64,000 nucleotides of DNA. Source: Kaistella jeonii (GTDB taxonomy: Bacteria; Bacteroidota; Bacteroidia; Flavobacteriales; Weeksellaceae). This document shows, in pieces, positions 1-64,000 of the stretch; positions within the stretch are counted from its first letter, which is position 1, and every line of letters starts with the position of its first letter. The position numbers and the translations under genes were made by a program. The notes beneath the pieces were generated by a model. That model was not told the origin of the DNA. It ran no database searches and was given only the letters and a program-made list of their open reading frames with translations. Where the stretch lies: assembly GCF_000812865.1 (NCBI RefSeq), contig NZ_JSYL01000003.1, positions 124,001 to 188,000 on the forward strand. The letters are read 5' to 3'.

Positions 1-2
1 AT

Positions 3-710
3 TTGTTAGCGATCGCTATTACGCCGTTTTTGGCTTTATTTTGGTTTAATAAAGAACATTACAGATCCGTCGCCGAATCATTTAGTTTTAATAAAAAAGA
101 AATATGGAGTTACGGACTTCATGCTTCCGGAACGGCTTTGCTTTCAGATGCTCTCTTTTCTGCAGATGTTTTGACGCTTAGTTTTTTGATGAATGAAACA
201 TCGGTTGCGAATTATAAAGTTACCATTTTGATTCCGGCGAATATCACCTTCTTGGCTTTAACTTTTATGCAAAGTGACTTTCCTGTTTTGGCGAAGAATT
301 TTAAAAATAAAGTTTTTTTAACCGATTATATTGCTAATTATTATAAAATCTTTATCCCGATTTCTGTACTTATTTTTGCGGTGGGATTTGCCTTCAAAAC
401 GGAAATCCTTCATCTGTTCTTTAGCAATAAATATGCAGATAATTCCTGGATTTTTATCGTTCTCTTAGGAGGTTTTTGTATGAATATGTTGTTGCGAAAC
501 CTTTACGGAAACCTCCTTTCTGCGGTTGGTAAAATGAAGATCAATACCATCGTTTCTTTCCTGACCCTTTTTCTATTGTTGCTTTTTTCAGCTTTTCTGG
601 TTTCAAGATTTGGAGTGATCGGCATGGCAATAAGTTTAAGTTTGAGCATGATCATTGGTGGGTTTTTACTGATGTATTCCTTTTTACTTTATCTGAAAGA
701 TTTAAAATAA
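3..710 (+). CDS. Oligosaccharide flippase-type membrane protein, C-terminal part (cut by window edge)
   Basis: The reading frame is already open at the first base, so this is the 3' part of a longer gene. The 235 residues seen are strongly hydrophobic, with about six membrane segments separated by short basic loops (for example around the RNLYGN stretch). This is the pattern of the C-terminal half of polysaccharide-biosynthesis flippases (Wzx/MATE-like, MOP superfamily), which move lipid-linked sugars across the inner membrane. The TTG at base 3 is only the first possible start in the frame, not a supported start. The lipoprotein gene follows after 15 bases. The family assignment rests on hydropathy and general resemblance, so the substrate is unknown. 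Confidence 0.6.
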   Translation: MLAIAITPFLALFWFNKEHYRSVAESFSFNKKEIWSYGLHASGTALLSDALFSADVLTLSFLMNETSVANYKVTILIPANITFLALTFMQSDFPVLAKNFKNKVFLTDYIANYYKIFIPISVLIFAVGFAFKTEILHLFFSNKYADNSWIFIVLLGGFCMNMLLRNLYGNLLSAVGKMKINTIVSFLTLFLLLLFSAFLVSRFGVIGMAISLSLSMIIGGFLLMYSFLLYLKDLK

Positions 711-725
711 TTTATCTTTGTACCC

Positions 726-1223
726 ATGAAAAATCTGTTTTTTATAGCGACGGTTGCTTTTTTCGCATTTCTTTCCTGCAGAAATGATGATCGAGCGGTA
801 CAACAAATTGATCAGATCCTGAATATTTATATTGATTCTGCAGGTCAGGATATGTTGAACAGCAAAATTAAAGGTTCGTACATAACTATTCGATGGAATG
901 ATATCAATGGATTAACTGATACTGCTCCGGTGAGTTTTAATAATAATAAAGATGCAGATACGCTTAATTATATGGAATATCTCGCAGGAGCAAAGCGGAT
1001 TGCCATTGATTCTTCGGGTAGTTCCAAGACGTATGAATCAAAAATAAATCTCTTTTTAACAAAAAGAATTAATGACAGCACGACTTCTACCGGAAAAGAT
1101 TTAATGGTCATCCATTACACTTCTACACCGGAATTGTTTCAGGTTTCAAGTATTTGGTATAATAATATTTTGAAATTTACTAAAGTTCAGGGGCAGCCCA
1201 ACATCGTGAAAATCACGAAATAA
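726..1223 (+). CDS. Hypothetical lipoprotein
   Basis: A 165-residue protein with a short hydrophobic leader ending in a lipobox (F-L-S-C, Cys18), so it is expected to be lipidated and membrane anchored. The mature part is acidic and Asn/Asp-rich. It has no cysteine after the lipid site and no motif I recognise. It starts 15 bases after the flippase-like gene and may be cotranscribed with it. An intergenic gap of 77 bases then precedes serS. No function is assigned. Confidence 0.7.
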   Translation: MKNLFFIATVAFFAFLSCRNDDRAVQQIDQILNIYIDSAGQDMLNSKIKGSYITIRWNDINGLTDTAPVSFNNNKDADTLNYMEYLAGAKRIAIDSSGSSKTYESKINLFLTKRINDSTTSTGKDLMVIHYTSTPELFQVSSIWYNNILKFTKVQGQPNIVKITK

Positions 1224-1300
1224 TCATTAAATTTACACATTCAAATCATAATTTAAAGTTTCAATTCGAGGAACTTTAACTATTAAATAGAACACTTTAT

Positions 1301-2569
1301 ATGTTACAGGTTAATTTTTTGCGCGAAAATAAAGAACGCGTTTTAGAAGGTTTAGGAAAAAGAGGTTTCAAACAAATAGATTTGGTTGATAAAGCCATCT
1401 CTTTTGATGATGATAGAAAAAAGTACCAGTTTGAACTGGATCAAAATTTATCGGAAATGAATAAAATTTCCAAAGAAATAGGTCTTTTGATGAGAGAAGG
1501 TAAGAATGAGGAAGCCGAATCTGCAAAATCGAAAACGGCCGAGTTTAAAGAAAATTCTCAGGATCTTCAGCAAAAATTAAAAGATGCAGAAGCAAAACTT
1601 TTAGACGTTTTGTATCAGATTCCAAATGTCCCCTACGAAAAGGTAAAAGCCGGAACAACTGCCGAAGAGAATGAAATTATTTATCAATCCCATGATGTTG
1701 AAGGTTTAGGCGAAGGTGCAATTCCACATTGGGAACTGGCTAAAAAATATAATTTAATTGATTTTGAACTTGGAGTAAAGATCGCAGGAGCAGGATTTCC
1801 TGTTTATTTTGGTAAAGGAGCCAAACTTCAGCGAGCTTTGGTTCAATATTTTTTAGATAAAAATGTCGATGCTGGTTATCTGGAAGTAAATCCGCCACAT
1901 GTTGTGAATGAAGCTTCAGGTTATGGAACCGGTCAACTTCCCGATAAAGAGGGACAAATGTATTACATCAACGAAGATAAGCTGTTCCTGATCCCCACTG
2001 CGGAAGTCCCGGTAACCAATCTTTATCGCGATGTTTTACTAGATGAAAAAGATTTGCCAATAAAAAACACAGCTTTCTCCCAATGTTACCGTAGAGAAGC
2101 TGGAAGTTATGGCGCTCACGTAAGAGGTTTGAACAGATTACATCAATTTGAAAAAGTAGAGATCGTACGTTTGGAAAGACCGGAAAATTCTTACGCCGCT
2201 CTGGAAGGAATGGTAGAACATGTAAAATCTATTTTGGTAGATTTAGAATTGCCTTTCCGTATCTTAAGATTATGTGGCGGTGACACAGGTTTCGCCGCAG
2301 CAATGACCTACGATTTTGAAGTTTGGAGTGCTGCTCAGGAAAAATGGCTGGAAGTTTCTTCAGTTTCAAATTTCGAAACGTTTCAGGCAACGCGTCTGAA
2401 ATGCAGATTCAAAAGTGAAGGGAAAACACAGTTGGTTCATACTTTAAACGGTTCTGCGATGGCGTTACCAAGAATTATGGCGGCTTTGTTAGAGAATAAC
2501 CAAACCGCAGAAGGAATTAGAATTCCAGCAAAAATCGCAGAATATTCAAAGTTTGATTTGATCAATTAA
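1301..2569 (+). CDS. serS: Serine--tRNA ligase
   Basis: Seryl-tRNA synthetase, a class II aminoacyl-tRNA synthetase that charges tRNA-Ser (and tRNA-Sec where present) in the cytoplasm. The 422-residue length is normal for the family. Residues about 30-105 form the long antiparallel coiled-coil arm that recognises the tRNA-Ser variable arm. Motif 2 is seen as FSQCYRREAG at about 259-268, and motif 3 as GSAMALPRIMAALLEN at about 383-398. The ATG start gives the expected MLQVNFLREN N-terminus. A strong bidirectional hairpin terminator lies about 20 bases after the stop, so the gene ends its transcription unit. Confidence 0.97.
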   Translation: MLQVNFLRENKERVLEGLGKRGFKQIDLVDKAISFDDDRKKYQFELDQNLSEMNKISKEIGLLMREGKNEEAESAKSKTAEFKENSQDLQQKLKDAEAKLLDVLYQIPNVPYEKVKAGTTAEENEIIYQSHDVEGLGEGAIPHWELAKKYNLIDFELGVKIAGAGFPVYFGKGAKLQRALVQYFLDKNVDAGYLEVNPPHVVNEASGYGTGQLPDKEGQMYYINEDKLFLIPTAEVPVTNLYRDVLLDEKDLPIKNTAFSQCYRREAGSYGAHVRGLNRLHQFEKVEIVRLERPENSYAALEGMVEHVKSILVDLELPFRILRLCGGDTGFAAAMTYDFEVWSAAQEKWLEVSSVSNFETFQATRLKCRFKSEGKTQLVHTLNGSAMALPRIMAALLENNQTAEGIRIPAKIAEYSKFDLIN

Positions 2570-2590
2570 AAAGCGACTTTTATAAATAGA

Positions 2591-2617
2591 AAAACCACCA
2601 AATTTTGGTGGTTTTTT
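2591..2617. terminator. Bidirectional intrinsic terminator between serS and a convergent gene
   Basis: An A-rich arm, the stem AACCACCAA/TTGGTGGTT with a 3-4 base loop, and a T-run on the far side. The hairpin has A/T tracts on both sides, so it can stop serS on the plus strand and the convergent minus-strand gene ending at 2620. Confidence 0.88.
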
Positions 2618-2619
2618 GA

Positions 2620-3078
2620 TTAATTATATTTCCATTTATTTTCCTCTTTCTGCTCTTTAATAGACTTCTCTACATCATCAAGAATTTTTGCCATGAAATC
2701 CATTTTGTTCTTTAGGAGAAGCTGATCATTTGTTTTCCAGTAATCGCCTTCATCTTCTACCCAGAAATTCTTGAAAAAACCTTCAATTGCATATAAAAAC
2801 TCAATGACTTCAATATGAGCTTCAACGCCGCCAAATTGCGTTTTACAAAATGTTCCTAAAGTGAGAGAGTCATCAAAATAGATATTGATCGATTCGACGC
2901 CGGTGTTTGAATGCAAACTTATTCCTTTTTCCCAAGGTTCGAGTTTTGTCTGGTCGTCTTCTTTTGATTCAGAAAAAGGACAGTCATGTTCTTCAGCATA
3001 ATAAGTAACCATGGATAATAATGCGTCCAGATCCTTCAGAGAGGCTAGTTGCCCGCCAAAATGAATAGTAATCGACAT
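2620..3078 (-). CDS. Hypothetical protein, acidic, cytoplasmic
   Basis: A 152-residue acidic soluble protein without signal peptide or membrane segment. It begins MSITIHFGG and ends with a charged Lys/Glu helix. Aromatic residues are frequent (FFKNFWVEDEGDYW), and two cysteines (CPF, FCKTQF) are present. I do not recognise the family. It is convergent with serS and stands alone, with about 85 bases to the next minus-strand gene. The sequence composition looks like ordinary coding DNA of this genome. Confidence 0.65.
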   Translation of the reverse strand: MSITIHFGGQLASLKDLDALLSMVTYYAEEHDCPFSESKEDDQTKLEPWEKGISLHSNTGVESINIYFDDSLTLGTFCKTQFGGVEAHIEVIEFLYAIEGFFKNFWVEDEGDYWKTNDQLLLKNKMDFMAKILDDVEKSIKEQKEENKWKYN

Positions 3079-3162
3079 GTTTTTTGATTATTAGTTAATC
3101 AAAATTACTAAACTATTTTCAACTTATTAAACAAAGAGCTAAAAAATTTTTGATGGATTTTT

Positions 3163-3951
3163 TTATTCCGTGGTGATGATAATTTGTTTATCCTTATTCA
3201 CCAGGTTTTTGCTGCCATCTAATAATTCGTTACTTCGAACATTGATCTGAATGGTTTTGTTGTCGATCTGTTTCACGAAATCATGTTTTCCAACGATGCT
3301 GACAATTGGTTTTTGAAATTTCATCGTGCTCGTGAAATTCATGTTGAACATTTTCATCATTCCGACCATTCCTTGCGCCATCTGTTTGCCGTAAACTTCC
3401 AGAGAATCACTTTTGGTACTTGGATTCGGGTTTTTTTCCTCACCAGAATTTTTCGCAATTTCTTTTAAAAATTCTGTACTGTTGAATTTATCGGTATCAA
3501 TTGTCAGCGTTTTGCCATTCCAGCTTGCGACATTTTGCAGAGGCATATTTTTCAGCTGTTTACTCTGGGATAAAAGACTTGCGATTTCTGCGGGCATCAA
3601 CTTATCATATTTCAAAGAAAGGCCATAAATTTCACCTTTATCTTTATTCAGCTTCATGAACATTTTTTTCAGCACTTTTGCGGAGTCTTGATTGAGGGTG
3701 ACTTTTTCATCTTTCTGAAGATCAAATAAACTTTTATAATCCGTAGTAAGATTTCCAAATTCTTTTGATTTCGAGAGAACATCAGTTTTATCTCCCATCA
3801 TGCTCATCATACCGAGCATACTTTTATCGAGAAGAATATTGGATTCCATACTCGTAGCAGAATCTTTGAAATAGGTAGTTTCTGTATTGACAGAACAGGA
3901 TTGCAAAGCGAAAGAAGCCAATATAATCCAAAGTCCAAATTTTTTGATCAT
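3163..3951 (-). CDS. Hypothetical lipoprotein
   Basis: A 262-residue protein with a leader ending in the lipobox L-Q-S-C (Cys19), so it is predicted to be exported and lipidated. The mature part is Lys/Ser/Met-rich, contains a run of Met residues (MLGMMSMMGDK) and has no other cysteine. No catalytic motif or known domain is evident. It stands alone on the minus strand with a gap of about 108 bases to the next gene upstream. The function is unknown. Confidence 0.68.
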   Translation of the reverse strand: MIKKFGLWIILASFALQSCSVNTETTYFKDSATSMESNILLDKSMLGMMSMMGDKTDVLSKSKEFGNLTTDYKSLFDLQKDEKVTLNQDSAKVLKKMFMKLNKDKGEIYGLSLKYDKLMPAEIASLLSQSKQLKNMPLQNVASWNGKTLTIDTDKFNSTEFLKEIAKNSGEEKNPNPSTKSDSLEVYGKQMAQGMVGMMKMFNMNFTSTMKFQKPIVSIVGKHDFVKQIDNKTIQINVRSNELLDGSKNLVNKDKQIIITTE

Positions 3952-4059
3952 TACTTAATTTATTTAAGCGTTTCATTCAAATTGGAGACCAAAGTTAATG
4001 ATGATGTTTTTAGGGGAAATAGACGGCTTTAAATAGTTTTATTACATCACCTTTTGAGG

Positions 4060-4674
4060 CTAATTTTCGGGTACGTAATCAACATCTATTTTCAAGGATG
4101 AACTAAGCAGCTCTTTATCTTTCTGCCATTTTTTATCGAAAAAATAAAGATTCGGCTTTTCAATTTGAATTCCGGAAATTGCGGGATTGTAAGGTTTTGC
4201 ACCAGCATTTTGTGCTCCGTTAATGATGTTTTCTTTGGAAAGAATCCATTCAAAACCAATAAAATATGCATTCGTTGGAACTTTAATTTTTAATGAAGAC
4301 AGATTTGCAATAACTGTGGTTTTCTTGGACGGAGTTTCGATAAGAATTTTTGCTTGATTGAGAATTTTTCCAGGTAAACCATTTTCGTCTTCATAAATAC
4401 ACAGAAAAATTGTGGATTTCTTTCCGTCGAAATTCATGCTTTCAAATTGAACTTTATTAAAAATTTCTGGAGAATGATCTTTTGAATTTTGATCGATAAA
4501 AATCGCAAATGCTTTTTTCGTTTGCATTCCCAAAACGCCGGTTCCTAAAGATGGTTCTGTAATTTTATGAAATTCGAAAGTTGCTTTTCCTTTTTCTAAA
4601 TTTGAAGATTCAGCCTTTTGAGCAGAATAGGAAAGAGATAAAAGTAATAAGAGTAAAAATTGATATTTCATCAT
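4060..4674 (-). CDS. Hypothetical secreted protein
   Basis: A 204-residue protein with a Leu-rich signal peptide (MMKYQFLLLLLLSLSYSAQ), probably cleaved near residue 19-20 and without a lipobox. The mature part alternates hydrophobic and polar stretches, suggesting a beta-rich fold. I cannot name the family. ATG codons at 4674 and 4671 are both possible starts. It lies 24 bases downstream of the TauE/SafE-like gene and could be the last gene of that transcription unit, but it has no obvious tie to oxidase assembly. Confidence 0.65.
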   Translation of the reverse strand: MMKYQFLLLLLLSLSYSAQKAESSNLEKGKATFEFHKITEPSLGTGVLGMQTKKAFAIFIDQNSKDHSPEIFNKVQFESMNFDGKKSTIFLCIYEDENGLPGKILNQAKILIETPSKKTTVIANLSSLKIKVPTNAYFIGFEWILSKENIINGAQNAGAKPYNPAISGIQIEKPNLYFFDKKWQKDKELLSSSLKIDVDYVPEN

Positions 4675-4698
4675 TTAAATTTACTCAAATATAGAAAT

Positions 4699-5442
4699 TT
4701 AATGGCAAGTTGCGTGATCACCCATTTGATGCTCTTTTGAGTTATTGTGAATGACCTGAAGAGAATCATGTGGTGGAGAAATATAAGGTATCCCAAGTTC
4801 GAGTCCGCGCAGGATAAAAAGTCCGCCCAAAACGATCATCATGACCGGAACAAATTTTAAAATTTTAATTCTGAATGCCGTCGTCATTAAATTTCCTAAA
4901 AGAACAATTGCGAACATAAATGGTAAAGTTCCTAATCCGAAAAGTGCCATGAAAGTCGCACTTTGCCAAATTCCACCTGAAGCTAAACTTGCTGTTAAAG
5001 CCATGTAAACCATTCCACAGGGTAAAAAACCATTTAGAATTCCAGTTGTGAAACGTGAGCGATAATCTGCTTTTTGTAAAAGTTTCCCCAAATTCATTTT
5101 TACCTTTAGTAATGATTTAGATAAAAAAGGAATTTTGGAGGCGAAATCTTTTCCACCAAAAGAAAATACCGCCATGAAGATTAAAAGAATTCCAACGGCG
5201 ATTGTTAAATATTGCTGAAAACCAGCCATTTGAAAACCTTTCCCTACAATTCCTAAAATGGCTCCTAAAAATGAATAAGTTGCAATTCTACCAAATTGAT
5301 AGGTTAAGTTCTGAAGGTAATAGTTGGTTGCCTGTTTCTTAGTTAATCCCAATGAAAGCGCAATAGGACCACACATTCCTATACAGTGAAAACCGGAAGC
5401 AAATCCTAAAGCGAGTGCCGAGAAAATGAGTGCTATTTCCAT
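4699..5442 (-). CDS. TauE/SafE (UreH-like) membrane protein of the cbb3 locus, probable metal transporter
   Basis: A 247-residue integral membrane protein with about six hydrophobic segments in two halves. Near the N-terminus it has HCIGMCGP, and in the second half NGFLPCGMVYMA. This is the pattern of the sulfite-exporter TauE/SafE / UreH-like proteins found in flavobacterial cbb3 oxidase loci. The C-terminal tail is rich in His and ends in Cys-His (HQMGDHATCH), which looks suited to binding copper. The start overlaps the end of ccoH by 10 bases, implying translational coupling. A role in copper handling for cbb3 assembly is inferred from the motifs and context. Sulfite export itself is not supported here. 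Confidence 0.8.
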   Translation of the reverse strand: MEIALIFSALALGFASGFHCIGMCGPIALSLGLTKKQATNYYLQNLTYQFGRIATYSFLGAILGIVGKGFQMAGFQQYLTIAVGILLIFMAVFSFGGKDFASKIPFLSKSLLKVKMNLGKLLQKADYRSRFTTGILNGFLPCGMVYMALTASLASGGIWQSATFMALFGLGTLPFMFAIVLLGNLMTTAFRIKILKFVPVMMIVLGGLFILRGLELGIPYISPPHDSLQVIHNNSKEHQMGDHATCH

Positions 5443-5888
5443 TGAACGTCGTAGTCGAGTTGATAAGGTTTTTTATCGGATTTCCATTTAAGTTTTAAAG
5501 TATAACCTCCTTTAGAAATTACTTTCGCAGGAATGAAAAATGATTTTTGTGCATCAAGTGTAACTTCTTTTTTTACATCAAGATTAGCGTCATTAGTTCT
5601 GAAAAGTTCGAAGTTTAATTTGGACTGATCGAGAATGATGCTTGCAGGAAATGTAATTTTAATTCCTTCAGTATTTTGTAAATAAACAGGTTTTTCGGTA
5701 AGAAGATCTCCGTTTTTCTTGGCATTGATCACGTCCTGATACTGCAACTCTTCGCTGTAATAATGATCAGTAACTAATTCAGCTCCCTGTTGACCGTTTG
5801 GGAAAATTAAAATCATAAATAATATGAAAGCGATAAATGAGCCAAGAGCAAGGGCAATTCCATGTCCCCAATTAAATTTTTTGAACAT
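5433..5888 (-). CDS. ccoH: FixH family protein (cbb3 oxidase assembly)
   Basis: A 151-residue protein with one N-terminal membrane segment (about residues 10-30) followed by a periplasmic beta-rich domain. The motif QQGAELVTDHYYSEELQYQ is typical of FixH proteins, and the length fits. FixH/CcoH acts with CcoG and CcoI during maturation of cytochrome cbb3 oxidase in the inner membrane. The gene begins 6 bases after ccoG and overlaps the following TauE/SafE-like gene by 10 bases, so the three form one coupled unit. Confidence 0.88.
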   Translation of the reverse strand: MFKKFNWGHGIALALGSFIAFILFMILIFPNGQQGAELVTDHYYSEELQYQDVINAKKNGDLLTEKPVYLQNTEGIKITFPASIILDQSKLNFELFRTNDANLDVKKEVTLDAQKSFFIPAKVISKGGYTLKLKWKSDKKPYQLDYDVQWK

Positions 5889-5894
5889 TTTTTA

Positions 5895-7346
5895 TTAAAA
5901 TTGAAGTTTGAAAGGACCTTCGAAATAGGTTTTGAAAGTATCTAAAAGTTCACCTTGATCATCATAAACACCAATACTGATATTCTGTTTTGAAAGTTTG
6001 ATTTCTTTTTCTGGGAAACTTATGTTTACGGTACCTTTTGTGATTTCACCTTTCTTAATTTTTATTTTATTTGTTTCGCTTAATGTAACTTCTGCATTTT
6101 GTGGTTCCAATACTTTAATCGTGATAATTTTGTCTTTATTGCTTTTGTTTAAAAAAGTATAGCTGTAAGTGTTGGTTATTTTTGCATCGCGAACAAAGAA
6201 TGAAGAACCTGCAGGTTTAATAAATTTCGCTTCAACATCGGCTCTGTTGTACATTAAAAATCCTAGAAATGCAATCATTAAAGTTAAAACTAAAGAATAC
6301 GCTTTCATTCTGTTTGTAAATCGGAACGGAATCTCTTTTTCAATTTCGTCTTCAGTTGCATATCTTATCAATCCTGGAGGAAGTCCGGTTTTAATCATGA
6401 CTTCATCACAAGCATCAATACATGCGGTACAATTCACACATTCCAGTTGTTGCCCGTCACGAATATCAATTCCGGTGGGACATACGACTACGCATTGGTT
6501 ACAGTCGATGCAATCACCTTTTCCTGCTTCTTTTCTATCTTCACCTTTTCTCCATTTAAATCGGTTTTCACCTCTTTTGAAATCGTAATAAACGTTGATG
6601 GTTTGTTTATCAATCAAAACTCCCTGTAATCTACCATAAGGGCAGACTAAAGTACAAACCTGCTCTCTGAACCACGCAAAAGTGAAATAAAAGGCAGATG
6701 TGAAAATAATCATCACCAAGAAACTCGTGAAGTTGATAAAAGGACCTTCTTTAATCATCTCAAAAACTTCCTGATAACCTACAATATACATAAACATCCA
6801 ATGCGTAATTACCAAAGAAATTGTAATATAAATCGACCATTTCAAACCTCTTTTCCAGATTTTTTCTGCGTTCCATTCTTGGCGGTCTAGTTTCATCTGC
6901 TTATTTCTGTCACCTTCTACCGCATAGTCTATTTTGCGAAAAACCATTTCGAGGAAAATTGTTTGAGGACAAATCCAACCGCAAAAAATTCTACCAAAAA
7001 CTACCGTAAATAAAATAACGAATACAATGGAAGTAATTGCACCTAACGCAAGAATAAAAAAGTCTTGAGGATAAAACGGCTGCCCGAAAATATAGAAATG
7101 TCTTTCAACAACATTAATTAAAAGAAAAGGATTTCCATTAATTTTTATAAAGGGCATGATGAAGAATAATGCTAACAGAAAATAGGCGACTAAGGATCTG
7201 TAATTTGTAAATTTTCCGTGCGGTTTTCGGGGAAAGATCCAAACTCGTTTCCCGGATCGATCCATGGTTTGAACAGAATCTCTGAAGTTTTCTGCAGCGA
7301 TTACCTGTCCTTGTCCACCTTGAAAAGTTTTATCTTGTGTATCCAT
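5895..7346 (-). CDS. ccoG: Cytochrome c oxidase accessory protein CcoG (FixG/RdxA)
   Basis: A 483-residue polyferredoxin of the inner membrane. In order: N-terminal soluble stretch; membrane segments around 50-65 and 95-118; CGWIC at 122-126; further membrane segments near 170-225; CTLVC at 231-235; two 4Fe-4S motifs with Cys 279/282/285/289 and 303/306/309/313; another membrane segment near 335-355; and a C-terminal Ig-like periplasmic domain. CcoG is needed for copper delivery to CcoN in cbb3 oxidases. It lies downstream of ccoP but is separated from it by a strong terminator hairpin, so it depends on read-through or its own promoter. No clear TAnnTTTG box is seen in its short upstream gap. 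Confidence 0.96.
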   Translation of the reverse strand: MDTQDKTFQGGQGQVIAAENFRDSVQTMDRSGKRVWIFPRKPHGKFTNYRSLVAYFLLALFFIMPFIKINGNPFLLINVVERHFYIFGQPFYPQDFFILALGAITSIVFVILFTVVFGRIFCGWICPQTIFLEMVFRKIDYAVEGDRNKQMKLDRQEWNAEKIWKRGLKWSIYITISLVITHWMFMYIVGYQEVFEMIKEGPFINFTSFLVMIIFTSAFYFTFAWFREQVCTLVCPYGRLQGVLIDKQTINVYYDFKRGENRFKWRKGEDRKEAGKGDCIDCNQCVVVCPTGIDIRDGQQLECVNCTACIDACDEVMIKTGLPPGLIRYATEDEIEKEIPFRFTNRMKAYSLVLTLMIAFLGFLMYNRADVEAKFIKPAGSSFFVRDAKITNTYSYTFLNKSNKDKIITIKVLEPQNAEVTLSETNKIKIKKGEITKGTVNISFPEKEIKLSKQNISIGVYDDQGELLDTFKTYFEGPFKLQF

Positions 7347-7360
7347 TTAACTTAACTATA

Positions 7361-7410
7361 AAAAAAAACATAATTCGTATTCTTGAATTTTCTAGAATAG
7401 CGAATTATGT
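7361..7410 (-). terminator. Strong intrinsic terminator between ccoP and ccoG
   Basis: On the minus strand, arm 7410-7394 pairs with arm 7383-7368 (16 base pairs with a single bulged base) around a 10-base loop, followed directly by a run of T (the A-run at 7360-7367 on the plus strand). It lies 27 bases after the ccoP stop and about 20 bases before the ccoG start. It should set the ccoS-NO-Q-P transcript level above that of ccoG-ccoH. Confidence 0.85.
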
Positions 7411-7436
7411 TCTCAAAGTAATATTTGTTTTAAATT

Positions 7437-8315
7437 TTATTTCTCCCAATGTGCAGGTGTACCTTGTTGAGGCGCACCGCCCTGTGCTGGAGTAATAGGA
7501 TTTTGTTCCTGATTGATATGATAAACATAAGCAGCTACATTTTGGATGTCGAAACCTGTTAGTACACCATTTTTTCCCCATGCTTGCATCGCAGGATTAT
7601 TCGGTGAACCATTTTCAACCATATGGAAAACATTTTTAAATAATGTTTTTTCAGGTTGATTTACCCATGAGTTATCAGTAAGGTTTGGTCCAATACCACC
7701 TTTACCACCATCACCGTGACAAGAAACGCAGTTGGTTTTAAATACTTCCTGACCAGCAGCGATATTATCTGGAGAATACGCAGCGTTTTCGATCGTGGGT
7801 GGAGGAGTATTTTTAATGTATTCTGCAATACTTGCGGTTTGAGCTTTGTATTCGTCGTCGTATTCCTTGATTGGGTGAGCAAAATCTGTCAACCAATAAG
7901 AAATCATATACACTACGCAATAGGCAATTCCGAACCAGAAAAGTCCAAGCCACCATTTTGGTAACTGGTTATCAAGTTCCATAATTCCATCGAAACCATG
8001 GTCGATCAGCAAATCTTTTTCTGTACTTGCTGGTTGTTTTTTAAATGCACCTTCGTATAGTGCTTTAAAATATGGCGTGTTTTTCGATTCAATATAAGAA
8101 GCCTTTTCAGCGTCGCTTAAACTTTTGAATTTTTCATTTTCAATCAAGTCACCAATTGCATTTTGAATAAGTGCAAGAATTGAACTGATAACTACCGTTC
8201 CCCAAAAGTAAGGTGAAGATAGGAAAGAAGCATTCTGCACAAACATGAAATACATGATGAAAAGAATGACCAGTATGATTGCGATCGTTACGTAAACGGG
8301 GGATCTTTGTTTCAT
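7437..8315 (-). CDS. ccoP: Cytochrome c oxidase cbb3-type subunit III (CcoP), single-haem form
   Basis: A 292-residue membrane-anchored c-type cytochrome of the cbb3 terminal oxidase. It has hydrophobic segments at about 7-25, 36-55 and 121-141. The conserved FixP N-terminal signature (DHGFDGIMELDNQLPKWW) precedes the third. One haem-c site, CVSCH, lies at 196-200, with a likely axial Met in NPAMQAWG near 243. Proteobacterial CcoP usually carries two CXXCH sites, but only one is present here. The gene lies between ccoQ and a terminator and is the last gene of the structural operon. The C-terminus is Pro/Gln/Gly-rich and probably flexible. Confidence 0.93.
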   Translation of the reverse strand: MKQRSPVYVTIAIILVILFIMYFMFVQNASFLSSPYFWGTVVISSILALIQNAIGDLIENEKFKSLSDAEKASYIESKNTPYFKALYEGAFKKQPASTEKDLLIDHGFDGIMELDNQLPKWWLGLFWFGIAYCVVYMISYWLTDFAHPIKEYDDEYKAQTASIAEYIKNTPPPTIENAAYSPDNIAAGQEVFKTNCVSCHGDGGKGGIGPNLTDNSWVNQPEKTLFKNVFHMVENGSPNNPAMQAWGKNGVLTGFDIQNVAAYVYHINQEQNPITPAQGGAPQQGTPAHWEK

Positions 8316-8336
8316 TTTATTTAGTTTTATATAAAA

Positions 8337-8528
8337 TTACAAGTTTTTATCGTCGATATCATCATCTAAAGGAGCATTTGCTTCTTCGTCATAATGTTTT
8401 TTAGACCGTGAAAAAACCCAAATTACAATACCTAAGAAGAAAATAAGAAAAAATATCATTGATAACGTTTGGTAGAAACCAACATTTTCGCCATTTGCTA
8501 GAATATCTTTTATATTTTGAGGTATCAT
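8337..8528 (-). CDS. ccoQ: cbb3-type oxidase small subunit CcoQ (FixQ)
   Basis: A 63-residue protein with one membrane helix (about 18-41, ending WVFSRSKKHYDEEA) and an acidic cytoplasmic tail, the layout of CcoQ/FixQ. It stabilises the oxidase complex in the inner membrane. Its position between ccoNO and ccoP, with gaps of 18 and 21 bases, confirms the call. Sequence alone would be weak because the protein is small. Confidence 0.88.
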   Translation of the reverse strand: MIPQNIKDILANGENVGFYQTLSMIFFLIFFLGIVIWVFSRSKKHYDEEANAPLDDDIDDKNL

Positions 8529-8546
8529 CAGTATCGTTTTTTAAGT

Positions 8547-10826
8547 TTATTTCGTACTTGCCGTTTTAATTTCGGTTGTTTTAATATCAGTTCCTAATCT
8601 TTGTAAATAGGAGATCAATGCTACGATCTCTTTTTTCTCAAGTGGAACAAAGTCAGCACCCTGTTGTGCTTTTCTTTCAGCATAAGCCTGTTTTACGTCG
8701 GCTGCTTCAGAGTAAATTTGTTTTACGATGAACTTCGCCTGATTATCTGCCCAACTGTCAGCTGAATCAATTTGCGCCTGAGTGTAAGGAACATCAAACG
8801 TGTTTTTCATCAGTTTGATCTTATCTACCATTTGGCTTCTGTCTAAGTCTCTTGCAATTAACCAGGGATATCTTGGCATAATTGATCCGGCGGAAGTAAC
8901 TCTAGGGTTCAGCATGTGTTTATAATGCCATGAACTTGGGTTTTTACCACCTTCTCTATGCAAATCTGGTCCAGTTCTTTTCGATCCCCAAAGGAATGGT
9001 CTGTCGTAGATAAATTCGCCAGCTTTTGAATACTGTCCGTTTTTACCGTTAAATCTTACTACTTCGTCTCGGAAAGGTCGGATCATCTGACTGTGACAAG
9101 CATTACAACCTTCACGGATGTATAAATCTCTACCTTCTAATTCAAGTGGTGAGTAAGGTTTTACCGCCGCAATTGTGGGTACATTTTCTTTGATAGTTAA
9201 TGTAGGAACAATTTCGACAAAGCCACCAATCGCAACTGCGATAAATGATAGTACTGTTAAAAGAACCGGTGTTCTCTCTAACCAAAGGTGGAATCCCTCT
9301 CCTTCTTTTCTTTTTTTCGTAGTCGCTGCCAAAGCTGGTGCTTCTGCAGGAACATTTTTTTGGAAAGATCCGCTTCTTACTGTTGCTACTATGTTTACAC
9401 ACATCAAGATGGCTCCTGAAATATAAAGTAAACCTCCAACAAATCTCATTTCATAGTAAGGAATAATTGCTGTAACGGTATCTAACCAGTTTTTGTAAAG
9501 CAATGTTCCGTCTGGATTAAATTGTTTCCACATTAATCCTTGTGTAAATCCGGCAATATATAAAGGAACCGCGTAGAAAATAATTCCTAAAGTTCCCAGC
9601 CAGAAATGCCAGTTTGCTAATTTCACAGACCAAAGTTTGGTTCTCCACATGATCGGAAGAAGGTAATAGATCATACCAAAAGTCATAAAACCATTCCAAC
9701 CCAATGCACCAATATGAACGTGACCTATAACCCAATCGGTATAGTGACCAATTTTATTTAAAGTTTTTGTTGCTAATAATGGACCCTCGAAAGTTGCCAT
9801 ACCGTAACAGGTTACTGCTACAACGAAGAATTTTAGTACCGGATTTTCCCGAACTTTATCCCAAGCTCCTCTCAAGGTAAGAAGTCCGTTCAACATTCCT
9901 CCCCAAGATGGTGCGATCAACATAATAGAGAAACCTGTTGCTAAAGCTTGAGCCCAACCAGGAATTGCGGTGTATTGCAAATGGTGAGGTCCTGCCCAGA
10001 TGTAAACAAAAATCAAAGACCAAAAGTGAATAATTGATAATTTGTAGGAAAAGACAGGTCGGTCTGCAGCTTTAGGTAAGAAATAATACATCAGTCCTAA
10101 AACCGGAGTAGTCAATACGAAAGCTACTGCATTGTGACCATACCACCATTGTACCAAAGCGTCTTTTACCCCTGCATAAGCAGAATAAGATTTCCAGCCT
10201 GTGAAAGTTAAAGGTACTTCTAAGTTATTGATGATGTGAAGCATTGCAATTGCAACCCAGGTTCCAAGATAGAACCAAATGGCTACATAAAGATGCCGTA
10301 CTCTTCTGATCAGAATAGTACCGATCATATTAATCCCAAAAATAACCCATATAACAGTGATTAAAATATCAATTGGCCATTCGTGTTCTGCGTATTCTTT
10401 TGAAGTGTTAATCCCCATCAAGAAAGTAATAACTACTGCAACGATCATTAATTGCCATCCCCAGAAGTGAATCCAGGAAAGGGTGTCGCTGTACATTCTT
10501 GTTTTAAGAAGTCTCTGCAAGGAGTAATATGCTCCCGCAAAGAAACCATTACAAACAAATGCAAAAATTACCGCACTGGTATGCAGCATTCTGATCCGGC
10601 CAAAACCGAAAGCACCGTGAGTGTTAATAAGTCCCTGTAAATTTCCGCTTCTTAAACTAACGATGGTTGCATCATCGGTCCCAAAGAAATATTCGGGGAG
10701 TTCGGGATAAAATAACATCAAAGCGGCGGTAAGTCCTAGCAAAAATCCGACAAGTCCGAAGACTACGGTTGCATAGAGAAACGCTCGCACAATGCTGTTG
10801 TCATAACTAAATTTTTGAGTTTCCAT
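8547..10826 (-). CDS. ccoNO: Fused cbb3 oxidase subunits I and II (CcoNO)
   Basis: A 759-residue fusion of the catalytic haem-copper subunit CcoN (about 1-490) and the monohaem cytochrome subunit CcoO (about 515-759). Candidate haem and CuB ligands are His82 (LHTS), His231 (WYGHN), His281/282 (GPHHLQY) and His369/371 (GHVH). The CcoO part begins with a membrane helix (about 520-540) followed by CNACH at 574-578. It reduces oxygen to water with cytochrome c electrons and has high oxygen affinity in this family. The fusion is the usual arrangement in Bacteroidetes. The gene follows ccoS by 5 bases. Confidence 0.97.
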   Translation of the reverse strand: METQKFSYDNSIVRAFLYATVVFGLVGFLLGLTAALMLFYPELPEYFFGTDDATIVSLRSGNLQGLINTHGAFGFGRIRMLHTSAVIFAFVCNGFFAGAYYSLQRLLKTRMYSDTLSWIHFWGWQLMIVAVVITFLMGINTSKEYAEHEWPIDILITVIWVIFGINMIGTILIRRVRHLYVAIWFYLGTWVAIAMLHIINNLEVPLTFTGWKSYSAYAGVKDALVQWWYGHNAVAFVLTTPVLGLMYYFLPKAADRPVFSYKLSIIHFWSLIFVYIWAGPHHLQYTAIPGWAQALATGFSIMLIAPSWGGMLNGLLTLRGAWDKVRENPVLKFFVVAVTCYGMATFEGPLLATKTLNKIGHYTDWVIGHVHIGALGWNGFMTFGMIYYLLPIMWRTKLWSVKLANWHFWLGTLGIIFYAVPLYIAGFTQGLMWKQFNPDGTLLYKNWLDTVTAIIPYYEMRFVGGLLYISGAILMCVNIVATVRSGSFQKNVPAEAPALAATTKKRKEGEGFHLWLERTPVLLTVLSFIAVAIGGFVEIVPTLTIKENVPTIAAVKPYSPLELEGRDLYIREGCNACHSQMIRPFRDEVVRFNGKNGQYSKAGEFIYDRPFLWGSKRTGPDLHREGGKNPSSWHYKHMLNPRVTSAGSIMPRYPWLIARDLDRSQMVDKIKLMKNTFDVPYTQAQIDSADSWADNQAKFIVKQIYSEAADVKQAYAERKAQQGADFVPLEKKEIVALISYLQRLGTDIKTTEIKTASTK

Positions 10827-10831
10827 ATAAA

Positions 10832-11035
10832 TTAATCACTTTTTTCTTCTGTAGGTATATCTAATTTCTTTTCTGTCTCTGGTTTTTCTTTTATGATTTC
10901 CGACTCTAGCAATATTCGAACTGCAGGAGATTCATCATCTTCAAATTGTCCATTTCTTGCACTTACTATAAAAATAATCAGAAAAACGACAGCTAATAAT
11001 ACGCTGCAGAGAATCATTAAGTATAGTATGTCCAT
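10832..11035 (-). CDS. ccoS: cbb3-type oxidase assembly protein CcoS
   Basis: A 67-residue protein with a single N-terminal membrane helix (MDILYLMILCSVLLAVVFLI) followed by the conserved SARNGQFEDDESPAVRIL stretch of CcoS and an acidic/basic tail. CcoS is needed for haem or copper insertion into CcoN. It is the first gene of the ccoS-NO-Q-P transcript, with a TAnnTTTG promoter and an FNR-like box in the 114 bases in front of it. Confidence 0.92.
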   Translation of the reverse strand: MDILYLMILCSVLLAVVFLIIFIVSARNGQFEDDESPAVRILLESEIIKEKPETEKKLDIPTEEKSD

Positions 11036-11064
11036 GTCCGTGCAAATTTATTATAAAATTGACT

Positions 11065-11096
11065 CAAATTTACTTAAAAAATATGATTTTCATCAT
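11065..11096 (-). promoter_or_regulatory. FNR-like box and -7 element upstream of ccoS
   Basis: On the minus strand the sequence ATGAT-N4-ATCAT lies at 11096-11083; its TGAT-N4-ATCA core matches the FNR/CRP half-site consensus exactly. Downstream, TAAATTTG at 11072-11065 matches the Bacteroidetes -7 element TAnnTTTG. The start codon follows 29 bases later. No separate -33 TTG element is seen; the box sits where it would be. A second TAAATTTG at 11050-11043 is too close to the ATG to be the main promoter. Confidence 0.7.
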
Positions 11097-11149
11097 TTAA
11101 TGTTAAATTACGTTAATTTAAAATATTTCTAAATTAGGACAATTCAACC

Positions 11150-13540
11150 TTAATTGCTGATTTTGAAATATTTAGTGCTTCTCCACCAAGTTACGACCGA
11201 AGTAAATGCTACCACACTTATCGAACTGATCGGCATCAAAATCGCGGCAAAAAGTGGCGACATGTGTCCCGTCACCGCAAAGCCAAGTCCAATTATATTG
11301 TACATAAAGCTAATTGCAAACGTGATTTTCACAATTTTCATTGCATCTTTACAAAATCTCAGATATTTTACAAAATCTACCAATTTTTTCCCTGACATAA
11401 TAACATCTGATGAAGGTGTAAAAGAATTGGTGTCATCTGCAACTGCAATTCCGACATTGCTTTGTTTCAACGCTCCTGCATCGTTTAATCCATCGCCAAA
11501 CATAGCAACTTTTTGATGTTGATCTTGCAGATGTTTGATATAGTTCAGTTTATCTTCCGGACTTTGATTAAAAGCCATTCCTGCAACATTTGGAATCATA
11601 CTTTTTAACTTGATTTCTTCTGAGGAATTGTCACCACTTAAAATATGAATTTTGTATTCATAAAGCGTTTTGAATAAAGATTTTAAATCATCGCGATATT
11701 CATTTTTAAAAATATATTTTCCTAAAAATTCATCGTTTCTACTAATATAAACCGCGGTTTCGAGATTTTTAGATTCTTGTCCAACTAATTTTGCGGAACC
11801 AATTTTATAGGAGTTTCCTCTCACTTCCGCTTCATAACCTTTCCCTGGAATTTCCTTGAAATGTTCGATCGGGAAATATTCATCATTCACCTCTACAAAT
11901 TCGTACAGTGATTTCGAAAGAGGATGATTAGAGTTCTTTAGCAAACTTTTTATATTTTTCAGATCAAAGTCCGAAATTTCTGTACCGTCAAAATTGATGT
12001 TTGATTTTTTATTGTGCGTAATGGTGCCAGTTTTATCAAAAACCAGCGTGTCAATTTTCGATATTTTTTCGATGGTCAAAGTATCTTTTACGTAAAACTT
12101 ATTTCGACCCAAAATTCTCATAACATGTCCGAAAGTAAATGGCGCCGATAATGCTAAAGCACATGGACAGGCAATAATTAAGATCGCTGCAACCACCTGA
12201 AACATTTTTTCAAAATCGATTCTTCCCCAATAAATCCCGGCGATTAAAGTTATTCCTAATATAATGAAGGTAAAATATTTTGAAATTTCGTTGGTTAGAT
12301 TATCGAGTCCGGTTTCGTATTTTTTAAAAGCTTCTTTATTCCAAAGTTGAGTAAGATAACTTTGATTCACCGTTTTGATGACTTCTAATTCCAGTGCAGA
12401 ACCAATTTGTTTTCCGCCTGCGAAAATTTTATCGCCCGCTTTTTTCGGTATTGAAGCACTTTCACCTGTGATAAAACTGTTGTCGATATTTCCTTCCCCA
12501 TTAATCAAAACTGCGTCAACAGGAATAATTTCCTGATTTCGAACCATAATTCGGTCGCCAATCTTTAAATCTGAAAGTAAAATGTTATCCTGTTTTCCGT
12601 TGAAATCAACTTTGGTAACCGCAATTGGATAAAATGATTTGTAATCTCTATCGTATGAAAGTGCGCTGTACGTTCTTTTCTGGAACAATTTCCCTAAAAG
12701 CATAAAGAATAACAGGCCACACAAAGTATCAAAATATCCAGCTCCGTAATTGGTCAAAGTTTCATAAATACTTCTTCCATAAAGCATTAAGATTCCTAAT
12801 ACGATCGGAACGTCGATATTGACTATTTTATTTTTTAATCCAAACCAGGCTGATTTAAAATAATCGGAAGCAGAATAAAAAACGACAGGAGTAGCCAGTA
12901 AGAACATTAAAAACCGGAAAAGAGGTTTGTATTTATCCATCCAGAAATCGGTCGTTCCCATCAATTCTCCCGCATATTCCGGATAAGAAAAGAACATTCC
13001 GTTACCAAACGCAAATCCTGCAATTGCCAGTTTAATGACCAAAGTTTTATCTAAGAATTCTTCTTTTTTCTCCGCAGTTTCCAGATTAATTACTGGTTTG
13101 TATCCTAAATTGCTCAGGAATTTCGCCAGTTCACTTAATTTCAGTTCATTATGATTGAATGAAATCTGGACATTTTTTCGGGTGAAATTGACTTGAGAAT
13201 AATTGATATTTGGGTTTAAAGTATGTAAGCTCTCCAAAAGCCAAATACAGGAAGAACAATGAATGACAGGAATTTTAAAAGTAACAAGACTCGTATTTCC
13301 TTCAGAAAAATCGGTGACTTTATCGAAGATTTCTTTCGTGTCGAGATAATCAAACTGCGAAATATTATCATCATTTGGTCGAATTCCTGAACGTTTATTC
13401 AGTTCATAAAAATTACCTAAATCATTAATATTCAGTATTTCATAAACTGATTTACATCCGTTGCAACAAAATATTTTCTCGTCAAACGAAATTCGCTCTT
13501 TTTCTATATCCTGACCGCAATGAAAACAATTTTCTGACAC
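11150..13540 (-). CDS. ccoI: Copper-translocating P1B-type ATPase CcoI (FixI-like)
   Basis: A 796-residue heavy-metal P-type ATPase that exports copper for the cbb3 CuB site. In order: N-terminal metal-binding region with Cys5/Cys8 and CCNGC at 25-29; an HMA-like domain with CSSC at 95-98; membrane segments; actuator TGE at 358-360; the transport motif CPC at 458-460; phosphorylation motif DKTGT with Asp502; and a C-terminal GDGLNDAGAL hinge. The start is GTG at 13540, supported because the conserved N-terminal cysteines begin at residue 5 and no in-frame ATG lies upstream. It is divergent from the Crp/Fnr gene. Confidence 0.95.
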   Translation of the reverse strand: MSENCFHCGQDIEKERISFDEKIFCCNGCKSVYEILNINDLGNFYELNKRSGIRPNDDNISQFDYLDTKEIFDKVTDFSEGNTSLVTFKIPVIHCSSCIWLLESLHTLNPNINYSQVNFTRKNVQISFNHNELKLSELAKFLSNLGYKPVINLETAEKKEEFLDKTLVIKLAIAGFAFGNGMFFSYPEYAGELMGTTDFWMDKYKPLFRFLMFLLATPVVFYSASDYFKSAWFGLKNKIVNIDVPIVLGILMLYGRSIYETLTNYGAGYFDTLCGLLFFMLLGKLFQKRTYSALSYDRDYKSFYPIAVTKVDFNGKQDNILLSDLKIGDRIMVRNQEIIPVDAVLINGEGNIDNSFITGESASIPKKAGDKIFAGGKQIGSALELEVIKTVNQSYLTQLWNKEAFKKYETGLDNLTNEISKYFTFIILGITLIAGIYWGRIDFEKMFQVVAAILIIACPCALALSAPFTFGHVMRILGRNKFYVKDTLTIEKISKIDTLVFDKTGTITHNKKSNINFDGTEISDFDLKNIKSLLKNSNHPLSKSLYEFVEVNDEYFPIEHFKEIPGKGYEAEVRGNSYKIGSAKLVGQESKNLETAVYISRNDEFLGKYIFKNEYRDDLKSLFKTLYEYKIHILSGDNSSEEIKLKSMIPNVAGMAFNQSPEDKLNYIKHLQDQHQKVAMFGDGLNDAGALKQSNVGIAVADDTNSFTPSSDVIMSGKKLVDFVKYLRFCKDAMKIVKITFAISFMYNIIGLGFAVTGHMSPLFAAILMPISSISVVAFTSVVTWWRSTKYFKISN

Positions 13541-13542
13541 TT

Positions 13543-13568
13543 TTGATTAATTTCAACCTGCAAAATTA
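13543..13568 (-). promoter_or_regulatory. ccoI -7 element and imperfect FNR-like box
   Basis: On the minus strand TAATTTTG at 13568-13561 fits the -7 consensus. Between it and the GTG start lies TTGAA-N4-ATCAA (13556-13543), which differs from the FNR consensus at one position. It would sit over the transcription start of ccoI (repressing position) but about 70 bases upstream of the divergent regulator's start. The regulatory direction is inferred only. Confidence 0.45.
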
Positions 13569-13579
13569 TAACAAATAAA

Positions 13580-13611
13580 TTTGTGTTAAGGTTTTAAAAG
13601 CTCTATTTTTG
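13580..13611 (+). promoter_or_regulatory. Promoter of the Crp/Fnr regulator gene
   Basis: TTTG at 13580-13583, 20 bases, then TATTTTTG at 13604-13611. This matches the Bacteroidetes -33/-7 pattern TTTG-N(about 19-20)-TAnnTTTG. The ATG lies 20 bases downstream of the -7 element. Confidence 0.72.
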
Positions 13612-13630
13612 CTGATAAATGTCATAAATA

Positions 13631-14344
13631 ATGTCTTTAGAAAAACAAAACCTTATTGAAGAAAATTTGCAGAAAGTTTTTAATGAAGACTCCTTCAAAG
13701 AAATGCTTTCTGAAGAGGATTTTCAAAAATATCTTTCCGCTAAGCAAGTCCTCAAATTCCATAAAGGCGACACCATCTTCGAGGATGGTGATACTTCAAA
13801 AGGAGTATATTTTATAAAAATGGGAACGGCGAAGCTTTCTAAACAAGGAGTTTACGGGAAAGAGCAAATTTTGCGATTTATAAAGGAAGGGGATTTAATT
13901 GGTTACCGTTCTTTACTTTGTGGAGAGAACTTTCAGGCAAAAGGAGAGGCGATGACCGAAGTTGAAACCTTATTTTTACCTTCAGAATTTTTTCTTCATC
14001 TATTAGAAGTGTATCCGAAACTGTCTTTTGCCATGATGCAAAAGATTGCTTTTGAATTAGGGGAATCATCGAATACCGTTACTTTTTTAGCTCAAAAAAC
14101 TGTGCGCGAAAGATTAGCAGAAATTTTACTTTTACTGGAACAGAAATTAGGAACCGATCCTGAAGGATTTATCAAGATATCTTTGACCAGAGAAGAAATC
14201 GCAAACATCATTGGAACTGCGACAGAAAGTGCAATCCGATTAATTTCTGAATTTAAACAGGATGAACTGATCGAAGTTGAAGGACGGAACATCAAAATTA
14301 TTCATCACGATAAACTGAGAAAACTGGGTCATATAATAAGTTAA
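13631..14344 (+). CDS. Crp/Fnr family transcriptional regulator
   Basis: A 237-residue regulator with an N-terminal cyclic-nucleotide-binding-like beta barrel (about 30-150, with GDTIFEDGDTSKGVYFI and FIKEGDLIGYRSL), a dimerisation helix, and a C-terminal winged helix with SLTREEIANIIGTATESAIRLISEF. In the recognition helix the Glu and Arg that contact the TGA core in FNR/CRP are conserved, but the FNR Ser position is not. Only one cysteine (in LLCGEN) is present, so the 4Fe-4S oxygen sensor of E. coli FNR is absent. The divergent position next to ccoI and the FNR-like boxes suggest that it controls the cbb3 genes. Confidence 0.9.
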   Translation: MSLEKQNLIEENLQKVFNEDSFKEMLSEEDFQKYLSAKQVLKFHKGDTIFEDGDTSKGVYFIKMGTAKLSKQGVYGKEQILRFIKEGDLIGYRSLLCGENFQAKGEAMTEVETLFLPSEFFLHLLEVYPKLSFAMMQKIAFELGESSNTVTFLAQKTVRERLAEILLLLEQKLGTDPEGFIKISLTREEIANIIGTATESAIRLISEFKQDELIEVEGRNIKIIHHDKLRKLGHIIS

Positions 14345-14352
14345 TTAGAAAA

Positions 14353-14384
14353 TTTGATGACTTACTAATTTGAAAATACATTTG
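14353..14384 (+). promoter_or_regulatory. Promoter of panB
   Basis: TTTG at 14353-14356, 20 bases, then TACATTTG at 14377-14384, a good match to the Bacteroidetes -33/-7 pattern. The panB ATG is about 65 bases downstream. Confidence 0.65.
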
Positions 14385-14415
14385 ATATGATCATTTAATT
14401 TTTAAACCTTCATCA

Positions 14416-14442
14416 ATCAATTATCAACCATCAATTATCAAC
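14416..14442 (+). repeat. Two-copy tandem repeat in the panB leader
   Basis: ATCAATTATCAAC occurs at 14416-14428 and again at 14430-14442, a 14-base period, ending 6 bases before the panB ATG. It lies downstream of the predicted transcription start and so in the untranslated leader. Confidence 0.8.
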
Positions 14443-14448
14443 TAAAAC

Positions 14449-15264
14449 ATGTCTGTACATTCTGAAATAAAAAAGATCACCACCGAAACTTTGCGAAAAA
14501 TGAAATTCGATAAAGAAAAAATAACCATGCTTACTGCTTATGATTTCACTACCGCCAAAATGGTAGATGCAGGTGGAGTTGATGCTATTTTGGTGGGAGA
14601 TTCAGCCTCAAATGTGATGGCAGGTTTTGAAACTACTTTACCGATCACGCTTGATCATATGATTTATCACGCGCAATGCGTTGTTCGCGGTGTTGACCGA
14701 GCTTTGGTCGTAGTAGATCTACCTTTCGGAAGTTACCAGTCGAATCCGGAAAAAGCTTTGGAATCTTCGGTAAGAATCATGAAAGAATCTCAAGCGCACG
14801 CAATAAAATTAGAAGGTGGAAGTGAAGTTGAAGAATCAATTCGAAAAATCGTGAACGCCGGAATTCCTGTCATGGGACATCTGGGTTTAACGCCGCAATC
14901 TATTTTCCAGTTTGGAACTTATAAAGTTCGTGCAAAAGAAGATGAAGAAGCAGAAAAATTATTAAAAGATGCCAAATTACTGGAGGAATTAGGATGTTTC
15001 GCTTTGGTTTTAGAAAAAATTCCGGCCGCATTAGCAAAAAAAGTTTCAGAAAGTATTTCTATTCCAACGATCGGAATTGGAGCGGGACCAGATTGCGACG
15101 GGCAAGTTTTGGTTTACCACGATATGGTAGGAATGAATCAAGGTTTTTCGCCAAAATTTCTTAGAAGATATCTTGATCTGTACACCGAAATTACCGGCGC
15201 TGTTTCTCAATTTGTAAAAGATGTGAAAGCTGTAGATTTTCCAAATGAAAAAGAAAGTTATTAA
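14449..15264 (+). CDS. panB: 3-methyl-2-oxobutanoate hydroxymethyltransferase
   Basis: A 271-residue ketopantoate hydroxymethyltransferase, the first committed step of pantothenate (coenzyme A) biosynthesis. It transfers a hydroxymethyl group from methylene-tetrahydrofolate to 2-oxoisovalerate. Signatures seen are [14 protein letters not shown], the metal-binding [34 protein letters not shown], and [18 protein letters not shown]. Length and N-terminus are normal. It has its own promoter and overlaps the next gene by 20 bases, so the esterase gene is translationally coupled to it. Confidence 0.97.
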
Positions 15265-16093
15265 ATTTTTCCTTTTTCTTTTAGTTTTCTGTTTTTTTCA
15301 ATCCTGCGTTTCTCAAAAAATGCAGTTTGGTACAAAGACAGAAATGCCCGATTCGAAAGATTCAACTCAAAGTCTGGCCAGAATTTCCTTCATTAAAAGT
15401 TTAGATTATTCTGAATTCAAAGAAGGTCAATTCAAAGACGAAAAAAAATCATTAAAGTATCGGATTTTAAGTCCGGAAAAAATAAATCCAGACGAGAAAT
15501 ATCCGCTCATCGTGGTTTTTCATGGTTCCGGCGCAATTGGTTTGGATAATAGATCACAAATGGGCGTTTTGTCTAAAATGTGGCTAATTCCGGAAAACAG
15601 AAAGAATTATCCTGCATTTGTCATCGCTCCGCAATTCCCGGTTCGTTCTTCAAATTATCATCTTGATGAGACGCGTGGAGTTCAGGTTTCCGAATCAAAT
15701 GAATATCTTGATCTGTTTTTAAAGTCGGTTGATTCAATGGCAAATTCAAAAAATATTGATCGTTCCAGAATTTATGTTATCGGATTTTCGATGGGTGGCG
15801 CAACAACTTCAAACGCTATTTCTACAAGACCTGATTTATTTGCTGCGGCAATTAATGTTTCAGGAATTTCACAATTCAATAATAATAAAAATCTTCTGAA
15901 AACTCCGATCTGGATTGTTCATGGAAGTTTAGATACCGATAATTTTCCTCAAAGTAATATTAGATTTTACGAGGAAATGAAAGAGGAAGGACAAGTTCTC
16001 TTTTGGGAATTTAAAGACAAATATCACAACAACATTTTATCTGCGCAACTAGTAGATGCAATACCAAAATGGCTTTTTAATCAAAAAAAATAA
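15245..16093 (+). CDS. Alpha/beta-hydrolase lipoprotein (carboxylesterase/phospholipase-like)
   Basis: A 282-residue exported hydrolase with a lipobox (F-F-Q-S-C, Cys21). The alpha/beta-hydrolase core shows an oxyanion HG motif (VVFHGSG, about 91-97), the nucleophile elbow GFSMGG with Ser182, Asp230 in WIVHGSLD, and a candidate catalytic His261 (KYHNN). This resembles the predicted-peptidase/esterase family of poly(3-hydroxybutyrate) depolymerase-like enzymes. The substrate is not predictable. It overlaps panB by 20 bases and is followed after 3 bases by a small membrane protein, so all three are probably cotranscribed. Confidence 0.85.
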
Positions 16094-16096
16094 ACA

Positions 16097-16426
16097 ATGA
16101 AAACCAATACTCAAGCAATTCAGGGAATATTATCAATCGCAGCAATTCTGTGTCTGGTAGTAGGATTTTTTAACCTCTTTACGCCCACAGTCAACGATTT
16201 ACTTTACAACAAATTATTTTACATTTTAATAGGAGTCAGCTTCTTTTTTCAGGCACCAACTTTATCAAATAAAAACCTGTTGTACCCAATGTATGCTGCA
16301 GCAGCTTTATGTATAATCGGAGCGTTTTTACCAAAAGAGTCGCAGTTTGGAATGCTTAAAACGATCGGCCTTTTTGCAGGTGTGATTCTATCTATTTTTA
16401 ACAGACCCAGAGTTACACGTCAATAA
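16097..16426 (+). CDS. Hypothetical small membrane protein
   Basis: A 109-residue protein with four hydrophobic segments (about 8-26, 36-52, 60-78, 86-102) and few charged residues, so it is an inner membrane protein. No motif allows a function to be named. It starts 3 bases after the esterase gene and is the last gene of the panB unit. The following minus-strand gene is convergent. Confidence 0.7.
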   Translation: MKTNTQAIQGILSIAAILCLVVGFFNLFTPTVNDLLYNKLFYILIGVSFFFQAPTLSNKNLLYPMYAAAALCIIGAFLPKESQFGMLKTIGLFAGVILSIFNRPRVTRQ

Positions 16427-16481
16427 AATTTTAAAGAACTTTTCTTTTAGAATTAGTTGTCTTTAGGGTTTTTAACTGAAC

Positions 16482-16940
16482 CTAATAATTCCCTGATTTT
16501 AAGATCCCATCAAAATAATCGCTCAATAATACCCTTTCTGCTTTCGTTAGGTTGGCTTTCGGATGTTTATTAATATACGCTCCAAGTGGCATTGAGTAGT
16601 CCTTTATGGATTTCGCAGAATTTTCGAGCATGTTTTTCTTCAGATCTTTGTTAAAAGTTCCCCACTCAGAAAAGTTGAGATGCTCTCGACCTTTAGTAAT
16701 ATGATTTTTGATAGACCACGAAATTGGCGCAACATAAGCATAATCGGGATAGATGGTTTCGTTGCTGTGGCAGTCGTAGCAAGCTTTTTTTAAAATTGCC
16801 TGCACATTCCCCGGAGTTGCGAGAACATTCACGAAATTCACTTTTTGATCCACCGGTTTATTCACCCTGTTTACCGGAATAAATTGAATTAAAGCAATTG
16901 CAATTAGAAACCAGTAGAGAATATTTTTAAAAGTTTTCAT
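16482..16940 (-). CDS. Haem-binding domain protein (cytochrome c-like)
   Basis: A 152-residue protein with an uncleaved or cleaved N-terminal hydrophobic helix (about 5-22) and a periplasmic domain bearing one haem-c site, CYDCH at 54-58, followed by NETIYPDYAYVAPISW. This is the pattern of the Haem_bd family common in Bacteroidetes. A distal Met is available in DYSMPLGAY. It probably binds one covalently attached haem. The electron partner is unknown. It starts 2 bases after the upstream Big_5 lipoprotein gene and is likely cotranscribed with it. Confidence 0.86.
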   Translation of the reverse strand: MKTFKNILYWFLIAIALIQFIPVNRVNKPVDQKVNFVNVLATPGNVQAILKKACYDCHSNETIYPDYAYVAPISWSIKNHITKGREHLNFSEWGTFNKDLKKNMLENSAKSIKDYSMPLGAYINKHPKANLTKAERVLLSDYFDGILKSGNY

Positions 16941-16942
16941 TA

Positions 16943-18631
16943 CTATTTTTTAGGCAAGTCGGTTTTTGCAGGAATTGCTGTTTTCTCCTCAATGGTGCTT
17001 TTCACAGGCGGAATTTCCTCTTTCGCCTGAAGATCCCAAGTTTCGCGAATTTCCCAAAGTGGTCTGACTTCAATTTTTTTCGCGTAAACAAAAACATCTT
17101 CTGCAAAAATTCCATCTTTAAAATCAGCAGAATCCCAAATGCCATTCTCATTGTTATCAACCAGAATTCTAATTTGATATTTTCCGGGTTTTAAAGATTT
17201 GAAAGTCAGTGTTTCTTCTTTTCCATATCTGGAATAAGCTACAATTCCACTTTCATTGAGCAGTTGAAACCAGAATTTTTCGGCAGGTGCATTTTGAAGC
17301 GTTACTATTAAAGAGCCGTATTTTTCCGACTTATCGGCTTCAAAATCAAAACGTTTTGAGACAGTTGTATTTTCGAAAAAGGAGGAAACAGTTCCTTTTG
17401 GTACCGTCAGCGAATATTTTTTACCTTCTTTAAAGTTGGATTTAATTTTAATTTCATAAGGATTTTTGTCACTAATTTTTGCTGAAAATTCCTGAGCAAT
17501 ACTGTCTGAAACCAAAGACCATTTTTCGGGCTGGATTTTATCTACGAAATAATTCGATGTGATCACGAAATCCTCATTGGGTGCTAGTAAATTGCCGCTG
17601 TTATTTGTCACGGACATTTCATTTTTCTTGTTGTAGCGGTAAAAAACGGAGACGGTATCTTTTTTTATACCATCATCATAACTGAATTTTAGATTTTCAC
17701 TCGTATCAATTCCGAGATTTTGTTTTTTAGCATCGAACCAAATATTGATCGAATCTGATTTTGGTGAATGCGTCACCTTGTAATCCTGAAGTTTTTCGCT
17801 GACCGAAAGAACTTTTACTGCATCAGGATTTCCTTCAAAAGTCATCAAAATTCCGCCCGGAACTTCTTTCATCTCCTGATATTTCAAGGGTTTTTTGGAA
17901 GGGTATAAATTAACCTTTAAACCGGAAATACTTTTATCCAGAACAATTTCATCTTTCAAAAAACCCACTTTTTCTTTTCCGGCGTCATAAACAGAATTTG
18001 AATTGGTGTCTTCAAAAGCTAAAAGTCGATATTTTCCTGGCGATAAATAATTGAGTTCAAAATACCCATCGGGATCTGCTTTGTTAATATAATAAGGTTT
18101 CTGCCGGTAATCCATGGAATCTTTGACCTGGTATAGTCCCACTACCAAATTGGTTTCTTCTGTTTTATTCTTGGTGTCGGCAATTGGACTTTTCAGTTCA
18201 CCACTAACGTAAAGATCATCTATTTTATCACCCGTAGAAAAAGCGAAATTGTAATATTTCAGGGCATTATTCTCGTTGTTATCAACGATAGAATTTCCGA
18301 AATTAAAATTGTAAGTGGTATTTGCCTGCAAAGTATCGTCCCATTTGATAAGGAGATATTTATTGGCCATTCCTGAGGGAAGAATTTTTTTCATCTTCTT
18401 CAGCGGTGGCGAAATGATAAGCTGTTTATTAATGTCTTTTAGAGTGATATATTCATCAAAATCAATGCGAAGTTCTTTGATATTTCTCGGAACGTTAACT
18501 CTGGAAGAATCGATATTGGTAGAAACAACCTTCGGAGGAATCGTATCTTTTGCGCCTCCCACAGGTGAACCAACACGGGCACAGGAAAATATTAAAAAAC
18601 TGAGAATTAAAAGAAAGAAAATTTTCTTCAT
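16943..18631 (-). CDS. Lipoprotein with N-terminal bacterial Ig-like (Big_5) domain
   Basis: A 562-residue exported lipoprotein with a lipobox (L-I-F-S-C, Cys17). Residues about 25-130 match the Ig-like Big_5 type: the start GSPVGGAKDTIPPKVV, then DFDEYITLKDINKQL and the end FAFSTGD. Middle and C-terminal parts contain further beta-sandwich-like segments (SPGKYRLLAFEDTNSNSVYD and a similar PGKYQIRILVDNNENGIWD), suggesting repeated calcium-binding-like modules. The protein is probably attached to the cell envelope. Function in the family is undefined. It is 28 bases from the serine hydrolase gene upstream. Confidence 0.83.
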   Translation of the reverse strand: MKKIFFLLILSFLIFSCARVGSPVGGAKDTIPPKVVSTNIDSSRVNVPRNIKELRIDFDEYITLKDINKQLIISPPLKKMKKILPSGMANKYLLIKWDDTLQANTTYNFNFGNSIVDNNENNALKYYNFAFSTGDKIDDLYVSGELKSPIADTKNKTEETNLVVGLYQVKDSMDYRQKPYYINKADPDGYFELNYLSPGKYRLLAFEDTNSNSVYDAGKEKVGFLKDEIVLDKSISGLKVNLYPSKKPLKYQEMKEVPGGILMTFEGNPDAVKVLSVSEKLQDYKVTHSPKSDSINIWFDAKKQNLGIDTSENLKFSYDDGIKKDTVSVFYRYNKKNEMSVTNNSGNLLAPNEDFVITSNYFVDKIQPEKWSLVSDSIAQEFSAKISDKNPYEIKIKSNFKEGKKYSLTVPKGTVSSFFENTTVSKRFDFEADKSEKYGSLIVTLQNAPAEKFWFQLLNESGIVAYSRYGKEETLTFKSLKPGKYQIRILVDNNENGIWDSADFKDGIFAEDVFVYAKKIEVRPLWEIRETWDLQAKEEIPPVKSTIEEKTAIPAKTDLPKK

Positions 18632-18659
18632 TGATGAATTTTAAACAAAATTAAGAAAA

Positions 18660-19940
18660 TTATTCACTGTACGAATCATTACTTTCTTTCTGCGCAGCTT
18701 TTCCGGAGGAGTTTTTTACACTGTCATTTTCACTCATGTCTTTTTGCAGTTTCGCCGTTTCATAAGGGAAATCCTCAAAAAGTCCGGAAAGTGCCAAAGC
18801 AGTATAAACTCTGCTGGAATATTTATTTCCGATCGCGATAATGGTAACATTTGATTTTAATAAATGAGCAAACACTGAATTTGTTCCGTGCCACCATCCA
18901 TTGTGATAGGTGAGTTTTTCGCCATTATCAAATATTTTCATACGGAAGCCAATTCCATAATTATTGATTCCAGCCTTTTCGTTGCTGTAAGGTTCAAAGA
19001 TTTTTTCCTGGATGTCGCTTCGAAGGAAATTTTTTGCAAACATAGCTTTTGAAAAATTGAGCAGATCTCGTGGTGTCGTATAAACATTTTTATCGCCATA
19101 AATTAAATCCAACCGATCGTAAGGATAAACTTTCGGTCCGCGCTGAAAAAATGATTTGGCAGCGGTTAAAGTATCTTTTTCTTGAAAAATATAGGTGTTT
19201 TTCATCTTCAAAGGTCGAAAGACGATCTGTTGCATGGCTTCTGGAAAAGAGGTTTTCGTAATTTTTTCAATCAACAAAGCCAGAAGTGCATAATTTGTAT
19301 TGCAATACATAAAACCAGTGTTGGTTTCGCGGGCAAGTTCTGGTTTGTAACTGATGAGCAGATTTAAGATGTCCTGATTGGTCAGATATTTCTTGTGATA
19401 TTCAGCAGGTTCGGGTTTTATTTTTTCAATGACATATTCATATTTTGGCAATCCACTTCTCTGTGACAAAAGCGTAAAAACGGTCACTTTCGGGTAGGGA
19501 AATTTGGGGAAATATTTTGTTAATGGATCATCCAGCTTTATTTTTCCGGCTTCAATTAATTTCATTGTTGCCATTGCCGTCAATGTTTTAGAAATAGATG
19601 CAACATGCAGTGCGACGGTATCATTGATCGGCTCCTGCTTATTATCCTGCGCAAAACCTCTATAATGTTCGTAGAGAATTTTATCGCCTTTCGCAACTAA
19701 AAATCCGCCCCACAAATCGCCTTTCTCCCAAACGTTTTTATAATATTGATCAATGGTTGCAACAATGGAATCCTGGTTATCAAGATGGTTGTCTTTCCGT
19801 TTGAAAATATCATCAAGATTGATGTTGCTGTAATTGGGTAAGGTAGTTTTGGCATCTTCATTCTTTTTGTTGTCTTTTTTGCAGGAAAACAATATGAAGC
19901 CAAAAAATAAGATAAAAAAGAAGAGCTGTAAAAATTTCAT
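18660..19940 (-). CDS. Serine hydrolase (beta-lactamase class C / penicillin-binding-protein-like), lipoprotein
   Basis: A 426-residue exported enzyme with a lipobox (I-L-F-S-C, Cys20). The SxxK catalytic motif is Ser115-Ile-Ser-Lys118, the YxN motif is Tyr212-Cys-Asn214, and an HxG motif is at about 346-348. These place it in the beta-lactamase family (class C-like esterases and D-alanyl peptidases). Such enzymes act in the periplasm on peptides or esters. True beta-lactamase activity cannot be inferred from this. The C-terminus is Ser/Asn-rich and low complexity. Confidence 0.88.
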   Translation of the reverse strand: MKFLQLFFFILFFGFILFSCKKDNKKNEDAKTTLPNYSNINLDDIFKRKDNHLDNQDSIVATIDQYYKNVWEKGDLWGGFLVAKGDKILYEHYRGFAQDNKQEPINDTVALHVASISKTLTAMATMKLIEAGKIKLDDPLTKYFPKFPYPKVTVFTLLSQRSGLPKYEYVIEKIKPEPAEYHKKYLTNQDILNLLISYKPELARETNTGFMYCNTNYALLALLIEKITKTSFPEAMQQIVFRPLKMKNTYIFQEKDTLTAAKSFFQRGPKVYPYDRLDLIYGDKNVYTTPRDLLNFSKAMFAKNFLRSDIQEKIFEPYSNEKAGINNYGIGFRMKIFDNGEKLTYHNGWWHGTNSVFAHLLKSNVTIIAIGNKYSSRVYTALALSGLFEDFPYETAKLQKDMSENDSVKNSSGKAAQKESNDSYSE

Positions 19941-20020
19941 TTAAAGGTTTTTGAACTAAAAATCTCCGCAATATAAGAGATTCTGCGAAGATTTTATAAG
20001 ACCGCAATCATAAAGATTTG

Positions 20021-20956
20021 TTAAGACTGCGAAAAGTCAGATAAAAATTTATCTACAATAACCTGTGCCAATTTTTCCTTGCTTTGAATGGTCCAGCCTC
20101 CGATATGAGGTGTTAAGATTGCTTTTTCAGATTGTAAAAGATATTCTAAGTCTTCGTTCTCCGATTCTATATTTTCAAATGATGATTTTTCATATTCCAA
20201 AACATCAAGTGCGGCACCTTTTATTTTACCAGATCTTATTGCTTTAACTAAATCACTCGTTTTTACATTTTTTCCTCTCGCCGTATTCACAAAATAAAAA
20301 TCTTTTGCCATTTTTGAAATGAAATCTTCATCAATTATATAATGAGTCTCAGGAGTTATTGGAAGATGTAAACTCAAAATGTCAGCTTCTTTTTGTAAAG
20401 TTTCCAAGGAAACCTGAGTGCCAAATTCATCTGAGAGATCCGGAATAATATCATAGAAAATTACTTTTACGCCAAAACCTGAAAGTCTTTTTGCGACCGC
20501 TTTTCCCATGTTTCCGTAGCCAATAATGCCAAAAGTTTTTCCCAAAAGTTCGTCTCCCCGATTTTCTTCGCGTTTCCAGATCCCGTTTTTAACTTCAGTG
20601 AAAGCGATAAAAAGTCGGTTCATTAAAATGAGAAGCATTCCCAAAACATGTTCCGCCACAGAATCGCGGTTTCCTTCCGGAGAACTGATCAATTTTATTC
20701 CAGAACTTTTTGCAAATTCAACATCGATGTTTTCCATTCCGGCTCCAACTCGAGCGATAAATTTTAAATTTTTGGCGTGTTCAATGAAATTTTTATCAAT
20801 GGGAATTCGACTTCTGATAATTATACCATCATAGGTCGCGATCTTTTTTAAAACTTCATCGTAAGTTGAAGTGAAATCTTCTTCCAGCAAAAAACCTTTA
20901 CCGGAAAGTTGTTCAGTAATTAAAGGATGGTTTTTATCGAGAAGGAGGATTTTCAT
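20021..20956 (-). CDS. 2-hydroxyacid dehydrogenase (phosphoglycerate dehydrogenase-like)
   Basis: A 311-residue NAD-dependent D-2-hydroxyacid dehydrogenase. It has a Rossmann motif GYGNMG at 146-151, an NTARG segment with the catalytic Arg near 227, and the catalytic His in TPHIGGWT near 287. The length fits short SerA-type enzymes without an ACT domain. The closest role is oxidation of 3-phosphoglycerate for serine synthesis, but glyoxylate or hydroxypyruvate reductases look similar. No serC neighbour supports a choice. It follows the thioesterase gene by 18 bases. Confidence 0.88.
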   Translation of the reverse strand: MKILLLDKNHPLITEQLSGKGFLLEEDFTSTYDEVLKKIATYDGIIIRSRIPIDKNFIEHAKNLKFIARVGAGMENIDVEFAKSSGIKLISSPEGNRDSVAEHVLGMLLILMNRLFIAFTEVKNGIWKREENRGDELLGKTFGIIGYGNMGKAVAKRLSGFGVKVIFYDIIPDLSDEFGTQVSLETLQKEADILSLHLPITPETHYIIDEDFISKMAKDFYFVNTARGKNVKTSDLVKAIRSGKIKGAALDVLEYEKSSFENIESENEDLEYLLQSEKAILTPHIGGWTIQSKEKLAQVIVDKFLSDFSQS

Positions 20957-20974
20957 TTTTTATTTTTAAAAATA

Positions 20975-21490
20975 TCAACTGCCGAATAATTTCTTCAATT
21001 CTACAGAATCTGCAGCTTTCATTCTGCCTGAAAGAATTAATGAAAGTTCTTTTCTACGCAATGCTGCTTCAAACCTCGTTTTTTCATCATCGGTTTCAGG
21101 TTCCATTTTAGGGATTGGAATGGGTCGGTTAAATTCGTCCACTGCAACAAAAGTATAAATTCCAGAGTTCGTGTGAATTCTCTTCTGATTGATGGGATCA
21201 TCTAACCAGACATCTACATAAATCTCCATGGAGGTTGAGAATGCACGCGAAACTTTACTTTCTAATACAACAATCCCACCTTCGGGAATAGGACGATCGA
21301 AGGAAACATGATTTACAGAAGCAGTCACAACACGTCTTTCGCAGTGTCTTGCCGCAGAAATTGAAGCGCAACGATCCATTTTTGCCAGAAGTTCACCACC
21401 GAAAAGGTTTCGTAAAGAATTGGTTTCGTTTGGCAAAACGATATTCGTCATAATTGTTAACGATTCTGAGGCTTTTTTGCTTTTTTCCAT
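20975..21490 (-). CDS. Acyl-CoA thioesterase (hotdog fold)
   Basis: A 171-residue hotdog-fold thioesterase of the YciA/acyl-CoA hydrolase type, with NETNSLRNLFGGELLAKMD and VNHVSFDRPIPEGGIVVLES typical of the family. It hydrolyses acyl-CoA thioesters in the cytoplasm. The start at 21490 overlaps the end of the HU-domain gene by 34 bases. A Met at residue 14 would avoid the overlap, but the upstream residues (SESLTIM) resemble family N-termini. It lies between the HU-domain gene and the hydroxyacid dehydrogenase in a probable operon. Confidence 0.9.
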   Translation of the reverse strand: MEKSKKASESLTIMTNIVLPNETNSLRNLFGGELLAKMDRCASISAARHCERRVVTASVNHVSFDRPIPEGGIVVLESKVSRAFSTSMEIYVDVWLDDPINQKRIHTNSGIYTFVAVDEFNRPIPIPKMEPETDDEKTRFEAALRRKELSLILSGRMKAADSVELKKLFGS

Positions 21491-22248
21491 TTAGAATTTG
21501 AATATTTTTTAGAACTCCATTTTTTGACCGGAGTTTTTTGAGAATTGATGACTGATTTAATAGAATCATTTCGTACTGAATCTATTTTTGCATTTATAAC
21601 AGCGGAATCCTTTTTTAAGGAATCTTTTTTCAGATTGATTTTATCAATTTTTCCAACAGGTTTTTTCTTGAAATCATCATTTAAAGATTTTCTGCCAAAA
21701 ATTTTCTCCGGTTGCGTAATTCCAAAATAAGTCAGTGCTAAAACTCCTATTACCAAAGGAAGAACCCAATAAATCGACTTGCTGATCATGTAGGGTTTTT
21801 TATCGGTATTATTTGCAGTTCTAGTCTTTGTATTTTTAATTTCTGAAATATTAATTTCTTCCAGACCATAGAAATCAGGGGAGAGATTTTCGGTTCTATT
21901 TCCGGTAAAATGAATTTTACTATCGTCAAGAAAAAAGGTCCCAAGGTTTTCCAAAGAAAGTTTTCCCTCTTTTTCCAACGTGGAGTTCCAAAAGGAAACC
22001 TGTTTTCTGATTTCGATTTCGGCTTCTAATTCAGAAATATTTTTTTGAGTAGAAATAAACTGAATAAAATCTTGTCCTTTATCACCAGAATCATTCCTGA
22101 AAGCGACTTCTTTTCCGGGCGGTAAAATACTTTTGCCCAATTGATCTACAATCGCATTGGTGTTTTTCAGATAAAATATGCCGAAACCTGGAACGGAAAC
22201 GCTACCATGTTTTTTTAAAAATTCCAGAAGAAGTTGAGAAAAATTCAT
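21457..22248 (-). CDS. HU-CCDC81-type DNA-binding-like protein with membrane segment
   Basis: A 263-residue protein whose first 75 residues (LLLEFLKKHGSVSVPGFGIF) resemble a bacterial CCDC81-type HU domain. A second HU-like repeat lies at about 75-125 (LEKEGKLSLENLGTFFLD). A membrane helix follows at about 158-178, then a basic Lys/Ser-rich tail. This two-HU-plus-membrane layout occurs in many Bacteroidetes, some with a C-terminal SPOR domain. No SPOR domain is seen here. It is cytoplasmic at the N-terminus and periplasmic at the C-terminus by charge. Function is unknown. The gene overlaps the thioesterase gene by 34 bases. Confidence 0.78.
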   Translation of the reverse strand: MNFSQLLLEFLKKHGSVSVPGFGIFYLKNTNAIVDQLGKSILPPGKEVAFRNDSGDKGQDFIQFISTQKNISELEAEIEIRKQVSFWNSTLEKEGKLSLENLGTFFLDDSKIHFTGNRTENLSPDFYGLEEINISEIKNTKTRTANNTDKKPYMISKSIYWVLPLVIGVLALTYFGITQPEKIFGRKSLNDDFKKKPVGKIDKINLKKDSLKKDSAVINAKIDSVRNDSIKSVINSQKTPVKKWSSKKYSNSKWKKAKKPQNR

Positions 22249-22283
22249 ATTGCCACAAATTTATGGTTTTTGAGCGATGTAAT

Positions 22284-22314
22284 CAAAAAAAAGACCGCTC
22301 AGAAAGCAGTCTTT
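22284..22314 (-). terminator. Intrinsic terminator after the TPP-controlled receptor gene
   Basis: On the minus strand the arm 22314-22305 pairs with 22299-22290 (10 pairs, one wobble) around a 5-base loop and is followed by a T-run (A-run 22284-22290 on the plus strand). It lies 34 bases after the receptor stop codon. Confidence 0.82.
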
Positions 22315-22347
22315 AAAATCAATTTTTAATAATCATTGGTAATGAAA

Positions 22348-24462
22348 TTACTGAAATTTAAAACTTACGCCGAAAAGAAAGTTGGTTCCAGCCTGCGAAA
22401 AATAGAATGGAGTGCTTTCATAAACAAAACCATTATTCACATATTTCCTGTTGAAAAGATTATTCACCAAAAGTTTAAAATCAACTTCCGTTCTTTTTAA
22501 ATTTAAAGTGTATTTCGCATTAATATCGGTTAAGAAATATTCCTTTAGTTTTAAGTCTTCAGTATTGGTGTTATCTAAATATTGATTTCCAACATATTGA
22601 TTTTGAATTCCTAAACTGAAGTTTTTAGCAGGTGAATAATTAACCAGTGCATTTGCAATAATACTAGGAGAAAACGAAATTGGGGTATTTCCTAGATTTT
22701 CAATTCCCGTCGGTGTCTCATTTTTGAAATCTTGATTTTCATTTTTACTTAAAGTCAAGTTCCCGGAAACATTCCATTTTTCAGAAAGTTTTGCCAAAGC
22801 ACCAATTTCGATTCCCATGCGATAACTTTTCCCAGAATTTACTCTTATGAATTCCCCGATATCATTAATTTGACCATTCAAAACCAATTGATTTACATAA
22901 TTCATATAATATAGATTGGTGGTGAGAGAAACGACTCCGAAAGTTTTTTCCAGACCAGCTTCAAAATCGTGCAACTTTTCAGGTTTTGTTTCCGGATTTG
23001 CAAAAAGGTCATCCCGGTTCGGTTCGCGATGTGCATGAGCGTAAGAAATGAATAGTTTCCCGGAATTTATTTTATAATTGAATCCAACTTTAGGATTGAA
23101 GAAAAGCCAGTTTTTATTCAGATTTGCGCCTTCATTATCACCTTGTTGTACAATTTTAGTGTCGTAATTGATATTTCGTAATTGTAGATCGCCATAAAAT
23201 TCAAATTGATTTACCTTAATGATCGCTTTTGCAAAACCGGCAAATTCTGTTTTTACAGATTGGTTCCTGTAGTATTCATGTTCGAAAATATCGGGGAAAT
23301 AAACTCCCGAAACATTTCCGTAATGTTTTCCTCTATACTGATTTCCGACAATGCCAAAATTCACATCAAGATTGGAAAATTTTCCATAAAGTGTGGAAAC
23401 TCCACCATAGAAATCGTTATCTAACCATTTTTTACGGATAAAATCTGTTCTTTTAATGGTTTGATTATCAACTAATAAATTAGGTAAATTGTATTTTGAA
23501 AATTTTGCGTCCTGTTTATAATTTTCATAATATCCTTTTCCTTTGGTGTAATGGAAGGTTGTTTCTAAGTTCCAATGCTCATTAAAGTTTTGCTCCCAAA
23601 GTAATTGATAATGATTTTGTCGGTAATTATCGGTTTCTTTATCGTAAAACCCGATGATATTTTCAAAATTTGCGTCGTAAATCGCCCCAGAAAAATTATA
23701 TTTCGGATTGGTTTCCCAGGTTGTTTTATCAATAGCATTCCAGGCTTGATAGGTTTTTTCTTTCCCACCAAAAGCCAGTAAACGTATTTTAGTTTTATTT
23801 TCTTCGAAGAGTGCGGAAAAATTGTAAGAATCCAAATCTGATGAAGCACGGTCAATATATCCATCAGAATGAATTTTCGTGTAGCGTCCCATTAATGATA
23901 ATCGGTTTTTCCAAAACTTACCACTACCAATTTCTGCGGAATATTTATACGTATTAAAAAAACCATACGTATCATCGGACTTTAAATAGAATTTTTCTTC
24001 AGGATTTTTTGATATAACGTTTACGCTGGCTCCGAAAGCTGAAACGCCATTTGAAGAAGTTCCGACGCCACGCTGAATGATGATCTGAGAAGCAGAACTT
24101 GCTAAATCGGGAACATCGACAAAAAAAGTTCCCTGACTTTCAGAATCGTTGTACGGAACACCGTTCATCATGACATTAATTCCAGTTCCACCCACGCCAC
24201 GAATTCTAAAACCCGTGTAACCAACTCCATTTCCGGCGTCAGAAGTAGAAATTACAGAAGTCTGATTTTTTAATAAAATCGGCAGATCCTGCCCGAGATT
24301 CTTTTGGTTGAGATCTTTTTCAACGTTGATAATTTCTTTGGAAACAGGCAATCGTCTTGTGAAATTAACACTTTCGATCTCATGAGTTTTCAATGTATCC
24401 TGCACCGACTGCGCAAAATAGAATGGACCTGCGATAAGTCCAAAAAAAATAAATCCTTTCAT
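22348..24462 (-). CDS. TonB-dependent receptor under TPP riboswitch control (probable thiamine uptake)
   Basis: A 704-residue outer-membrane receptor with a signal peptide (KGFIFFGLIAGPFYFAQS), a plug domain (about 30-150; the stretch TGFRIRGVGGTGINVMMNGV is typical) and a 22-strand beta barrel that ends in Phe (FGVSFKFQ). Such receptors use TonB energy to import large or scarce substrates. A TPP riboswitch in the leader predicts repression by thiamine pyrophosphate, so the substrate is probably thiamine or a related compound. This fits Bacteroidetes thiamine receptors. An intrinsic terminator follows the gene. Confidence 0.9.
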   Translation of the reverse strand: MKGFIFFGLIAGPFYFAQSVQDTLKTHEIESVNFTRRLPVSKEIINVEKDLNQKNLGQDLPILLKNQTSVISTSDAGNGVGYTGFRIRGVGGTGINVMMNGVPYNDSESQGTFFVDVPDLASSASQIIIQRGVGTSSNGVSAFGASVNVISKNPEEKFYLKSDDTYGFFNTYKYSAEIGSGKFWKNRLSLMGRYTKIHSDGYIDRASSDLDSYNFSALFEENKTKIRLLAFGGKEKTYQAWNAIDKTTWETNPKYNFSGAIYDANFENIIGFYDKETDNYRQNHYQLLWEQNFNEHWNLETTFHYTKGKGYYENYKQDAKFSKYNLPNLLVDNQTIKRTDFIRKKWLDNDFYGGVSTLYGKFSNLDVNFGIVGNQYRGKHYGNVSGVYFPDIFEHEYYRNQSVKTEFAGFAKAIIKVNQFEFYGDLQLRNINYDTKIVQQGDNEGANLNKNWLFFNPKVGFNYKINSGKLFISYAHAHREPNRDDLFANPETKPEKLHDFEAGLEKTFGVVSLTTNLYYMNYVNQLVLNGQINDIGEFIRVNSGKSYRMGIEIGALAKLSEKWNVSGNLTLSKNENQDFKNETPTGIENLGNTPISFSPSIIANALVNYSPAKNFSLGIQNQYVGNQYLDNTNTEDLKLKEYFLTDINAKYTLNLKRTEVDFKLLVNNLFNRKYVNNGFVYESTPFYFSQAGTNFLFGVSFKFQ

Positions 24463-24525
24463 TCTTTTAATTTTTAATATTAATTGAATAAAAGGGGTTC
24501 GAATTTAATTATACAATAAATTGAT

Positions 24526-24602
24526 CCGAAGACCGCTCCCTAAACAGCATTACCTGTTCCAGGTTCATTGGGTATAATCTCAGCTTTTCACAGCACCCCT
24601 TA
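24526..24602 (-). ncRNA. TPP riboswitch (THI element)
   Basis: Reading the minus strand from 24602, the conserved blocks appear in order: AGGGGTGC, GCTGAGA, ATACCC, GAACCTGGAACAGGTAATGC, and TAGGGAGCGGTC. These are the diagnostic THI-box positions, including the CUGAGA pyrimidine-binding loop and the pyrophosphate-binding GAACCUG/GGUAAUGC arm. It ends about 63 bases before the receptor ATG. A downstream CCCC run (24497-24494) could pair with the first GGGG of the element as an alternative fold; this is inferred. Confidence 0.95.
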
Positions 24603-24633
24603 AATTTCTGACTGCAATATTACAAAATATTTT

Positions 24634-25389
24634 CTAATATTTTTTGTTCGCAATGTCGATGTAAAAATAGTTGGTGCCGTCTTCTGTCACTTCGAAAAGG
24701 CGTGCTAATTTCCAGCTGTAATTTCTTTTAATGTCGCTGTATTGAAAAGGAATAATAATTTTATTATGAATGTCGATTACGCCAAACTTGTCGTCCCGCA
24801 CTGCGATGATCATTGGGTTTTTCAAGTCGTCTCCTTCCAAAATGTGAAGATAATCATACTGCGGATAAATCGTGAATTGCTTGTAATCTGCGGGATTTTC
24901 GAATTTCGAATCCTCGATAATTCCGTAATATTTTCCTAAGATATATCCATGAAAAAGTTGAGCTTTAATTTCTGTCTTACACTTTCCTAAATCACTGTCT
25001 TTGAATTGATAAACTCTCTTTCCGGATTCATTAATTCTATAATCAACGTCATTCAAACGTACCGAAGCAAATTTGTTTGAACCATAAATCTTAACTTTTG
25101 CATCGTTGGAATTTTGAAGATTACAGTCTTCCGTAAAAAAGCCGACATTGCTGTATTCAGGTTTGATGATTACTTTTCCTTTTTGATTGATGAAGCCGAA
25201 TTTACCATCTTCCTTCTGTGGGATCAAAGCAGGAATAGAATCATTAATTTTAATTAAATCCGGATTAATTTTAGGAATATGTTTTGAAACGAGGTTTTTT
25301 TTAGCCGGCGATTTTTTAGTAATTTTCTTTTTCTGAGCAGATAAAATAACGGAGAAACATAATATTAATAGAACCAGAGCATTTTTCAT
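24634..25389 (-). CDS. WG repeat-containing protein
   Basis: A 251-residue exported protein with signal peptide (MKNALVLLILCFSVILSAQ). It contains two clear WG-type repeats, EDGKFGFINQKGKVIIKPEY at about 61-80 and RDDKFGVIDIHNKIIIPFQY at about 203-222. The basic N-terminal stretch after cleavage is Lys-rich. WG repeats form beta structures of undefined function. The gene stands upstream of the TPP-controlled receptor on the same strand. The riboswitch and its own promoter probably make the receptor a separate unit. Confidence 0.85.
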   Translation of the reverse strand: MKNALVLLILCFSVILSAQKKKITKKSPAKKNLVSKHIPKINPDLIKINDSIPALIPQKEDGKFGFINQKGKVIIKPEYSNVGFFTEDCNLQNSNDAKVKIYGSNKFASVRLNDVDYRINESGKRVYQFKDSDLGKCKTEIKAQLFHGYILGKYYGIIEDSKFENPADYKQFTIYPQYDYLHILEGDDLKNPMIIAVRDDKFGVIDIHNKIIIPFQYSDIKRNYSWKLARLFEVTEDGTNYFYIDIANKKY

Positions 25390-25427
25390 AAATTTCTTTT
25401 TAAAAAATTTTGACCAAAAATACCATT

Positions 25428-25808
25428 TTAAATATTTCTCAAAATAAAGAAGCTAATTATGATGATAGCAATAATATAGATAGCGGTTTGACCATATAAA
25501 ACTTTTCGAATTTTTGGATAGGAGTATTTCAAACCAAACCACTCAAATAATATCCCTAAAATAACGTAAGGAATCGCTATTATAAATAACGGATTATAAG
25601 AAAAAGCCTGTCTAAACTCACCGTGGAGCGCAGCATGAAGCGCACGTTGACCACCACAACCCGGACAATCATATCCTGTGAAAAATTTAAAGGGACATTT
25701 AAGGAGAAAGCTGTTCGATTGTGGATTGAAAAAGTAATAAAAAATCAGTCCGCATCCTATGAAGGCGACAAAAAGCAATGCGGAATAATTTTTTTTATTA
25801 ATGATCAC
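25428..25808 (-). CDS. DUF2752 family membrane protein
   Basis: A 126-residue membrane protein with three hydrophobic segments and the DUF2752 signature CPFKFFTGYDCPGCGGQRAL, in which the CPGCGGQRA block is diagnostic. Function in the family is unknown. The start is GTG at 25808, sharing one base with the TAG stop of the upstream CD225-like gene, so translation is probably coupled. CD225-like and DUF2752 genes often occur together in Bacteroidetes, and the pairing here agrees. Confidence 0.88.
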   Translation of the reverse strand: MIINKKNYSALLFVAFIGCGLIFYYFFNPQSNSFLLKCPFKFFTGYDCPGCGGQRALHAALHGEFRQAFSYNPLFIIAIPYVILGILFEWFGLKYSYPKIRKVLYGQTAIYIIAIIIISFFILRNI

Positions 25809-26098
25809 TAGCTGTTATAAAATCCTGCAAAAACTCCTAACGCTGCCATAATAGCAACTGCGATAACCGTTAAAACACCAAATGCAGCACTTACAATTAC
25901 CAGTGTTTTCGCAGTTCGCGATGAACTTTCTGCGCCTACTATATCACCTCTGTAAAATTTTGATTCGACGCCTGCTGAGTAGATAATACTGATAATTCCC
26001 AATATTTGACAACAGAAAATAGTAACCAAAATAGATTCTACCAACCATGTTTTTGGAGGTATCCCGTTTGAATTTGTGCTGAAATCTTGATTTGTCAT
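25808..26098 (-). CDS. CD225/dispanin family membrane protein
   Basis: A 96-residue protein with two membrane segments. The N-terminal PKTWLVESILVTIFCCQILG followed by GIISIIYSAGVESKFYRGD is the CD225/dispanin pattern (in animals the interferon-induced transmembrane proteins). Bacterial members are uncharacterised. The start is a clear ATG. The stop overlaps the GTG start of the DUF2752 gene by one base. The gene is divergent from aconitase. Confidence 0.88.
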   Translation of the reverse strand: MTNQDFSTNSNGIPPKTWLVESILVTIFCCQILGIISIIYSAGVESKFYRGDIVGAESSSRTAKTLVIVSAAFGVLTVIAVAIMAALGVFAGFYNS

Positions 26099-26199
26099 TT
26101 TAATTAATTTTTTGATAAATGTAATTAAAAATAGATGACGAACATCATATTTATTTTAATTCTAAATCACTTTAGTCAATTTTACACTTAAAAATTTTG

Positions 26200-26207
26200 T
26201 AATTTTG
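26200..26207 (+). promoter_or_regulatory. -7 element of the aconitase promoter
   Basis: TAATTTTG at 26200-26207 matches TAnnTTTG and lies 33 bases before the ATG. No convincing TTG element is seen about 20 bases upstream, so support is moderate. Confidence 0.45.
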
Positions 26208-26240
26208 AGTTCATTAAATTTTCATTAAAAATATACAGAT

Positions 26241-28517
26241 ATGACTTTTGACCTTGACATGATTAAAAAAGTGTATGAGCTTTACCCTGAGAGAGTTGCG
26301 AAAGCACGTGAAGTATTAGGAAAACCTCTTACCTTATCAGAAAAAATTCTTTATACCCATCTTTGGGAAGGTGCTGCGTCTCAAACTTATGAAAGAGGGA
26401 GTTCTTATGTAGATTTCGCTCCAGATAGAGTAGCAATGCAGGATGCGACTGCGCAAATGGCTCTTTTGCAGTTTATGCAAGCAGGAAAATCAAAAGTTGC
26501 TGTTCCTTCTACCGCTCATGCTGATCACCTGATTCAGGCAAGAGTTGGTGCAGAATCAGATCTTCAGGAAGGTATTAATAAAAACTCTGAAGTTTTTAAT
26601 TTCTTAAGTTCTGTTTGCGACAAATATGGAATTGGTTTCTGGAAACCAGGAGCTGGAATTATTCACCAGGTTGTTCTGGAAAATTATGCTTTTCCAGGCG
26701 GAATGATGATCGGAACAGATTCTCACACCGTGAATGCAGGTGGTTTAGGAATGGTTGCCATCGGTGTTGGTGGTGCAGATGCAGTTGACGTAATGGCAGG
26801 AATGGCTTGGGAACTCAAAATGCCGAAATTGATCGGTATTAAATTAACAGGAAAATTAAACGGCTGGACTGCCGCGAAAGATATTATTTTGAAAGTTGCT
26901 GGAATTCTTACTGTAAAAGGTGGAACGGGCTGTATCGTAGAATATTTCGGTGAAGGTGCAAAATCTCTTTCTGCTACAGGAAAAGGAACCATTTGTAATA
27001 TGGGTGCTGAAGTTGGAGCTACGACGTCAACTTTCGGATATGATGATTCTATGAGAAGATATCTATCGGCAACTGGAAGACAGGATGTTGTTGATGCAGC
27101 TGATAAAATCGCAGACCATTTAACCGGAGATGACGAAGTTTACGCTAATCCAGAACTTTATTTCGATCAGGTCATTGAAATTAATTTAGATGAGCTTACT
27201 CCACATTTAAATGGACCTTTTACTCCAGATTTGGCAACGCCGGTTTCAGAATTTCATGAGAAAGCTGTTGCAAACGGATGGCCAATTGAAGTTGAATGGG
27301 CATTGATCGGATCTTGTACCAACTCTTCCTATGAAGATTTATCAAGAGCTGCTTCTATTGTTGAAGATGCTTTTGCAAAAGGAGTAAAACCAAAAGCAAT
27401 TTTAGGAATTAACCCAGGTTCTGAGCAGGTTAAATTTACTGCAGAAAGAGATGGTTTCTTAGATTCATTCAGAAAATTTCCAACAACAAGAATTTTTACA
27501 AATGCTTGTGGACCTTGTATTGGACAATGGGATAGAGAAGGTTCTGACAAAGGAGAGAAAAACTCCATCATTCATTCCTTCAACAGAAACTTTGCGAAAA
27601 GAGCCGATGGAAATCCAAACACCCACGCTTTTGTCGCTTCACCAGAAATGGTTGCTGCAGTTGCAATTTCCGGTAGATTAGATTTCAATCCAATTACAGA
27701 TACTTTGACTAACGAAGCGGGAGAACAGGTGAGATTGAACGAACCGCAAGGTTTAGAATTGCCTCCAAAAGGTTTCGCAGTTGATGATAATGGTTATCAA
27801 GCACCGTCTCACGATGGTTCTACAGTTCAGGTAAATGTGAGTCCAACTTCAGATCGACTTCAGTTGTTGACTCCTTTCCAACCTTGGGACGGAAAAAATA
27901 TTTTGGGCATGAAAGTTCTAATTAAAGCTTTCGGAAAATGTACAACCGACCATATTTCTATGGCAGGACCTTGGTTAAAATACCGTGGACATTTAGATAA
28001 CATCTCCAACAACATGTTGATCGGTGCAATCAATTCTTACAACATGGAAACAAACACCGTGAAAAATCTTCTAACAGGAGAATACGGTGAAGTTCCTGCA
28101 GTAGCGAGAGCTTACAAAGCAGCTGGAATTCCAACAATTGTTGTGGGCGATGAAAATTACGGTGAAGGTTCATCGAGAGAACACGCAGCAATGGAACCAA
28201 GACATCTTGGTGTAAAAGCTGTATTGGTAAAATCTTTCGCGAGAATTCACGAAACGAATTTGAAGAAACAAGGAATGCTTGGTTTAACATTCGATGATAA
28301 AGCAGACTATGACAAATTTAGAGAAGATGACACTGTTAATTTCTTAGATTTAGATCAGTTCGCACCAGGAAGACAATTAAATTTAGAATTGGTTCATTCC
28401 GACGGAGCGAAAGATGTCATCTTGACAAATCATACTTACAATGCTCAGCAAATCGATTGGTTTAAAGCAGGTTCTGCTCTAAACTTGATCGCAGCGGAAG
28501 CAGCAAGACACGCTTAA
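26241..28517 (+). CDS. Aconitate hydratase
   Basis: A 758-residue aconitase of the mitochondrial-like type, which interconverts citrate and isocitrate in the TCA cycle. The three 4Fe-4S cluster ligands are Cys359 (GSCTNSS) and Cys423/Cys426 (CGPCIGQ). Other active-site blocks are [26 protein letters not shown], and [17 protein letters not shown]. The length matches the family. The gene is transcribed alone: its own -7 element lies upstream and a strong terminator downstream. I give no symbol because both acn and acnA are used for this type. Confidence 0.96.
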
Positions 28518-28539
28518 GATTTTTTAAAATTAAGATTAA

Positions 28540-28567
28540 AACCGCTCAATCAATTGGGCGGTTTTTT
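28540..28567 (+). terminator. Intrinsic terminator of the aconitase gene
   Basis: AACCGCTCAAT (28540-28550) pairs with ATTGGGCGGTT (28553-28563) around a 2-base gap, with one G-U pair, and is followed by a T-run to 28567. It begins 23 bases after the stop codon. Confidence 0.88.
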
Positions 28568-28641
28568 ATTTACAGTTTTAAAAAAGTGGCGTCGTGTAAC
28601 TTTTTTGAAATATTGTTGTCTAATACAACAGAAATTAATCT

Positions 28642-30774
28642 ATGACCAAAAAATTATCCTCTGCAATTATTGCTTTATTATTCTCTCAACTTTATTTTTC
28701 ACAGGAAAAACCAAATTCCACAACAAAAGAAAAAGAAATAGAAGGCGTAGTGATAACCAAAATTAAAAAAGCTGTCGAACAAAAAGCCGATCGTACAATT
28801 TTTGATTTTTCCGAGCAACCAAGCCTGAATTCAGGAACCGTGATGGAAGGAATGAAGAAGTTGCCGGGTCTGATTGTTTCCGATGTTGCAGGAATGCTTT
28901 ACCAAGGAAAACAACTGGCTGTTTATATGGACGGACGACCACTTAATATTTCAAGTAACGAGTTAAATTCTTTTTTAGAAGGAATGCCCGCAAATTCTGT
29001 AGAGAGAATTGAGATCATCACGCAACCAGGTGCAGAGTTTCCCGCAACTTCAGGTGGTGCAATTATGAATATCATTACCAATAAAAATTCTCAAAAATAT
29101 TTAACTGCAACTTATTCTGGAAACTATAGTTTCACCAATGACGATAAATTTCGCAGTAGAACCGGGAATTCTATTAATTTAAATGCCAGAAATAAATATT
29201 TTGGATGGCAAATTAACGCCGGACAAAACTATAGGGAAAGTATGATGAATTCTAATCAAGACGATTTAGCCTTCATTAATTCTGACCGAATTAATAGAGG
29301 TATTTTTGCAAAAACGGCTGTAACTATTGATTTAGGAATGGACCGTTTGCTTTTAAATTATGATTTTTATAAAAATGGCGGCGATACCAATAATCTCAGT
29401 TCCGGGATCTTTCAAGGAAATCCTTACACCCAAAATTCCTATTTAGATTCAGAGAATTATAGAAATGAAGCAGTCGTTACTTTTCAGAAAAAATTTGCAA
29501 ACAAAGGGCAAAAATTAGATTTCAAAGCCTCTTATTCCCAAGCAGATTCGCAGTTTAATCAAGAAGACGCTCAACAATCTCAGAACGTTTTGGACAATTC
29601 ATCGGTGATGAAGGTTTCAAATTTTAAAGTTGATTATGCGCAACCTCTGAAAATTTTGGATGAAGGAAAAGTTAGTTTTGGTGGACTTTACGAAAAGCAA
29701 AATTATAAAACCGCCAGTTTTCATGAGATCAATTTAGATTATCAAAAATTAAATGCTGCGGCTTATCTGGAATTTCAAGCGACTTTGAAAAAGATCGACA
29801 TCATTTTGGGAACACGTGCAGAAGATTATGATATCTCAGGAACCGCCTATAATTACACTAAAAATCGTTACGAAGATCTGACTAATTTTAAGAAATTTAA
29901 ATTTTTTCCGAATGCGAGTTTGCAGTATAACTTTGCAAAACAGGTTTATTTTGCTTTAAATTATAACAGGAAAATTTCTTTACCGAGTATTTCAGTTTTA
30001 AATCCGAACAATACGACTTTTGCTGGACCGAACTCTGAGTCTTCAGGAAATCCCAATTTGCAGCCTACAATTTTCGATAATTTCGAAGCCAAGTTAAGTG
30101 CGGTCGATTATGTTTTTATAGGATATAATGTGAGTGTTGCCAAGAATCAGGTGGTGCAAAAAATCAGCAGAGTAGGAGATGTTGTGGTTAATTCGCAAGA
30201 CAATGTTTCTGAATTGAAAATTCATAATTTTAATGTTGGTTTTCCGATTCCGTTCGCCATTTTTAATACGCCATTAAAAGAGTTGATGAAATTTAATATG
30301 AATCCTGATAAACTCAATTTTGTATATATTTATTCTGCCTATCAATTGCATCAATTACCCGATGTCACAGCAAAAGGTTTTTGGGTTTTCAATTTTATGG
30401 CACAAATTATTTTACCTAAAGACATTAAGTTCGTAGCGAATTATAGCTATTTGACTGCAAAAGGAAATTACTATTATTTTATTGCAGATAAGCCTTTCAG
30501 CAATTCTCTTAATTTAAATATTTCCAAAAAATTCATGAATGAAAGATTAAATGTTTCGCTTTTTGCAGATGACATTTTCAATACGCAGGAAACTGCGCTT
30601 CAATCAATTTCAAGTGTTCCAAATGTCTATTTATCAAGTAAAAATGATACGCGGAAGTTTGGTATTTCTGTGAATTTTAAAATTCCAACCAAAAATAAGA
30701 ACGCTAAAGTAGATTCCAATTTGTTGGATAAAGATAAAAAAGATGATTCTAATGCAATTCCAGTAATTCAATAA
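28642..30774 (+). CDS. Outer membrane beta-barrel receptor (TonB-dependent receptor-like)
   Basis: A 710-residue exported protein with signal peptide (ending YFSQEKP), a plug-like domain (about 35-155; GTVMEGMKKLPGLIVSD, MDGRPLNISSNELNSFLEGM, VERIEIITQPGAEFPATSGG) and a long beta-barrel region (OMP_b-brl_3 type). It lacks the CarboxypepD-regulatory-like N-terminal domain found in many relatives, and the C-terminus runs on past the barrel with a short Lys/Asp-rich tail. Its substrate is unknown. It stands between two terminators as a single-gene unit. Confidence 0.84.
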   Translation: MTKKLSSAIIALLFSQLYFSQEKPNSTTKEKEIEGVVITKIKKAVEQKADRTIFDFSEQPSLNSGTVMEGMKKLPGLIVSDVAGMLYQGKQLAVYMDGRPLNISSNELNSFLEGMPANSVERIEIITQPGAEFPATSGGAIMNIITNKNSQKYLTATYSGNYSFTNDDKFRSRTGNSINLNARNKYFGWQINAGQNYRESMMNSNQDDLAFINSDRINRGIFAKTAVTIDLGMDRLLLNYDFYKNGGDTNNLSSGIFQGNPYTQNSYLDSENYRNEAVVTFQKKFANKGQKLDFKASYSQADSQFNQEDAQQSQNVLDNSSVMKVSNFKVDYAQPLKILDEGKVSFGGLYEKQNYKTASFHEINLDYQKLNAAAYLEFQATLKKIDIILGTRAEDYDISGTAYNYTKNRYEDLTNFKKFKFFPNASLQYNFAKQVYFALNYNRKISLPSISVLNPNNTTFAGPNSESSGNPNLQPTIFDNFEAKLSAVDYVFIGYNVSVAKNQVVQKISRVGDVVVNSQDNVSELKIHNFNVGFPIPFAIFNTPLKELMKFNMNPDKLNFVYIYSAYQLHQLPDVTAKGFWVFNFMAQIILPKDIKFVANYSYLTAKGNYYYFIADKPFSNSLNLNISKKFMNERLNVSLFADDIFNTQETALQSISSVPNVYLSSKNDTRKFGISVNFKIPTKNKNAKVDSNLLDKDKKDDSNAIPVIQ

Positions 30775-30775
30775 T

Positions 30776-30811
30776 AAAAAAAGGTTTCTAAATTTTAGAA
30801 ACCTTTTTTTA
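30776..30811. terminator. Bidirectional intrinsic terminator
   Basis: AAAAAAAGGTTTCTAAA and TTTTAGAAACCTTTTTTT form a near-perfect stem immediately after the receptor stop codon. A/T tracts on both sides also serve the convergent pseudouridine synthase gene ending at 30818. Confidence 0.92.
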
Positions 30812-30817
30812 TCTTTA

Positions 30818-31492
30818 TTATTCACACGCTTTCCAAACGGGATCATTCTGAGGAACTTCGGCGGTAATGGTCACATTTTCATTCGTTACGGGATGAAGGA
30901 ATTCTAGTTTTCTGGCATGAAGATGAATTCCACCATCAGGATTTGAGCGGGCTGCACCATATTTTAAATCGCCTTTGATCGGAGCTCCAATTTTTGATAA
31001 TTGTGCACGGATCTGGTGATGACGACCCGTTTCAAGATCTATTTCCAGTAGTTGAAAATTATCTAAAGTTTTAATGATCTCGTAATTAAGAATCGCTTCC
31101 TTCGCGCCTTCCGTTACTTTTGGGAAAACGGTGGTCTTGTTATTTTTTTCATTTTTCTGCAGATAATGAACCAACCTTTGAGTCTGAGGAATTTCTACTT
31201 TCGGAACAACTGCCCAATAAGTTTTTTTAATTTCACGATTTTTCACCATTTGTGTTAAACGTGAAAGTGCTTTTGAAGTTTTCGCGTAAATCACCAATCC
31301 AGAAGTTGGCCGATCGATGCGGTGAACCAAACCAAGGAAAACATTTCCGGGTTTATGATCCCTTACTTTAATGAAATTCTTTAGCAAATCAAGCAATGAC
31401 AAATCACCAGTTTTGTCGCCCTGAACGAGTTGTCCGGCTTTTTTATTGATCACTAAAAGATGATTGTCTTCGAAAACGATTTGTTCCTTCAT
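30818..31492 (-). CDS. RluA family pseudouridine synthase
   Basis: A 224-residue RNA pseudouridine synthase with the RluA catalytic motif HRIDRPTSGLVIYAKT, in which the Asp is the catalytic nucleophile, and the GRHHQIRAQLSKIGAPIKGD block. The short form without an S4 domain fits RluA/RluC-like enzymes that act on a single site in rRNA or tRNA. The exact target base cannot be read from the sequence. It is convergent with the receptor gene and divergent from the TPR regulator gene. Confidence 0.93.
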   Translation of the reverse strand: MKEQIVFEDNHLLVINKKAGQLVQGDKTGDLSLLDLLKNFIKVRDHKPGNVFLGLVHRIDRPTSGLVIYAKTSKALSRLTQMVKNREIKKTYWAVVPKVEIPQTQRLVHYLQKNEKNNKTTVFPKVTEGAKEAILNYEIIKTLDNFQLLEIDLETGRHHQIRAQLSKIGAPIKGDLKYGAARSNPDGGIHLHARKLEFLHPVTNENVTITAEVPQNDPVWKACE

Positions 31493-31600
31493 GTTTGAAA
31501 TTTACGAACTGCAAATTTAAGGTAAAAAGAGGATTGTTTTTGATAAAGAATATTTAAAACTGGGAAAGCGTTATATTTAAATTTTATATATCTTTCTTTC

Positions 31601-33235
31601 ATGAAAAATATTGTTTTTCTTGTTTTATTTATTCTTTTACCTACATCAATTCCTGCTCAGAGAGAAAAATCACTTGAGCAGTGCAATGCACTTGTAAAAA
31701 AAGGGATTGATGAATTATACAAAAATAACTTCACAGCTTCTTTGGAAATATTTGCCAAAGCTCAGAAAATTGCGGAGCAAAACCAATTTTACAAGCAACA
31801 ATTTATCACTGTGAATTGCACTGGTCTCAATTACTATCAAATGTCTGATTACAGCGTGGCATTAGATTATTACCTGAAAGCTTATTCTATTGCCGTAAAA
31901 AATTTAAAAGATGATGAAGAAATGACAGTGCTTAATAATATTGCACTGGTTTATTTACAACAGGGAAAATTTAAAGATTCGGAAAAACATCAAAAAAAAG
32001 CTTATGATCTTGCATATTCTAATAATAAATTTACCGTGGTAGCAATGTATGCCTGCAATCTTGCAGATCTTTATAACATGACAGGTGAATTTGAAAAAGC
32101 ACTGTCCTATATAAAGATCGCCCGCGAATTCCTCCTTAAAAAACCTAATGCACGATACGATATTGATGTTGATCTGGTGGAAGCAAAAAACGACATTGAA
32201 AGAAATAAGGCCGACGAGGCTCAAAAAATTTTAATAGCTGTTTTAGAAAAAGCGAATAAAGAGGAATTTAATGAGCAAAGAGTCTCCGCATTGGTAATGC
32301 TTTCTACGATTTCTGTTTTAAAAGGAAATTCGACTAAAGCACTGGATTACGTGAGACTTGCGAAAGCTGAAAATGTGAGTTTTGGTACTTTAAAAGATAT
32401 TTATAATCAGTTTTCAAAGGTTTATTTTAGTTTGGGCAACGCGCAAGATGCATTAAAATATAAAGATTCTATCATAATTGTTAAAGATTCCTTGAGTGCA
32501 ATGAGAAATCAAGCCATGTATCACAATAGCGAAATTAAATTAAAGTTACAGGATTCTGAAAAAAAATTAAAAAATGAGCAAAAACTAAAACAATATGTAA
32601 TTGCCTTTAGTATAACTCTTTTCGTTTTACTAAGTTCCTTATTCATCACTCTTTTCTACCGACATAAGCAAAAAAAGACTATCGCCGAAAGAAATGTAAA
32701 AATTGCCATTTTGGAATTGAAAAACATGGAGAAAGATAAACTTTTGATCGAAAAGCAAAGTCAGGAAAAAGAAACAACTGCTCTTCTCGAAAAGGAAAAA
32801 ATTAAAAATGATCTGGAAAGCAGAAACAGAAAATTAGCGGTAAACGCTATTGAACTGGCACAAAGAAATGATAAAGTAGAACAATTTATTTTGAAGTTAA
32901 AAAATACCCCAGAAATTATTACAAATCCGTCTCTTTCCAGAAAACTTGATCAACTGATACTGGTTTTTAACAGAGAGGATAAAAAGAATGATTTTTTAAG
33001 TCATTTCGAAGAGGTCAATAACAAATTTGTTACAAATTTAAAAAATGCTCATCCTCTTCTCACTTCAAATGATCTGCGGTTTATCAGTTATATTTACATG
33101 AATTTAACGGTGAAAGAAATATCATCTATTTTTAACATTACTATTGAAGCGTGTCGAAAGCGAAAAGAGAGGATCGCAGTTAAACTAGATTTGGAAAGTT
33201 CTGCAGATTTATATGACTATTTATCCAGTATATAA
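31601..33235 (+). CDS. Membrane-anchored TPR regulator with C-terminal HTH
   Basis: A 544-residue protein with signal peptide (ending LPTSIPAQ), a periplasmic TPR array (about 25-310; repeats such as MTVLNNIALVYLQQGKFKDSEKHQKKAYD), a membrane helix (about 330-352), a coiled coil (about 355-425, E/K-rich) and a cytoplasmic C-terminal helix-turn-helix region (NDLRFISYIYMNLTVKEISS, then IEACRKRKERIAVKLDL). The HTH resembles the LuxR/response-regulator class and has no receiver or kinase domain. This suggests a one-component regulator that senses a periplasmic signal. It lies 113 bases in front of a T9SS cargo gene. Confidence 0.8.
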   Translation: MKNIVFLVLFILLPTSIPAQREKSLEQCNALVKKGIDELYKNNFTASLEIFAKAQKIAEQNQFYKQQFITVNCTGLNYYQMSDYSVALDYYLKAYSIAVKNLKDDEEMTVLNNIALVYLQQGKFKDSEKHQKKAYDLAYSNNKFTVVAMYACNLADLYNMTGEFEKALSYIKIAREFLLKKPNARYDIDVDLVEAKNDIERNKADEAQKILIAVLEKANKEEFNEQRVSALVMLSTISVLKGNSTKALDYVRLAKAENVSFGTLKDIYNQFSKVYFSLGNAQDALKYKDSIIIVKDSLSAMRNQAMYHNSEIKLKLQDSEKKLKNEQKLKQYVIAFSITLFVLLSSLFITLFYRHKQKKTIAERNVKIAILELKNMEKDKLLIEKQSQEKETTALLEKEKIKNDLESRNRKLAVNAIELAQRNDKVEQFILKLKNTPEIITNPSLSRKLDQLILVFNREDKKNDFLSHFEEVNNKFVTNLKNAHPLLTSNDLRFISYIYMNLTVKEISSIFNITIEACRKRKERIAVKLDLESSADLYDYLSSI

Positions 33236-33240
33236 TTATC

Positions 33241-33319
33241 ATGTCACATTTTTTCCCGCCTAAGTCGCATTATTTCTGATTCTTTTTTTCATTCAGGATC
33301 GATTATAAAAATAGATTTG
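33241..33319 (+). promoter_or_regulatory. T9SS cargo promoter with tandem GTC-type repeats
   Basis: ATGTCACATTTTTTCC at 33241-33256 is followed 21 bases later by a similar block, AAGTCGCATTATTTCTGAT (33262-33280), then TAGATTTG (33312-33319, -7 element) and AACAAACAA. The same arrangement occurs at 35061-35138 in front of another T9SS gene. The tandem spacing of two helical turns suggests a dimeric activator site. Confidence 0.6.
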
Positions 33320-33348
33320 TTCTCAACAAACAAATAAATTTTATCACA

Positions 33349-34641
33349 ATGAAAAAAACAGTATTTTCTTTATTTTTAACGGGTTCTTTATTACTTGGCA
33401 TGCACACCGTAGATGCGCAAGTATATAAAATTGGAGAAGGCGTTTATTTTCCGGGTGGTGTGTCTAATAATTCGGTCGTTTCTATAATGCAGGGGAAAGA
33501 TATGTATAAATGGGATACAACCAGCGGCTTAGTCAATATTGGGACATTAGCAGTTGGGACTTCGCTTTCGGGTAATATATGCATCACTAATGATGGTTCA
33601 AAGATTGCCGGCAGCTTTACAAATCCGGTAAACAGTTTAAATGAAATGTCAATTTATGATGTTGGCAGCCAAACCTGGCAAAATTTAGGCAGCATTGCAG
33701 CAACTGGTTCTGGTACTGATCTGAGTTCAAGTTGGGGGATGTCTGGAGACGGGAGTATCATCGTTGGTCTCGGCTGGATCAATGCAGGTAAGGCGCATGC
33801 AGTGAAATGGGATGCTGCTAACGGAATGGTTGATTTGGGAGCAGTATTAGCGACCAGAAGTTCACGTGCAAATGCGATAAGCAATAATAAAGAGATTATT
33901 GTAGGATGGCAAGATCAGGCCGATGGATTCAGATCGGGAGTAAAATGGGTAAATGGTATTGTACAATATATTAAAGATAACGACAATAATCTGGTTGGTG
34001 AAGCAGTAGGAGTTTCGGACGACGGAAAAATAATTGCTGGTGGGAATCAAGGTTTGCCATATGTGTGGAATGAAACCACAGGATTTCAAAAGATTACCCA
34101 TCCCAATGCAAGTCCATTCTTTAAAGGAGCAGCAACTGGAATTTCTGGAGATGGAAAAACAGTGGTTGGATATTTCAGACCTAACGGTCCTCCATTTGGT
34201 GGTGAAGGTTATATCTGGACAGAAGCGACGGGAAGAATAAACCTTAATGATTATGTTACTTCATTAGGATTAAGTACTGAGGGATTAACTTTTAGTTTGC
34301 CTCTTGCTATTTCGCAGGATGGGAAAAAAATAGTTGGTACTGGCGTAAAGACCGGTACATTTCAAGCTGTTGCCTTTTTGATTGATCTTACTTCAACTCT
34401 TGCAACTCAAAATTGGAGTAAAACTCAAATTACGATCGCACCAAATCCAGTAAAAGAATCCTTGACGATATTTGGTGGAAAAATTGACAGTGTAGAAATA
34501 TACAGCTTAACTGGGCAGAAAATGAAGGATTTGAAAATTGTAAATGGAAAAGCTGATGTTTCTTATTTATCCAAAGGAGTCTACATTTTAAAGGTAGTTG
34601 CTGAAGGTAAAAAACAAAATATCAAGTTTATTAAAGAATAA
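33349..34641 (+). CDS. T9SS cargo protein with HAF-like propeller repeats
   Basis: A 430-residue secreted protein. Signal peptide residues 1-23 (ending VDAQ). Residues about 25-340 contain repeated segments of the form GxSxDGxxIVGxxW (for example WGMSGDGSIIVGLGW and GVSDDGKIIAGG), as in extracellular HAF-repeat or beta-propeller proteins. The last 70 residues, with IAPNPVKESL, VEIYSLTGQKM and SKGVYILKVVAEGK, form a type A T9SS sorting domain, so the protein is exported across the outer membrane. It is a paralogue of the 58291-59562 protein over its whole length. The function is unknown. Confidence 0.88.
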   Translation: MKKTVFSLFLTGSLLLGMHTVDAQVYKIGEGVYFPGGVSNNSVVSIMQGKDMYKWDTTSGLVNIGTLAVGTSLSGNICITNDGSKIAGSFTNPVNSLNEMSIYDVGSQTWQNLGSIAATGSGTDLSSSWGMSGDGSIIVGLGWINAGKAHAVKWDAANGMVDLGAVLATRSSRANAISNNKEIIVGWQDQADGFRSGVKWVNGIVQYIKDNDNNLVGEAVGVSDDGKIIAGGNQGLPYVWNETTGFQKITHPNASPFFKGAATGISGDGKTVVGYFRPNGPPFGGEGYIWTEATGRINLNDYVTSLGLSTEGLTFSLPLAISQDGKKIVGTGVKTGTFQAVAFLIDLTSTLATQNWSKTQITIAPNPVKESLTIFGGKIDSVEIYSLTGQKMKDLKIVNGKADVSYLSKGVYILKVVAEGKKQNIKFIKE

Positions 34642-34663
34642 TTATCGTTTGTGTTTTTATATG

Positions 34664-34697
34664 AAAAGGGATGTCTCATTATTGGGATGTCCTTTTT
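34664..34697 (+). terminator. Weak terminator-like hairpin after the T9SS gene
   Basis: AAAAGGG (34664-34670) can pair with TCCTTTT (34690-34696, one G-U pair) around a loop of 19 bases. The following bases are T-rich. The small stem and large loop make this a weak candidate. Confidence 0.4.
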
Positions 34698-34952
34698 CTC
34701 TACTATCACTTGCAAGAATAAAATTCGGTCATTGATTATGAAATGTTCTTTCTCTGATATTATTCGATAAATAGAAGTTCTGCTCCGAAGGAAATATTAG
34801 TTTTTACTGTGAAAATTGTAAAAAAACTCTTTTACATTACATCGAATGTATGTAAAACAGAAATTTAGGGGTCGATTTCTTTTCGATGATCATTTCTCAC
34901 AATCACTTTCTTTGGGGTTTCATTTTAATATACATTAAATGAATTTAAATGC

Positions 34953-35012
34953 TATTTTTTGATTGCAAACAGCTATTTTAAAATAAAAGCTGAGTTTAAA
35001 AATCAAAAAATA
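34953..35012. repeat. Large AT-rich inverted repeat
   Basis: TATTTTTTGATT (34953-34964) and its perfect complement (35001-35012) flank an inner inverted repeat CAGCT/AGCTG (34970-34974 and 34988-34992). Together they form a two-part hairpin of 60 bases. It lies about 50 bases upstream of the tandem-repeat promoter element. Confidence 0.75.
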
Positions 35013-35060
35013 CCTCTTGGATATAATATATATAAAATTGATTTTCAGTTTGTTATAGAA

Positions 35061-35138
35061 ATGTCACGTTTTTTCCTGTTAAAGTCTTGCTTTTTCTGAT
35101 AGATTTTTATTTCCGAGAAAATTATTGAAATAAATTTG
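35061..35138 (+). promoter_or_regulatory. T9SS cargo promoter with tandem GTC-type repeats (second copy)
   Basis: ATGTCACGTTTTTTCC (35061-35076) and, 21 bases later, AAGTCTTGCTTTTTCTGAT (35082-35100), followed by TAAATTTG at 35131-35138 (-7 element) and AACAAACAA. The positions relative to the ATG (105 bases) nearly equal those in front of the 33349 gene (108 bases). Confidence 0.6.
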
Positions 35139-35165
35139 TACGCAACAAACAATATAATTTACATC

Positions 35166-37493
35166 ATGAAAAAAACATTACTTACTTTAATTTTTCTATT
35201 GTTTCTGCAATTTGCTTTTGGACAGGTGAGCTTCGTAGGAAATCCAACCTATGGGCAACTTCGAAATTTTGTCTATGATCAAAATGTACCCAATAGGGTG
35301 TATGCAACCACATATATCGATAAAAATATAATGGTTTCAAATGATAATGGGGTAACCTGGAGCGTGTTTTATACTTTACCTTATCCCGCCTATTCACCTT
35401 CCATCAGCAAAATGCATCTTACAAAAAATAATACCGCATTAAGTTTTATACAGTACTTTGGAATTGGTAGTCCTGCTAATAAAGTTGTGGTACTTGATCT
35501 GCAATCCCGAACCACATTGAAAGAATATAGTGTACCACCGAATTTAAATATTTCAGGTATCGCGAATTACAATATAAAAGATGACGGAACATTTAATGTA
35601 GCAACAATGTTTGCTAACGGTGATAGTGATCAATTTTTCTACACAACGAATGGCGGCGCAACATGGACTAAAGTTTATGATGGTGCAAACGATGCAAATG
35701 TTAAAATTAATGATGCAGTGATGGATCCTACAAATGACCAGAAATTATTTGTTGTAAGAAACGGTGGTCCAGGAAATATTGATGGAGGTTTATTGATCAG
35801 TAATGATCGCGGTGCAACCTGGACCGAAAAACTGAATGGGCTTATTCTTCAGTCTATTGCAATTAATCCTCAGAACTCTGACATTATTTATGTAGGTACT
35901 GGTGTAAGATTTATCAATCCAGAGCAGCATCAAGCAGTGTATAAATCTATAGATGGCGGAGTAACCTGGGCAGAAGTAACAGGAATTACCTGGTCAACAG
36001 GTCAAGGAGCATTATTAAACGTTCCCAATATTGAAATTAATCCGAATAATCCGAATCATATTATCGTTTTAGGCGATGAAAGGGTTGCAGTCTCGGTTAA
36101 TGCTGGAGCAACCTGGACCACGACGATGGCAAATGGTTCTGTAGATGGCGACAGTTATTTTTATGGATTTAATGCTGCGTTCAATCCATTTGACAGCAAT
36201 CAGGTTTTTCTTGGTAACAACAGTTTTCCGAAGTTTTCTAGTGATAAAGGAGTAACACTGGTATCGGTCGCAAATCCTTATTTTAATGCACAGGGGAAAG
36301 TAACGGTCATTAATGACGGCGGTACAGATCAACTTTTATATGGTGTTCAATACGGCTACTCCAAAAAAAACTTATCAGATAATACGGACACGCCGATCTC
36401 CGTTTTGCCACGCAATGAAACTCCGGGCAATGTTCAGATTCCGATCACTTACTTTGACAAAAATCTTCCGGGTAGAACTTATTTTCAAGCTTCAGGATTC
36501 GGTGGTGGAAATATCAATGTCAGCAATGACTACGGTGCAACCTCATTTTCCATTTACAGTACTTTTGACATTGGCTTTACCGTGGCAGAAACCGACCCCT
36601 CCAATAGTAACATTGTTTGGTTCTCTACTACAAATGGAGAAACGGCAACTTTATTTAGGTCAAATTTCGCAGATCCAGACAACCCGATCAATGACGAAAT
36701 TTCGCTGCCTACTGGTTCCGGGTCTCTTGTTTCGGGTTTAAAAATAAATCCTGATAACTCAAATGAGATTTTGTTAGCAGTAGAAAATAGACTATTTAAA
36801 ACTATAAATGGCGGAACAAGCTGGTCAGAAATTACTGCAGGTCTGCAAGATTTAGCAGGAAACAATTATATTTTTGACATGGTCCGAAATCCATTGAACG
36901 TTAATCAATATGCTTTAAGTACCAATTTGGGGATTTTTTCTTCTCAAGATGCGGGTAATACATGGACTAAAATTTATAGTGGATTTATCACTAAAGTAGA
37001 TTTTTCTACAAAACAAAATGGACAGATCGTAGCATTTACCAATACTTATTTTGATGCGCCACCGCAAGTAATTTATTCCAGTAACGGAGGAACAACCTGG
37101 AACCAAAAAACGACATCTGATTATTTTAACAGCATTATAATAGATGGTACTGCTAGATTTATAAATGACACAACCGCAGAGGTATATTTAGCCACCTATT
37201 CTTTGGGTATCATAAAAGATGTTTTGAATTTTACGACATTAGGAACAGAATCGAACAACGTTAAAAACGATATATTTATTTATCCAAATCCTGTTCAGGA
37301 CGTACTAAACTTTAAGTTTAAAACCGATAAAACTCAATTCAAAGTTTCTGTTTATTCTGTTGCTGGACAATTGGTTGCAAGTGATCAGAATAAGACAAGC
37401 ATCAATCTTTCCAAATTGACGCCGGGAGTTTATATGGTGAAGATTGATTCGGAAAATGAATCATCAATCATCAAAAAAATAATTAAAAAGTAA
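35166..37493 (+). CDS. T9SS cargo protein with Asp-box (BNR) beta-propeller
   Basis: A 775-residue secreted protein (start at the ATG at 35166; an in-frame ATG-like codon 30 bases upstream would put residues before the signal peptide and lie in the promoter leader). Signal peptide ends FAFGQ. The body contains about nine Asp-box-like repeats of the form SxDxGxTW (VSNDNGVTW, YTTNGGATW, ISNDRGATW, KSIDGGVTW), which form sialidase/sortilin-type propellers. The C-terminal type A T9SS domain is YPNPVQDVLNF, VSVYSVAGQLV, TPGVYMVKI. Catalytic residues of sialidases are not evident. It may be a surface adhesin or a carbohydrate-binding protein. Confidence 0.87.
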   Translation: MKKTLLTLIFLLFLQFAFGQVSFVGNPTYGQLRNFVYDQNVPNRVYATTYIDKNIMVSNDNGVTWSVFYTLPYPAYSPSISKMHLTKNNTALSFIQYFGIGSPANKVVVLDLQSRTTLKEYSVPPNLNISGIANYNIKDDGTFNVATMFANGDSDQFFYTTNGGATWTKVYDGANDANVKINDAVMDPTNDQKLFVVRNGGPGNIDGGLLISNDRGATWTEKLNGLILQSIAINPQNSDIIYVGTGVRFINPEQHQAVYKSIDGGVTWAEVTGITWSTGQGALLNVPNIEINPNNPNHIIVLGDERVAVSVNAGATWTTTMANGSVDGDSYFYGFNAAFNPFDSNQVFLGNNSFPKFSSDKGVTLVSVANPYFNAQGKVTVINDGGTDQLLYGVQYGYSKKNLSDNTDTPISVLPRNETPGNVQIPITYFDKNLPGRTYFQASGFGGGNINVSNDYGATSFSIYSTFDIGFTVAETDPSNSNIVWFSTTNGETATLFRSNFADPDNPINDEISLPTGSGSLVSGLKINPDNSNEILLAVENRLFKTINGGTSWSEITAGLQDLAGNNYIFDMVRNPLNVNQYALSTNLGIFSSQDAGNTWTKIYSGFITKVDFSTKQNGQIVAFTNTYFDAPPQVIYSSNGGTTWNQKTTSDYFNSIIIDGTARFINDTTAEVYLATYSLGIIKDVLNFTTLGTESNNVKNDIFIYPNPVQDVLNFKFKTDKTQFKVSVYSVAGQLVASDQNKTSINLSKLTPGVYMVKIDSENESSIIKKIIKK

Positions 37494-37717
37494 AAAATAG
37501 ATCTTAAATCAGATGATCGTTTCAGCGAGACGGTTATTTTGATTTTATGGTTTTTACAAAAAAATAAGAATATCGCATGTTTTCGTATATAATATTAGTA
37601 TTTTCATTATTTTTGTTAAAATAAAACAAAGATTATTCAATTTTTGTTTTGTTAAAAAAATTGGATTAAATAAACAGAATTGAAATTAAATTGCCTAACC
37701 AATAATTTTTAAATATT

Positions 37718-38482
37718 ATGCTTCATAAATCACTTTTTCTAAAAACGTTATTTCTACTTTCATTTTTAAGTTTTAGTAATGTAATCGCGCAACGACCTTC
37801 CACGCAACCTGTGAGGAACACATTTACCGGAAATTACAGCAGTGAAGGCGACATCAACCAGAAAGGAATTCTAACTTTTGAATTAACCAATACGGGTAAA
37901 AAAATTGAAGGGGTAGCCACTTACAAGACATTCGATGGACAAATTAGTACCGGCGTACTTTCTGTAAATGGATATACAGCTCTGGGCAAAGCTTTCATCA
38001 GGTTTAGAGATCAGCGAGGAAATATAGTAGCAGACGGTGTTTTAAGTTTTAATTCTAACCAAATGATGATCTTTAAACAAACCACAAGATCTTCGCGTGT
38101 GCCTAAAACCAGTGTTCTAAAAAAATCTTTCGGAGACAATTCCCCGCAGCCACCAACTGCCCCGAAAAAATTCAGTGGTAAATATTCAACCACAGGTGAT
38201 GCAAACGGTTCAAATTTTACAATTGAAATGACTGAAAATTTAGGTAAAATTTCAGGAACTGCTAATTATAATGCGGGATACGGTCAGAATAATTCCGGCG
38301 TGTTATCCGTCCTGGGAAATGTAGAAGGAACTAGAGCGTATGTGAAGTTTTTGGATCAAAGAGGAAATATGGTTGCGGAAGGATCTCTTTTCTTCAATTC
38401 TTCTAATGAAATTAGCTTTACGCAAAATTCAAATTCGGTTTTATTACCAATGACGGCGAAATTAAACAAGCGGCAATATTAA
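37718..38482 (+). CDS. Hypothetical secreted protein with two internal repeats
   Basis: A 254-residue protein with signal peptide (ending SNVIAQR). It contains two related modules of about 85 residues. The first has FTGNYSSEGDINQKG, GVLSVNGYTALGKAFIRF and RDQRGNIVADGVLSFNS; the second has FSGKYSTTGDANGSN, GVLSVLGNVEGTRAYVKF and LDQRGNMVAEGSLFFNS. The shared order shows tandem duplication. The modules look beta-rich. Both name and function are unknown. Upstream 224 bases contain no gene but AT-rich inverted repeats. Confidence 0.75.
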   Translation: MLHKSLFLKTLFLLSFLSFSNVIAQRPSTQPVRNTFTGNYSSEGDINQKGILTFELTNTGKKIEGVATYKTFDGQISTGVLSVNGYTALGKAFIRFRDQRGNIVADGVLSFNSNQMMIFKQTTRSSRVPKTSVLKKSFGDNSPQPPTAPKKFSGKYSTTGDANGSNFTIEMTENLGKISGTANYNAGYGQNNSGVLSVLGNVEGTRAYVKFLDQRGNMVAEGSLFFNSSNEISFTQNSNSVLLPMTAKLNKRQY

Positions 38483-38526
38483 TATTTTTTTAAAGATTGT
38501 ATTCGTTTAAATTTTTGATGTTTCCT

Positions 38527-39174
38527 ATGAGCAAATCTGTCAGTGCAAAAAAAATCTTTGAAATCACTGGATTTTTTCTGGGATGGATAAGTGTTGGTTC
38601 GCAATTTATATTGATGATACAAAACAGGCAGGCTGATATTTCCGAAACCATTATTCGTTTTTTTAGTTTTTTCACCATCCTTACAAATATTTTAGTTGCA
38701 TTGTTTTTCACTGCAAAGATTGATAATTTAAAAGGATTTTTCTTTAATTTATTTCGCTCTAAAGGTTCGCTAACTGCCGTTACTACATTCATACTCATCG
38801 TTGGTTTGGTATATCAGTTTATCTTAAGAAAAACATGGCATCCAACAGGACTTCAAATGATCGTGGATGAATTATTACATACTCTTATTCCTCTTTTTAT
38901 GTTGGGATACTGGTTGCTGAACGTTCAAAAAGAAAATCTGCAAATGAAATCCATTTTTAAATGGCTATTATATCCCGTTGTTTATCTAATTTTGGTAATG
39001 ACAAGAGGCTATTTTTCCCATTATTATCCGTATCCATTTATAAACAGAGATCAAATTGGAGTCGAGAAAGTTTTAGTTAACAGTTTATTTATTTTAATTT
39101 TTACAATTTTTGTATTCTTAATTCTTAAATTTATAGGCAACTATATTATTAACCTTAAAACCAAAAAATTATGA
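38527..39174 (+). CDS. Pr6Pr family integral membrane protein
   Basis: A 215-residue membrane protein with about six helices. The N-terminal FEITGFFLGWISVGSQFILMI and FSFFTILTNILVALFF segments and the TWHPTGLQMIVDELLHTLIP block match the Pr6Pr (FAR-17a/AIG1-like) family. The best start is the ATG at 38527; a second ATG at 38518 and a TTG at 38497 are in frame. The stop overlaps the next gene's start as ATGA, so the META-domain gene is coupled. The function of bacterial members is unknown. Confidence 0.8.
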   Translation: MSKSVSAKKIFEITGFFLGWISVGSQFILMIQNRQADISETIIRFFSFFTILTNILVALFFTAKIDNLKGFFFNLFRSKGSLTAVTTFILIVGLVYQFILRKTWHPTGLQMIVDELLHTLIPLFMLGYWLLNVQKENLQMKSIFKWLLYPVVYLILVMTRGYFSHYYPYPFINRDQIGVEKVLVNSLFILIFTIFVFLILKFIGNYIINLKTKKL

Positions 39175-39602
39175 AAAAGTTTAGTCTTTTACTTGTAGCT
39201 GCAGTAACATTTGTACTTGTTTCCTGCATGTCGTCCATTAAGCCCGTGAAAAACCAACTGGCTACTACTCCGTGGGAACTGGAGTATATCACAGGACCAA
39301 GAATTGCTTTTGAAGGATTATATCCGGATAAAAAACCGATAATCACCTTTAATCCAGCGGCGATGAATGTTTCTGGAAACAGTGGTTGTAACGGATATTC
39401 TGCAGATTATAAAATGGCGGGAAATTCCATTTCTTTTGGCGAACCGGGAATGTCGACTATGATGTTTTGCGGCGAAGGAGAACAGGTTTTCCGAAATACG
39501 ATGAAAAAAATCAATAAGTACAGTATTGACGCCAATGGAAAGTTAAATTTAATGATGAATGGTGTTCCCATGATGAGGTTTAAAAGAGCAATCGCCCGAT
39601 GA
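39171..39602 (+). CDS. META domain-containing lipoprotein
   Basis: A 143-residue exported protein with a lipobox (L-V-S-C, Cys19). Residues about 25-140 form a META domain: WELEYITGP, NVSGNSGCNGYSADY, GMSTMMFCGEGEQVF and MNGVPMMRFKR. META domains occur in heat-inducible HslJ-like envelope proteins. Start and stop overlap both neighbours by 4 bases (ATGA), an unusually tight arrangement that argues for one translationally coupled operon. Confidence 0.88.
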   Translation: MKKFSLLLVAAVTFVLVSCMSSIKPVKNQLATTPWELEYITGPRIAFEGLYPDKKPIITFNPAAMNVSGNSGCNGYSADYKMAGNSISFGEPGMSTMMFCGEGEQVFRNTMKKINKYSIDANGKLNLMMNGVPMMRFKRAIAR

Positions 39603-40390
39603 AAATATTAACTAGTTTCAGCTTCTTCATTGTAATGGTTTCCAGTATTTCTTGTAGTGTCATTACAAAAAGTCCTGCTGAAAATGTAGGAATATCTGAA
39701 TCAAATTCTTCTGAAACTTCCGCAAATACTTCTCAAAATATTTACTTTAAAGGATCAGGAAATGAACCTTTCTGGAATGTGGAAATCTCTGAAGGACAGA
39801 TTAAATTGAAAACAATTACTGAGTCTATTGTAGCTCCTTCTGTAGAAGCAATTATTGCGGCAGATCATAATGTGAAACTATATAGGACACAGACTGCAAA
39901 TAATGATATTATCAATATCCAGATCGTTCAGAATAAATGTACCAATGCAATGTCTGGGGAAGTTTCTTCGTATTCAGTATCTGTAGAATATCAAAAATAT
40001 GGCGATAGTAAAATGAGTAAACTTGAAGGTTGTGGCAATTATATTACAGATTATCGGTTAAACGATATTTGGGTTTTAGAAACACTTGATGGAAATAAAG
40101 TGGAATTAAAGAACTTCCAAAACAAGTTGCCTTCTATGGAAATAAATTCAGCAACTAATTCATTTTCTGGATTTTCCGGTTGCAACAGAATGAATGGGCA
40201 ACTTTTTTTTGAAAAAGGTTTACTGCGATTTACAGATATTACAACTACAAAAATGATGTGCGACCCGAATAACCAAGAAAATGCTTTTCTAAAAGCCATG
40301 AAAAGTACAACAACTTACAAAATAGAAAATAACCGACTTTGGCTTTCTAATCCTTCAGGATTAATGTTAATATTTAAAAAAATAGATTAA
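39599..40390 (+). CDS. META domain lipoprotein with N-terminal COG3650-like domain
   Basis: A 263-residue exported lipoprotein (S-I-S-C lipobox, Cys20). Residues about 45-150 contain YFKGSGNEPFWNVEIS and a Cys pair (NKCTNAMSG, EGCGNY), as in COG3650-type proteins often fused to META domains. Residues about 160-262 form the META domain (IWVLETLDGNKVEL, FSGFSGCNRMNGQ, TTTKMMCD, LMLIFKK). It is the second META gene in a row. The ATGA overlap with the previous gene couples their translation. Confidence 0.88.
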   Translation: MKILTSFSFFIVMVSSISCSVITKSPAENVGISESNSSETSANTSQNIYFKGSGNEPFWNVEISEGQIKLKTITESIVAPSVEAIIAADHNVKLYRTQTANNDIINIQIVQNKCTNAMSGEVSSYSVSVEYQKYGDSKMSKLEGCGNYITDYRLNDIWVLETLDGNKVELKNFQNKLPSMEINSATNSFSGFSGCNRMNGQLFFEKGLLRFTDITTTKMMCDPNNQENAFLKAMKSTTTYKIENNRLWLSNPSGLMLIFKKID

Positions 40391-40417
40391 TAAAAAACAA
40401 TTTAAAAAACAATAATT

Positions 40418-40891
40418 ATGAAAAAATTAATGATCTTATCACTGTTTGTGCTTACTATGATCGCATGTAAGAATGATAAAAAAACAGAAGTTGCAACACA
40501 AACTGCAACAGAAAACCCCGTAAGAGCCGAAACTTCGACTGCAGTTTTGGAGCTAGGTTGTTATGAATACAACAAAGACGGAAATAATGTGAAAATGGAA
40601 ATTACCAAAGTTGCCGATGAGGTAACGGGAAATTTGAATACGGCATACTCCGGAAAAGATTCTAACAAAGGGACTTTCGTAGGGAAACTAAATGGGGACA
40701 AACTTATAGGGACCTACACTTTTAATTCTGAAGGAAAATCAAGTTCCAGAGAAATTGCTTATCAATTAAAAGATGATCAACTGATCGAAGGTTACGGAGA
40801 TTTAGACGACACCGGAACCAAATTTAAAGATGTAAATACGATTAAATATACTTCTACAACACCTTTGGTAAAAGTAGATTGTGCAAAATGA
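40418..40891 (+). CDS. Hypothetical lipoprotein, probably truncated by an in-frame TGA
   Basis: A 157-residue lipoprotein (M-I-A-C lipobox, Cys17) with one beta-rich domain (LELGCYEYNKDGNNVKMEI, GNLNTAYSGKDSNKGTFVGKLNGDKLIGTY). The TGA at 40889-40891 is in the same frame as a downstream open stretch that continues to 41194. Together they would make a 258-residue protein. The downstream part ends in KLIAWKGYVLQKSGKAIFGG, which looks like a normal C-terminal module. I therefore read this as the 5' part of a recently broken gene. A short native protein is possible. Confidence 0.7.
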   Translation: MKKLMILSLFVLTMIACKNDKKTEVATQTATENPVRAETSTAVLELGCYEYNKDGNNVKMEITKVADEVTGNLNTAYSGKDSNKGTFVGKLNGDKLIGTYTFNSEGKSSSREIAYQLKDDQLIEGYGDLDDTGTKFKDVNTIKYTSTTPLVKVDCAK

Positions 40892-41194
40892 GCAGCAGAT
40901 TGTTTGTTTAAAAATGGACAAAGTTTTTCCAATTTAAAACAAACATGTTTAGAACTATCTACTCTAAACATTAAATTGAATCCTTTAAAAGATGGTGCAT
41001 TAACTAAAGGAAATGTTTCTTATGTCTTATTTGACGATAAAAGAAATGAAGCAGAAATCTTTTTGCCTTTTCAAGACAAAGGGATAGTTTTAAAAAAGAC
41101 CGCCGAGGGAAATTGGAGCAACGGAGAATATAAATTAATCGCCTGGAAAGGATATGTTCTTCAAAAATCCGGCAAAGCAATTTTTGGAGGATGA
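40892..41194 (+). pseudogene. 3' part of the lipoprotein gene broken at the TGA 40889-40891
   Basis: In frame with the preceding lipoprotein after its TGA. It encodes about 100 residues beginning AADCLFKNGQSFSNLKQTC, with a DxDKRNEAEIFLPF-like middle and a clean stop at 41194. The only start-like codon is a TTG at 40904. There is no promoter, and two cysteines resemble those of the upstream half. It is best read as the stranded C-terminal module. Confidence 0.6.
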
Positions 41195-41336
41195 AGTTGA
41201 TGCCAATGGTCATCAATAATAACGGTTTTTTATTTCTGTTGGCGAGCATCATATGCAAAACTTAATACTGTCATAAACTAAATTTGAAGGCTAAAAACCT
41301 CGATAAAAAATTCATTTCACTTTTAGAAATGCTACA

Positions 41337-41876
41337 TTAGGTGCTAGCTTTTTTACGTTTACTCGATGAAAAAAGATATGCGTATACATTAAAGTCTTTA
41401 TGATTAAAGTTAAAATTGCCTACTTTTTTAATCCCCATTTTTTCGTGAGCTCTTAACGAAGCTTTATTGTCATTTTGAATGAAGAGAATTCCTTCCCGAT
41501 TTGGTTCTTGAAGCAAAAGTTCTTGAAACATAAGTTGCGCTAAACCTTTACCCCGTTGTGTTTTACTGACACAAACGGGACCATAAATGTATGAATCCAT
41601 ATTCCCTGCGTACGATGTTAACATAGCATCAACAATGGGAACATTCCTTTTTTTATGAACCGCTTGCGATGTTGCCAAAAGAAAACCTACAATTTCATCA
41701 TTTACAAGAGCGACAATTTGAGGCATATCTGTCATCATTTCTTCAATTTCATTTACATCCAATTCTCCTGACAATGTTCCTCCTTGTGATTTTTGATTTT
41801 CAGCTTGAAGTTTAGCGATTCCTTTTAAATCATTTGAGTTTGCTATTTTTATGATAATATTTTCGGTTGTAACCAT
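41337..41876 (-). CDS. GNAT family N-acetyltransferase
   Basis: A 179-residue acetyltransferase with the acetyl-CoA-binding motif A (GPVCVSKTQRGKGLAQLMFQELL; Q/R-x-x-G-x-G/A pattern) and motif B (ILFIQNDNKASLRAHEKMGI). The N-terminus (IIKIANSNDLKGIAKLQAEN) is typical of the family. The acceptor is unknown. The gene stands alone with a gap of 278 bases to the NUDIX gene. The C-terminus is basic. Confidence 0.88.
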   Translation of the reverse strand: MVTTENIIIKIANSNDLKGIAKLQAENQKSQGGTLSGELDVNEIEEMMTDMPQIVALVNDEIVGFLLATSQAVHKKRNVPIVDAMLTSYAGNMDSYIYGPVCVSKTQRGKGLAQLMFQELLLQEPNREGILFIQNDNKASLRAHEKMGIKKVGNFNFNHKDFNVYAYLFSSSKRKKAST

Positions 41877-42010
41877 AATTTATTAAGTTAACAGAAATAT
41901 CTTTTTTAGGTTTTCATTTTACAATGTTTAGATGATTAAATCTCTAATGGTGCGGCAAGGTTTAGTATTAGTTAGGTATTTCAGTTGGAGGGCACTTTTT
42001 ATAAAAGGTA

Positions 42011-42112
42011 TTGGTAAATAATCAAAATGAGATATTAGCAAAAATCTTTAAGATAGGAACTGACGTAGAAGGTGAAAATCTGCTACTTTATTTATGCGTT
42101 AATTTTCACTAA
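42011..42112 (+). other. Coding-like remnant in the GNAT-NUDIX gap
   Basis: A short frame begins with a TTG and reads VNNQNEILAKIFKIG, then TDVEGENLLLYLCVNF before a stop. Its composition is protein-like, but it has no start context and no neighbour. In the same gap a GC-richer block (41949-41994) stands out against AT-rich DNA. I cannot tell whether it is a remnant of a lost gene or chance. Confidence 0.25.
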
Positions 42113-42154
42113 AAATTTTCCATGTAATTCTAAGTCTTATTAATAGGATTTCAG

Positions 42155-42667
42155 TTAAAAATTTAAATATTTTTTCAAGAATGATCTTTGCGAATCAAAA
42201 GCAATTTCTTTTAAATTAATCGCATCTTTTTTAAGCCAAACTGTTTCAGAAATCTCCGAAATTTCTATTTCTACCCCAAACTTTTCTTCAACTTCGTACT
42301 CATAAAAGAGATCAATCGTGTTGTAAAGAATATTTTTGTATTCGTAAGTATTCGGTAAACTGGCAAGATACTTTAATCGAGAAATGTCAACTTTCATTTT
42401 CATCTCCTCAAAAAGCTCGCGAACACAGGTTTCTTCTGCACTTTCTTTAGGATCAACAAATCCTCCCGCTAAATCTAATTTACCTTTTTTCGGTTCCTCA
42501 TTTCTTTTGGTAAAAAGAATTTCATCTTTAAATTTAATTAAAACCGCCACTGCTCCTGCAACATTATGAAACAAAACATAATTGCAATTGGAACAGCTCC
42601 ATTTTTTTTCGCCATCCCAGATTAAGGTTTCATGTCCACATTTTGGGCAGAATTTTAAATCGCTCAT
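42155..42667 (-). CDS. NUDIX hydrolase with zinc ribbon
   Basis: A 170-residue hydrolase. The N-terminus has a zinc ribbon (Cys7/Cys10 and Cys25/Cys28). The NUDIX box at about 69-91 is GFVDPKESAEETCVRELFEEM, matching Gx5Ex7RExxEE; the usual Gly after EE is replaced by Lys. This ribbon-plus-NUDIX layout resembles NADH pyrophosphatase (NudC) and related nucleotide-sanitising enzymes. The ATGA overlap with the stop of xerD couples the two genes. Confidence 0.9.
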   Translation of the reverse strand: MSDLKFCPKCGHETLIWDGEKKWSCSNCNYVLFHNVAGAVAVLIKFKDEILFTKRNEEPKKGKLDLAGGFVDPKESAEETCVRELFEEMKMKVDISRLKYLASLPNTYEYKNILYNTIDLFYEYEVEEKFGVEIEISEISETVWLKKDAINLKEIAFDSQRSFLKKYLNF

Positions 42668-43575
42668 TCTACTTTATTCCTTGGATGATAGTTTAAGATC
42701 ACATCGCGCAATTCTTCGTTTTTCAAATGCGTATAAATTTCGGTTGTCGTAATGCTGGAATGCCCCAACATTTCCTGAATATACCGTAGATCTGCACCAT
42801 TCTGTAAAAGATGCGTGGCAAAAGAATGTCTGAAAGTGTGTGGAGAAATTTTCTTGTTGATACCCGCTTTTTCCGTCAATTCTTTGATAATAATAAAGAC
42901 GATAACGCGGGACATCGCAGAACCACGGCTGTTTAAAAATAGTATATCCTCACATCTTTTGTTGATTTTGTACTTTGATCTGATCTCTCGAATATAATCT
43001 TTGATCAATGTTGAGGTGAAAGTGGCCATCGGAACGAACCGAGATTTGTCACCTTTTCCTTCAACCTTTAAATAAGATTCTTTAAAATTAATGTTAGAAA
43101 TCTTTAGATCGATCAATTCGGAGACGCGCAAACCGCAACCGTACAGAACTTCTATCATACAATGATTTCTGCGTCCCAGATCGGTATCCGTATTAATTAC
43201 CTTAATGATGCGGTTAACATCCTCAAAACTTAAGGTATCGGGAAGGTACAGTCCAAGTTTTGGTCCCTCCAGAAGAGTTGTCGGATTATCGGCGCGAACT
43301 TCGTCTTCTACCAAATATTTAAAAAAAGATTTAATGGAAGAAATCCATCTTGCCTGTGATCGCTCACTGAATTTTTTCTTTGAAAGCTGAAAAAGATATT
43401 CCTGAATATTTTCGTACGTTATTTCAAACGGTCCGGTATTTTCAAGTTCAAATTCGGCATAGTCTCTCAGTTTTCTGATGTCTCTTAAATAGGCATCCAG
43501 TGTGTTGTCGGAAAAATTTCTTTCAAATTTTAAGAAATTTTCAAAGTCGCTAATTTTTTCATTCCAAGTCATCAT
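42664..43575 (-). CDS. xerD: Tyrosine recombinase (XerD-like)
   Basis: A 303-residue tyrosine recombinase with an N-terminal SAM-like core-binding domain (about 1-100) and a C-terminal catalytic domain. Catalytic residues are Arg150 (GCGLRVSELIDL), Lys174, His246/Arg249 (HTFRHSFATHLL), His272 (LGHSSITTTEIYTH) and Tyr281. Length and motifs fit XerD of Bacteroidetes, which resolves chromosome dimers at dif. The start may be the ATG at 43575 or the next one at 43572. The 29 bases just before the ATG are a pure GT/CA tract. The NUDIX gene follows with ATGA overlap. Confidence 0.93.
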   Translation of the reverse strand: MMTWNEKISDFENFLKFERNFSDNTLDAYLRDIRKLRDYAEFELENTGPFEITYENIQEYLFQLSKKKFSERSQARWISSIKSFFKYLVEDEVRADNPTTLLEGPKLGLYLPDTLSFEDVNRIIKVINTDTDLGRRNHCMIEVLYGCGLRVSELIDLKISNINFKESYLKVEGKGDKSRFVPMATFTSTLIKDYIREIRSKYKINKRCEDILFLNSRGSAMSRVIVFIIIKELTEKAGINKKISPHTFRHSFATHLLQNGADLRYIQEMLGHSSITTTEIYTHLKNEELRDVILNYHPRNKVE

Positions 43576-43604
43576 TGTGTGTGTTTGTGTTGTGTTTGTG
43601 TGTG
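43576..43604. repeat. GT/CA low-complexity tract in front of xerD
   Basis: Twenty-nine bases of only G and T on the plus strand (TG and TTTG units), CA-rich on the minus strand. They fill the entire gap between the stop of the deaminase gene and the xerD ATG. No Shine-Dalgarno site is present. Confidence 0.9.
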
Positions 43605-44030
43605 TTATTTTAAGTCATCATGTGGTACTTGTAAAATTTCAATTCCGTGATTTTTTAGAAATTCAATTCCTTCGCTGTCCGAATAATGATCTACATAAAC
43701 TAATTTCTTAATTCCCGCCTGTAAAATAAGTTTGCTGCATTCTTTACATGGCGACAAAGTGAGATATAATGTCGCATCTTTGGCCGATTGTGTAGATCCG
43801 GCTAATTTCAAAATAGCGTTGGCTTCTGCGTGTAAGACAAACCACTGGGTTTTTCCGGCGTCATCTTCGCAGCAATTTTCGAATCCTGAAGGGGTGCCGT
43901 TGTAACCATCGGAAATGATCATGCGGTCTTTTACGATTAAGGCACCAACTTTTTTTCTTTTGCAATACGATAAGTTCGACCATTCTATGGCCATTTTCAA
44001 ATACGCTTTATCAAATTTAGTTGGTTCCAA
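43605..44030 (-). CDS. Deoxycytidylate (dCMP) deaminase family protein
   Basis: A 141-residue zinc deaminase of the ComE/dCMP deaminase type. Zinc-binding motifs HAEANAIL and SPCKECSKLI are present. It converts dCMP to dUMP for thymidylate synthesis. The start codon is probably TTG at 44030, because family N-termini begin with a segment like EPTKFDKAYLKMAIEWSNLS; an ATG 36 bases downstream (43994) would remove this. The gene is upstream of xerD, with only a GT tract between them. Confidence 0.9.
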   Translation of the reverse strand: MEPTKFDKAYLKMAIEWSNLSYCKRKKVGALIVKDRMIISDGYNGTPSGFENCCEDDAGKTQWFVLHAEANAILKLAGSTQSAKDATLYLTLSPCKECSKLILQAGIKKLVYVDHYSDSEGIEFLKNHGIEILQVPHDDLK

Positions 44031-44077
44031 AAATATTTTTTTTATGAGTCTATAATTAAATCTAAATAATTCTATAC

Positions 44078-44845
44078 TTAGAAAGAGGGTTTTCTTTTTT
44101 CTAAAAACGCCTGAACGCCTTCTTTTTTATCATCCATTTCAAACAATTCGCCAAAAGCTTTCATCTCGGTTTCGAAACCGGTTTCTTTGTCCGATTGGTT
44201 TACAGCGATAATTGCTTTTGAAATTCCCATGGGTGAGTTTCTGGAAATTGTCGTGGCCAATTCTTTTGTTTTTGGCAAAAGTTCTTCTAAACTAAAAACC
44301 TCATTGACCAAACCAATTTCTTTCGCTCTTTGTGCTGAAATCATTTTTGCTGAGAAAATCATTTCGTTTGCTAAACCTTTTCCAACCAATTTTGGTAATC
44401 TTTGAGTTCCGCCGTAACCAGGAATTAATCCTAAGGTAACTTCCGGAAGACCCAATTTTGCGTTTTCAGAAGCATACCGAATATGGCATGCCATTGCTAA
44501 TTCTAAACCGCCACCAAGAGAAAATCCGTTTACCGCAGCGATTACTGGTTTACTAAGATTCTCTATTTTATCAAATAAAATCTTTTGTCCGTTTCTGGAT
44601 AATTCTTCTGCAGCTTTGGCTCCAAAATCTGAGAATTCTTTGATATCAGCTCCTGCAACAAAAGATTTCTCGCCACTTCCAGTTAAGATAATGACTCTGA
44701 TTTCTTTATTTTGATCTAATTCTCCGAAAGCGGTGCTTAATTCCTGAATTGTTTTAGAATTTAAGGCGTTCAAACTTTCAGGCCGATTAATCGTAATGAC
44801 AGCCGTTTTATCTTCAATCTCGAGAATGATATTATCGTAATTCAT
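44078..44845 (-). CDS. Enoyl-CoA hydratase/isomerase (crotonase family)
   Basis: A 255-residue crotonase-fold enzyme. The oxyanion-hole segments KSFVAGADIKEF and GFSLGGGLELAMACHIRYA are normal, and a catalytic Glu is likely in LGLPEVTLGLIPGYGGTQRLP. It hydrates trans-2-enoyl-CoA in fatty-acid beta-oxidation or a related pathway. The length is usual. No other beta-oxidation gene is adjacent, so the exact substrate is open. It is transcribed toward the deaminase gene, 47 bases away. Confidence 0.92.
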   Translation of the reverse strand: MNYDNIILEIEDKTAVITINRPESLNALNSKTIQELSTAFGELDQNKEIRVIILTGSGEKSFVAGADIKEFSDFGAKAAEELSRNGQKILFDKIENLSKPVIAAVNGFSLGGGLELAMACHIRYASENAKLGLPEVTLGLIPGYGGTQRLPKLVGKGLANEMIFSAKMISAQRAKEIGLVNEVFSLEELLPKTKELATTISRNSPMGISKAIIAVNQSDKETGFETEMKAFGELFEMDDKKEGVQAFLEKRKPSF

Positions 44846-44940
44846 TTATGTTGTAGAATTGTTATTAATAAGGTGCAAATTAAGAAATTTTTCTAAAGAA
44901 AAGGGCGTGTTAACACCCTAAATAATAATTTTGACATTTT

Positions 44941-46437
44941 TTAATCATTGCTTTTGGAATGGGTGATCATATCAGCATCAATATTTACCTGTAATCCTAA
45001 GGCGATCTTCATTCCCAAATCTATATTTGCACGAAAGAAATGACAAAGTTGGCGGTTGATAATTTCATCTTTTTTCGGACCTGAAATATCATTCATGGAG
45101 TCGATAATATTTTTCACCAAATGCTCGCGAGCTTCTTTGGTCATCGCTTTGGTATAAAGTAAACCCGGTTGGGTATAATGATCATCATCATTTTCATTGC
45201 GGTTAAAATGAGCGACACTTGTGCTGTCTAAATCGTATTCTAAATTTTTGTAGTCAGAATCAGGTTCTATTCCATCAAAACTATTGGGATAATAATTAGG
45301 CGCATCTTTATAATTTGATGAATCTGCCATTGTGCCATCTCTTTGATAACTATTAAAACCGAAAGGACAGCGATTTACCTCCAACAGATGTGAATTGGCT
45401 CCAACTCTATATCGGTGTGCATCTGGATACGAAAATAGTCTTCCCTGTAACATTTTATCAGGAGAAAAACTGATACCCGAAACTAAATTGCTGGGTGAAA
45501 ATGTAGATTGTTCTACGTGTGCGAAGAAATTGTTCGGAATTTCGTTCAGTTCCATTTCTCCTACTTCAATTAAAGGAAATTCGTCATGAAACCAAACTTT
45601 TGTCACATCAAAAGGATTCCATCGGAATTCCTGTGCCTGTTCTTCGGTCATTACTTGAATAAAAAGCGTCCATTTGGGAAAATCTCCGTTTTCTATGGCA
45701 TCGACCAAATCTTCTTGTGCGAAGTCGGGATTTTCACCTTTCATTTGTTGCGCATCTTCCGTTGTAAAATTTTTGATTCCCTGCTGTGATTTAAAATGAA
45801 ATTTAACCCAAACTCTTTCGTTTGCATCATTTATCATAGAGAAAGTATGAGAACCAAATCCGTGCATGTGTCGGTGACCGTAAGGTGTTCCGCGATCAGA
45901 CATCAAAATTAAAACCTGATGAAGCGATTCTGGATTGAAACTCCAAAAATCCCACTTCATGGTTGCGCTTTTCAGATTTGTTTTTGGAACTCTTTTTTGA
46001 GTATGTATAAAATCTGGAAATTTCTTGGCGTCTTTAATAAAGAAAACGGGTGTATTATTTCCGACCAAATCCCAGTTTCCGTCTTCGGTATAAAACTTTA
46101 AAGCAAATCCTCGAGGATCTCTTTCTGTATCTGCACTACCTTTTTCTCCGCCTACTGTAGAAAATCTTGCAAACATTCTGCACTCATTACCAACTTTCGA
46201 AAACAATTTTGCTTTCGTATAATTTGAAATATCATGAGTCACCGTAAATTTCCCATAAGCGCCACTGCCTTTTGCGTGAACGATTCTTTCCGGGATTCTC
46301 TCTCTCACAAAATGTGCTAAATTTTCCTGTAAAATAAAATCCTGTAACAAAACGGGACCTCTTGGACCAACAGTTTGAGAATCCTGATGTTCAAAATAAG
46401 GTGCTCCGGAACCGGAAGTGAGTTTCTTAGTAGCCAT
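44941..46437 (-). CDS. katA: Catalase, haem-dependent
   Basis: A 498-residue small-subunit haem catalase that breaks down hydrogen peroxide. Distal His54 (RIPERIVHAKGSGAYG), Asn127/128 (VGNNTPVFFIKD), and the proximal Tyr337 in RLFSYPDAHRYRVGANSH are present. The best start is the ATG at 46437: an upstream in-frame TTG at 46458 overlaps the -7 element TAAATTTG (46463-46456) and would lie before the transcription start. It is divergent from oxyR, with only 107 bases between the two ATGs. Confidence 0.96.
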   Translation of the reverse strand: MATKKLTSGSGAPYFEHQDSQTVGPRGPVLLQDFILQENLAHFVRERIPERIVHAKGSGAYGKFTVTHDISNYTKAKLFSKVGNECRMFARFSTVGGEKGSADTERDPRGFALKFYTEDGNWDLVGNNTPVFFIKDAKKFPDFIHTQKRVPKTNLKSATMKWDFWSFNPESLHQVLILMSDRGTPYGHRHMHGFGSHTFSMINDANERVWVKFHFKSQQGIKNFTTEDAQQMKGENPDFAQEDLVDAIENGDFPKWTLFIQVMTEEQAQEFRWNPFDVTKVWFHDEFPLIEVGEMELNEIPNNFFAHVEQSTFSPSNLVSGISFSPDKMLQGRLFSYPDAHRYRVGANSHLLEVNRCPFGFNSYQRDGTMADSSNYKDAPNYYPNSFDGIEPDSDYKNLEYDLDSTSVAHFNRNENDDDHYTQPGLLYTKAMTKEAREHLVKNIIDSMNDISGPKKDEIINRQLCHFFRANIDLGMKIALGLQVNIDADMITHSKSND

Positions 46438-46455
46438 TGATGTATATTTCAAAGA

Positions 46456-46463
46456 CAAATTTA
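46456..46463 (-). promoter_or_regulatory. -7 element of katA
   Basis: TAAATTTG on the minus strand at 46463-46456 matches TAnnTTTG. The ATG is 18 bases downstream. An inverted repeat (ATTTC at 46467-46471, GAAAT at 46478-46482) lies just upstream of it and could be a regulator site. Confidence 0.65.
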
Positions 46464-46516
46464 AGAATTTCGATTCTGAAATCGCTGTATTTATTTAATA
46501 AATCAGGATAACGTCG

Positions 46517-46524
46517 TATATTTG
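46517..46524 (+). promoter_or_regulatory. -7 element of oxyR
   Basis: TATATTTG at 46517-46524 matches TAnnTTTG, with the ATG 20 bases downstream. The -33 element is not clear. Confidence 0.6.
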
Positions 46525-46544
46525 TAATAGATAAAATTAATTAT

Positions 46545-47507
46545 ATGAACATTCAGCAACTAGAGTATCTTATCGCGGTTGATAAATATAAACATTTTGG
46601 TAAGGCAGCTCAAGCGTGTTTTATTACGCAACCAACTTTGAGCGCGATGATACAAAAATTTGAGGATGAGCTCGATGTGAAAATTTTTGATCGAACTACA
46701 CATCCGATTCGTACGACTGATGTTGGTATTCAAATTATTACGGAAGCGAAAAGAGTTATAGATTCTGTAAATGAACTTCGCAATAAAGCGAGTCTGCTGA
46801 ACAATGTTTTGGCAGGGAAAGTTAATTTAGGAATTATTCCAACCGTTTCCAGTTTTATTTTGCCTTCCGAAATTTTCGATTTCCTACGCAAAAATCCTAA
46901 GATTGAGTTCAACGTAAAGGAAATGACGACCGAAAACATTATAAAAGCTCTGAAAGCGGGTGAATTAGATGCGGGAATTATTTCTACTCCTTATGATGCG
47001 GCGAACGAATTTTATCATGATCATCTTTTCAATGAAGAATTGATGTTGTATTCTAGTGAAACCTCTTTGAATAAGAAGGAAGATACTTTTGTGATTCCGG
47101 AAGAAATTAATGTTGATAAAGTTTGGCTTTTAGAGGAAGGGAACTGTTTGAGAACACAGTTTGAAAACATTTGCCATTTGAAAGAGAATTCTATGAAACC
47201 GAGTAATCTGGAATTTTCGGCTTCAAATATTAATACTTTAATTCAAATGGTTGATCAAGTGGGTGGAATCAGCATTCTACCTGAATTAGGCATGATTCAA
47301 TTATCTGAAGAGCAGAAGAACAAAGTCGCCAGATTTAGAAAACCATTTCCTTACCGGGAAATAAGCATCATTTATTATAAGCCAACCTATAAACAGAAAA
47401 TCATTGATGAATTTGTACTTTTTGTAAAACAGGCTCTTCAAGAAAAACTGAATTTTAATAAGGATCCGGAATCGTTTGCCAACGTTAAGCCTCAAATCGT
47501 TAAGTAA
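46545..47507 (+). CDS. oxyR: Hydrogen peroxide-inducible regulator OxyR (LysR family)
   Basis: A 320-residue LysR-type regulator: winged HTH at the N-terminus (MNIQQLEYLIAVDKYKHFGK) and a substrate-binding-like domain. The redox pair Cys201/Cys210 has the OxyR spacing (CLRTQFENIC), matching Cys199/Cys208 of the E. coli protein, so disulfide formation by peroxide is expected. The divergent catalase gene is a classic OxyR target, which supports the name strongly. Confidence 0.95.
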   Translation: MNIQQLEYLIAVDKYKHFGKAAQACFITQPTLSAMIQKFEDELDVKIFDRTTHPIRTTDVGIQIITEAKRVIDSVNELRNKASLLNNVLAGKVNLGIIPTVSSFILPSEIFDFLRKNPKIEFNVKEMTTENIIKALKAGELDAGIISTPYDAANEFYHDHLFNEELMLYSSETSLNKKEDTFVIPEEINVDKVWLLEEGNCLRTQFENICHLKENSMKPSNLEFSASNINTLIQMVDQVGGISILPELGMIQLSEEQKNKVARFRKPFPYREISIIYYKPTYKQKIIDEFVLFVKQALQEKLNFNKDPESFANVKPQIVK

Positions 47508-47563
47508 AATTAAAATTGGATTAAAATTTTTTAAAAACTCAGAATGGGAGTAAAGAATTAATT

Positions 47564-47571
47564 TACATTTG
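47564..47571 (+). promoter_or_regulatory. -7 element in front of the T9SS pseudogene
   Basis: TACATTTG at 47564-47571 matches TAnnTTTG and lies 22 bases before the pseudogene ATG, so the promoter still looks intact. Confidence 0.55.
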
Positions 47572-47593
47572 CATTCTTGATTTTTAAAAAATC

Positions 47594-48750
47594 ATGAGAA
47601 AGTACACTGTACTTATTTTATTATTCTGTTTAAATTTATTCAATTCCCAAAAGATTTTATTTGATAACACTAAGGCTGAAATGATCGAAAATGCAGACTG
47701 GATCATTGATTCCGATGGTGGGGAACTGCACAAAAAAATCCAACTCCGGCACAAAGCAATATCACTTCTTCAACGCCTGAAACTTATTAGAAAGGTGCGT
47801 TAAGTGCATGGGGATTGATCTTGTTAAGACCAATGCAAATTCTATTTTAGAAACGTTTCCTACAACTGGGAAAATCACTTATGGTGATGGAACCAATGCT
47901 CAGGATTTATCAAAATTATAAAGTTTATGTCGTAGATGAACCCAATACCAAATTTACAGTTGCAGAAAGTAATGCGATTGTAAATTTTGTGAAAAATGGA
48001 GGTTGACTTTCATGATCATTGATCATACAATGATTGATAGAAATAGAGATGGATGGGATTCTCCTGCAATATGGAATGATTTAATGACAAATAATACGGT
48101 GATGTCAAATCCTTTCGGAATTACTTTTGACCTTAAAAATATATCGGGAACTTATACAAACCTTGCAAACCAACCAGCAAATCCTCTTCTGCACGGGACT
48201 GCTGGAAATCCTTCGCAGATTCAACTTTCCAATGGAACTACGATGACTTTTGATCCTACGAAAAATTCTTCGGTAAAAGGTTGAATGTTTACTACAGAAA
48301 CTTCTGGCAACACGAATACACTTGTTTCAATGGCAAATTATGGAGCGGGAAAAGTTGTCGCTCTTGGTGACAGTTCGATTCCCGATGATGGAAGCGGAAA
48401 TTCAGGAAATACACTTTTATAACGGTTATACAGGAGAAGCGAATGGAAGTCACAAACCTTTATTACTCAACGCTGTAATTTGGCTGGCTTTATCCAGTAA
48501 TTTAAATATTCCAAATGTTTCGACCTTAGAATTTATTTTTTATCCGAATCCGAGTTCAGATTTCCTTTATTTTAAAGGATATACTGGGAAAAATATAGAA
48601 TACTCAATTATTGATGCTTCAGAAAGAATGATTTCAAAATCTGTTACTAATTGAAATCAGGTTGATGTTAGAAATCTTTCTAACGGGATTTATGTTTTAA
48701 TCCTTAATATAGAAGGTCGGACGAAAACAGTGCGATTTATGAAAAATTAG
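47594..48750 (+). pseudogene. Degenerate T9SS-exported protein gene with many frameshifts
   Basis: Joining three reading frames gives one protein: signal peptide (ending NLFNSQ), a glutamine-amidotransferase-like body (KITYGDGTNAQDL, YVVDEPNTKFTVAE, DRDGWDSPAIWN-like, GAGKVVALGDSS, NGYTGEANGSHKPLLLNAVI) and a type A T9SS tail (FYPNPSSDFLYF, SNGIYVLILNIEGRTKTVRF). I see single-base losses in the A-run at 47732-47738, the G-run at 47810-47813 and the T-run near 48008, gained T bases near 47916 and 48417, and stops TAG 47788, TGA 48004, TGA 48282 and TGA 48652. No intact copy is nearby. Function before decay was probably an extracellular hydrolase-like protein. Confidence 0.85.
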
Positions 48751-48793
48751 TTTTACTGAAACCTACACAAACACTTAGCTTTTTACAATTATA

Positions 48794-48846
48794 GAAATGG
48801 AATTTAAATATACTTCAAAATGTTTTTAGATTCCATTTCCTTTTTA
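48794..48846 (+). terminator. Intrinsic terminator between the pseudogene and metK
   Basis: GAAATGGAAT (48794-48803) pairs perfectly with ATTCCATTTC (48830-48839), extended by a few pairs inside, and is followed by CTTTTTAT. It isolates metK and its riboswitch from upstream transcription. Confidence 0.72.
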
Positions 48847-48854
48847 TAGTTTTG
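48847..48854 (+). promoter_or_regulatory. -7 element of metK
   Basis: TAGTTTTG matches TAnnTTTG. The predicted transcription start falls at about 48859-48861, so the RNA begins just before the SAM-II-like aptamer. Confidence 0.65.
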
Positions 48855-48867
48855 CACTCGAATACTT

Positions 48868-48920
48868 CACGAGGAAAAATTTGAACTGATTGCAACCTCC
48901 ATAAAAAATTGCTAAAACAG
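48868..48920 (+). ncRNA. SAM-II-like riboswitch in the metK leader
   Basis: The sequence has the SAM-II aptamer order: stem P1 GAGG (48871-48874)/CCTC (48896-48899), a loop AATTTGAACTGATTGCAA, then ATAAAAAATTGCTAAAACAG. The blocks TTTGAAC/ATTGCAA and ATAAA/GCTAAA match the conserved SAM-II positions. Pseudoknot pairs are present with different bases than in the proteobacterial prototype: CTG 48886-48888 with CAG 48918-48920, and GCAA 48892-48895 with TTGC 48909-48912. CTAAAA (48912-48917) could alternatively pair with TTTTAG (48929-48934), a possible switch. Its position in front of metK fits SAM control. Confidence 0.75.
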
Positions 48921-48993
48921 AATTTCTATTTTAGTTTCTTTTGTAATCACTTCGTTTTTCTTTAAAATTAATTTTTTAAAAAACAAAAGAAAT

Positions 48994-50274
48994 ATGTCAT
49001 ATTTATTTACGTCTGAATCTGTATCAGAAGGACATCCTGATAAAATCGCGGATCAAATATCTGATGCGCTCATCGATAATTTTCTTGCAAATGATCCCAA
49101 TTCAAAAGTTGCGTGTGAAACATTAGTTACAACCGGACAAGTAGTTTTGGCGGGAGAAGTAAAATCTACTGCTTATCTTGATGTACAGGATATTGCCAGA
49201 AAAGTGATCAACGGAATTGGTTATACCAAAGGAGAATACATGTTTAATGGTGATTCTTGTGGGGTAATTTCTTGTATCCATGAGCAGTCTTCCGATATTA
49301 ATCAAGGTGTTGACCGGAATTCAGCAACTGATGATTTTGAAACTAAAGCAAACAGTCAGGGAGCAGGAGATCAGGGAATGATGTTTGGTTACGCAACCAA
49401 CGAAACCGATAATTATATGCCATTAGCATTGGATCTTGCTCATACTATTCTTAAAGAATTGGCGATTTTAAGAAGAGAAAATGATGCGATCAAATATCTT
49501 CGTCCAGACGCGAAATCTCAGGTTACCATCGAATATTCTGATGATCATAAACCCGTAAGAATCGATTCTATCGTAGTTTCTACTCAACATGATGAGTTTG
49601 GAAGCGATGAAGCAATGTCAGCAAAAATCGAAAAAGACATGATCGAAATTTTGATTCCAAAAGTAAAAGCGAATCAAAAGAAAGATATTCAAGATCTTTT
49701 CAACGATAAGATCAAATACCACATTAATCCAACCGGGAAATTTGTGATCGGTGGTCCACACGGAGATACAGGTTTAACAGGTCGTAAAATTATCGTAGAT
49801 ACCTACGGTGGAAAAGGTGCACACGGTGGTGGAGCTTTCTCTGGAAAAGATCCTTCTAAAGTTGATAGAAGTGCAGCTTATGCAGTTCGTCATATTGCCA
49901 AAAACCTGGTTGCTGCAGGAGTTGCAGACGAAATTTTGGTTCAGGTTTCTTACGCGATCGGTGTTGCTGAACCTTGTGGTTTGTATATCAATACTTACGG
50001 AACTTCAAAACTGGATATCAATGACGGTGAACTTTCTGAAAGAATTAAGAAGATTTTCGATTTGAGACCATACGCAATTGAGCAAAATCTGAAATTGAGA
50101 AATCCTATTTATCAGGAAACTGCTTCTTATGGACACATGGGAAGAGAACCTTATATTGCTGATAAAACTTTCAGAAAAGCAAATGGAGAAGATCTGGTTA
50201 TAAAAGATTTAGAATTTTTCACCTGGGAAAAACTAGATAAAGTCGATGAAATTAAAAAAGAATTTGGACTTTAA
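48994..50274 (+). CDS. metK: S-adenosylmethionine synthetase
   Basis: A 426-residue methionine adenosyltransferase that makes S-adenosylmethionine from methionine and ATP. Signatures are [28 protein letters not shown] and [25 protein letters not shown]. The length is normal for the Bacteroidetes type. The leader of about 130 bases holds a SAM-II-like riboswitch, implying feedback control by SAM. A strong terminator follows 17 bases after the stop, so this is a single-gene unit. Confidence 0.97.
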
Positions 50275-50291
50275 TTTTCTTAAAATAATTA

Positions 50292-50330
50292 AACTGCTTT
50301 ATCCAAAACGATAAAGCAGTTTTTTTTTAA
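50292..50330 (+). terminator. Intrinsic terminator of metK
   Basis: AACTGCTTTATC (50292-50303) pairs perfectly with GATAAAGCAGTT (50310-50321) around a 6-base loop, followed by a T-run of nine bases. It begins 17 bases after the metK stop. Confidence 0.95.
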
Positions 50331-50356
50331 CTTTACGCACAGAATAAATTTCCCCT

Positions 50357-50848
50357 ATGAAGAAAATTCTTTTTTTCTCCCTTTTTCTAATGATGTTTTC
50401 CACGAGTTTTGTCAAGGCACAATATACCATGCACAAAATGATTCATGTCGGTTACGCCTATCAAAATCAGAGTTTTGGTGAGGTAGGCGGTCGTTTGCTT
50501 TTCCTGAAAACAGATGATGTTATTTACAGAATCGGTGCTTCTGCTTTGATGGGAGTTGCGAACAGTGAGTTTGCCATTATGCCGAAATTTCAAGGAGATA
50601 TTTTAATTAATTTTGAAAGAAACGTCGATTTATATCATTCCTATTATTTTTTAGCAGGAGCAGAAGTTACTACCAAATACGCCGCTCCAAAAATTGGCGT
50701 CACGCTTTTTGGACTTATTGATTTAACCGCAGGTTACGCTTTCCCAATTGATAAAAAGGGAATAAATGGGAAAGAATTAAAGGGTTTGAATATTAATTTT
50801 ACTCTCAACATACCGCTTGTTTTATTGCGTGATTTAACGAAAAAGTAA
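50357..50848 (+). CDS. Hypothetical exported protein, possible outer-membrane barrel
   Basis: A 163-residue protein with signal peptide (ending SFVKAQ). The mature part alternates aromatic and Gly-rich segments (VGYAYQNQSFGEVGGRLLFL, AGAEVTTKYAAPKIGVTLFGLIDLTAGY), which suggests amphipathic beta strands, perhaps a small outer-membrane barrel. No known motif. It lies between metK and the sigma factor gene as a separate unit. Confidence 0.66.
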   Translation: MKKILFFSLFLMMFSTSFVKAQYTMHKMIHVGYAYQNQSFGEVGGRLLFLKTDDVIYRIGASALMGVANSEFAIMPKFQGDILINFERNVDLYHSYYFLAGAEVTTKYAAPKIGVTLFGLIDLTAGYAFPIDKKGINGKELKGLNINFTLNIPLVLLRDLTKK

Positions 50849-51022
50849 ATTTTTTGTAAATATTTAAAATATTTTAACAGAGTATTAACTTTTTTACTAC
50901 TTTTACCACTCCAACAAAAACAGTTCTATCGATTAAAACTATACTTCTTTAAAAGAAACCGAAATCAAAAGCCCGAATAAAATATTTGGTGTAATACTCG
51001 GGGTAAAAAACAGAAGTGAGTT

Positions 51023-51616
51023 ATGACGACACAAACAGATAGCTGGTTAATCTCTGAATTTAGGAACGGAAACGAACGAACACTTCCTATTTTGATCAAG
51101 AGACATCAAAAAGATCTTTTTTCCTTTATATTCTTTAAGTTGATGGATGAAGATCTGGCCAACGATATTTTCCAGGATACTTTTATGAAAATTATTGTCA
51201 CTTTGAAAGAGGGGCGATATAATGAAGAAGGTAAATTTATCCTTTGGGCAAAAAGAATTGCATATAATCTAATTATTGACCATTTCCGGTTGAAATCTAA
51301 ACATGTGAAAGTTTCTGAAACGACTTATGAAAATGATGAGTTTTCAATATTCGATTTAATTTCAGAAAAAGAAGAAAACATTGAGGAGCGATTAATTAGT
51401 CAGCAAATTCAGGAAGATCTCATGAAGATGCTGGTTTATTTACCTGAAAATCAACAAGAAGTGATCAAATTACGCTTTTTTGATGGTTTAAGTTTCAAAG
51501 AAATTGCAGATCAAACCGATACAAGTATCAATACAACATTGGGAAGAGTTCGTTATGCCTTGATCAATTTGCGAAAAATAATGGAAGAACATAAGATTAT
51601 TTTAACTCGTTCATAA
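51023..51616 (+). CDS. ECF-type sigma factor (sigma-70 family)
   Basis: A 197-residue RNA polymerase sigma factor with regions 2 (DEDLANDIFQDTFMKIIVTL and ILWAKRIAYNLIIDHFR) and 4 (LPENQQEVIKLRFFDGLSFKEIADQTDTSINTTLGRVRYAL) only, the layout of ECF factors. No anti-sigma factor gene is adjacent. It may belong to a flavobacterial ECF group that lacks one. A small conserved-looking open frame follows 45 bases downstream. The 174-base leader has no clear -7 element. Confidence 0.9.
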   Translation: MTTQTDSWLISEFRNGNERTLPILIKRHQKDLFSFIFFKLMDEDLANDIFQDTFMKIIVTLKEGRYNEEGKFILWAKRIAYNLIIDHFRLKSKHVKVSETTYENDEFSIFDLISEKEENIEERLISQQIQEDLMKMLVYLPENQQEVIKLRFFDGLSFKEIADQTDTSINTTLGRVRYALINLRKIMEEHKIILTRS

Positions 51617-51661
51617 TAATTAAATTAAAGTTTCGTTTTTAGGGAAATAAAAGTTTCGCCT

Positions 51662-51796
51662 ATGAAAAAAAATGACACTTTAAACGAAAACCTTTTGAAA
51701 CCAAAAAGACAAACAATCGATTTTCTCTTGAGTTATTCCAAAAGTATTGCAGTTTTGAAAACCAGAACTAAAAATCAGATTGTTTCCCAAAATTAA
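51662..51796 (+). CDS. Small protein downstream of the sigma factor gene
   Basis: A 44-residue open frame beginning with ATG (MKKNDTLNENLLKPKRQTI) and ending at a TAA at 51796. It is rich in Lys, Leu and Thr and predicted soluble, without a signal peptide. It lies 45 bases after the sigma factor stop and 26 bases before the HAD gene's ATG, and codon use is ordinary. I recall similar short proteins of the form LxPKxxTIxFLLxxSKS in relatives, but cannot confirm this here. It could be an anti-sigma-like or small regulatory protein; nothing shows this. Confidence 0.6.
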   Translation: MKKNDTLNENLLKPKRQTIDFLLSYSKSIAVLKTRTKNQIVSQN

Positions 51797-51822
51797 CCTT
51801 AATTTATTTAAATTTGTGCTGT

Positions 51823-52518
51823 ATGAAAATTCAGCACATTTTTTTTGACCTCGACAATACTTTATGGGATCACCGCAGAAATGCCTATCTCACTTTGAAA
51901 GAAATCTTTAAGAAAGAACAGGTATCGGAAAGATACAATCTTGATTTTGAAGAATTCCACACCGAATATTTTACAATCAACGAAAGGCTTTGGGAGCAAA
52001 TTCGTGATGGAGAAATCGATAAGGAATATCTGCGTGAACATCGTTTTTACGATACTTTCGTCTTTTTCGGAATTGATGATTTTGAACTTTCTCAAACCTT
52101 CGAAACTCAATTCCTCGATGAGATTCTGAATTATAATGATTTGGTAGAAGGTGCCTTTGAAATCTTAGAATATCTTTCCGAGAAAAAATATAAACTCCAT
52201 ATTCTTTCGAATGGTTTTAAGGAAGTTACTTTTAAAAAATGTGAACTTTCGGGAATCAAGAATTATTTTCAAACCATCACAAGTGCCGATGAAATTAACA
52301 TCCGCAAACCACAACCCGAAGTTTATGATTACGCTTTAAAAAAAGCTGAGGCAAAAATTGAAGAATCAATGATGATTGGCGACGACTGGATCGCTGATGT
52401 TGAAGGCGGAAAATCTTTTGGTTTAAAAGTAGTTTTCTTTGATGTTTTTAATGATAATTTCGAAGCAGAAGACGTGAAAGTCATCAAAAAATTAAAAGAG
52501 CTTAAAGACTTTTTATAA
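51823..52518 (+). CDS. HAD-superfamily phosphatase (YjjG-type pyrimidine nucleotidase)
   Basis: A 231-residue haloacid dehalogenase-fold phosphatase. Motif I is FFDLDNTLWDHRRN (nucleophile Asp), motif II LSNGFKE, motif III Lys in IRKPQPEVYDYALKKA, motif IV MIGDDWIADVEG. The motif I and cap resemble YjjG noncanonical-pyrimidine nucleotidases. The start is the ATG at 51823; a TTG 9 bases upstream is in frame but unlikely. A minus-strand terminator lies directly at its 3' end. Confidence 0.9.
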   Translation: MKIQHIFFDLDNTLWDHRRNAYLTLKEIFKKEQVSERYNLDFEEFHTEYFTINERLWEQIRDGEIDKEYLREHRFYDTFVFFGIDDFELSQTFETQFLDEILNYNDLVEGAFEILEYLSEKKYKLHILSNGFKEVTFKKCELSGIKNYFQTITSADEINIRKPQPEVYDYALKKAEAKIEESMMIGDDWIADVEGGKSFGLKVVFFDVFNDNFEAEDVKVIKKLKELKDFL

Positions 52519-52544
52519 AAAAAAACGGCACCTTTCGGCACCGT
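52517..52544 (-). terminator. Terminator-like hairpin at the end of the HAD gene, best read on the minus strand
   Basis: On the minus strand the stem ACGGTGCC/GGTGCCGT (two G-U pairs) closes a GAAA tetraloop and is followed by a run of T (A-run 52517-52525 on the plus strand). On the plus strand the same positions give two mismatches and no good T-run. It would stop transcripts coming from the right. Confidence 0.6.
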
Positions 52545-52600
52545 CTTCCTTTTTCCATCTTTTGTGTTTATTTGGAAAATTATTTACTGAATTTTAAAGT

Positions 52601-52723
52601 TTACAGCGTTCCAGTATTTTCATAAAACCTCCTGTAATTTCCATAATTACTATTTTGGTTTGGAATCTGATCAGATATTTCAGTTCTAATTGCATTATCT
52701 ACCTCTTTAATATCTTTGGGCAA
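52601..52723 (-). pseudogene. Possible C-terminal remnant of a lost gene
   Basis: An open frame of about 40 codons from a TTG (52723) to a TAA (52601), with a TAG one codon before the TTG's preceding codon. It reads PKDIKEVDNAIRTEISDQIP, then Asn-rich and Tyr-rich residues (QNSNYGNYRRFYENTG). The composition is protein-like, but there is no start, no signal and no partner. It may be a gene tail left by deletion, or chance. Confidence 0.3.
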
Positions 52724-52825
52724 ATGCTAATATTGGAAATGCAACTTGCTACGGATAATAATTTCCTTATAATAATTATAAGTTTTAATGATAGGCAAAT
52801 ATGAGAAAATGGTTCGCGGAAAGCG

Positions 52826-52856
52826 CTAACCTTAAGGTTAGTCTTTTTGTAAAGAC
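52826..52856. repeat. Two overlapping hairpins
   Basis: A 16-base perfect palindrome (52826-52841) and a second hairpin GTCTTT/AAAGAC (52841-52856) share a base. They stand in the middle of the long gap, away from any gene end. Confidence 0.7.
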
Positions 52857-52910
52857 AATAATTATAATTATGTAATTAATTGAAAATCAATATTATTGAC
52901 TTGTAAATAA

Positions 52911-52934
52911 AAATATGAATCTATTTTCATATTT
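52911..52934. repeat. AT-rich inverted repeat
   Basis: AAATATGAA (52911-52919) and TTCATATTT (52926-52934) around a 6-base loop, followed by a T-rich stretch. It lies 62 bases past the stop of the LuxR-type TPR regulator and could help end its transcript. Confidence 0.6.
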
Positions 52935-52995
52935 ATTTTGGGATTTTTTCTTTAAAAAGAGAAAAATACAAGTATTTAAAAATGGAGGAAAAAAT

Positions 52996-54219
52996 TTATT
53001 TTTTTGACAGTTTTGCCAATATATCTTTTCGGTTTTTAATATCTAAAATTGCATAGATGTTTCTCAGGTGATACTTCACCGTCGCCTCTGTGATCGAAAG
53101 TTTTTCCGCAATTTCTTTGTTCGATAATCCTTCCGAAACCATTTGCAAAAGTTCTTTTTGTCGCCTATTGAGTTGGGAAGAATTTAAAATATCATTTTCC
53201 ATCTGATTTTGGGAAAATTGCATGGTAGAATAAAGTTTTAATTCTTCCTTGATTCTTTTTATTTCATCTTCAAAAACAATCGTTTCTTTCTTATGCAATT
53301 TCGATCTGCGAAAATAGTAGATTCCTAAGATCATCAATAATAAACCCAGGAAAAAAGCTAAAAGTATAAATAGGAAACGAGAACTTTTTTCCGATTCATT
53401 TTCTTCTTCCAAAGAAGTCTGGTTTTTCAAATGCATTTCCGAGAGGTTGTGATCTCGGTTATACTTCAAATTCAAAGAGTCTAATCTTGCGCCATATAAA
53501 AATACCTTCTGCTGGTTATTTTTACCTACATAAATATTCTTAATCTCCTCTGTGGCGTAAATTTTATATTTAATGATTTTGCAGGAGTCGGCAAGTGTCA
53601 TGACATCTTCATATACTTGATCAACTTTGTCGAAAATTTTTAGTTTGGCGTAAAGTTGCATTTGCTTTACCATTACAACAGGTTGATTGCAGGTTGAATT
53701 TTTTTTCAAAATTCCCAGAGCTTCTAAATATTGTAATTCCGCGACACGATAATTTTTTTTCAAATAATTAATATAACCGATTTGCATGATTATATATGCT
53801 TTATCGGTCAATTTTAAATTGACATATTTTTTTTCGGTAATATTTTTGATGATTTTTTCGGCTGAATCATAATCACGATTATCGAAGTACGTAAAAGCCA
53901 TTTCCGCAGCAATATTCATCTTCAAAGAATCATTAGTGCTTAGATTTTCCGCTGCTTTCTGGGATTTTTTCAAGTAGTTGATGGAACTACCATAATCATC
54001 GATGCTTCTAAAAGTAGTTGCCAACAACAAATTTATTTTTGCCTGTTCCTCCATAGTGCAATTTTCCTCCTCCAACAGTTTCATTAGCTGTTTCTGGGAG
54101 GTTAAATGTTTGCCGACTCTGTTGTTTTGCTGAACTTCCTTTTCAATTTCTTTTAGATTTAAATGCTGCGAATTTAAAATTCCAAAAAAAAAGATAAAAA
54201 ATATAAGTGATTTATTCAT
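52996..54219 (-). CDS. Membrane-anchored TPR regulator with LuxR-type HTH
   Basis: A 407-residue protein with signal peptide (ending FFGILNSQ), a periplasmic TPR-like array (about 30-265; units such as AEMAFTYFDNRDYDSAEKIIKN and YIINYLKKNYRVAE-like), a membrane helix (about 282-303), a coiled coil (about 310-345), and a C-terminal LuxR helix-turn-helix with SEGLSNKEIAEKLSITEATVKYHLRNIYAIL. There is no receiver domain, so it is a one-component transmembrane regulator. The leader of about 65 bases has no clear -7 element. It lies downstream of trpS on the same strand, 100 bases away. Confidence 0.85.
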   Translation of the reverse strand: MNKSLIFFIFFFGILNSQHLNLKEIEKEVQQNNRVGKHLTSQKQLMKLLEEENCTMEEQAKINLLLATTFRSIDDYGSSINYLKKSQKAAENLSTNDSLKMNIAAEMAFTYFDNRDYDSAEKIIKNITEKKYVNLKLTDKAYIIMQIGYINYLKKNYRVAELQYLEALGILKKNSTCNQPVVMVKQMQLYAKLKIFDKVDQVYEDVMTLADSCKIIKYKIYATEEIKNIYVGKNNQQKVFLYGARLDSLNLKYNRDHNLSEMHLKNQTSLEEENESEKSSRFLFILLAFFLGLLLMILGIYYFRRSKLHKKETIVFEDEIKRIKEELKLYSTMQFSQNQMENDILNSSQLNRRQKELLQMVSEGLSNKEIAEKLSITEATVKYHLRNIYAILDIKNRKDILAKLSKK

Positions 54220-54319
54220 GAGGGTTTAAGGAAAATGTGAACTTAATTTTATAAATTTTTCACGAAAATAACTTTACTTTTATTAGAAAATTAGCTCTAA
54301 TCCTGAAGAAAAATTGGGA

Positions 54320-55288
54320 TCAAACACCCAGACTTTCCCGAACCTTGGCCAGAGTTTGCGCTGCGATAGCTTTCGTTTTTACTGCGCCTTCATTCAATTT
54401 CTCCTCTAATTCTGGTAAATTATTCATGTAATAATTGAAGAGTTCTCTTTCTTTTGAGAATCGAGTCAAAATTAAATTCAACAATTCCGTTTTAGCGTGA
54501 CCGTACCCAAAATTCCCACCTAAATATTTTTCTCTTAAAACTGCGGTTTGTTCCGGAGTTCCAATCAATTCATATAATGCAAAAACTTTGTCGGTTGCAG
54601 GATCTTTCGCTTCTTCCAAAGATTTAGAATCCGTTTCGATTCCCATAACTTGCTTTTTCAGTTCTTTTTCCGTTAAGAAAATATTAATGATATTTCCTCT
54701 TGATTTCGACATTTTCTGCCCATCAGTTCCGGGAACATATTTTGTGTCTTCCTGCAACTCTGCTTTTGGCAGCACGAAAACTTCACCCATTTGATGATTA
54801 AATCTCGCACCAATATCTCGCGCCATTTCTAAATGCTGCAACTGATCTTTCCCAACAGGAACTACTTCTGCATTATACAGTAAAATATCTGCAGCCATCA
54901 AAACCGGATACGTAAATAATCCTGCGTTTACATCGTCTAAACGATCTGCTTTATCTTTAAATGAATGCGCTAAGGTTAATCTTTGATAAGGAAAGAAACA
55001 CGACAAATACCAGGATAGTTCGCAAACTTCTGCAATATCACTTTGTCTGTAAAAAAAAGTTTTCTCAGTATCTAAACCGCAAGCAATCCATGCTGCAGCA
55101 GTTTCATAAGTGTTTTGTTTAAGAACTTTGGCATCTTTAATCAAGGTTAAAGAGTGCAAATTTGCGATAAACAAAAATGATTCGTTTTCTGCTTTTTTCG
55201 AAAGTTCGATGGCAGGGATGATCGCACCAAGTAAATTTCCTAAATGTGGAGTTCCTGTTGCTTGGATTCCCGTAAGTATTCTGGACAT
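54320..55288 (-). CDS. trpS: Tryptophan--tRNA ligase
   Basis: A 322-residue tryptophanyl-tRNA synthetase of class I with the HIGH-like motif GTPHLGNLLGA and the KMSKS motif KMSKSRG. It charges tRNA-Trp in the cytoplasm. The start is the ATG at 55288 (SRILTGIQATGTPH), the family's usual N-terminus; an in-frame TTG 60 bases upstream is not needed. The gene follows the TPR membrane protein by 65 bases on the same strand, so it may be read from that upstream operon. Confidence 0.95.
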   Translation of the reverse strand: MSRILTGIQATGTPHLGNLLGAIIPAIELSKKAENESFLFIANLHSLTLIKDAKVLKQNTYETAAAWIACGLDTEKTFFYRQSDIAEVCELSWYLSCFFPYQRLTLAHSFKDKADRLDDVNAGLFTYPVLMAADILLYNAEVVPVGKDQLQHLEMARDIGARFNHQMGEVFVLPKAELQEDTKYVPGTDGQKMSKSRGNIINIFLTEKELKKQVMGIETDSKSLEEAKDPATDKVFALYELIGTPEQTAVLREKYLGGNFGYGHAKTELLNLILTRFSKERELFNYYMNNLPELEEKLNEGAVKTKAIAAQTLAKVRESLGV

Positions 55289-55353
55289 TTTGTAATCTGA
55301 TTTGGCGCAAAAATACGAAACAAATGCTTCTTTGCCAACCAAGTTCACTTTCT

Positions 55354-56490
55354 TTAAAGAACTTTTTTAACTTTGGTCAGTGTTTCTATCATTTTTCTTT
55401 GGCGACGATTCCTTTTCTTGAGGGAATAAATTTTCTTAGTGATAAAAGCAACTAAAAGCAAACTTACTAAAGCAGTAATGATTTGGTACAGTCTAAACTG
55501 TTTGTTGGTCAAAGTATTAGTATTTTGCTCCTCCAAACTCTGGGTGTCCAGATATCTATTGAGAGATTTCAGTTCGTTCTGCTCCAAAGTTTTTTGAACT
55601 GCGAGATATTTATTATTATAATTCTGAAATTTCTCAAAATTATTGAGAACCAAGTTATTATCGGCGATCAGTTTATAAAGTCCTTCGTTTAGAACCAGAT
55701 CTCCCACTGGCAAAGCCATTTCTTCTGCCAGATAAAGCGTCTGGAGCGAAGAAGAATAATCCTGCGTCAAAAATAAAGTTTCACCTTTTCCCTTTAATGA
55801 GTAAGCTTCCAGACTTTTTGCCTTTGCAATTTTTGCGTAATCCTCCGACTTGTCAAAATTTTCTGAAGCTTGTTTCAACTGAGATAAGTCGATGTAACAG
55901 TAACCAATATTGTAGTAAATGATGCTTAAGTTTGCAGCAGATTTTCGGTCTAAACTGAGTTTTTGAAAATTGACTGCCGCCATTTTAAATTTCTCCAAAG
56001 CCAGATCAGGATTCGACTGATTGCGGTAAATCATGCCTCGAACCGCATAATTAAATCCCGCATTGAAAAGGCGGTCTTTATCATTCGCCTCTAATTGTTC
56101 AGTCAATTGAAGCGACTGATCCAAGGTTTCCAGCGCTTTGCCATACAGTTCCATTTGTTGGTATTGAACAGCAACTGAATTCAGAATTTTAATTTTCGTC
56201 GTCGGTAAAGCTTCTTTGTTAATAAGATCTGCAGCCTTTAATATATAAAAGAGAGAACTGTCATTATTTCTTTTCGCGATGTAAGCATTAGAAAGCAACA
56301 TGTAAAGATGTGCAACTTCATCAACTTTCTTTTCTTCTTTAAGCAACTTCAATGCGATTGAAATGGTTTCATCAGGTTGTTCATAAATAACCGAATACGC
56401 CCTTTTTCTCAAGGAATCATTATTTTTTTGAGCTGTAAAATTTACAGACCAGAATAGAAAAAACAGAAAAGAAATTTTAAATAATCTCAT
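55354..56490 (-). CDS. TPR membrane protein without DNA-binding domain
   Basis: A 378-residue protein with signal peptide (ending VNFTAQ), a TPR-like array (about 25-300; units such as YYNIGYCYIDLSQLKQASENFDKSEDYAKIAKAKS), a membrane helix (about 330-350) and a very short, basic cytoplasmic tail (KKRNRRQRKMIETLTKVKK). It has the layout of the neighbouring TPR-HTH regulators but no HTH output. It follows the AraC-type TPR gene by 2 bases and is almost certainly cotranscribed with it, so it may be a partner or sensor subunit. The function is inferred only from layout and position. Confidence 0.8.
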   Translation of the reverse strand: MRLFKISFLFFLFWSVNFTAQKNNDSLRKRAYSVIYEQPDETISIALKLLKEEKKVDEVAHLYMLLSNAYIAKRNNDSSLFYILKAADLINKEALPTTKIKILNSVAVQYQQMELYGKALETLDQSLQLTEQLEANDKDRLFNAGFNYAVRGMIYRNQSNPDLALEKFKMAAVNFQKLSLDRKSAANLSIIYYNIGYCYIDLSQLKQASENFDKSEDYAKIAKAKSLEAYSLKGKGETLFLTQDYSSSLQTLYLAEEMALPVGDLVLNEGLYKLIADNNLVLNNFEKFQNYNNKYLAVQKTLEQNELKSLNRYLDTQSLEEQNTNTLTNKQFRLYQIITALVSLLLVAFITKKIYSLKKRNRRQRKMIETLTKVKKVL

Positions 56491-56492
56491 GT

Positions 56493-58016
56493 TTAGTCTT
56501 TTCGTAAAGTTTGCATGTATTCTTGCGGCGACATTCCCGTAACTGATTTAAAAATATTGGTAAAAGCACTGTGAGAAGTAAATCCACCAATTTCGGCGAT
56601 GTAGCTTATTTTATATTGCAGGTAAGAGCGGTCTTCAGATAATAATTGAATCACGTGTTTTATACGCAGCTCATTGATATAAGTATTAAAGTTTTTGTCT
56701 TTATATTTATTGATGATCTCTGAAACATATTTCGTGTTGGTTTCCAGATGAGCCGATAAAATTGCCAGTGACATCTTGTTATCCAGATATTTTTTAGATT
56801 CTTCAAACTGTTGCAAACCTTCCAGAATTTCGTTTTCGGTTTGCTTTGGAATAAGCAGTTGCTTTTTCGACGGATCTTTTTCCTTGATTTTTTCTACAAT
56901 GATTTCGCTCGGAATATTAAGCGATTCGAAAAATTTAATCTGTCTCGCAAGTGTTTTGTCTTTTTGAATTTCTCTTACGTAGAGGTAAATAAAAACGGCG
57001 AGAATCATGAGCGAGATTCCAACGAAATAGAGTAGTTGTGTGGTCTTTTTCTGTTTTATTAACTTATTATTATCAGAATTTAGTTCGGTGCTGAGTTGGA
57101 TGAGATCCCGTCGTGCTTCCTTTTTTTGAGCTTCTAAAAATTTACTGCTTTCACTCAGCTTTTTCTTATAAATTCCATACTCGTCATTTTTTTTGATGAC
57201 GAGATAATTTTTGGTTAAATCTGCGTAAATACTATTTTTTAAAGGCTCGTAACCAATTTGCTCGATGGGCAATAAAGCATCCTGTAAACATGCAGCGGCT
57301 TCCTCATATTTTTGATCTTCAAAATACAAGCTGGCCCGAAATTGCTGGGTTAAAGAGCGAAGATAAACTGCTCGTGGAAATTTATCTAAACTTTTCAGTA
57401 GTTCATCTGCGACCTTCCAAGCTTCTTTTATTTGGCCTTTTTCTGATAAAATTCGTGCAGTAAGTAATTCATTTTCCTTTAAAATTAAGTCGAAGGTAAT
57501 CCCAATATTTTTAGCAAATTCTGAACTTTGATTTAAGCTTTTCTGTGCTTTGTCTAATTCTTGGAGTGCAATGAAATTTTTAGCTTGTAACTGAAAAAGC
57601 TGCGCAAATAAAACATCGTCTTTTTCCGGATTTTTAGATTTACTTTTTCCAGAAACTAAGGGTGAAATTATTTTAGAGGTTTGTTCATAAAGATTTAAAT
57701 GATAAAATTCCCGCGAGATCACCAAACTTCTGAGTAAGTTCTGATGAGAATTGCGCAGATCTGATTTTTCAAAAGCGCTGCGAACAGATTCCAGATAATC
57801 GCCTTTCAACAGATAAGCTTTCGTCAAAATATCTTTGATGATGGTTTGATCTCCTTCGTCCCGAATTTCTTTAGCAGCACGAATGGCAACATCTGGATTT
57901 TCGTATAATTTGATAAAACTGTTTTGCACGCGCAATTTCAGATCTGATGAACTTTGTGCCCACAGAATACCCGAACTTGAAAGAACGATAAAGAATATTG
58001 TCCAGAAATTACGCAT
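56493..58016 (-). CDS. Membrane-anchored TPR regulator with AraC-type HTH
   Basis: A 507-residue protein with signal peptide (ending SSSGILWAQ), a periplasmic TPR-like array (about 25-320), a membrane helix (about 325-345), a coiled-coil linker, and a C-terminal AraC-type double HTH (NTKYVSEIINKYKDKNFNTYINELRIKHV, ISYIAEIGGFTSHSAFTNIFKSVTGMSPQEYMQ). The start is the ATG at 58016; a GTG directly upstream is in frame. A -7 element TATTTTTG lies at 58028-58021, only a few bases before the ATG, so the transcript may be leaderless. It is divergent from a T9SS cargo gene. Confidence 0.86.
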   Translation of the reverse strand: MRNFWTIFFIVLSSSGILWAQSSSDLKLRVQNSFIKLYENPDVAIRAAKEIRDEGDQTIIKDILTKAYLLKGDYLESVRSAFEKSDLRNSHQNLLRSLVISREFYHLNLYEQTSKIISPLVSGKSKSKNPEKDDVLFAQLFQLQAKNFIALQELDKAQKSLNQSSEFAKNIGITFDLILKENELLTARILSEKGQIKEAWKVADELLKSLDKFPRAVYLRSLTQQFRASLYFEDQKYEEAAACLQDALLPIEQIGYEPLKNSIYADLTKNYLVIKKNDEYGIYKKKLSESSKFLEAQKKEARRDLIQLSTELNSDNNKLIKQKKTTQLLYFVGISLMILAVFIYLYVREIQKDKTLARQIKFFESLNIPSEIIVEKIKEKDPSKKQLLIPKQTENEILEGLQQFEESKKYLDNKMSLAILSAHLETNTKYVSEIINKYKDKNFNTYINELRIKHVIQLLSEDRSYLQYKISYIAEIGGFTSHSAFTNIFKSVTGMSPQEYMQTLRKD

Positions 58017-58256
58017 CACGCAAAAATACTCAATTTTGAACTTAAATTAATTTTTAATACAGCGTTTGTAAATGATTTTTGGTCTAATTAAAAAGCATTT
58101 AATCATCGAAAATTACGTGCATTCTAATTGTTGGCTCTGAAAATTAGCAGTACGCTGATTCGATAACGTTTTGATTATCAATATTTATAAAACTCAATAT
58201 TTTTGAAATTCATGAATTATGCAACAGCATTTTTATAAGTGGGAGTAATTTTGTTT

Positions 58257-58264
58257 TAAATTTG
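58257..58264 (+). promoter_or_regulatory. -7 element of the T9SS paralogue gene
   Basis: TAAATTTG at 58257-58264 matches TAnnTTTG. The ATG is 26 bases downstream. The tandem GTC-type element of the other two T9SS promoters is not found here. Confidence 0.55.
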
Positions 58265-58290
58265 AAATAATCAAAAATAAAAAAGATATT

Positions 58291-59562
58291 ATGAAAAATT
58301 TTTACGTTGCAGCTCTTTTCTTTGTAGGGTTGAATGTTGCGCAAGCACAAGTTTATGACACTGGAGAATATGCACAGATGACTGATGTTTCAAATACAGG
58401 TGTTGCTGTAGGAAATGTGTATAATGCTTATCAGGTAAAATGGACTGAAGGTGAAGGTTCTGTCAATATCGGGGAATTAACGAGTGGGGATTTTATTTCT
58501 GGTTGGACGAATGTTTCTTCAGACGGAAAATATATTTCGGGAACCATGACCAATCCAGCAAATGGATTAGATGAAATGGGTCGTTTCAATGTTCTTACTA
58601 ATACATGGACTTTTCTCGGTGGTCTTAATGCCGTGTCATCTCCCACATTAAGTACAGCTTGGGGAATGTCAGATGATGGTTCAGCCGTAGTTGGTTTAGG
58701 TTATGTAAGTGTTTCTGTAGGACATGCAATTAAGTGGTCTCAATCTACAGGAATAGTTGATCTGGGAAGTACGGTGACAAGCAGAAGTTCACGAGCGAAT
58801 TCTATTAATTCAGATGGAACTGTTGTTGTTGGATGGCAGGATAATGAGTACGGCGACAGAGAAGGTGTTTACTGGAAAAATGGCGTTCAAATCGCTTTAA
58901 AAGATGAAAATAACCTTCCTACAGGAGAAGCTGTTGTCGTGACACCAGATGGTAATACCATTGCTGGCTTTACGCTTGACAATCCTTTTGTTTGGAATGT
59001 TACTGATGGATATACAAAAATAACGCATCCAAATCCTGATTACAGTGGTGGAGCATCAGGTATTACCGATGATGGTAAAACCGTAATCGGATATTTCAGA
59101 CCATTTGGTCCTGCACTTTTGGGTGAAGGTTTTATTTACACCAAAGAAACGGGCCGCGTTAACCTCAATGATTATGTTGCAAGTTTAGGTTTAGATGATA
59201 TGGGAATGAATTTTTCTCTTCCCTTAGGAATTTCACCAAACGGTAAATATATTGTTGGAATTGGTGTTGCAAATGATGAAGCAAGAGGCTTCGTGATCAA
59301 ACTTCCTACTGCTCTTGGAACAAGTGCCGTAAATACTACCAAAGTTGCAGTTTATCCAAATCCGGTACAGAATATTTTACATTTAACAAAGGCTGATAAA
59401 GTGTCGGGTGTAGAAATTTATAATATGGTCGGACAGAAAATTCTTTCTGCTGATAAAGTTTCGAAAGATGGTTTAGATGTTTCTAAATTGACAAAAGGTG
59501 CTTATCTTTTGAAAGTAAAAACAGAAACGCAGTCTGAAACGATTAAATTGCTTAAAAAATAA
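58291..59562 (+). CDS. T9SS cargo protein with HAF-like propeller repeats (paralogue)
   Basis: A 423-residue secreted protein, signal peptide ending NVAQAQ. It aligns with the 33349-34641 protein over its full length, sharing blocks such as AWGMSDDGSAVVGLGY, TSRSSRAN, VVGWQD, ITHPNPDYSGGASGI, KTVIGYFRP, and GRVNLNDYVASLGL. The C-terminal type A T9SS domain reads VYPNPVQNILHL, VEIYNMVGQKIL, TKGAYLLKV. Its gene is divergent from the AraC-type TPR regulator, whereas its paralogue lies next to the other TPR regulator. The function is unknown. Confidence 0.88.
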   Translation: MKNFYVAALFFVGLNVAQAQVYDTGEYAQMTDVSNTGVAVGNVYNAYQVKWTEGEGSVNIGELTSGDFISGWTNVSSDGKYISGTMTNPANGLDEMGRFNVLTNTWTFLGGLNAVSSPTLSTAWGMSDDGSAVVGLGYVSVSVGHAIKWSQSTGIVDLGSTVTSRSSRANSINSDGTVVVGWQDNEYGDREGVYWKNGVQIALKDENNLPTGEAVVVTPDGNTIAGFTLDNPFVWNVTDGYTKITHPNPDYSGGASGITDDGKTVIGYFRPFGPALLGEGFIYTKETGRVNLNDYVASLGLDDMGMNFSLPLGISPNGKYIVGIGVANDEARGFVIKLPTALGTSAVNTTKVAVYPNPVQNILHLTKADKVSGVEIYNMVGQKILSADKVSKDGLDVSKLTKGAYLLKVKTETQSETIKLLKK

Positions 59563-59583
59563 GCAGTCGATAATATCACAAAA

Positions 59584-59620
59584 AAATATCCGCCAATTAA
59601 GTTTGGCGGATATTTTTTTA
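59584..59620. terminator. Intrinsic terminator after the T9SS paralogue
   Basis: AAATATCCGCCAA (59584-59596) pairs with TTGGCGGATATTT (59603-59615) around a 6-base loop, followed by T bases. A/T tracts on both sides may also serve the convergent sanA-like gene ending at 59638. Confidence 0.92.
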
Positions 59621-59637
59621 TATATATAATTAGATTT

Positions 59638-60279
59638 TTAAGGAATGGTGATCTTCTCGCCGCCAAATTTGGGTTCTACGCCAAACAAAAAATCCCAGAA
59701 AACTTTTACGCGCGCCAGATATTCGCGAAGATTGGTTTTTAAACCAGCATATTGATTCACGTCTTCTGCGTTGTAACCAAAAGCTTCGATACCGTTTTTT
59801 TGAGCCAGATAGACCGCTCGTTCGTTATGGAAACGCTGAGAAATAATAATAAATGATTGTTGCCCGAAAATCTCTTTTGCCCGAACGACAGAATCCAAAG
59901 TTCTAAATCCGGCAAAATCTTCAAAGATTTTCTCGGCTGGAATTCCCTGTTTGATGAGTTCTATCTTCATGTCTTCCGGCTCATTGTAGTTTTTTTGGGA
60001 ATTGTCTCCGCTCACAATGATATTTTTAATTTTCCCTGCTTTATAAAGTTCAACTGCCGCAGTAATTCTATTGAAAAAGTAGGCATTTGGCTTTCCACTT
60101 GCCAGAGTTTTGCTTGTTCCTAATAAAAGTCCGGTTTTTTCTTTTGGTAAGTTGCCGAGATTGGAAGTTACCTGATCTTCGGTTTCACTATCGATGGTGA
60201 AATTGCACCAGTAAGTAAAAATCCCTACAATTAGGAACACAAAAAAGGCGACCAATACAAAGATTTTTATTTTTTTCAT
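59638..60279 (-). CDS. ElyC/SanA/YdcF family protein
   Basis: A 213-residue protein with an N-terminal membrane helix (about 5-25) and a periplasmic domain with GLLLGTSKTLASGKPNAYF, IIVSGDNSQKNYNEPEDM and FIIISQRFHNERAVYLAQ. This is the SanA/YdcF (vancomycin high-temperature exclusion) family, which affects envelope permeability. The biochemical activity is not known. It stands 150 bases upstream of the end of lspA on the same strand, separated by an extragenic repeat. Confidence 0.88.
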   Translation of the reverse strand: MKKIKIFVLVAFFVFLIVGIFTYWCNFTIDSETEDQVTSNLGNLPKEKTGLLLGTSKTLASGKPNAYFFNRITAAVELYKAGKIKNIIVSGDNSQKNYNEPEDMKIELIKQGIPAEKIFEDFAGFRTLDSVVRAKEIFGQQSFIIISQRFHNERAVYLAQKNGIEAFGYNAEDVNQYAGLKTNLREYLARVKVFWDFLFGVEPKFGGEKITIP

Positions 60280-60320
60280 GAATGGTAATTCGTAAACAAA
60301 ATTTGATTTCGAAGCGATAA

Positions 60321-60422
60321 TCTGCAGCCCAACCTGAGTGGAGCTCTTTTTTATTGGTAACTGAGCGAAGTCGAATGCACCGATAAAAAAAGCGGGAACG
60401 GAGGGTGGAAAAAGCTGCCCAA
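60321..60422. repeat. Extragenic repeat-like element downstream of lspA
   Basis: TTTTTTATTGGT (60347-60358) and ACCGATAAAAAA (60379-60390) form a stem (one mismatch) flanking a loop with CTGAGCGAAGTCGAA (60361-60375), a sequence common as an extragenic repeat in Bacteroidetes genomes. Flanks read GCAGCCCAACCTGAGTGGAG on one side and GCGGGAACGGAGGGTGGAAA on the other. It is GC-richer than its surroundings and fills the lspA-sanA gap. Confidence 0.6.
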
Positions 60423-60429
60423 ATAAATC

Positions 60430-61068
60430 TTAAAAATCAAATCCGTTTGGAAATGCTTTCTTTCTAAAGATGATCAATAAAGCTGCTCCAACGGTAATCG
60501 CAGAATCGGCAACATTAAAAATATATTTAAAGAATTCGATGTGTTTTCCGCCAATTACTGGCCAGCTTTCAGGAACATTCCAGTCTACCAAAGGGAAATG
60601 AAGCATGTCGACAACGCAACCTTTCATAAAAGTAGAATAACCGCTTCCGAATGCAACCACTTTGGAAACTCCGCCGTAGTCGATCCATCTTTCAATACTT
60701 TCGTCGTAAACGGTTCCGCTGTCGAAGATCATTCCGTAGAACATTCCATCGATCAGATTACCGATTGCTCCGGCGAAAATAATCGCCATTGGAATCATGA
60801 GATAATTCGATTGCCCTTCTTTGAGCCATTTTCTAAAAAGATAGATCATAAAACCGATGAGCGCGATTCGTACGATCACCAGAAAATATTTTCCAAGCAG
60901 ACCGCCGAAATGAAATCCATAAGCCATGCCTGGATTTTCAACAAAAGTCAATTTAAATCCCGGAAAAACTGGAGTGCTTTCGCCAAGATTGAAATGGGTT
61001 TTAATATAAAATTTCGAAGCTTGATCGATAAATAAAATGATAAAAGTAATTAATGCTATTTTCTTCAT
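60430..61068 (-). CDS. lspA: Lipoprotein signal peptidase
   Basis: A 212-residue signal peptidase II that cleaves prolipoproteins in the inner membrane after lipid attachment. Four membrane helices and the two catalytic Asp motifs GAIGNLIDGMFYG and CVVDMLHFP are present. It serves the many lipoproteins seen in this window. The start shares one base with the TAA stop of the upstream 64-residue gene (TAATG). ileS, a dksA-like gene and lspA in the same direction form the conserved flavobacterial neighbourhood. Confidence 0.96.
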   Translation of the reverse strand: MKKIALITFIILFIDQASKFYIKTHFNLGESTPVFPGFKLTFVENPGMAYGFHFGGLLGKYFLVIVRIALIGFMIYLFRKWLKEGQSNYLMIPMAIIFAGAIGNLIDGMFYGMIFDSGTVYDESIERWIDYGGVSKVVAFGSGYSTFMKGCVVDMLHFPLVDWNVPESWPVIGGKHIEFFKYIFNVADSAITVGAALLIIFRKKAFPNGFDF

Positions 61069-61262
61069 TATTCGCCGCTCTTTGGTTTGTCTTTGAAATT
61101 TCTTACCGGTTTATCTTTTTTTACCGCAGTTTTTGTTAAAAAAGGTTGCGTTTTGGTATTTCTGGTGTGAAATTTTTCATATCTGATTCCCATGTCTTTC
61201 ATCACATCTTTTAATGCGTTCAGTTCCATTTGATTTTTGGGATGTACAATTAATGCTTCCAT
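61068..61262 (-). CDS. DUF2683-like small protein
   Basis: A 64-residue protein beginning EALIVHPKNQMELNALKDVM, with a basic Lys-rich tail. The N-terminal half resembles DUF2683 proteins, some of which are antitoxin-like. No toxin gene is adjacent. It shares one base with the start of lspA and begins 5 bases after the membrane protein gene upstream. Confidence 0.65.
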   Translation of the reverse strand: MEALIVHPKNQMELNALKDVMKDMGIRYEKFHTRNTKTQPFLTKTAVKKDKPVRNFKDKPKSGE

Positions 61263-61267
61263 TTAAA

Positions 61268-61510
61268 TTATTTTTTTGAGAGTTCGTCGAGTCGTTTTTG
61301 ATCTTCTCTGGAAAGATCGTTCACTCCGTTTTTCCCCATTTTGCTGAGGATTTTGTCAATTTCGTTTTCGCGGTCTTTCTTGTCAGAATTATACTGATCG
61401 TCCATCGTGTAATTTTTTTCTTTATTGGGAATGATCTTTTCTTTGATATCCTTTCGAAAAAAATAGGCGAAAACAACTGCGACTGCGAGTAAAATAAGGA
61501 CTGTATTCAT
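61268..61510 (-). CDS. Small membrane protein with DUF6576-like tail
   Basis: An 80-residue protein with an N-terminal membrane helix (NTVLILLAVAVVFAYFF) and a charged C-terminal helix, KILSKMGKNGVNDLSREDQKRLDELS. The tail resembles the DUF6576 region at the end of rhomboid proteins in Bacteroidetes. The start is the ATG at 61510; a longer frame from 61531 would put seven residues in front of the helix. The role is unknown. Confidence 0.68.
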   Translation of the reverse strand: MNTVLILLAVAVVFAYFFRKDIKEKIIPNKEKNYTMDDQYNSDKKDRENEIDKILSKMGKNGVNDLSREDQKRLDELSKK

Positions 61511-61530
61511 GAATTTAAAATATAAATGCA

Positions 61531-61566
61531 CAAAGTATAGGGTATAGAAATATACTTTATACTTTG
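61531..61566. repeat. Inverted repeat between the dksA-like and small membrane genes
   Basis: CAAAGTATA (61531-61539) and TATACTTTG (61558-61566) pair perfectly, with TATA-rich bases between. No T-run follows on either strand, so it is not a clear terminator. Confidence 0.6.
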
Positions 61567-61593
61567 CACATTATTTCATTTTAAGAAGGTAGA

Positions 61594-61974
61594 TTACCGT
61601 TGCATATTCTTCGCTTCGATGCTTAATGTTGCGTGAGGAACAGCTCTCAATCGGTCTTTACCAATGAGTTTTCCTGTTGATCTGCAAATTCCGTACGTTT
61701 TATTTTCGATGCGGATCAACGCATTTTTCAACTCGCGCAAGAATTTCTCCTGTCTTCCGGCCAAAATTGCGTTCTGCTCTTTGCTCAATGTTTCTGCGCC
61801 TTCTTCAAAAGCTTTGAAAGTAGGTGAAGTATCATCTGTACCGTTATTTTGATCGTTGATAAAGCTCTCTCTAACCAGAAACAGATCTCTTTCTGCTTTT
61901 ACTATTTTCGCCTGTATGAGTTCTTTAAATTCAACCAGATCGGCGTCGCTGTATCGTTGTCTTTCTTCTGACAT
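61594..61974 (-). CDS. DksA/TraR-family protein with reduced zinc site
   Basis: A 126-residue DksA-like protein: an N-terminal coiled coil with acidic tip (FINDQNNGTDDTSPTF, about 42-57) and the C-terminal segment YGICRSTGKLIGKDRLRAVPHATLSI. Of the four zinc cysteines of E. coli DksA only one (in YGICRST) is kept; the others are replaced, as is usual in flavobacteria. It is likely to bind RNA polymerase in the secondary channel and affect stress or rRNA transcription. The gene lies just downstream of ileS. Confidence 0.86.
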   Translation of the reverse strand: MSEERQRYSDADLVEFKELIQAKIVKAERDLFLVRESFINDQNNGTDDTSPTFKAFEEGAETLSKEQNAILAGRQEKFLRELKNALIRIENKTYGICRSTGKLIGKDRLRAVPHATLSIEAKNMQR

Positions 61975-62032
61975 AGTTTTTTATTTTTTTAGTAATTAGT
62001 TATAATCTGTTAAAAAGAAATTATGAATAGGT

Positions 62033-63997
62033 CTAATTTCCAGATGTTGCTAATTTATTAATGTATACTTTGAATTTTTTCTCTTCGATTTCGATTTCCT
62101 CAAAATTCGAAAGTGAAATTACAATTTCTATTTGATTCGACAATACTTCTTCTGAAATATATGTACTGTTGTTCAGAATTTCTTTTTCGAAGGGTGAATT
62201 TTCTTCCAATTGAATTGAAATTCTGTCAGTTAGCTCAAAATCTTTATCCTTTCTTAAATTCTGAATTCTATTGATAAATTCTCTCGCAATTCCTTCTGCT
62301 TTTAATTCGTCGGTCAATGTCAAATCGAGTGCCACAGTCATTTTTCCTTCATTTGCAACCGTCCAGCCTGGAATATCTTTCGTGAAAATTTCAACATCTT
62401 CCAAAGAAATTTCATGACCCTGAAGTTGCATTTTTCCTTCTTTTTCTAAAGTGGAGATCTGTTCCGCGGTAAAATTGATGATTTCACCTGCAACCATTTT
62501 CATATCTTTTCCAAGTCGAACTCCTAAAGTTTTAAAGTTCGGTTTGATCTGTTTCACGATGAGGTGAGAAGCTTCGTCTGCATTAATCAACTGAAGTTCC
62601 TTTACATTAACTTCCTGTTTGATCAAGTCAGAAACTGCTAATATTTGATTTTGAGTTTTCGAATCCATCACTGGAATCATCACTTTTTGCAAAGGTTGAC
62701 GCACCCGGATATTTTCCTTTTTTCTCAAAGAAAATACCATTGAAGTGATTTGTTGCGCCAAATGCGTTTTTTCTACTAGATCCTGATCGATCAAACTTTC
62801 GTCTGCTTTCGGGAAATCCGTCAAGTGAACAGATTCTGCGGTATTTTTACCTGTAATTTTATTCAGATCCTGATATAATTGATCCATAAAGAATGGCGCG
62901 ATCGGAGCTGCAATTTTTGCAATCGTTTCTAAACACGTATATAAAGTTTGGTAAGCAGAAATCTTGTCATCTGAGTAATCGCCTTTCCAGAATCTTCGTC
63001 TGCAAAGTCTTACATACCAGTTGCTTAAATTGTCATTTACGAAGTTATTAATGGCTCTTGCAACTTTCGTAGGTTCGTAATCGTTATAAAATTCGGTCAC
63101 TTCTTTCACTAATAAATTCAGTTCAGATAAAACCCAACGGTCAATTTCCGGCCGGTTTTCGATATCTTTTTCTGAATAATTAAATCCATCAACATTAGCA
63201 TAAAGCACGAAGAAAGAATACGTGTTATAAAGCGTTCCGAAGAATTTCCGGCGTACTTCATCAATTCCTTCTAAGTCAAATTTTAAATTCTCCCACGGAT
63301 TTGCGTTGGAGATCATATACCAACGCGTCGCATCGGGACCATATTTATCTAAAGTCGTGAAAGGATCAACTGCGTTTCCTAGACGTTTGGACATTTTCTG
63401 GCCGTTTTTATCCAAAACTAAACCGTTCGACATTACATTTTTGTAAGCCACAGAATCGAAAACTGCAGTTCCAATCGCATGAAGCGTGTAAAACCAACCT
63501 CGAGTTTGATCAACACCTTCCGCAATAAAATCTGCCGGGAACGCTTTTCTTTCGTCGATCATTTCCTTGTTTTCGAATGGATAATGGAGTTGCGCATAAG
63601 GCATCGAACCCGAATCAAACCAAACATCGATCAGATCTGATTCTCTGTTCATCGGTTTTCCTGAAGCGGAAACCAAAATAATTTCATCCACAATATTTTT
63701 ATGCAAATCTATTTTCGCATAATTTTCTTTCGACATATTTCCGGATTCAAATTCAGCGAAAGGATTTTCGGTCATAAAACCTGCATCCATCGATTTCTGA
63801 ATTTCGTTCATCAATTCTTCTACAGAACCAATGATTATTTCTTCTTTTAAATCTTCTGTACGCCAAATTGGCAAAGGAATTCCCCAATATCTGGAGCGGG
63901 AAAGATTCCAGTCGTTTACGTTAACGAGCCAGTTTGCAAATCGACCTTCACCTGTGGATTTTGGTTTCCAGTTGATGGTTTCGTTCAATTCTACCAA
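62033..63997 (-). CDS. ileS: Isoleucine--tRNA ligase, C-terminal part (cut by window edge)
   Basis: The 3' 654 codons of an isoleucyl-tRNA synthetase, a class I enzyme charging tRNA-Ile. The frame runs open to the window edge, so the start is outside. The KMSKR motif is seen as KMSKRLGNAVDP, and the DVWFDSGSMPYAQLHYP and GVDQTRGWFYTLHAIGTAVF blocks precede it. The anticodon-binding domain follows (about 280-430), then a C-terminal extension. The IleS of Bacteroidetes is about 1100 residues or more, so about two-fifths are missing. It leads the ileS-dksA-like-lspA neighbourhood. Confidence 0.95.
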   Translation of the reverse strand: MVELNETINWKPKSTGEGRFANWLVNVNDWNLSRSRYWGIPLPIWRTEDLKEEIIIGSVEELMNEIQKSMDAGFMTENPFAEFESGNMSKENYAKIDLHKNIVDEIILVSASGKPMNRESDLIDVWFDSGSMPYAQLHYPFENKEMIDERKAFPADFIAEGVDQTRGWFYTLHAIGTAVFDSVAYKNVMSNGLVLDKNGQKMSKRLGNAVDPFTTLDKYGPDATRWYMISNANPWENLKFDLEGIDEVRRKFFGTLYNTYSFFVLYANVDGFNYSEKDIENRPEIDRWVLSELNLLVKEVTEFYNDYEPTKVARAINNFVNDNLSNWYVRLCRRRFWKGDYSDDKISAYQTLYTCLETIAKIAAPIAPFFMDQLYQDLNKITGKNTAESVHLTDFPKADESLIDQDLVEKTHLAQQITSMVFSLRKKENIRVRQPLQKVMIPVMDSKTQNQILAVSDLIKQEVNVKELQLINADEASHLIVKQIKPNFKTLGVRLGKDMKMVAGEIINFTAEQISTLEKEGKMQLQGHEISLEDVEIFTKDIPGWTVANEGKMTVALDLTLTDELKAEGIAREFINRIQNLRKDKDFELTDRISIQLEENSPFEKEILNNSTYISEEVLSNQIEIVISLSNFEEIEIEEKKFKVYINKLATSGN

Positions 63998-64000
63998 ACG

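Follow-up and report, generated by a model that had tools for sequence, protein, structure and literature searches.

In Kaistella jeonii a tandem GTC element precedes two unrelated T9SS cargo genes. We conclude, with a probability of roughly 0.8, that the element serves as operator for the membrane-spanning TPR-LuxR-type regulator encoded next to it. This regulator would activate the cargo promoter as a strictly local regulon, a duplicate of the element having added a second cargo in this species. A sequence-only reading of the window (the whole stretch of DNA analysed, 64,000 nucleotides; features in Table 1) had put forward the neighboring TPR-HTH gene as a candidate regulator, and this is strongly supported, as the element accompanies orthologs of the regulator and is absent elsewhere.

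Table 1. Regulator, candidate operators, promoter boxes and cargo genes in the K. jeonii window
Feature	Positions	Strand	Description	Evidence
TPR-HTH regulator gene	31601..33235	+		TPR_12 1.9e-20, TPR_MalT 2.2e-8 (Pfam); hydropathy; AF2
Putative operator, copy A	33241-33279	+	ATGTCACATTTTTTCCCGCCTAAGTCGCATTATTTCTGA; GTC at 33243 and 33264, 21 bp apart	
-7 box of the 33349 gene	33312-33319	+	TAGATTTG; 48 bp past the second GTC	
33349 gene	33349..34641	+	T9SS type A cargo, 430 aa, HAF-repeat	Por_Secre_tail 1.4e-8, TIGR04183, HAF_rpt
Putative operator, copy B	35061-35099	+	ATGTCACGTTTTTTCCTGTTAAAGTCTTGCTTTTTCTGA; GTC at 35063 and 35084, 21 bp apart	
-7 box of the 35166 gene	35131-35138	+	TAAATTTG; 47 bp past the second GTC	
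35166 gene	35166..37493	+	T9SS type A cargo, 775 aa, BNR/Sortilin-Vps10 propeller	Sortilin-Vps10 8.1e-21, Por_Secre_tail 5.9e-17

Two copies of one promoter segment in K. jeonii

Read directly from the window, both copies are 39 bp long, and the two regions have in common ATGTCAC-nTTTTTTCC, another GTC block at a distance of exactly 21 bp from the first, and TTTCTGA; the leader CAACAAACAA is also common to the two regions, which run down to the ATG codons of the 33349 and 35166 genes. The shared layout and the 21-base period, both pointed out by the sequence-only reading, hold up. The composite pattern matches twice in the window and not at all in 100 dinucleotide shuffles, and with up to three mismatches allowed its matches in the 3.26-Mb genome are copies A and B only. 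Profile R1 (see below) likewise finds exactly these two in the genome, copy A at 27.3 bits (E = 1.7e-5) and copy B at 32.8 bits (E = 3.3e-7). Copy A begins 5 nt past the regulator stop codon, the ancestral position as found in relatives. Copy B lies 1.8 kb from the regulator, ahead of the gene whose product is orthologous to the regulator's adjacent partner cargo in relatives and other genera.

When the two regions are aligned locally the score is 117, where shuffled sequences average 30 and reach at most 55; the non-coding part alone still scores 82 (shuffle maximum 54). The aligned stretch is 137 bp long, reaching from the element past the leader and the start codon and taking in about 27 bases that encode the signal peptide. 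Because the similarity continues in this way past the promoter, copies A and B are paralogous copies of one promoter-leader-signal-peptide segment of about 137 bp. Duplication of flanking DNA, which the sequence-only reading had set against a functional element, is thus indeed seen in this genome, but the single-copy element is conserved across genera, and this shows it to be functional despite the local duplication.

The products of the two genes are not homologous, as had been claimed: beyond the signal-peptide start, which is similar in both, they have the T9SS C-terminal domain alone in common. On the simplest account, a HAF-type cargo would have been inserted between the regulator and its cargo, under the duplicated promoter-to-signal-peptide segment; other members of its HAF-repeat family, including a paralog at window position 58291, are located elsewhere. 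Given that this segment is duplicated in the K. jeonii genome, a second, unrelated cargo has probably come under the same control, and the regulator should govern two cargoes here. HAF-repeat T9SS cargo genes have a separate upstream motif, TTCRTGAAwTnTGCAA (window positions 58209-58224, and upstream of loci L042-L048 and L063-L066), with several matches at one mismatch in most congener genomes (up to 16, the reversed control usually giving 0-2); the HAF-repeat gene at 33349 has lost it. For the ECF sigma factor gene at window positions 51023-51616, no link to the element was found.

The element accompanies the regulator

Relatives of the regulator (E <= 1e-30) occur in 34 of 320 genomes of the family. 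In every close-clade locus with readable downstream DNA (29/29), the element lies a few nt 3' of the regulator stop, with 20-22 bp from the first GTC to the second and almost always 47 bp from the second to the -7 box. Profile R1, built from 28 aligned elements and run over the whole of all 320 genomes, yields 41 strong matches (E <= 2.4e-5) in 33 genomes. Directly behind a regulator gene, on the same strand, are 39 of these; the remaining two are copy B and a match on a short contig of one fragmented genome (G296). The next-best matches (E >= 0.004) are at noise level. Not one of the 320 genomes has a strong match without having the regulator, and the sole regulator-bearing genome without a match (G269) has the second paralog type only. 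Since the strong matches adjoin regulators, and K. jeonii itself has just two, the regulon would be local, one regulator with one element and one cargo, the second copy in K. jeonii being the exception.

The proposal that the element was kept or spread for regulation therefore needs dividing. Its regulatory part is strongly supported, but the element is a probable single-target operator of one adjoining regulator, not one serving T9SS cargoes in general: the suggested genome search for enrichment ahead of T9SS cargo genes turned up two copies only in 3.26 Mb. A general T9SS-cargo promoter element is rejected on these two profile matches and on the HAF paralog at 58291, whose upstream region has no tandem GTC element. 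Autoregulation through the same element is rejected as well, the profile having no match upstream of regulator genes.

GTC arrays and promoters in the wider family

Named genomes, when scanned, yielded 80 loci, 78 of them distinct, from Chryseobacterium, Epilithonimonas, Moheibacter, Chishuiella, Flavobacterium, Aequorivita, Winogradskyella, Bizionia and Planktosalinus, and from assemblies labelled Bacteroidales. A GTC pair 20-23 bp apart and no more than 75 nt past the regulator stop is found in 63 of the 78 (shuffles: mean 1.8, maximum 8) and in 25 of 34 de-replicated loci (shuffles: mean 0.9, maximum 5); such pairs occur in 1.6% of background tiles. A spacing of 20-23 bp, varying by 1-2 bp, is thus general in the regulator family. 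GTC-GTC distances peak at 10, 21-22 and 32 bp, which are one, two and three helical turns, and the subsites would therefore lie on one face of the helix. The shuffle controls (of pattern, alignment and GTC spacing) together rule out a chance origin of the element.

The positional profile of the family reads GTCACryTwTTTC, an uninformative spacer, GTCnyryTaTkTCc, TTTG at +24 and TAnnTTTG at +47. The last of these is the -7 consensus mapped in F. psychrophilum (PMC9723704); it is present in both K. jeonii copies and conserved in the family profile, as expected of sigma-A. The -33 TTTG is preferred at +24 to +27 in the profile and is not canonical in copies A and B. The profile looks like a sigma-A promoter with an operator just upstream of its -33 region.

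Twelve of the 78 loci show no GTC pair even with the first base relaxed, mostly from one Flavobacterium subclade, plus L281. Regulators of that subclade precede other genes, e.g. PorP/SprF or a second regulator; L281 is the single T9SS-cargo case without a clear GTC pair. Three Flavobacterium loci (L225, L227, L244) have same-family regulators, again without a GTC array, just ahead of PorP/SprF-type genes, which may point to a part played in the export of type B cargo. No GTC pair follows the regulator in one more distant relative from another order of the class (L294).

Paralogous regulators within the same genomes have operator variants of their own in which the GTC core is kept: GTCAC...GTCACnnATGTCRC in Epilithonimonas, Winogradskyella and others, GTCCGATTA repeats in Moheibacter lacus, and TCACACTTTGTCC in Flavobacterium. 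At one M. lacus locus (L134), two regulator-element-cargo cassettes stand in tandem, the second array being GTCCGATTA repeated. Four loci labelled Bacteroidales (L218, L220, L224, L226) have the same cassette with near-identical elements, suggesting inter-order transfer or mislabelled bins.

The constant feature of the cargo is its secretion domain

All 58 complete downstream cargoes of relatives that were scanned, and both window proteins, have a T9SS type A sorting domain. Most of the relatives' cargoes are BNR/Vps10 propellers of about 770 aa; some are P-domain proteins, and one is a 317-aa protein. A further type consists of fn3/cleaved-adhesin giants, whose C-termini fall outside the count of 58. 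At six Flavobacterium loci (L230, L231, L254, L257, L268, L277) the partner cargo exceeds 1250 aa and is not a BNR propeller; fn3 and cleaved-adhesin domains were found in the three of these that were scanned. Because cargo architecture varies while the T9SS domain is constant, the linkage is that of a regulator with a secreted cargo, not with one protein family.

A predicted membrane-spanning LuxR-type regulator

The regulator is predicted to begin with a signal peptide (aa 1-20), followed by helical TPRs as far as about aa 280 and by a long helix in which aa 333-351 would cross the membrane; a cytoplasmic coiled region then leads to a C-terminal LuxR/NarL-type HTH (aa 483-544). A membrane-spanning topology, with the N-terminal part periplasmic, one transmembrane helix and the HTH cytoplasmic, fits both the two hydropathy peaks (aa 1-19 and 333-351) and the AF2 layout. 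The pLDDT is 83 for the whole protein and 87 for the HTH domain alone (aa 455-544). The top structural matches listed for the HTH model are LuxR/NarL-type domains (Z 7.0-8.7 over about 60 residues), including DosR, LiaR, VraR, RcsB and ComA (Z up to 8.7, about 63 residues), and as modeled it has the four-helix LuxR/NarL (GerE) fold. At E <= 1, PF00196 (GerE) matches 36 of 39 members (best 7.3e-6), the window protein at 0.062 and below the gathering score; Sigma70_r4 profiles match the HTH as weakly as GerE does. Fold neighbors of the TPR part are the peptide-binding TPRs LGN, KLC, Rap and NprR, a common fold that does not imply a common ligand.

The core of the recognition helix, RKRK[ED]R, is invariant among the regulators. 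Where the operator is of the triple-GTCAC type, 16 of 17 regulators have the pair SC directly ahead of this core, compared with 1 of 62 regulators elsewhere. This association between operator class and helix hints at a recognition pairing and is suggestive only, because it comes mostly from one clade. Operator-class labels on the regulator tree came from crude patterns on a quick tree in which one locus (L213) is misplaced, and we use it for broad clustering only.

A proposed operator weighed against other readings

As an operator, the element would work as follows. The regulator would be a one-component protein that senses through a periplasmic TPR part, crosses the membrane with a single helix and carries its LuxR/NarL-type HTH in the cytoplasm. 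HTH domains would bind the GTC subsites head to tail, on one DNA face, just upstream of the -33 region. From there they would bring sigma-A RNA polymerase to the promoter of the cargo gene (in the family profile, TTTG-N19-TAnnTTTG), so that one regulator serves one cargo gene or, in K. jeonii, two cargoes by way of the duplicated segment. Set against this reading are the non-canonical -33 TTTG of copies A and B, the twelve of 78 loci without a GTC pair, and the 1-2 bp variation in half-site spacing. Co-occurrence alone does not imply contact either, because the regulator, its element and the cargo are linked and co-inherited. The analysis shows the element with its phasing, position, conservation and exclusive linkage, and the HTH fold; binding of the array by the regulator, activation as opposed to repression, and the topology are what we infer.

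With 39 of the 41 profile matches starting within about 20 nt of the regulator stop, the element might instead be a conserved part of the 3' end or mRNA of the regulator gene, such as a terminator, 3' UTR or RNA switch. We give this very little chance. Copy B, 1.8 kb away from the regulator 3' end yet ahead of a cargo promoter, speaks against an RNA or terminator role; the -7 box keeps to a nearly fixed 47 bp from the element whereas the distance to the stop codon varies; and the GTC subsites are in DNA helical phase. It is scarcely credible that the bases belong to the promoter of an alternative sigma factor, TGTCACG being a -24 box of sigma-54 or GTC...GTC the -35/-10 of an ECF factor, even though TGTCACG does resemble a sigma-54 -24 box and T9SS genes of F. 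psychrophilum are served by both sigma-54 (motif SM4) and ECF-type promoters (PMC9723704). In the 28 aligned elements, TGTCAC-nTTTTTTCC has neither the invariant -24 GG nor the -12 GC where these would be required, and the sigma-A box TAnnTTTG is conserved at a fixed distance downstream; on these core bases and this box we reject sigma-54 and ECF promoters. Nor would such promoters account for half-site 2 or for the paralogous triple-GTCAC arrays, and the Pfam scan of the adjacent regulator gave no AAA+ or sigma domain above cut-off.

LytTR-type response regulators also use direct repeats about 21 bp apart, and the direct repeats of the element, about 21-22 bp apart, resemble their sites in geometry. 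That such a protein, or some other regulator, binds the element while the TPR-HTH gene is a mere neighbor is nevertheless highly improbable: profile matches accompany TPR-HTH genes and never occur in genomes without them, an exclusive linkage that a shared trans-acting regulator would not predict, and operator variants track regulator paralogs within one genome. For the TPR-HTH protein itself LytTR is rejected, its HTH being LuxR/NarL-like and Pfam scans showing no LytTR domain. A variant compatible with the operator claim has the regulator repressing the cargo through the element, and LuxR-type proteins can indeed do either. We consider repression rather improbable, since a site ahead of the -33 region, and not over the -7 box or start, is where activators usually bind, and since copies A and B, having no clear -33 TTTG, seem to need help.

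Relation to known systems

LuxR-type HTHs, membrane one-component regulators and control of T9SS by PorXY-SigP are already known. In its HTH fold, and in sites placed upstream of the -35 region, the proposed system is like those of the LuxR/NarL (GerE) regulators VraR, LiaR, DosR, RcsB, ComA and MalT, the last of which combines a TPR-like region with a LuxR-type HTH and binds asymmetric repeated sites. Unlike these, the window regulator has no receiver or ATPase domain, its signal-peptide-bearing TPR sensor is joined to the HTH by a predicted transmembrane helix, and its putative operator is a GTC array in helical phase with one local target. ToxR/CadC and the hybrid two-component systems of Bacteroidota have the periplasmic sensor and the DNA-binding part in one membrane protein and targets nearby. 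The window regulator is similar in having a predicted periplasmic sensing part, a DNA-binding part and a nearby target, but its domain order is the reverse of that in ToxR/CadC (periplasmic N-terminus, cytoplasmic C-terminal HTH). Its TPR sensor and LuxR-type HTH are further differences, and the Pfam scan showed no kinase domain. PorXY-SigP of Porphyromonas gingivalis likewise ties transcription control to T9SS, but it controls genes of the secretion machine, whereas the window regulator is proposed to control a single adjoining cargo. In that species PorA, a CTD protein, passes a signal from the cell surface on to PorXY-SigP (PMC7712824). To BT_3442-type TPR proteins (NF053779) there is a weak full-length match (aa 51-541) of 26.9 bits, against a cut-off of 940, and membership of that family is rejected; BT_3442 opens a cluster of uncharacterized genes that includes a MACPF protein (PMC2954219). 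The literature that we searched, with most subscription papers outside it, gave no account of TPR-TM-LuxR regulators with GTC-array operators and single T9SS cargoes.

Implications for T9SS cargo control

A genome encodes numerous T9SS cargoes, and little has been learned about what turns on each of them. From the operator reading follows a rule that can be tested: wherever a GTC array comes after a TPR-TM-LuxR gene, the two would mark a single-cargo regulon with a predicted operator, promoter and start site. More tentatively, and on balance unlikely, the regulator may sense its own cargo, the periplasmic TPR superhelix binding the secretion signal or some other portion of its T9SS partner (or a signal from the surface that this cargo passes on) and so tuning cargo transcription to secretion. 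If true, this would be a cargo-by-cargo T9SS feedback module whose three components, regulator, operator and cargo, spread and diversify together. The regulator-operator pairs (TTTTTC, triple-GTCAC and TTTGTC types) would make a set for studying how LuxR-type recognition diverges, and K. jeonii would be a case of a second cargo captured through promoter duplication.
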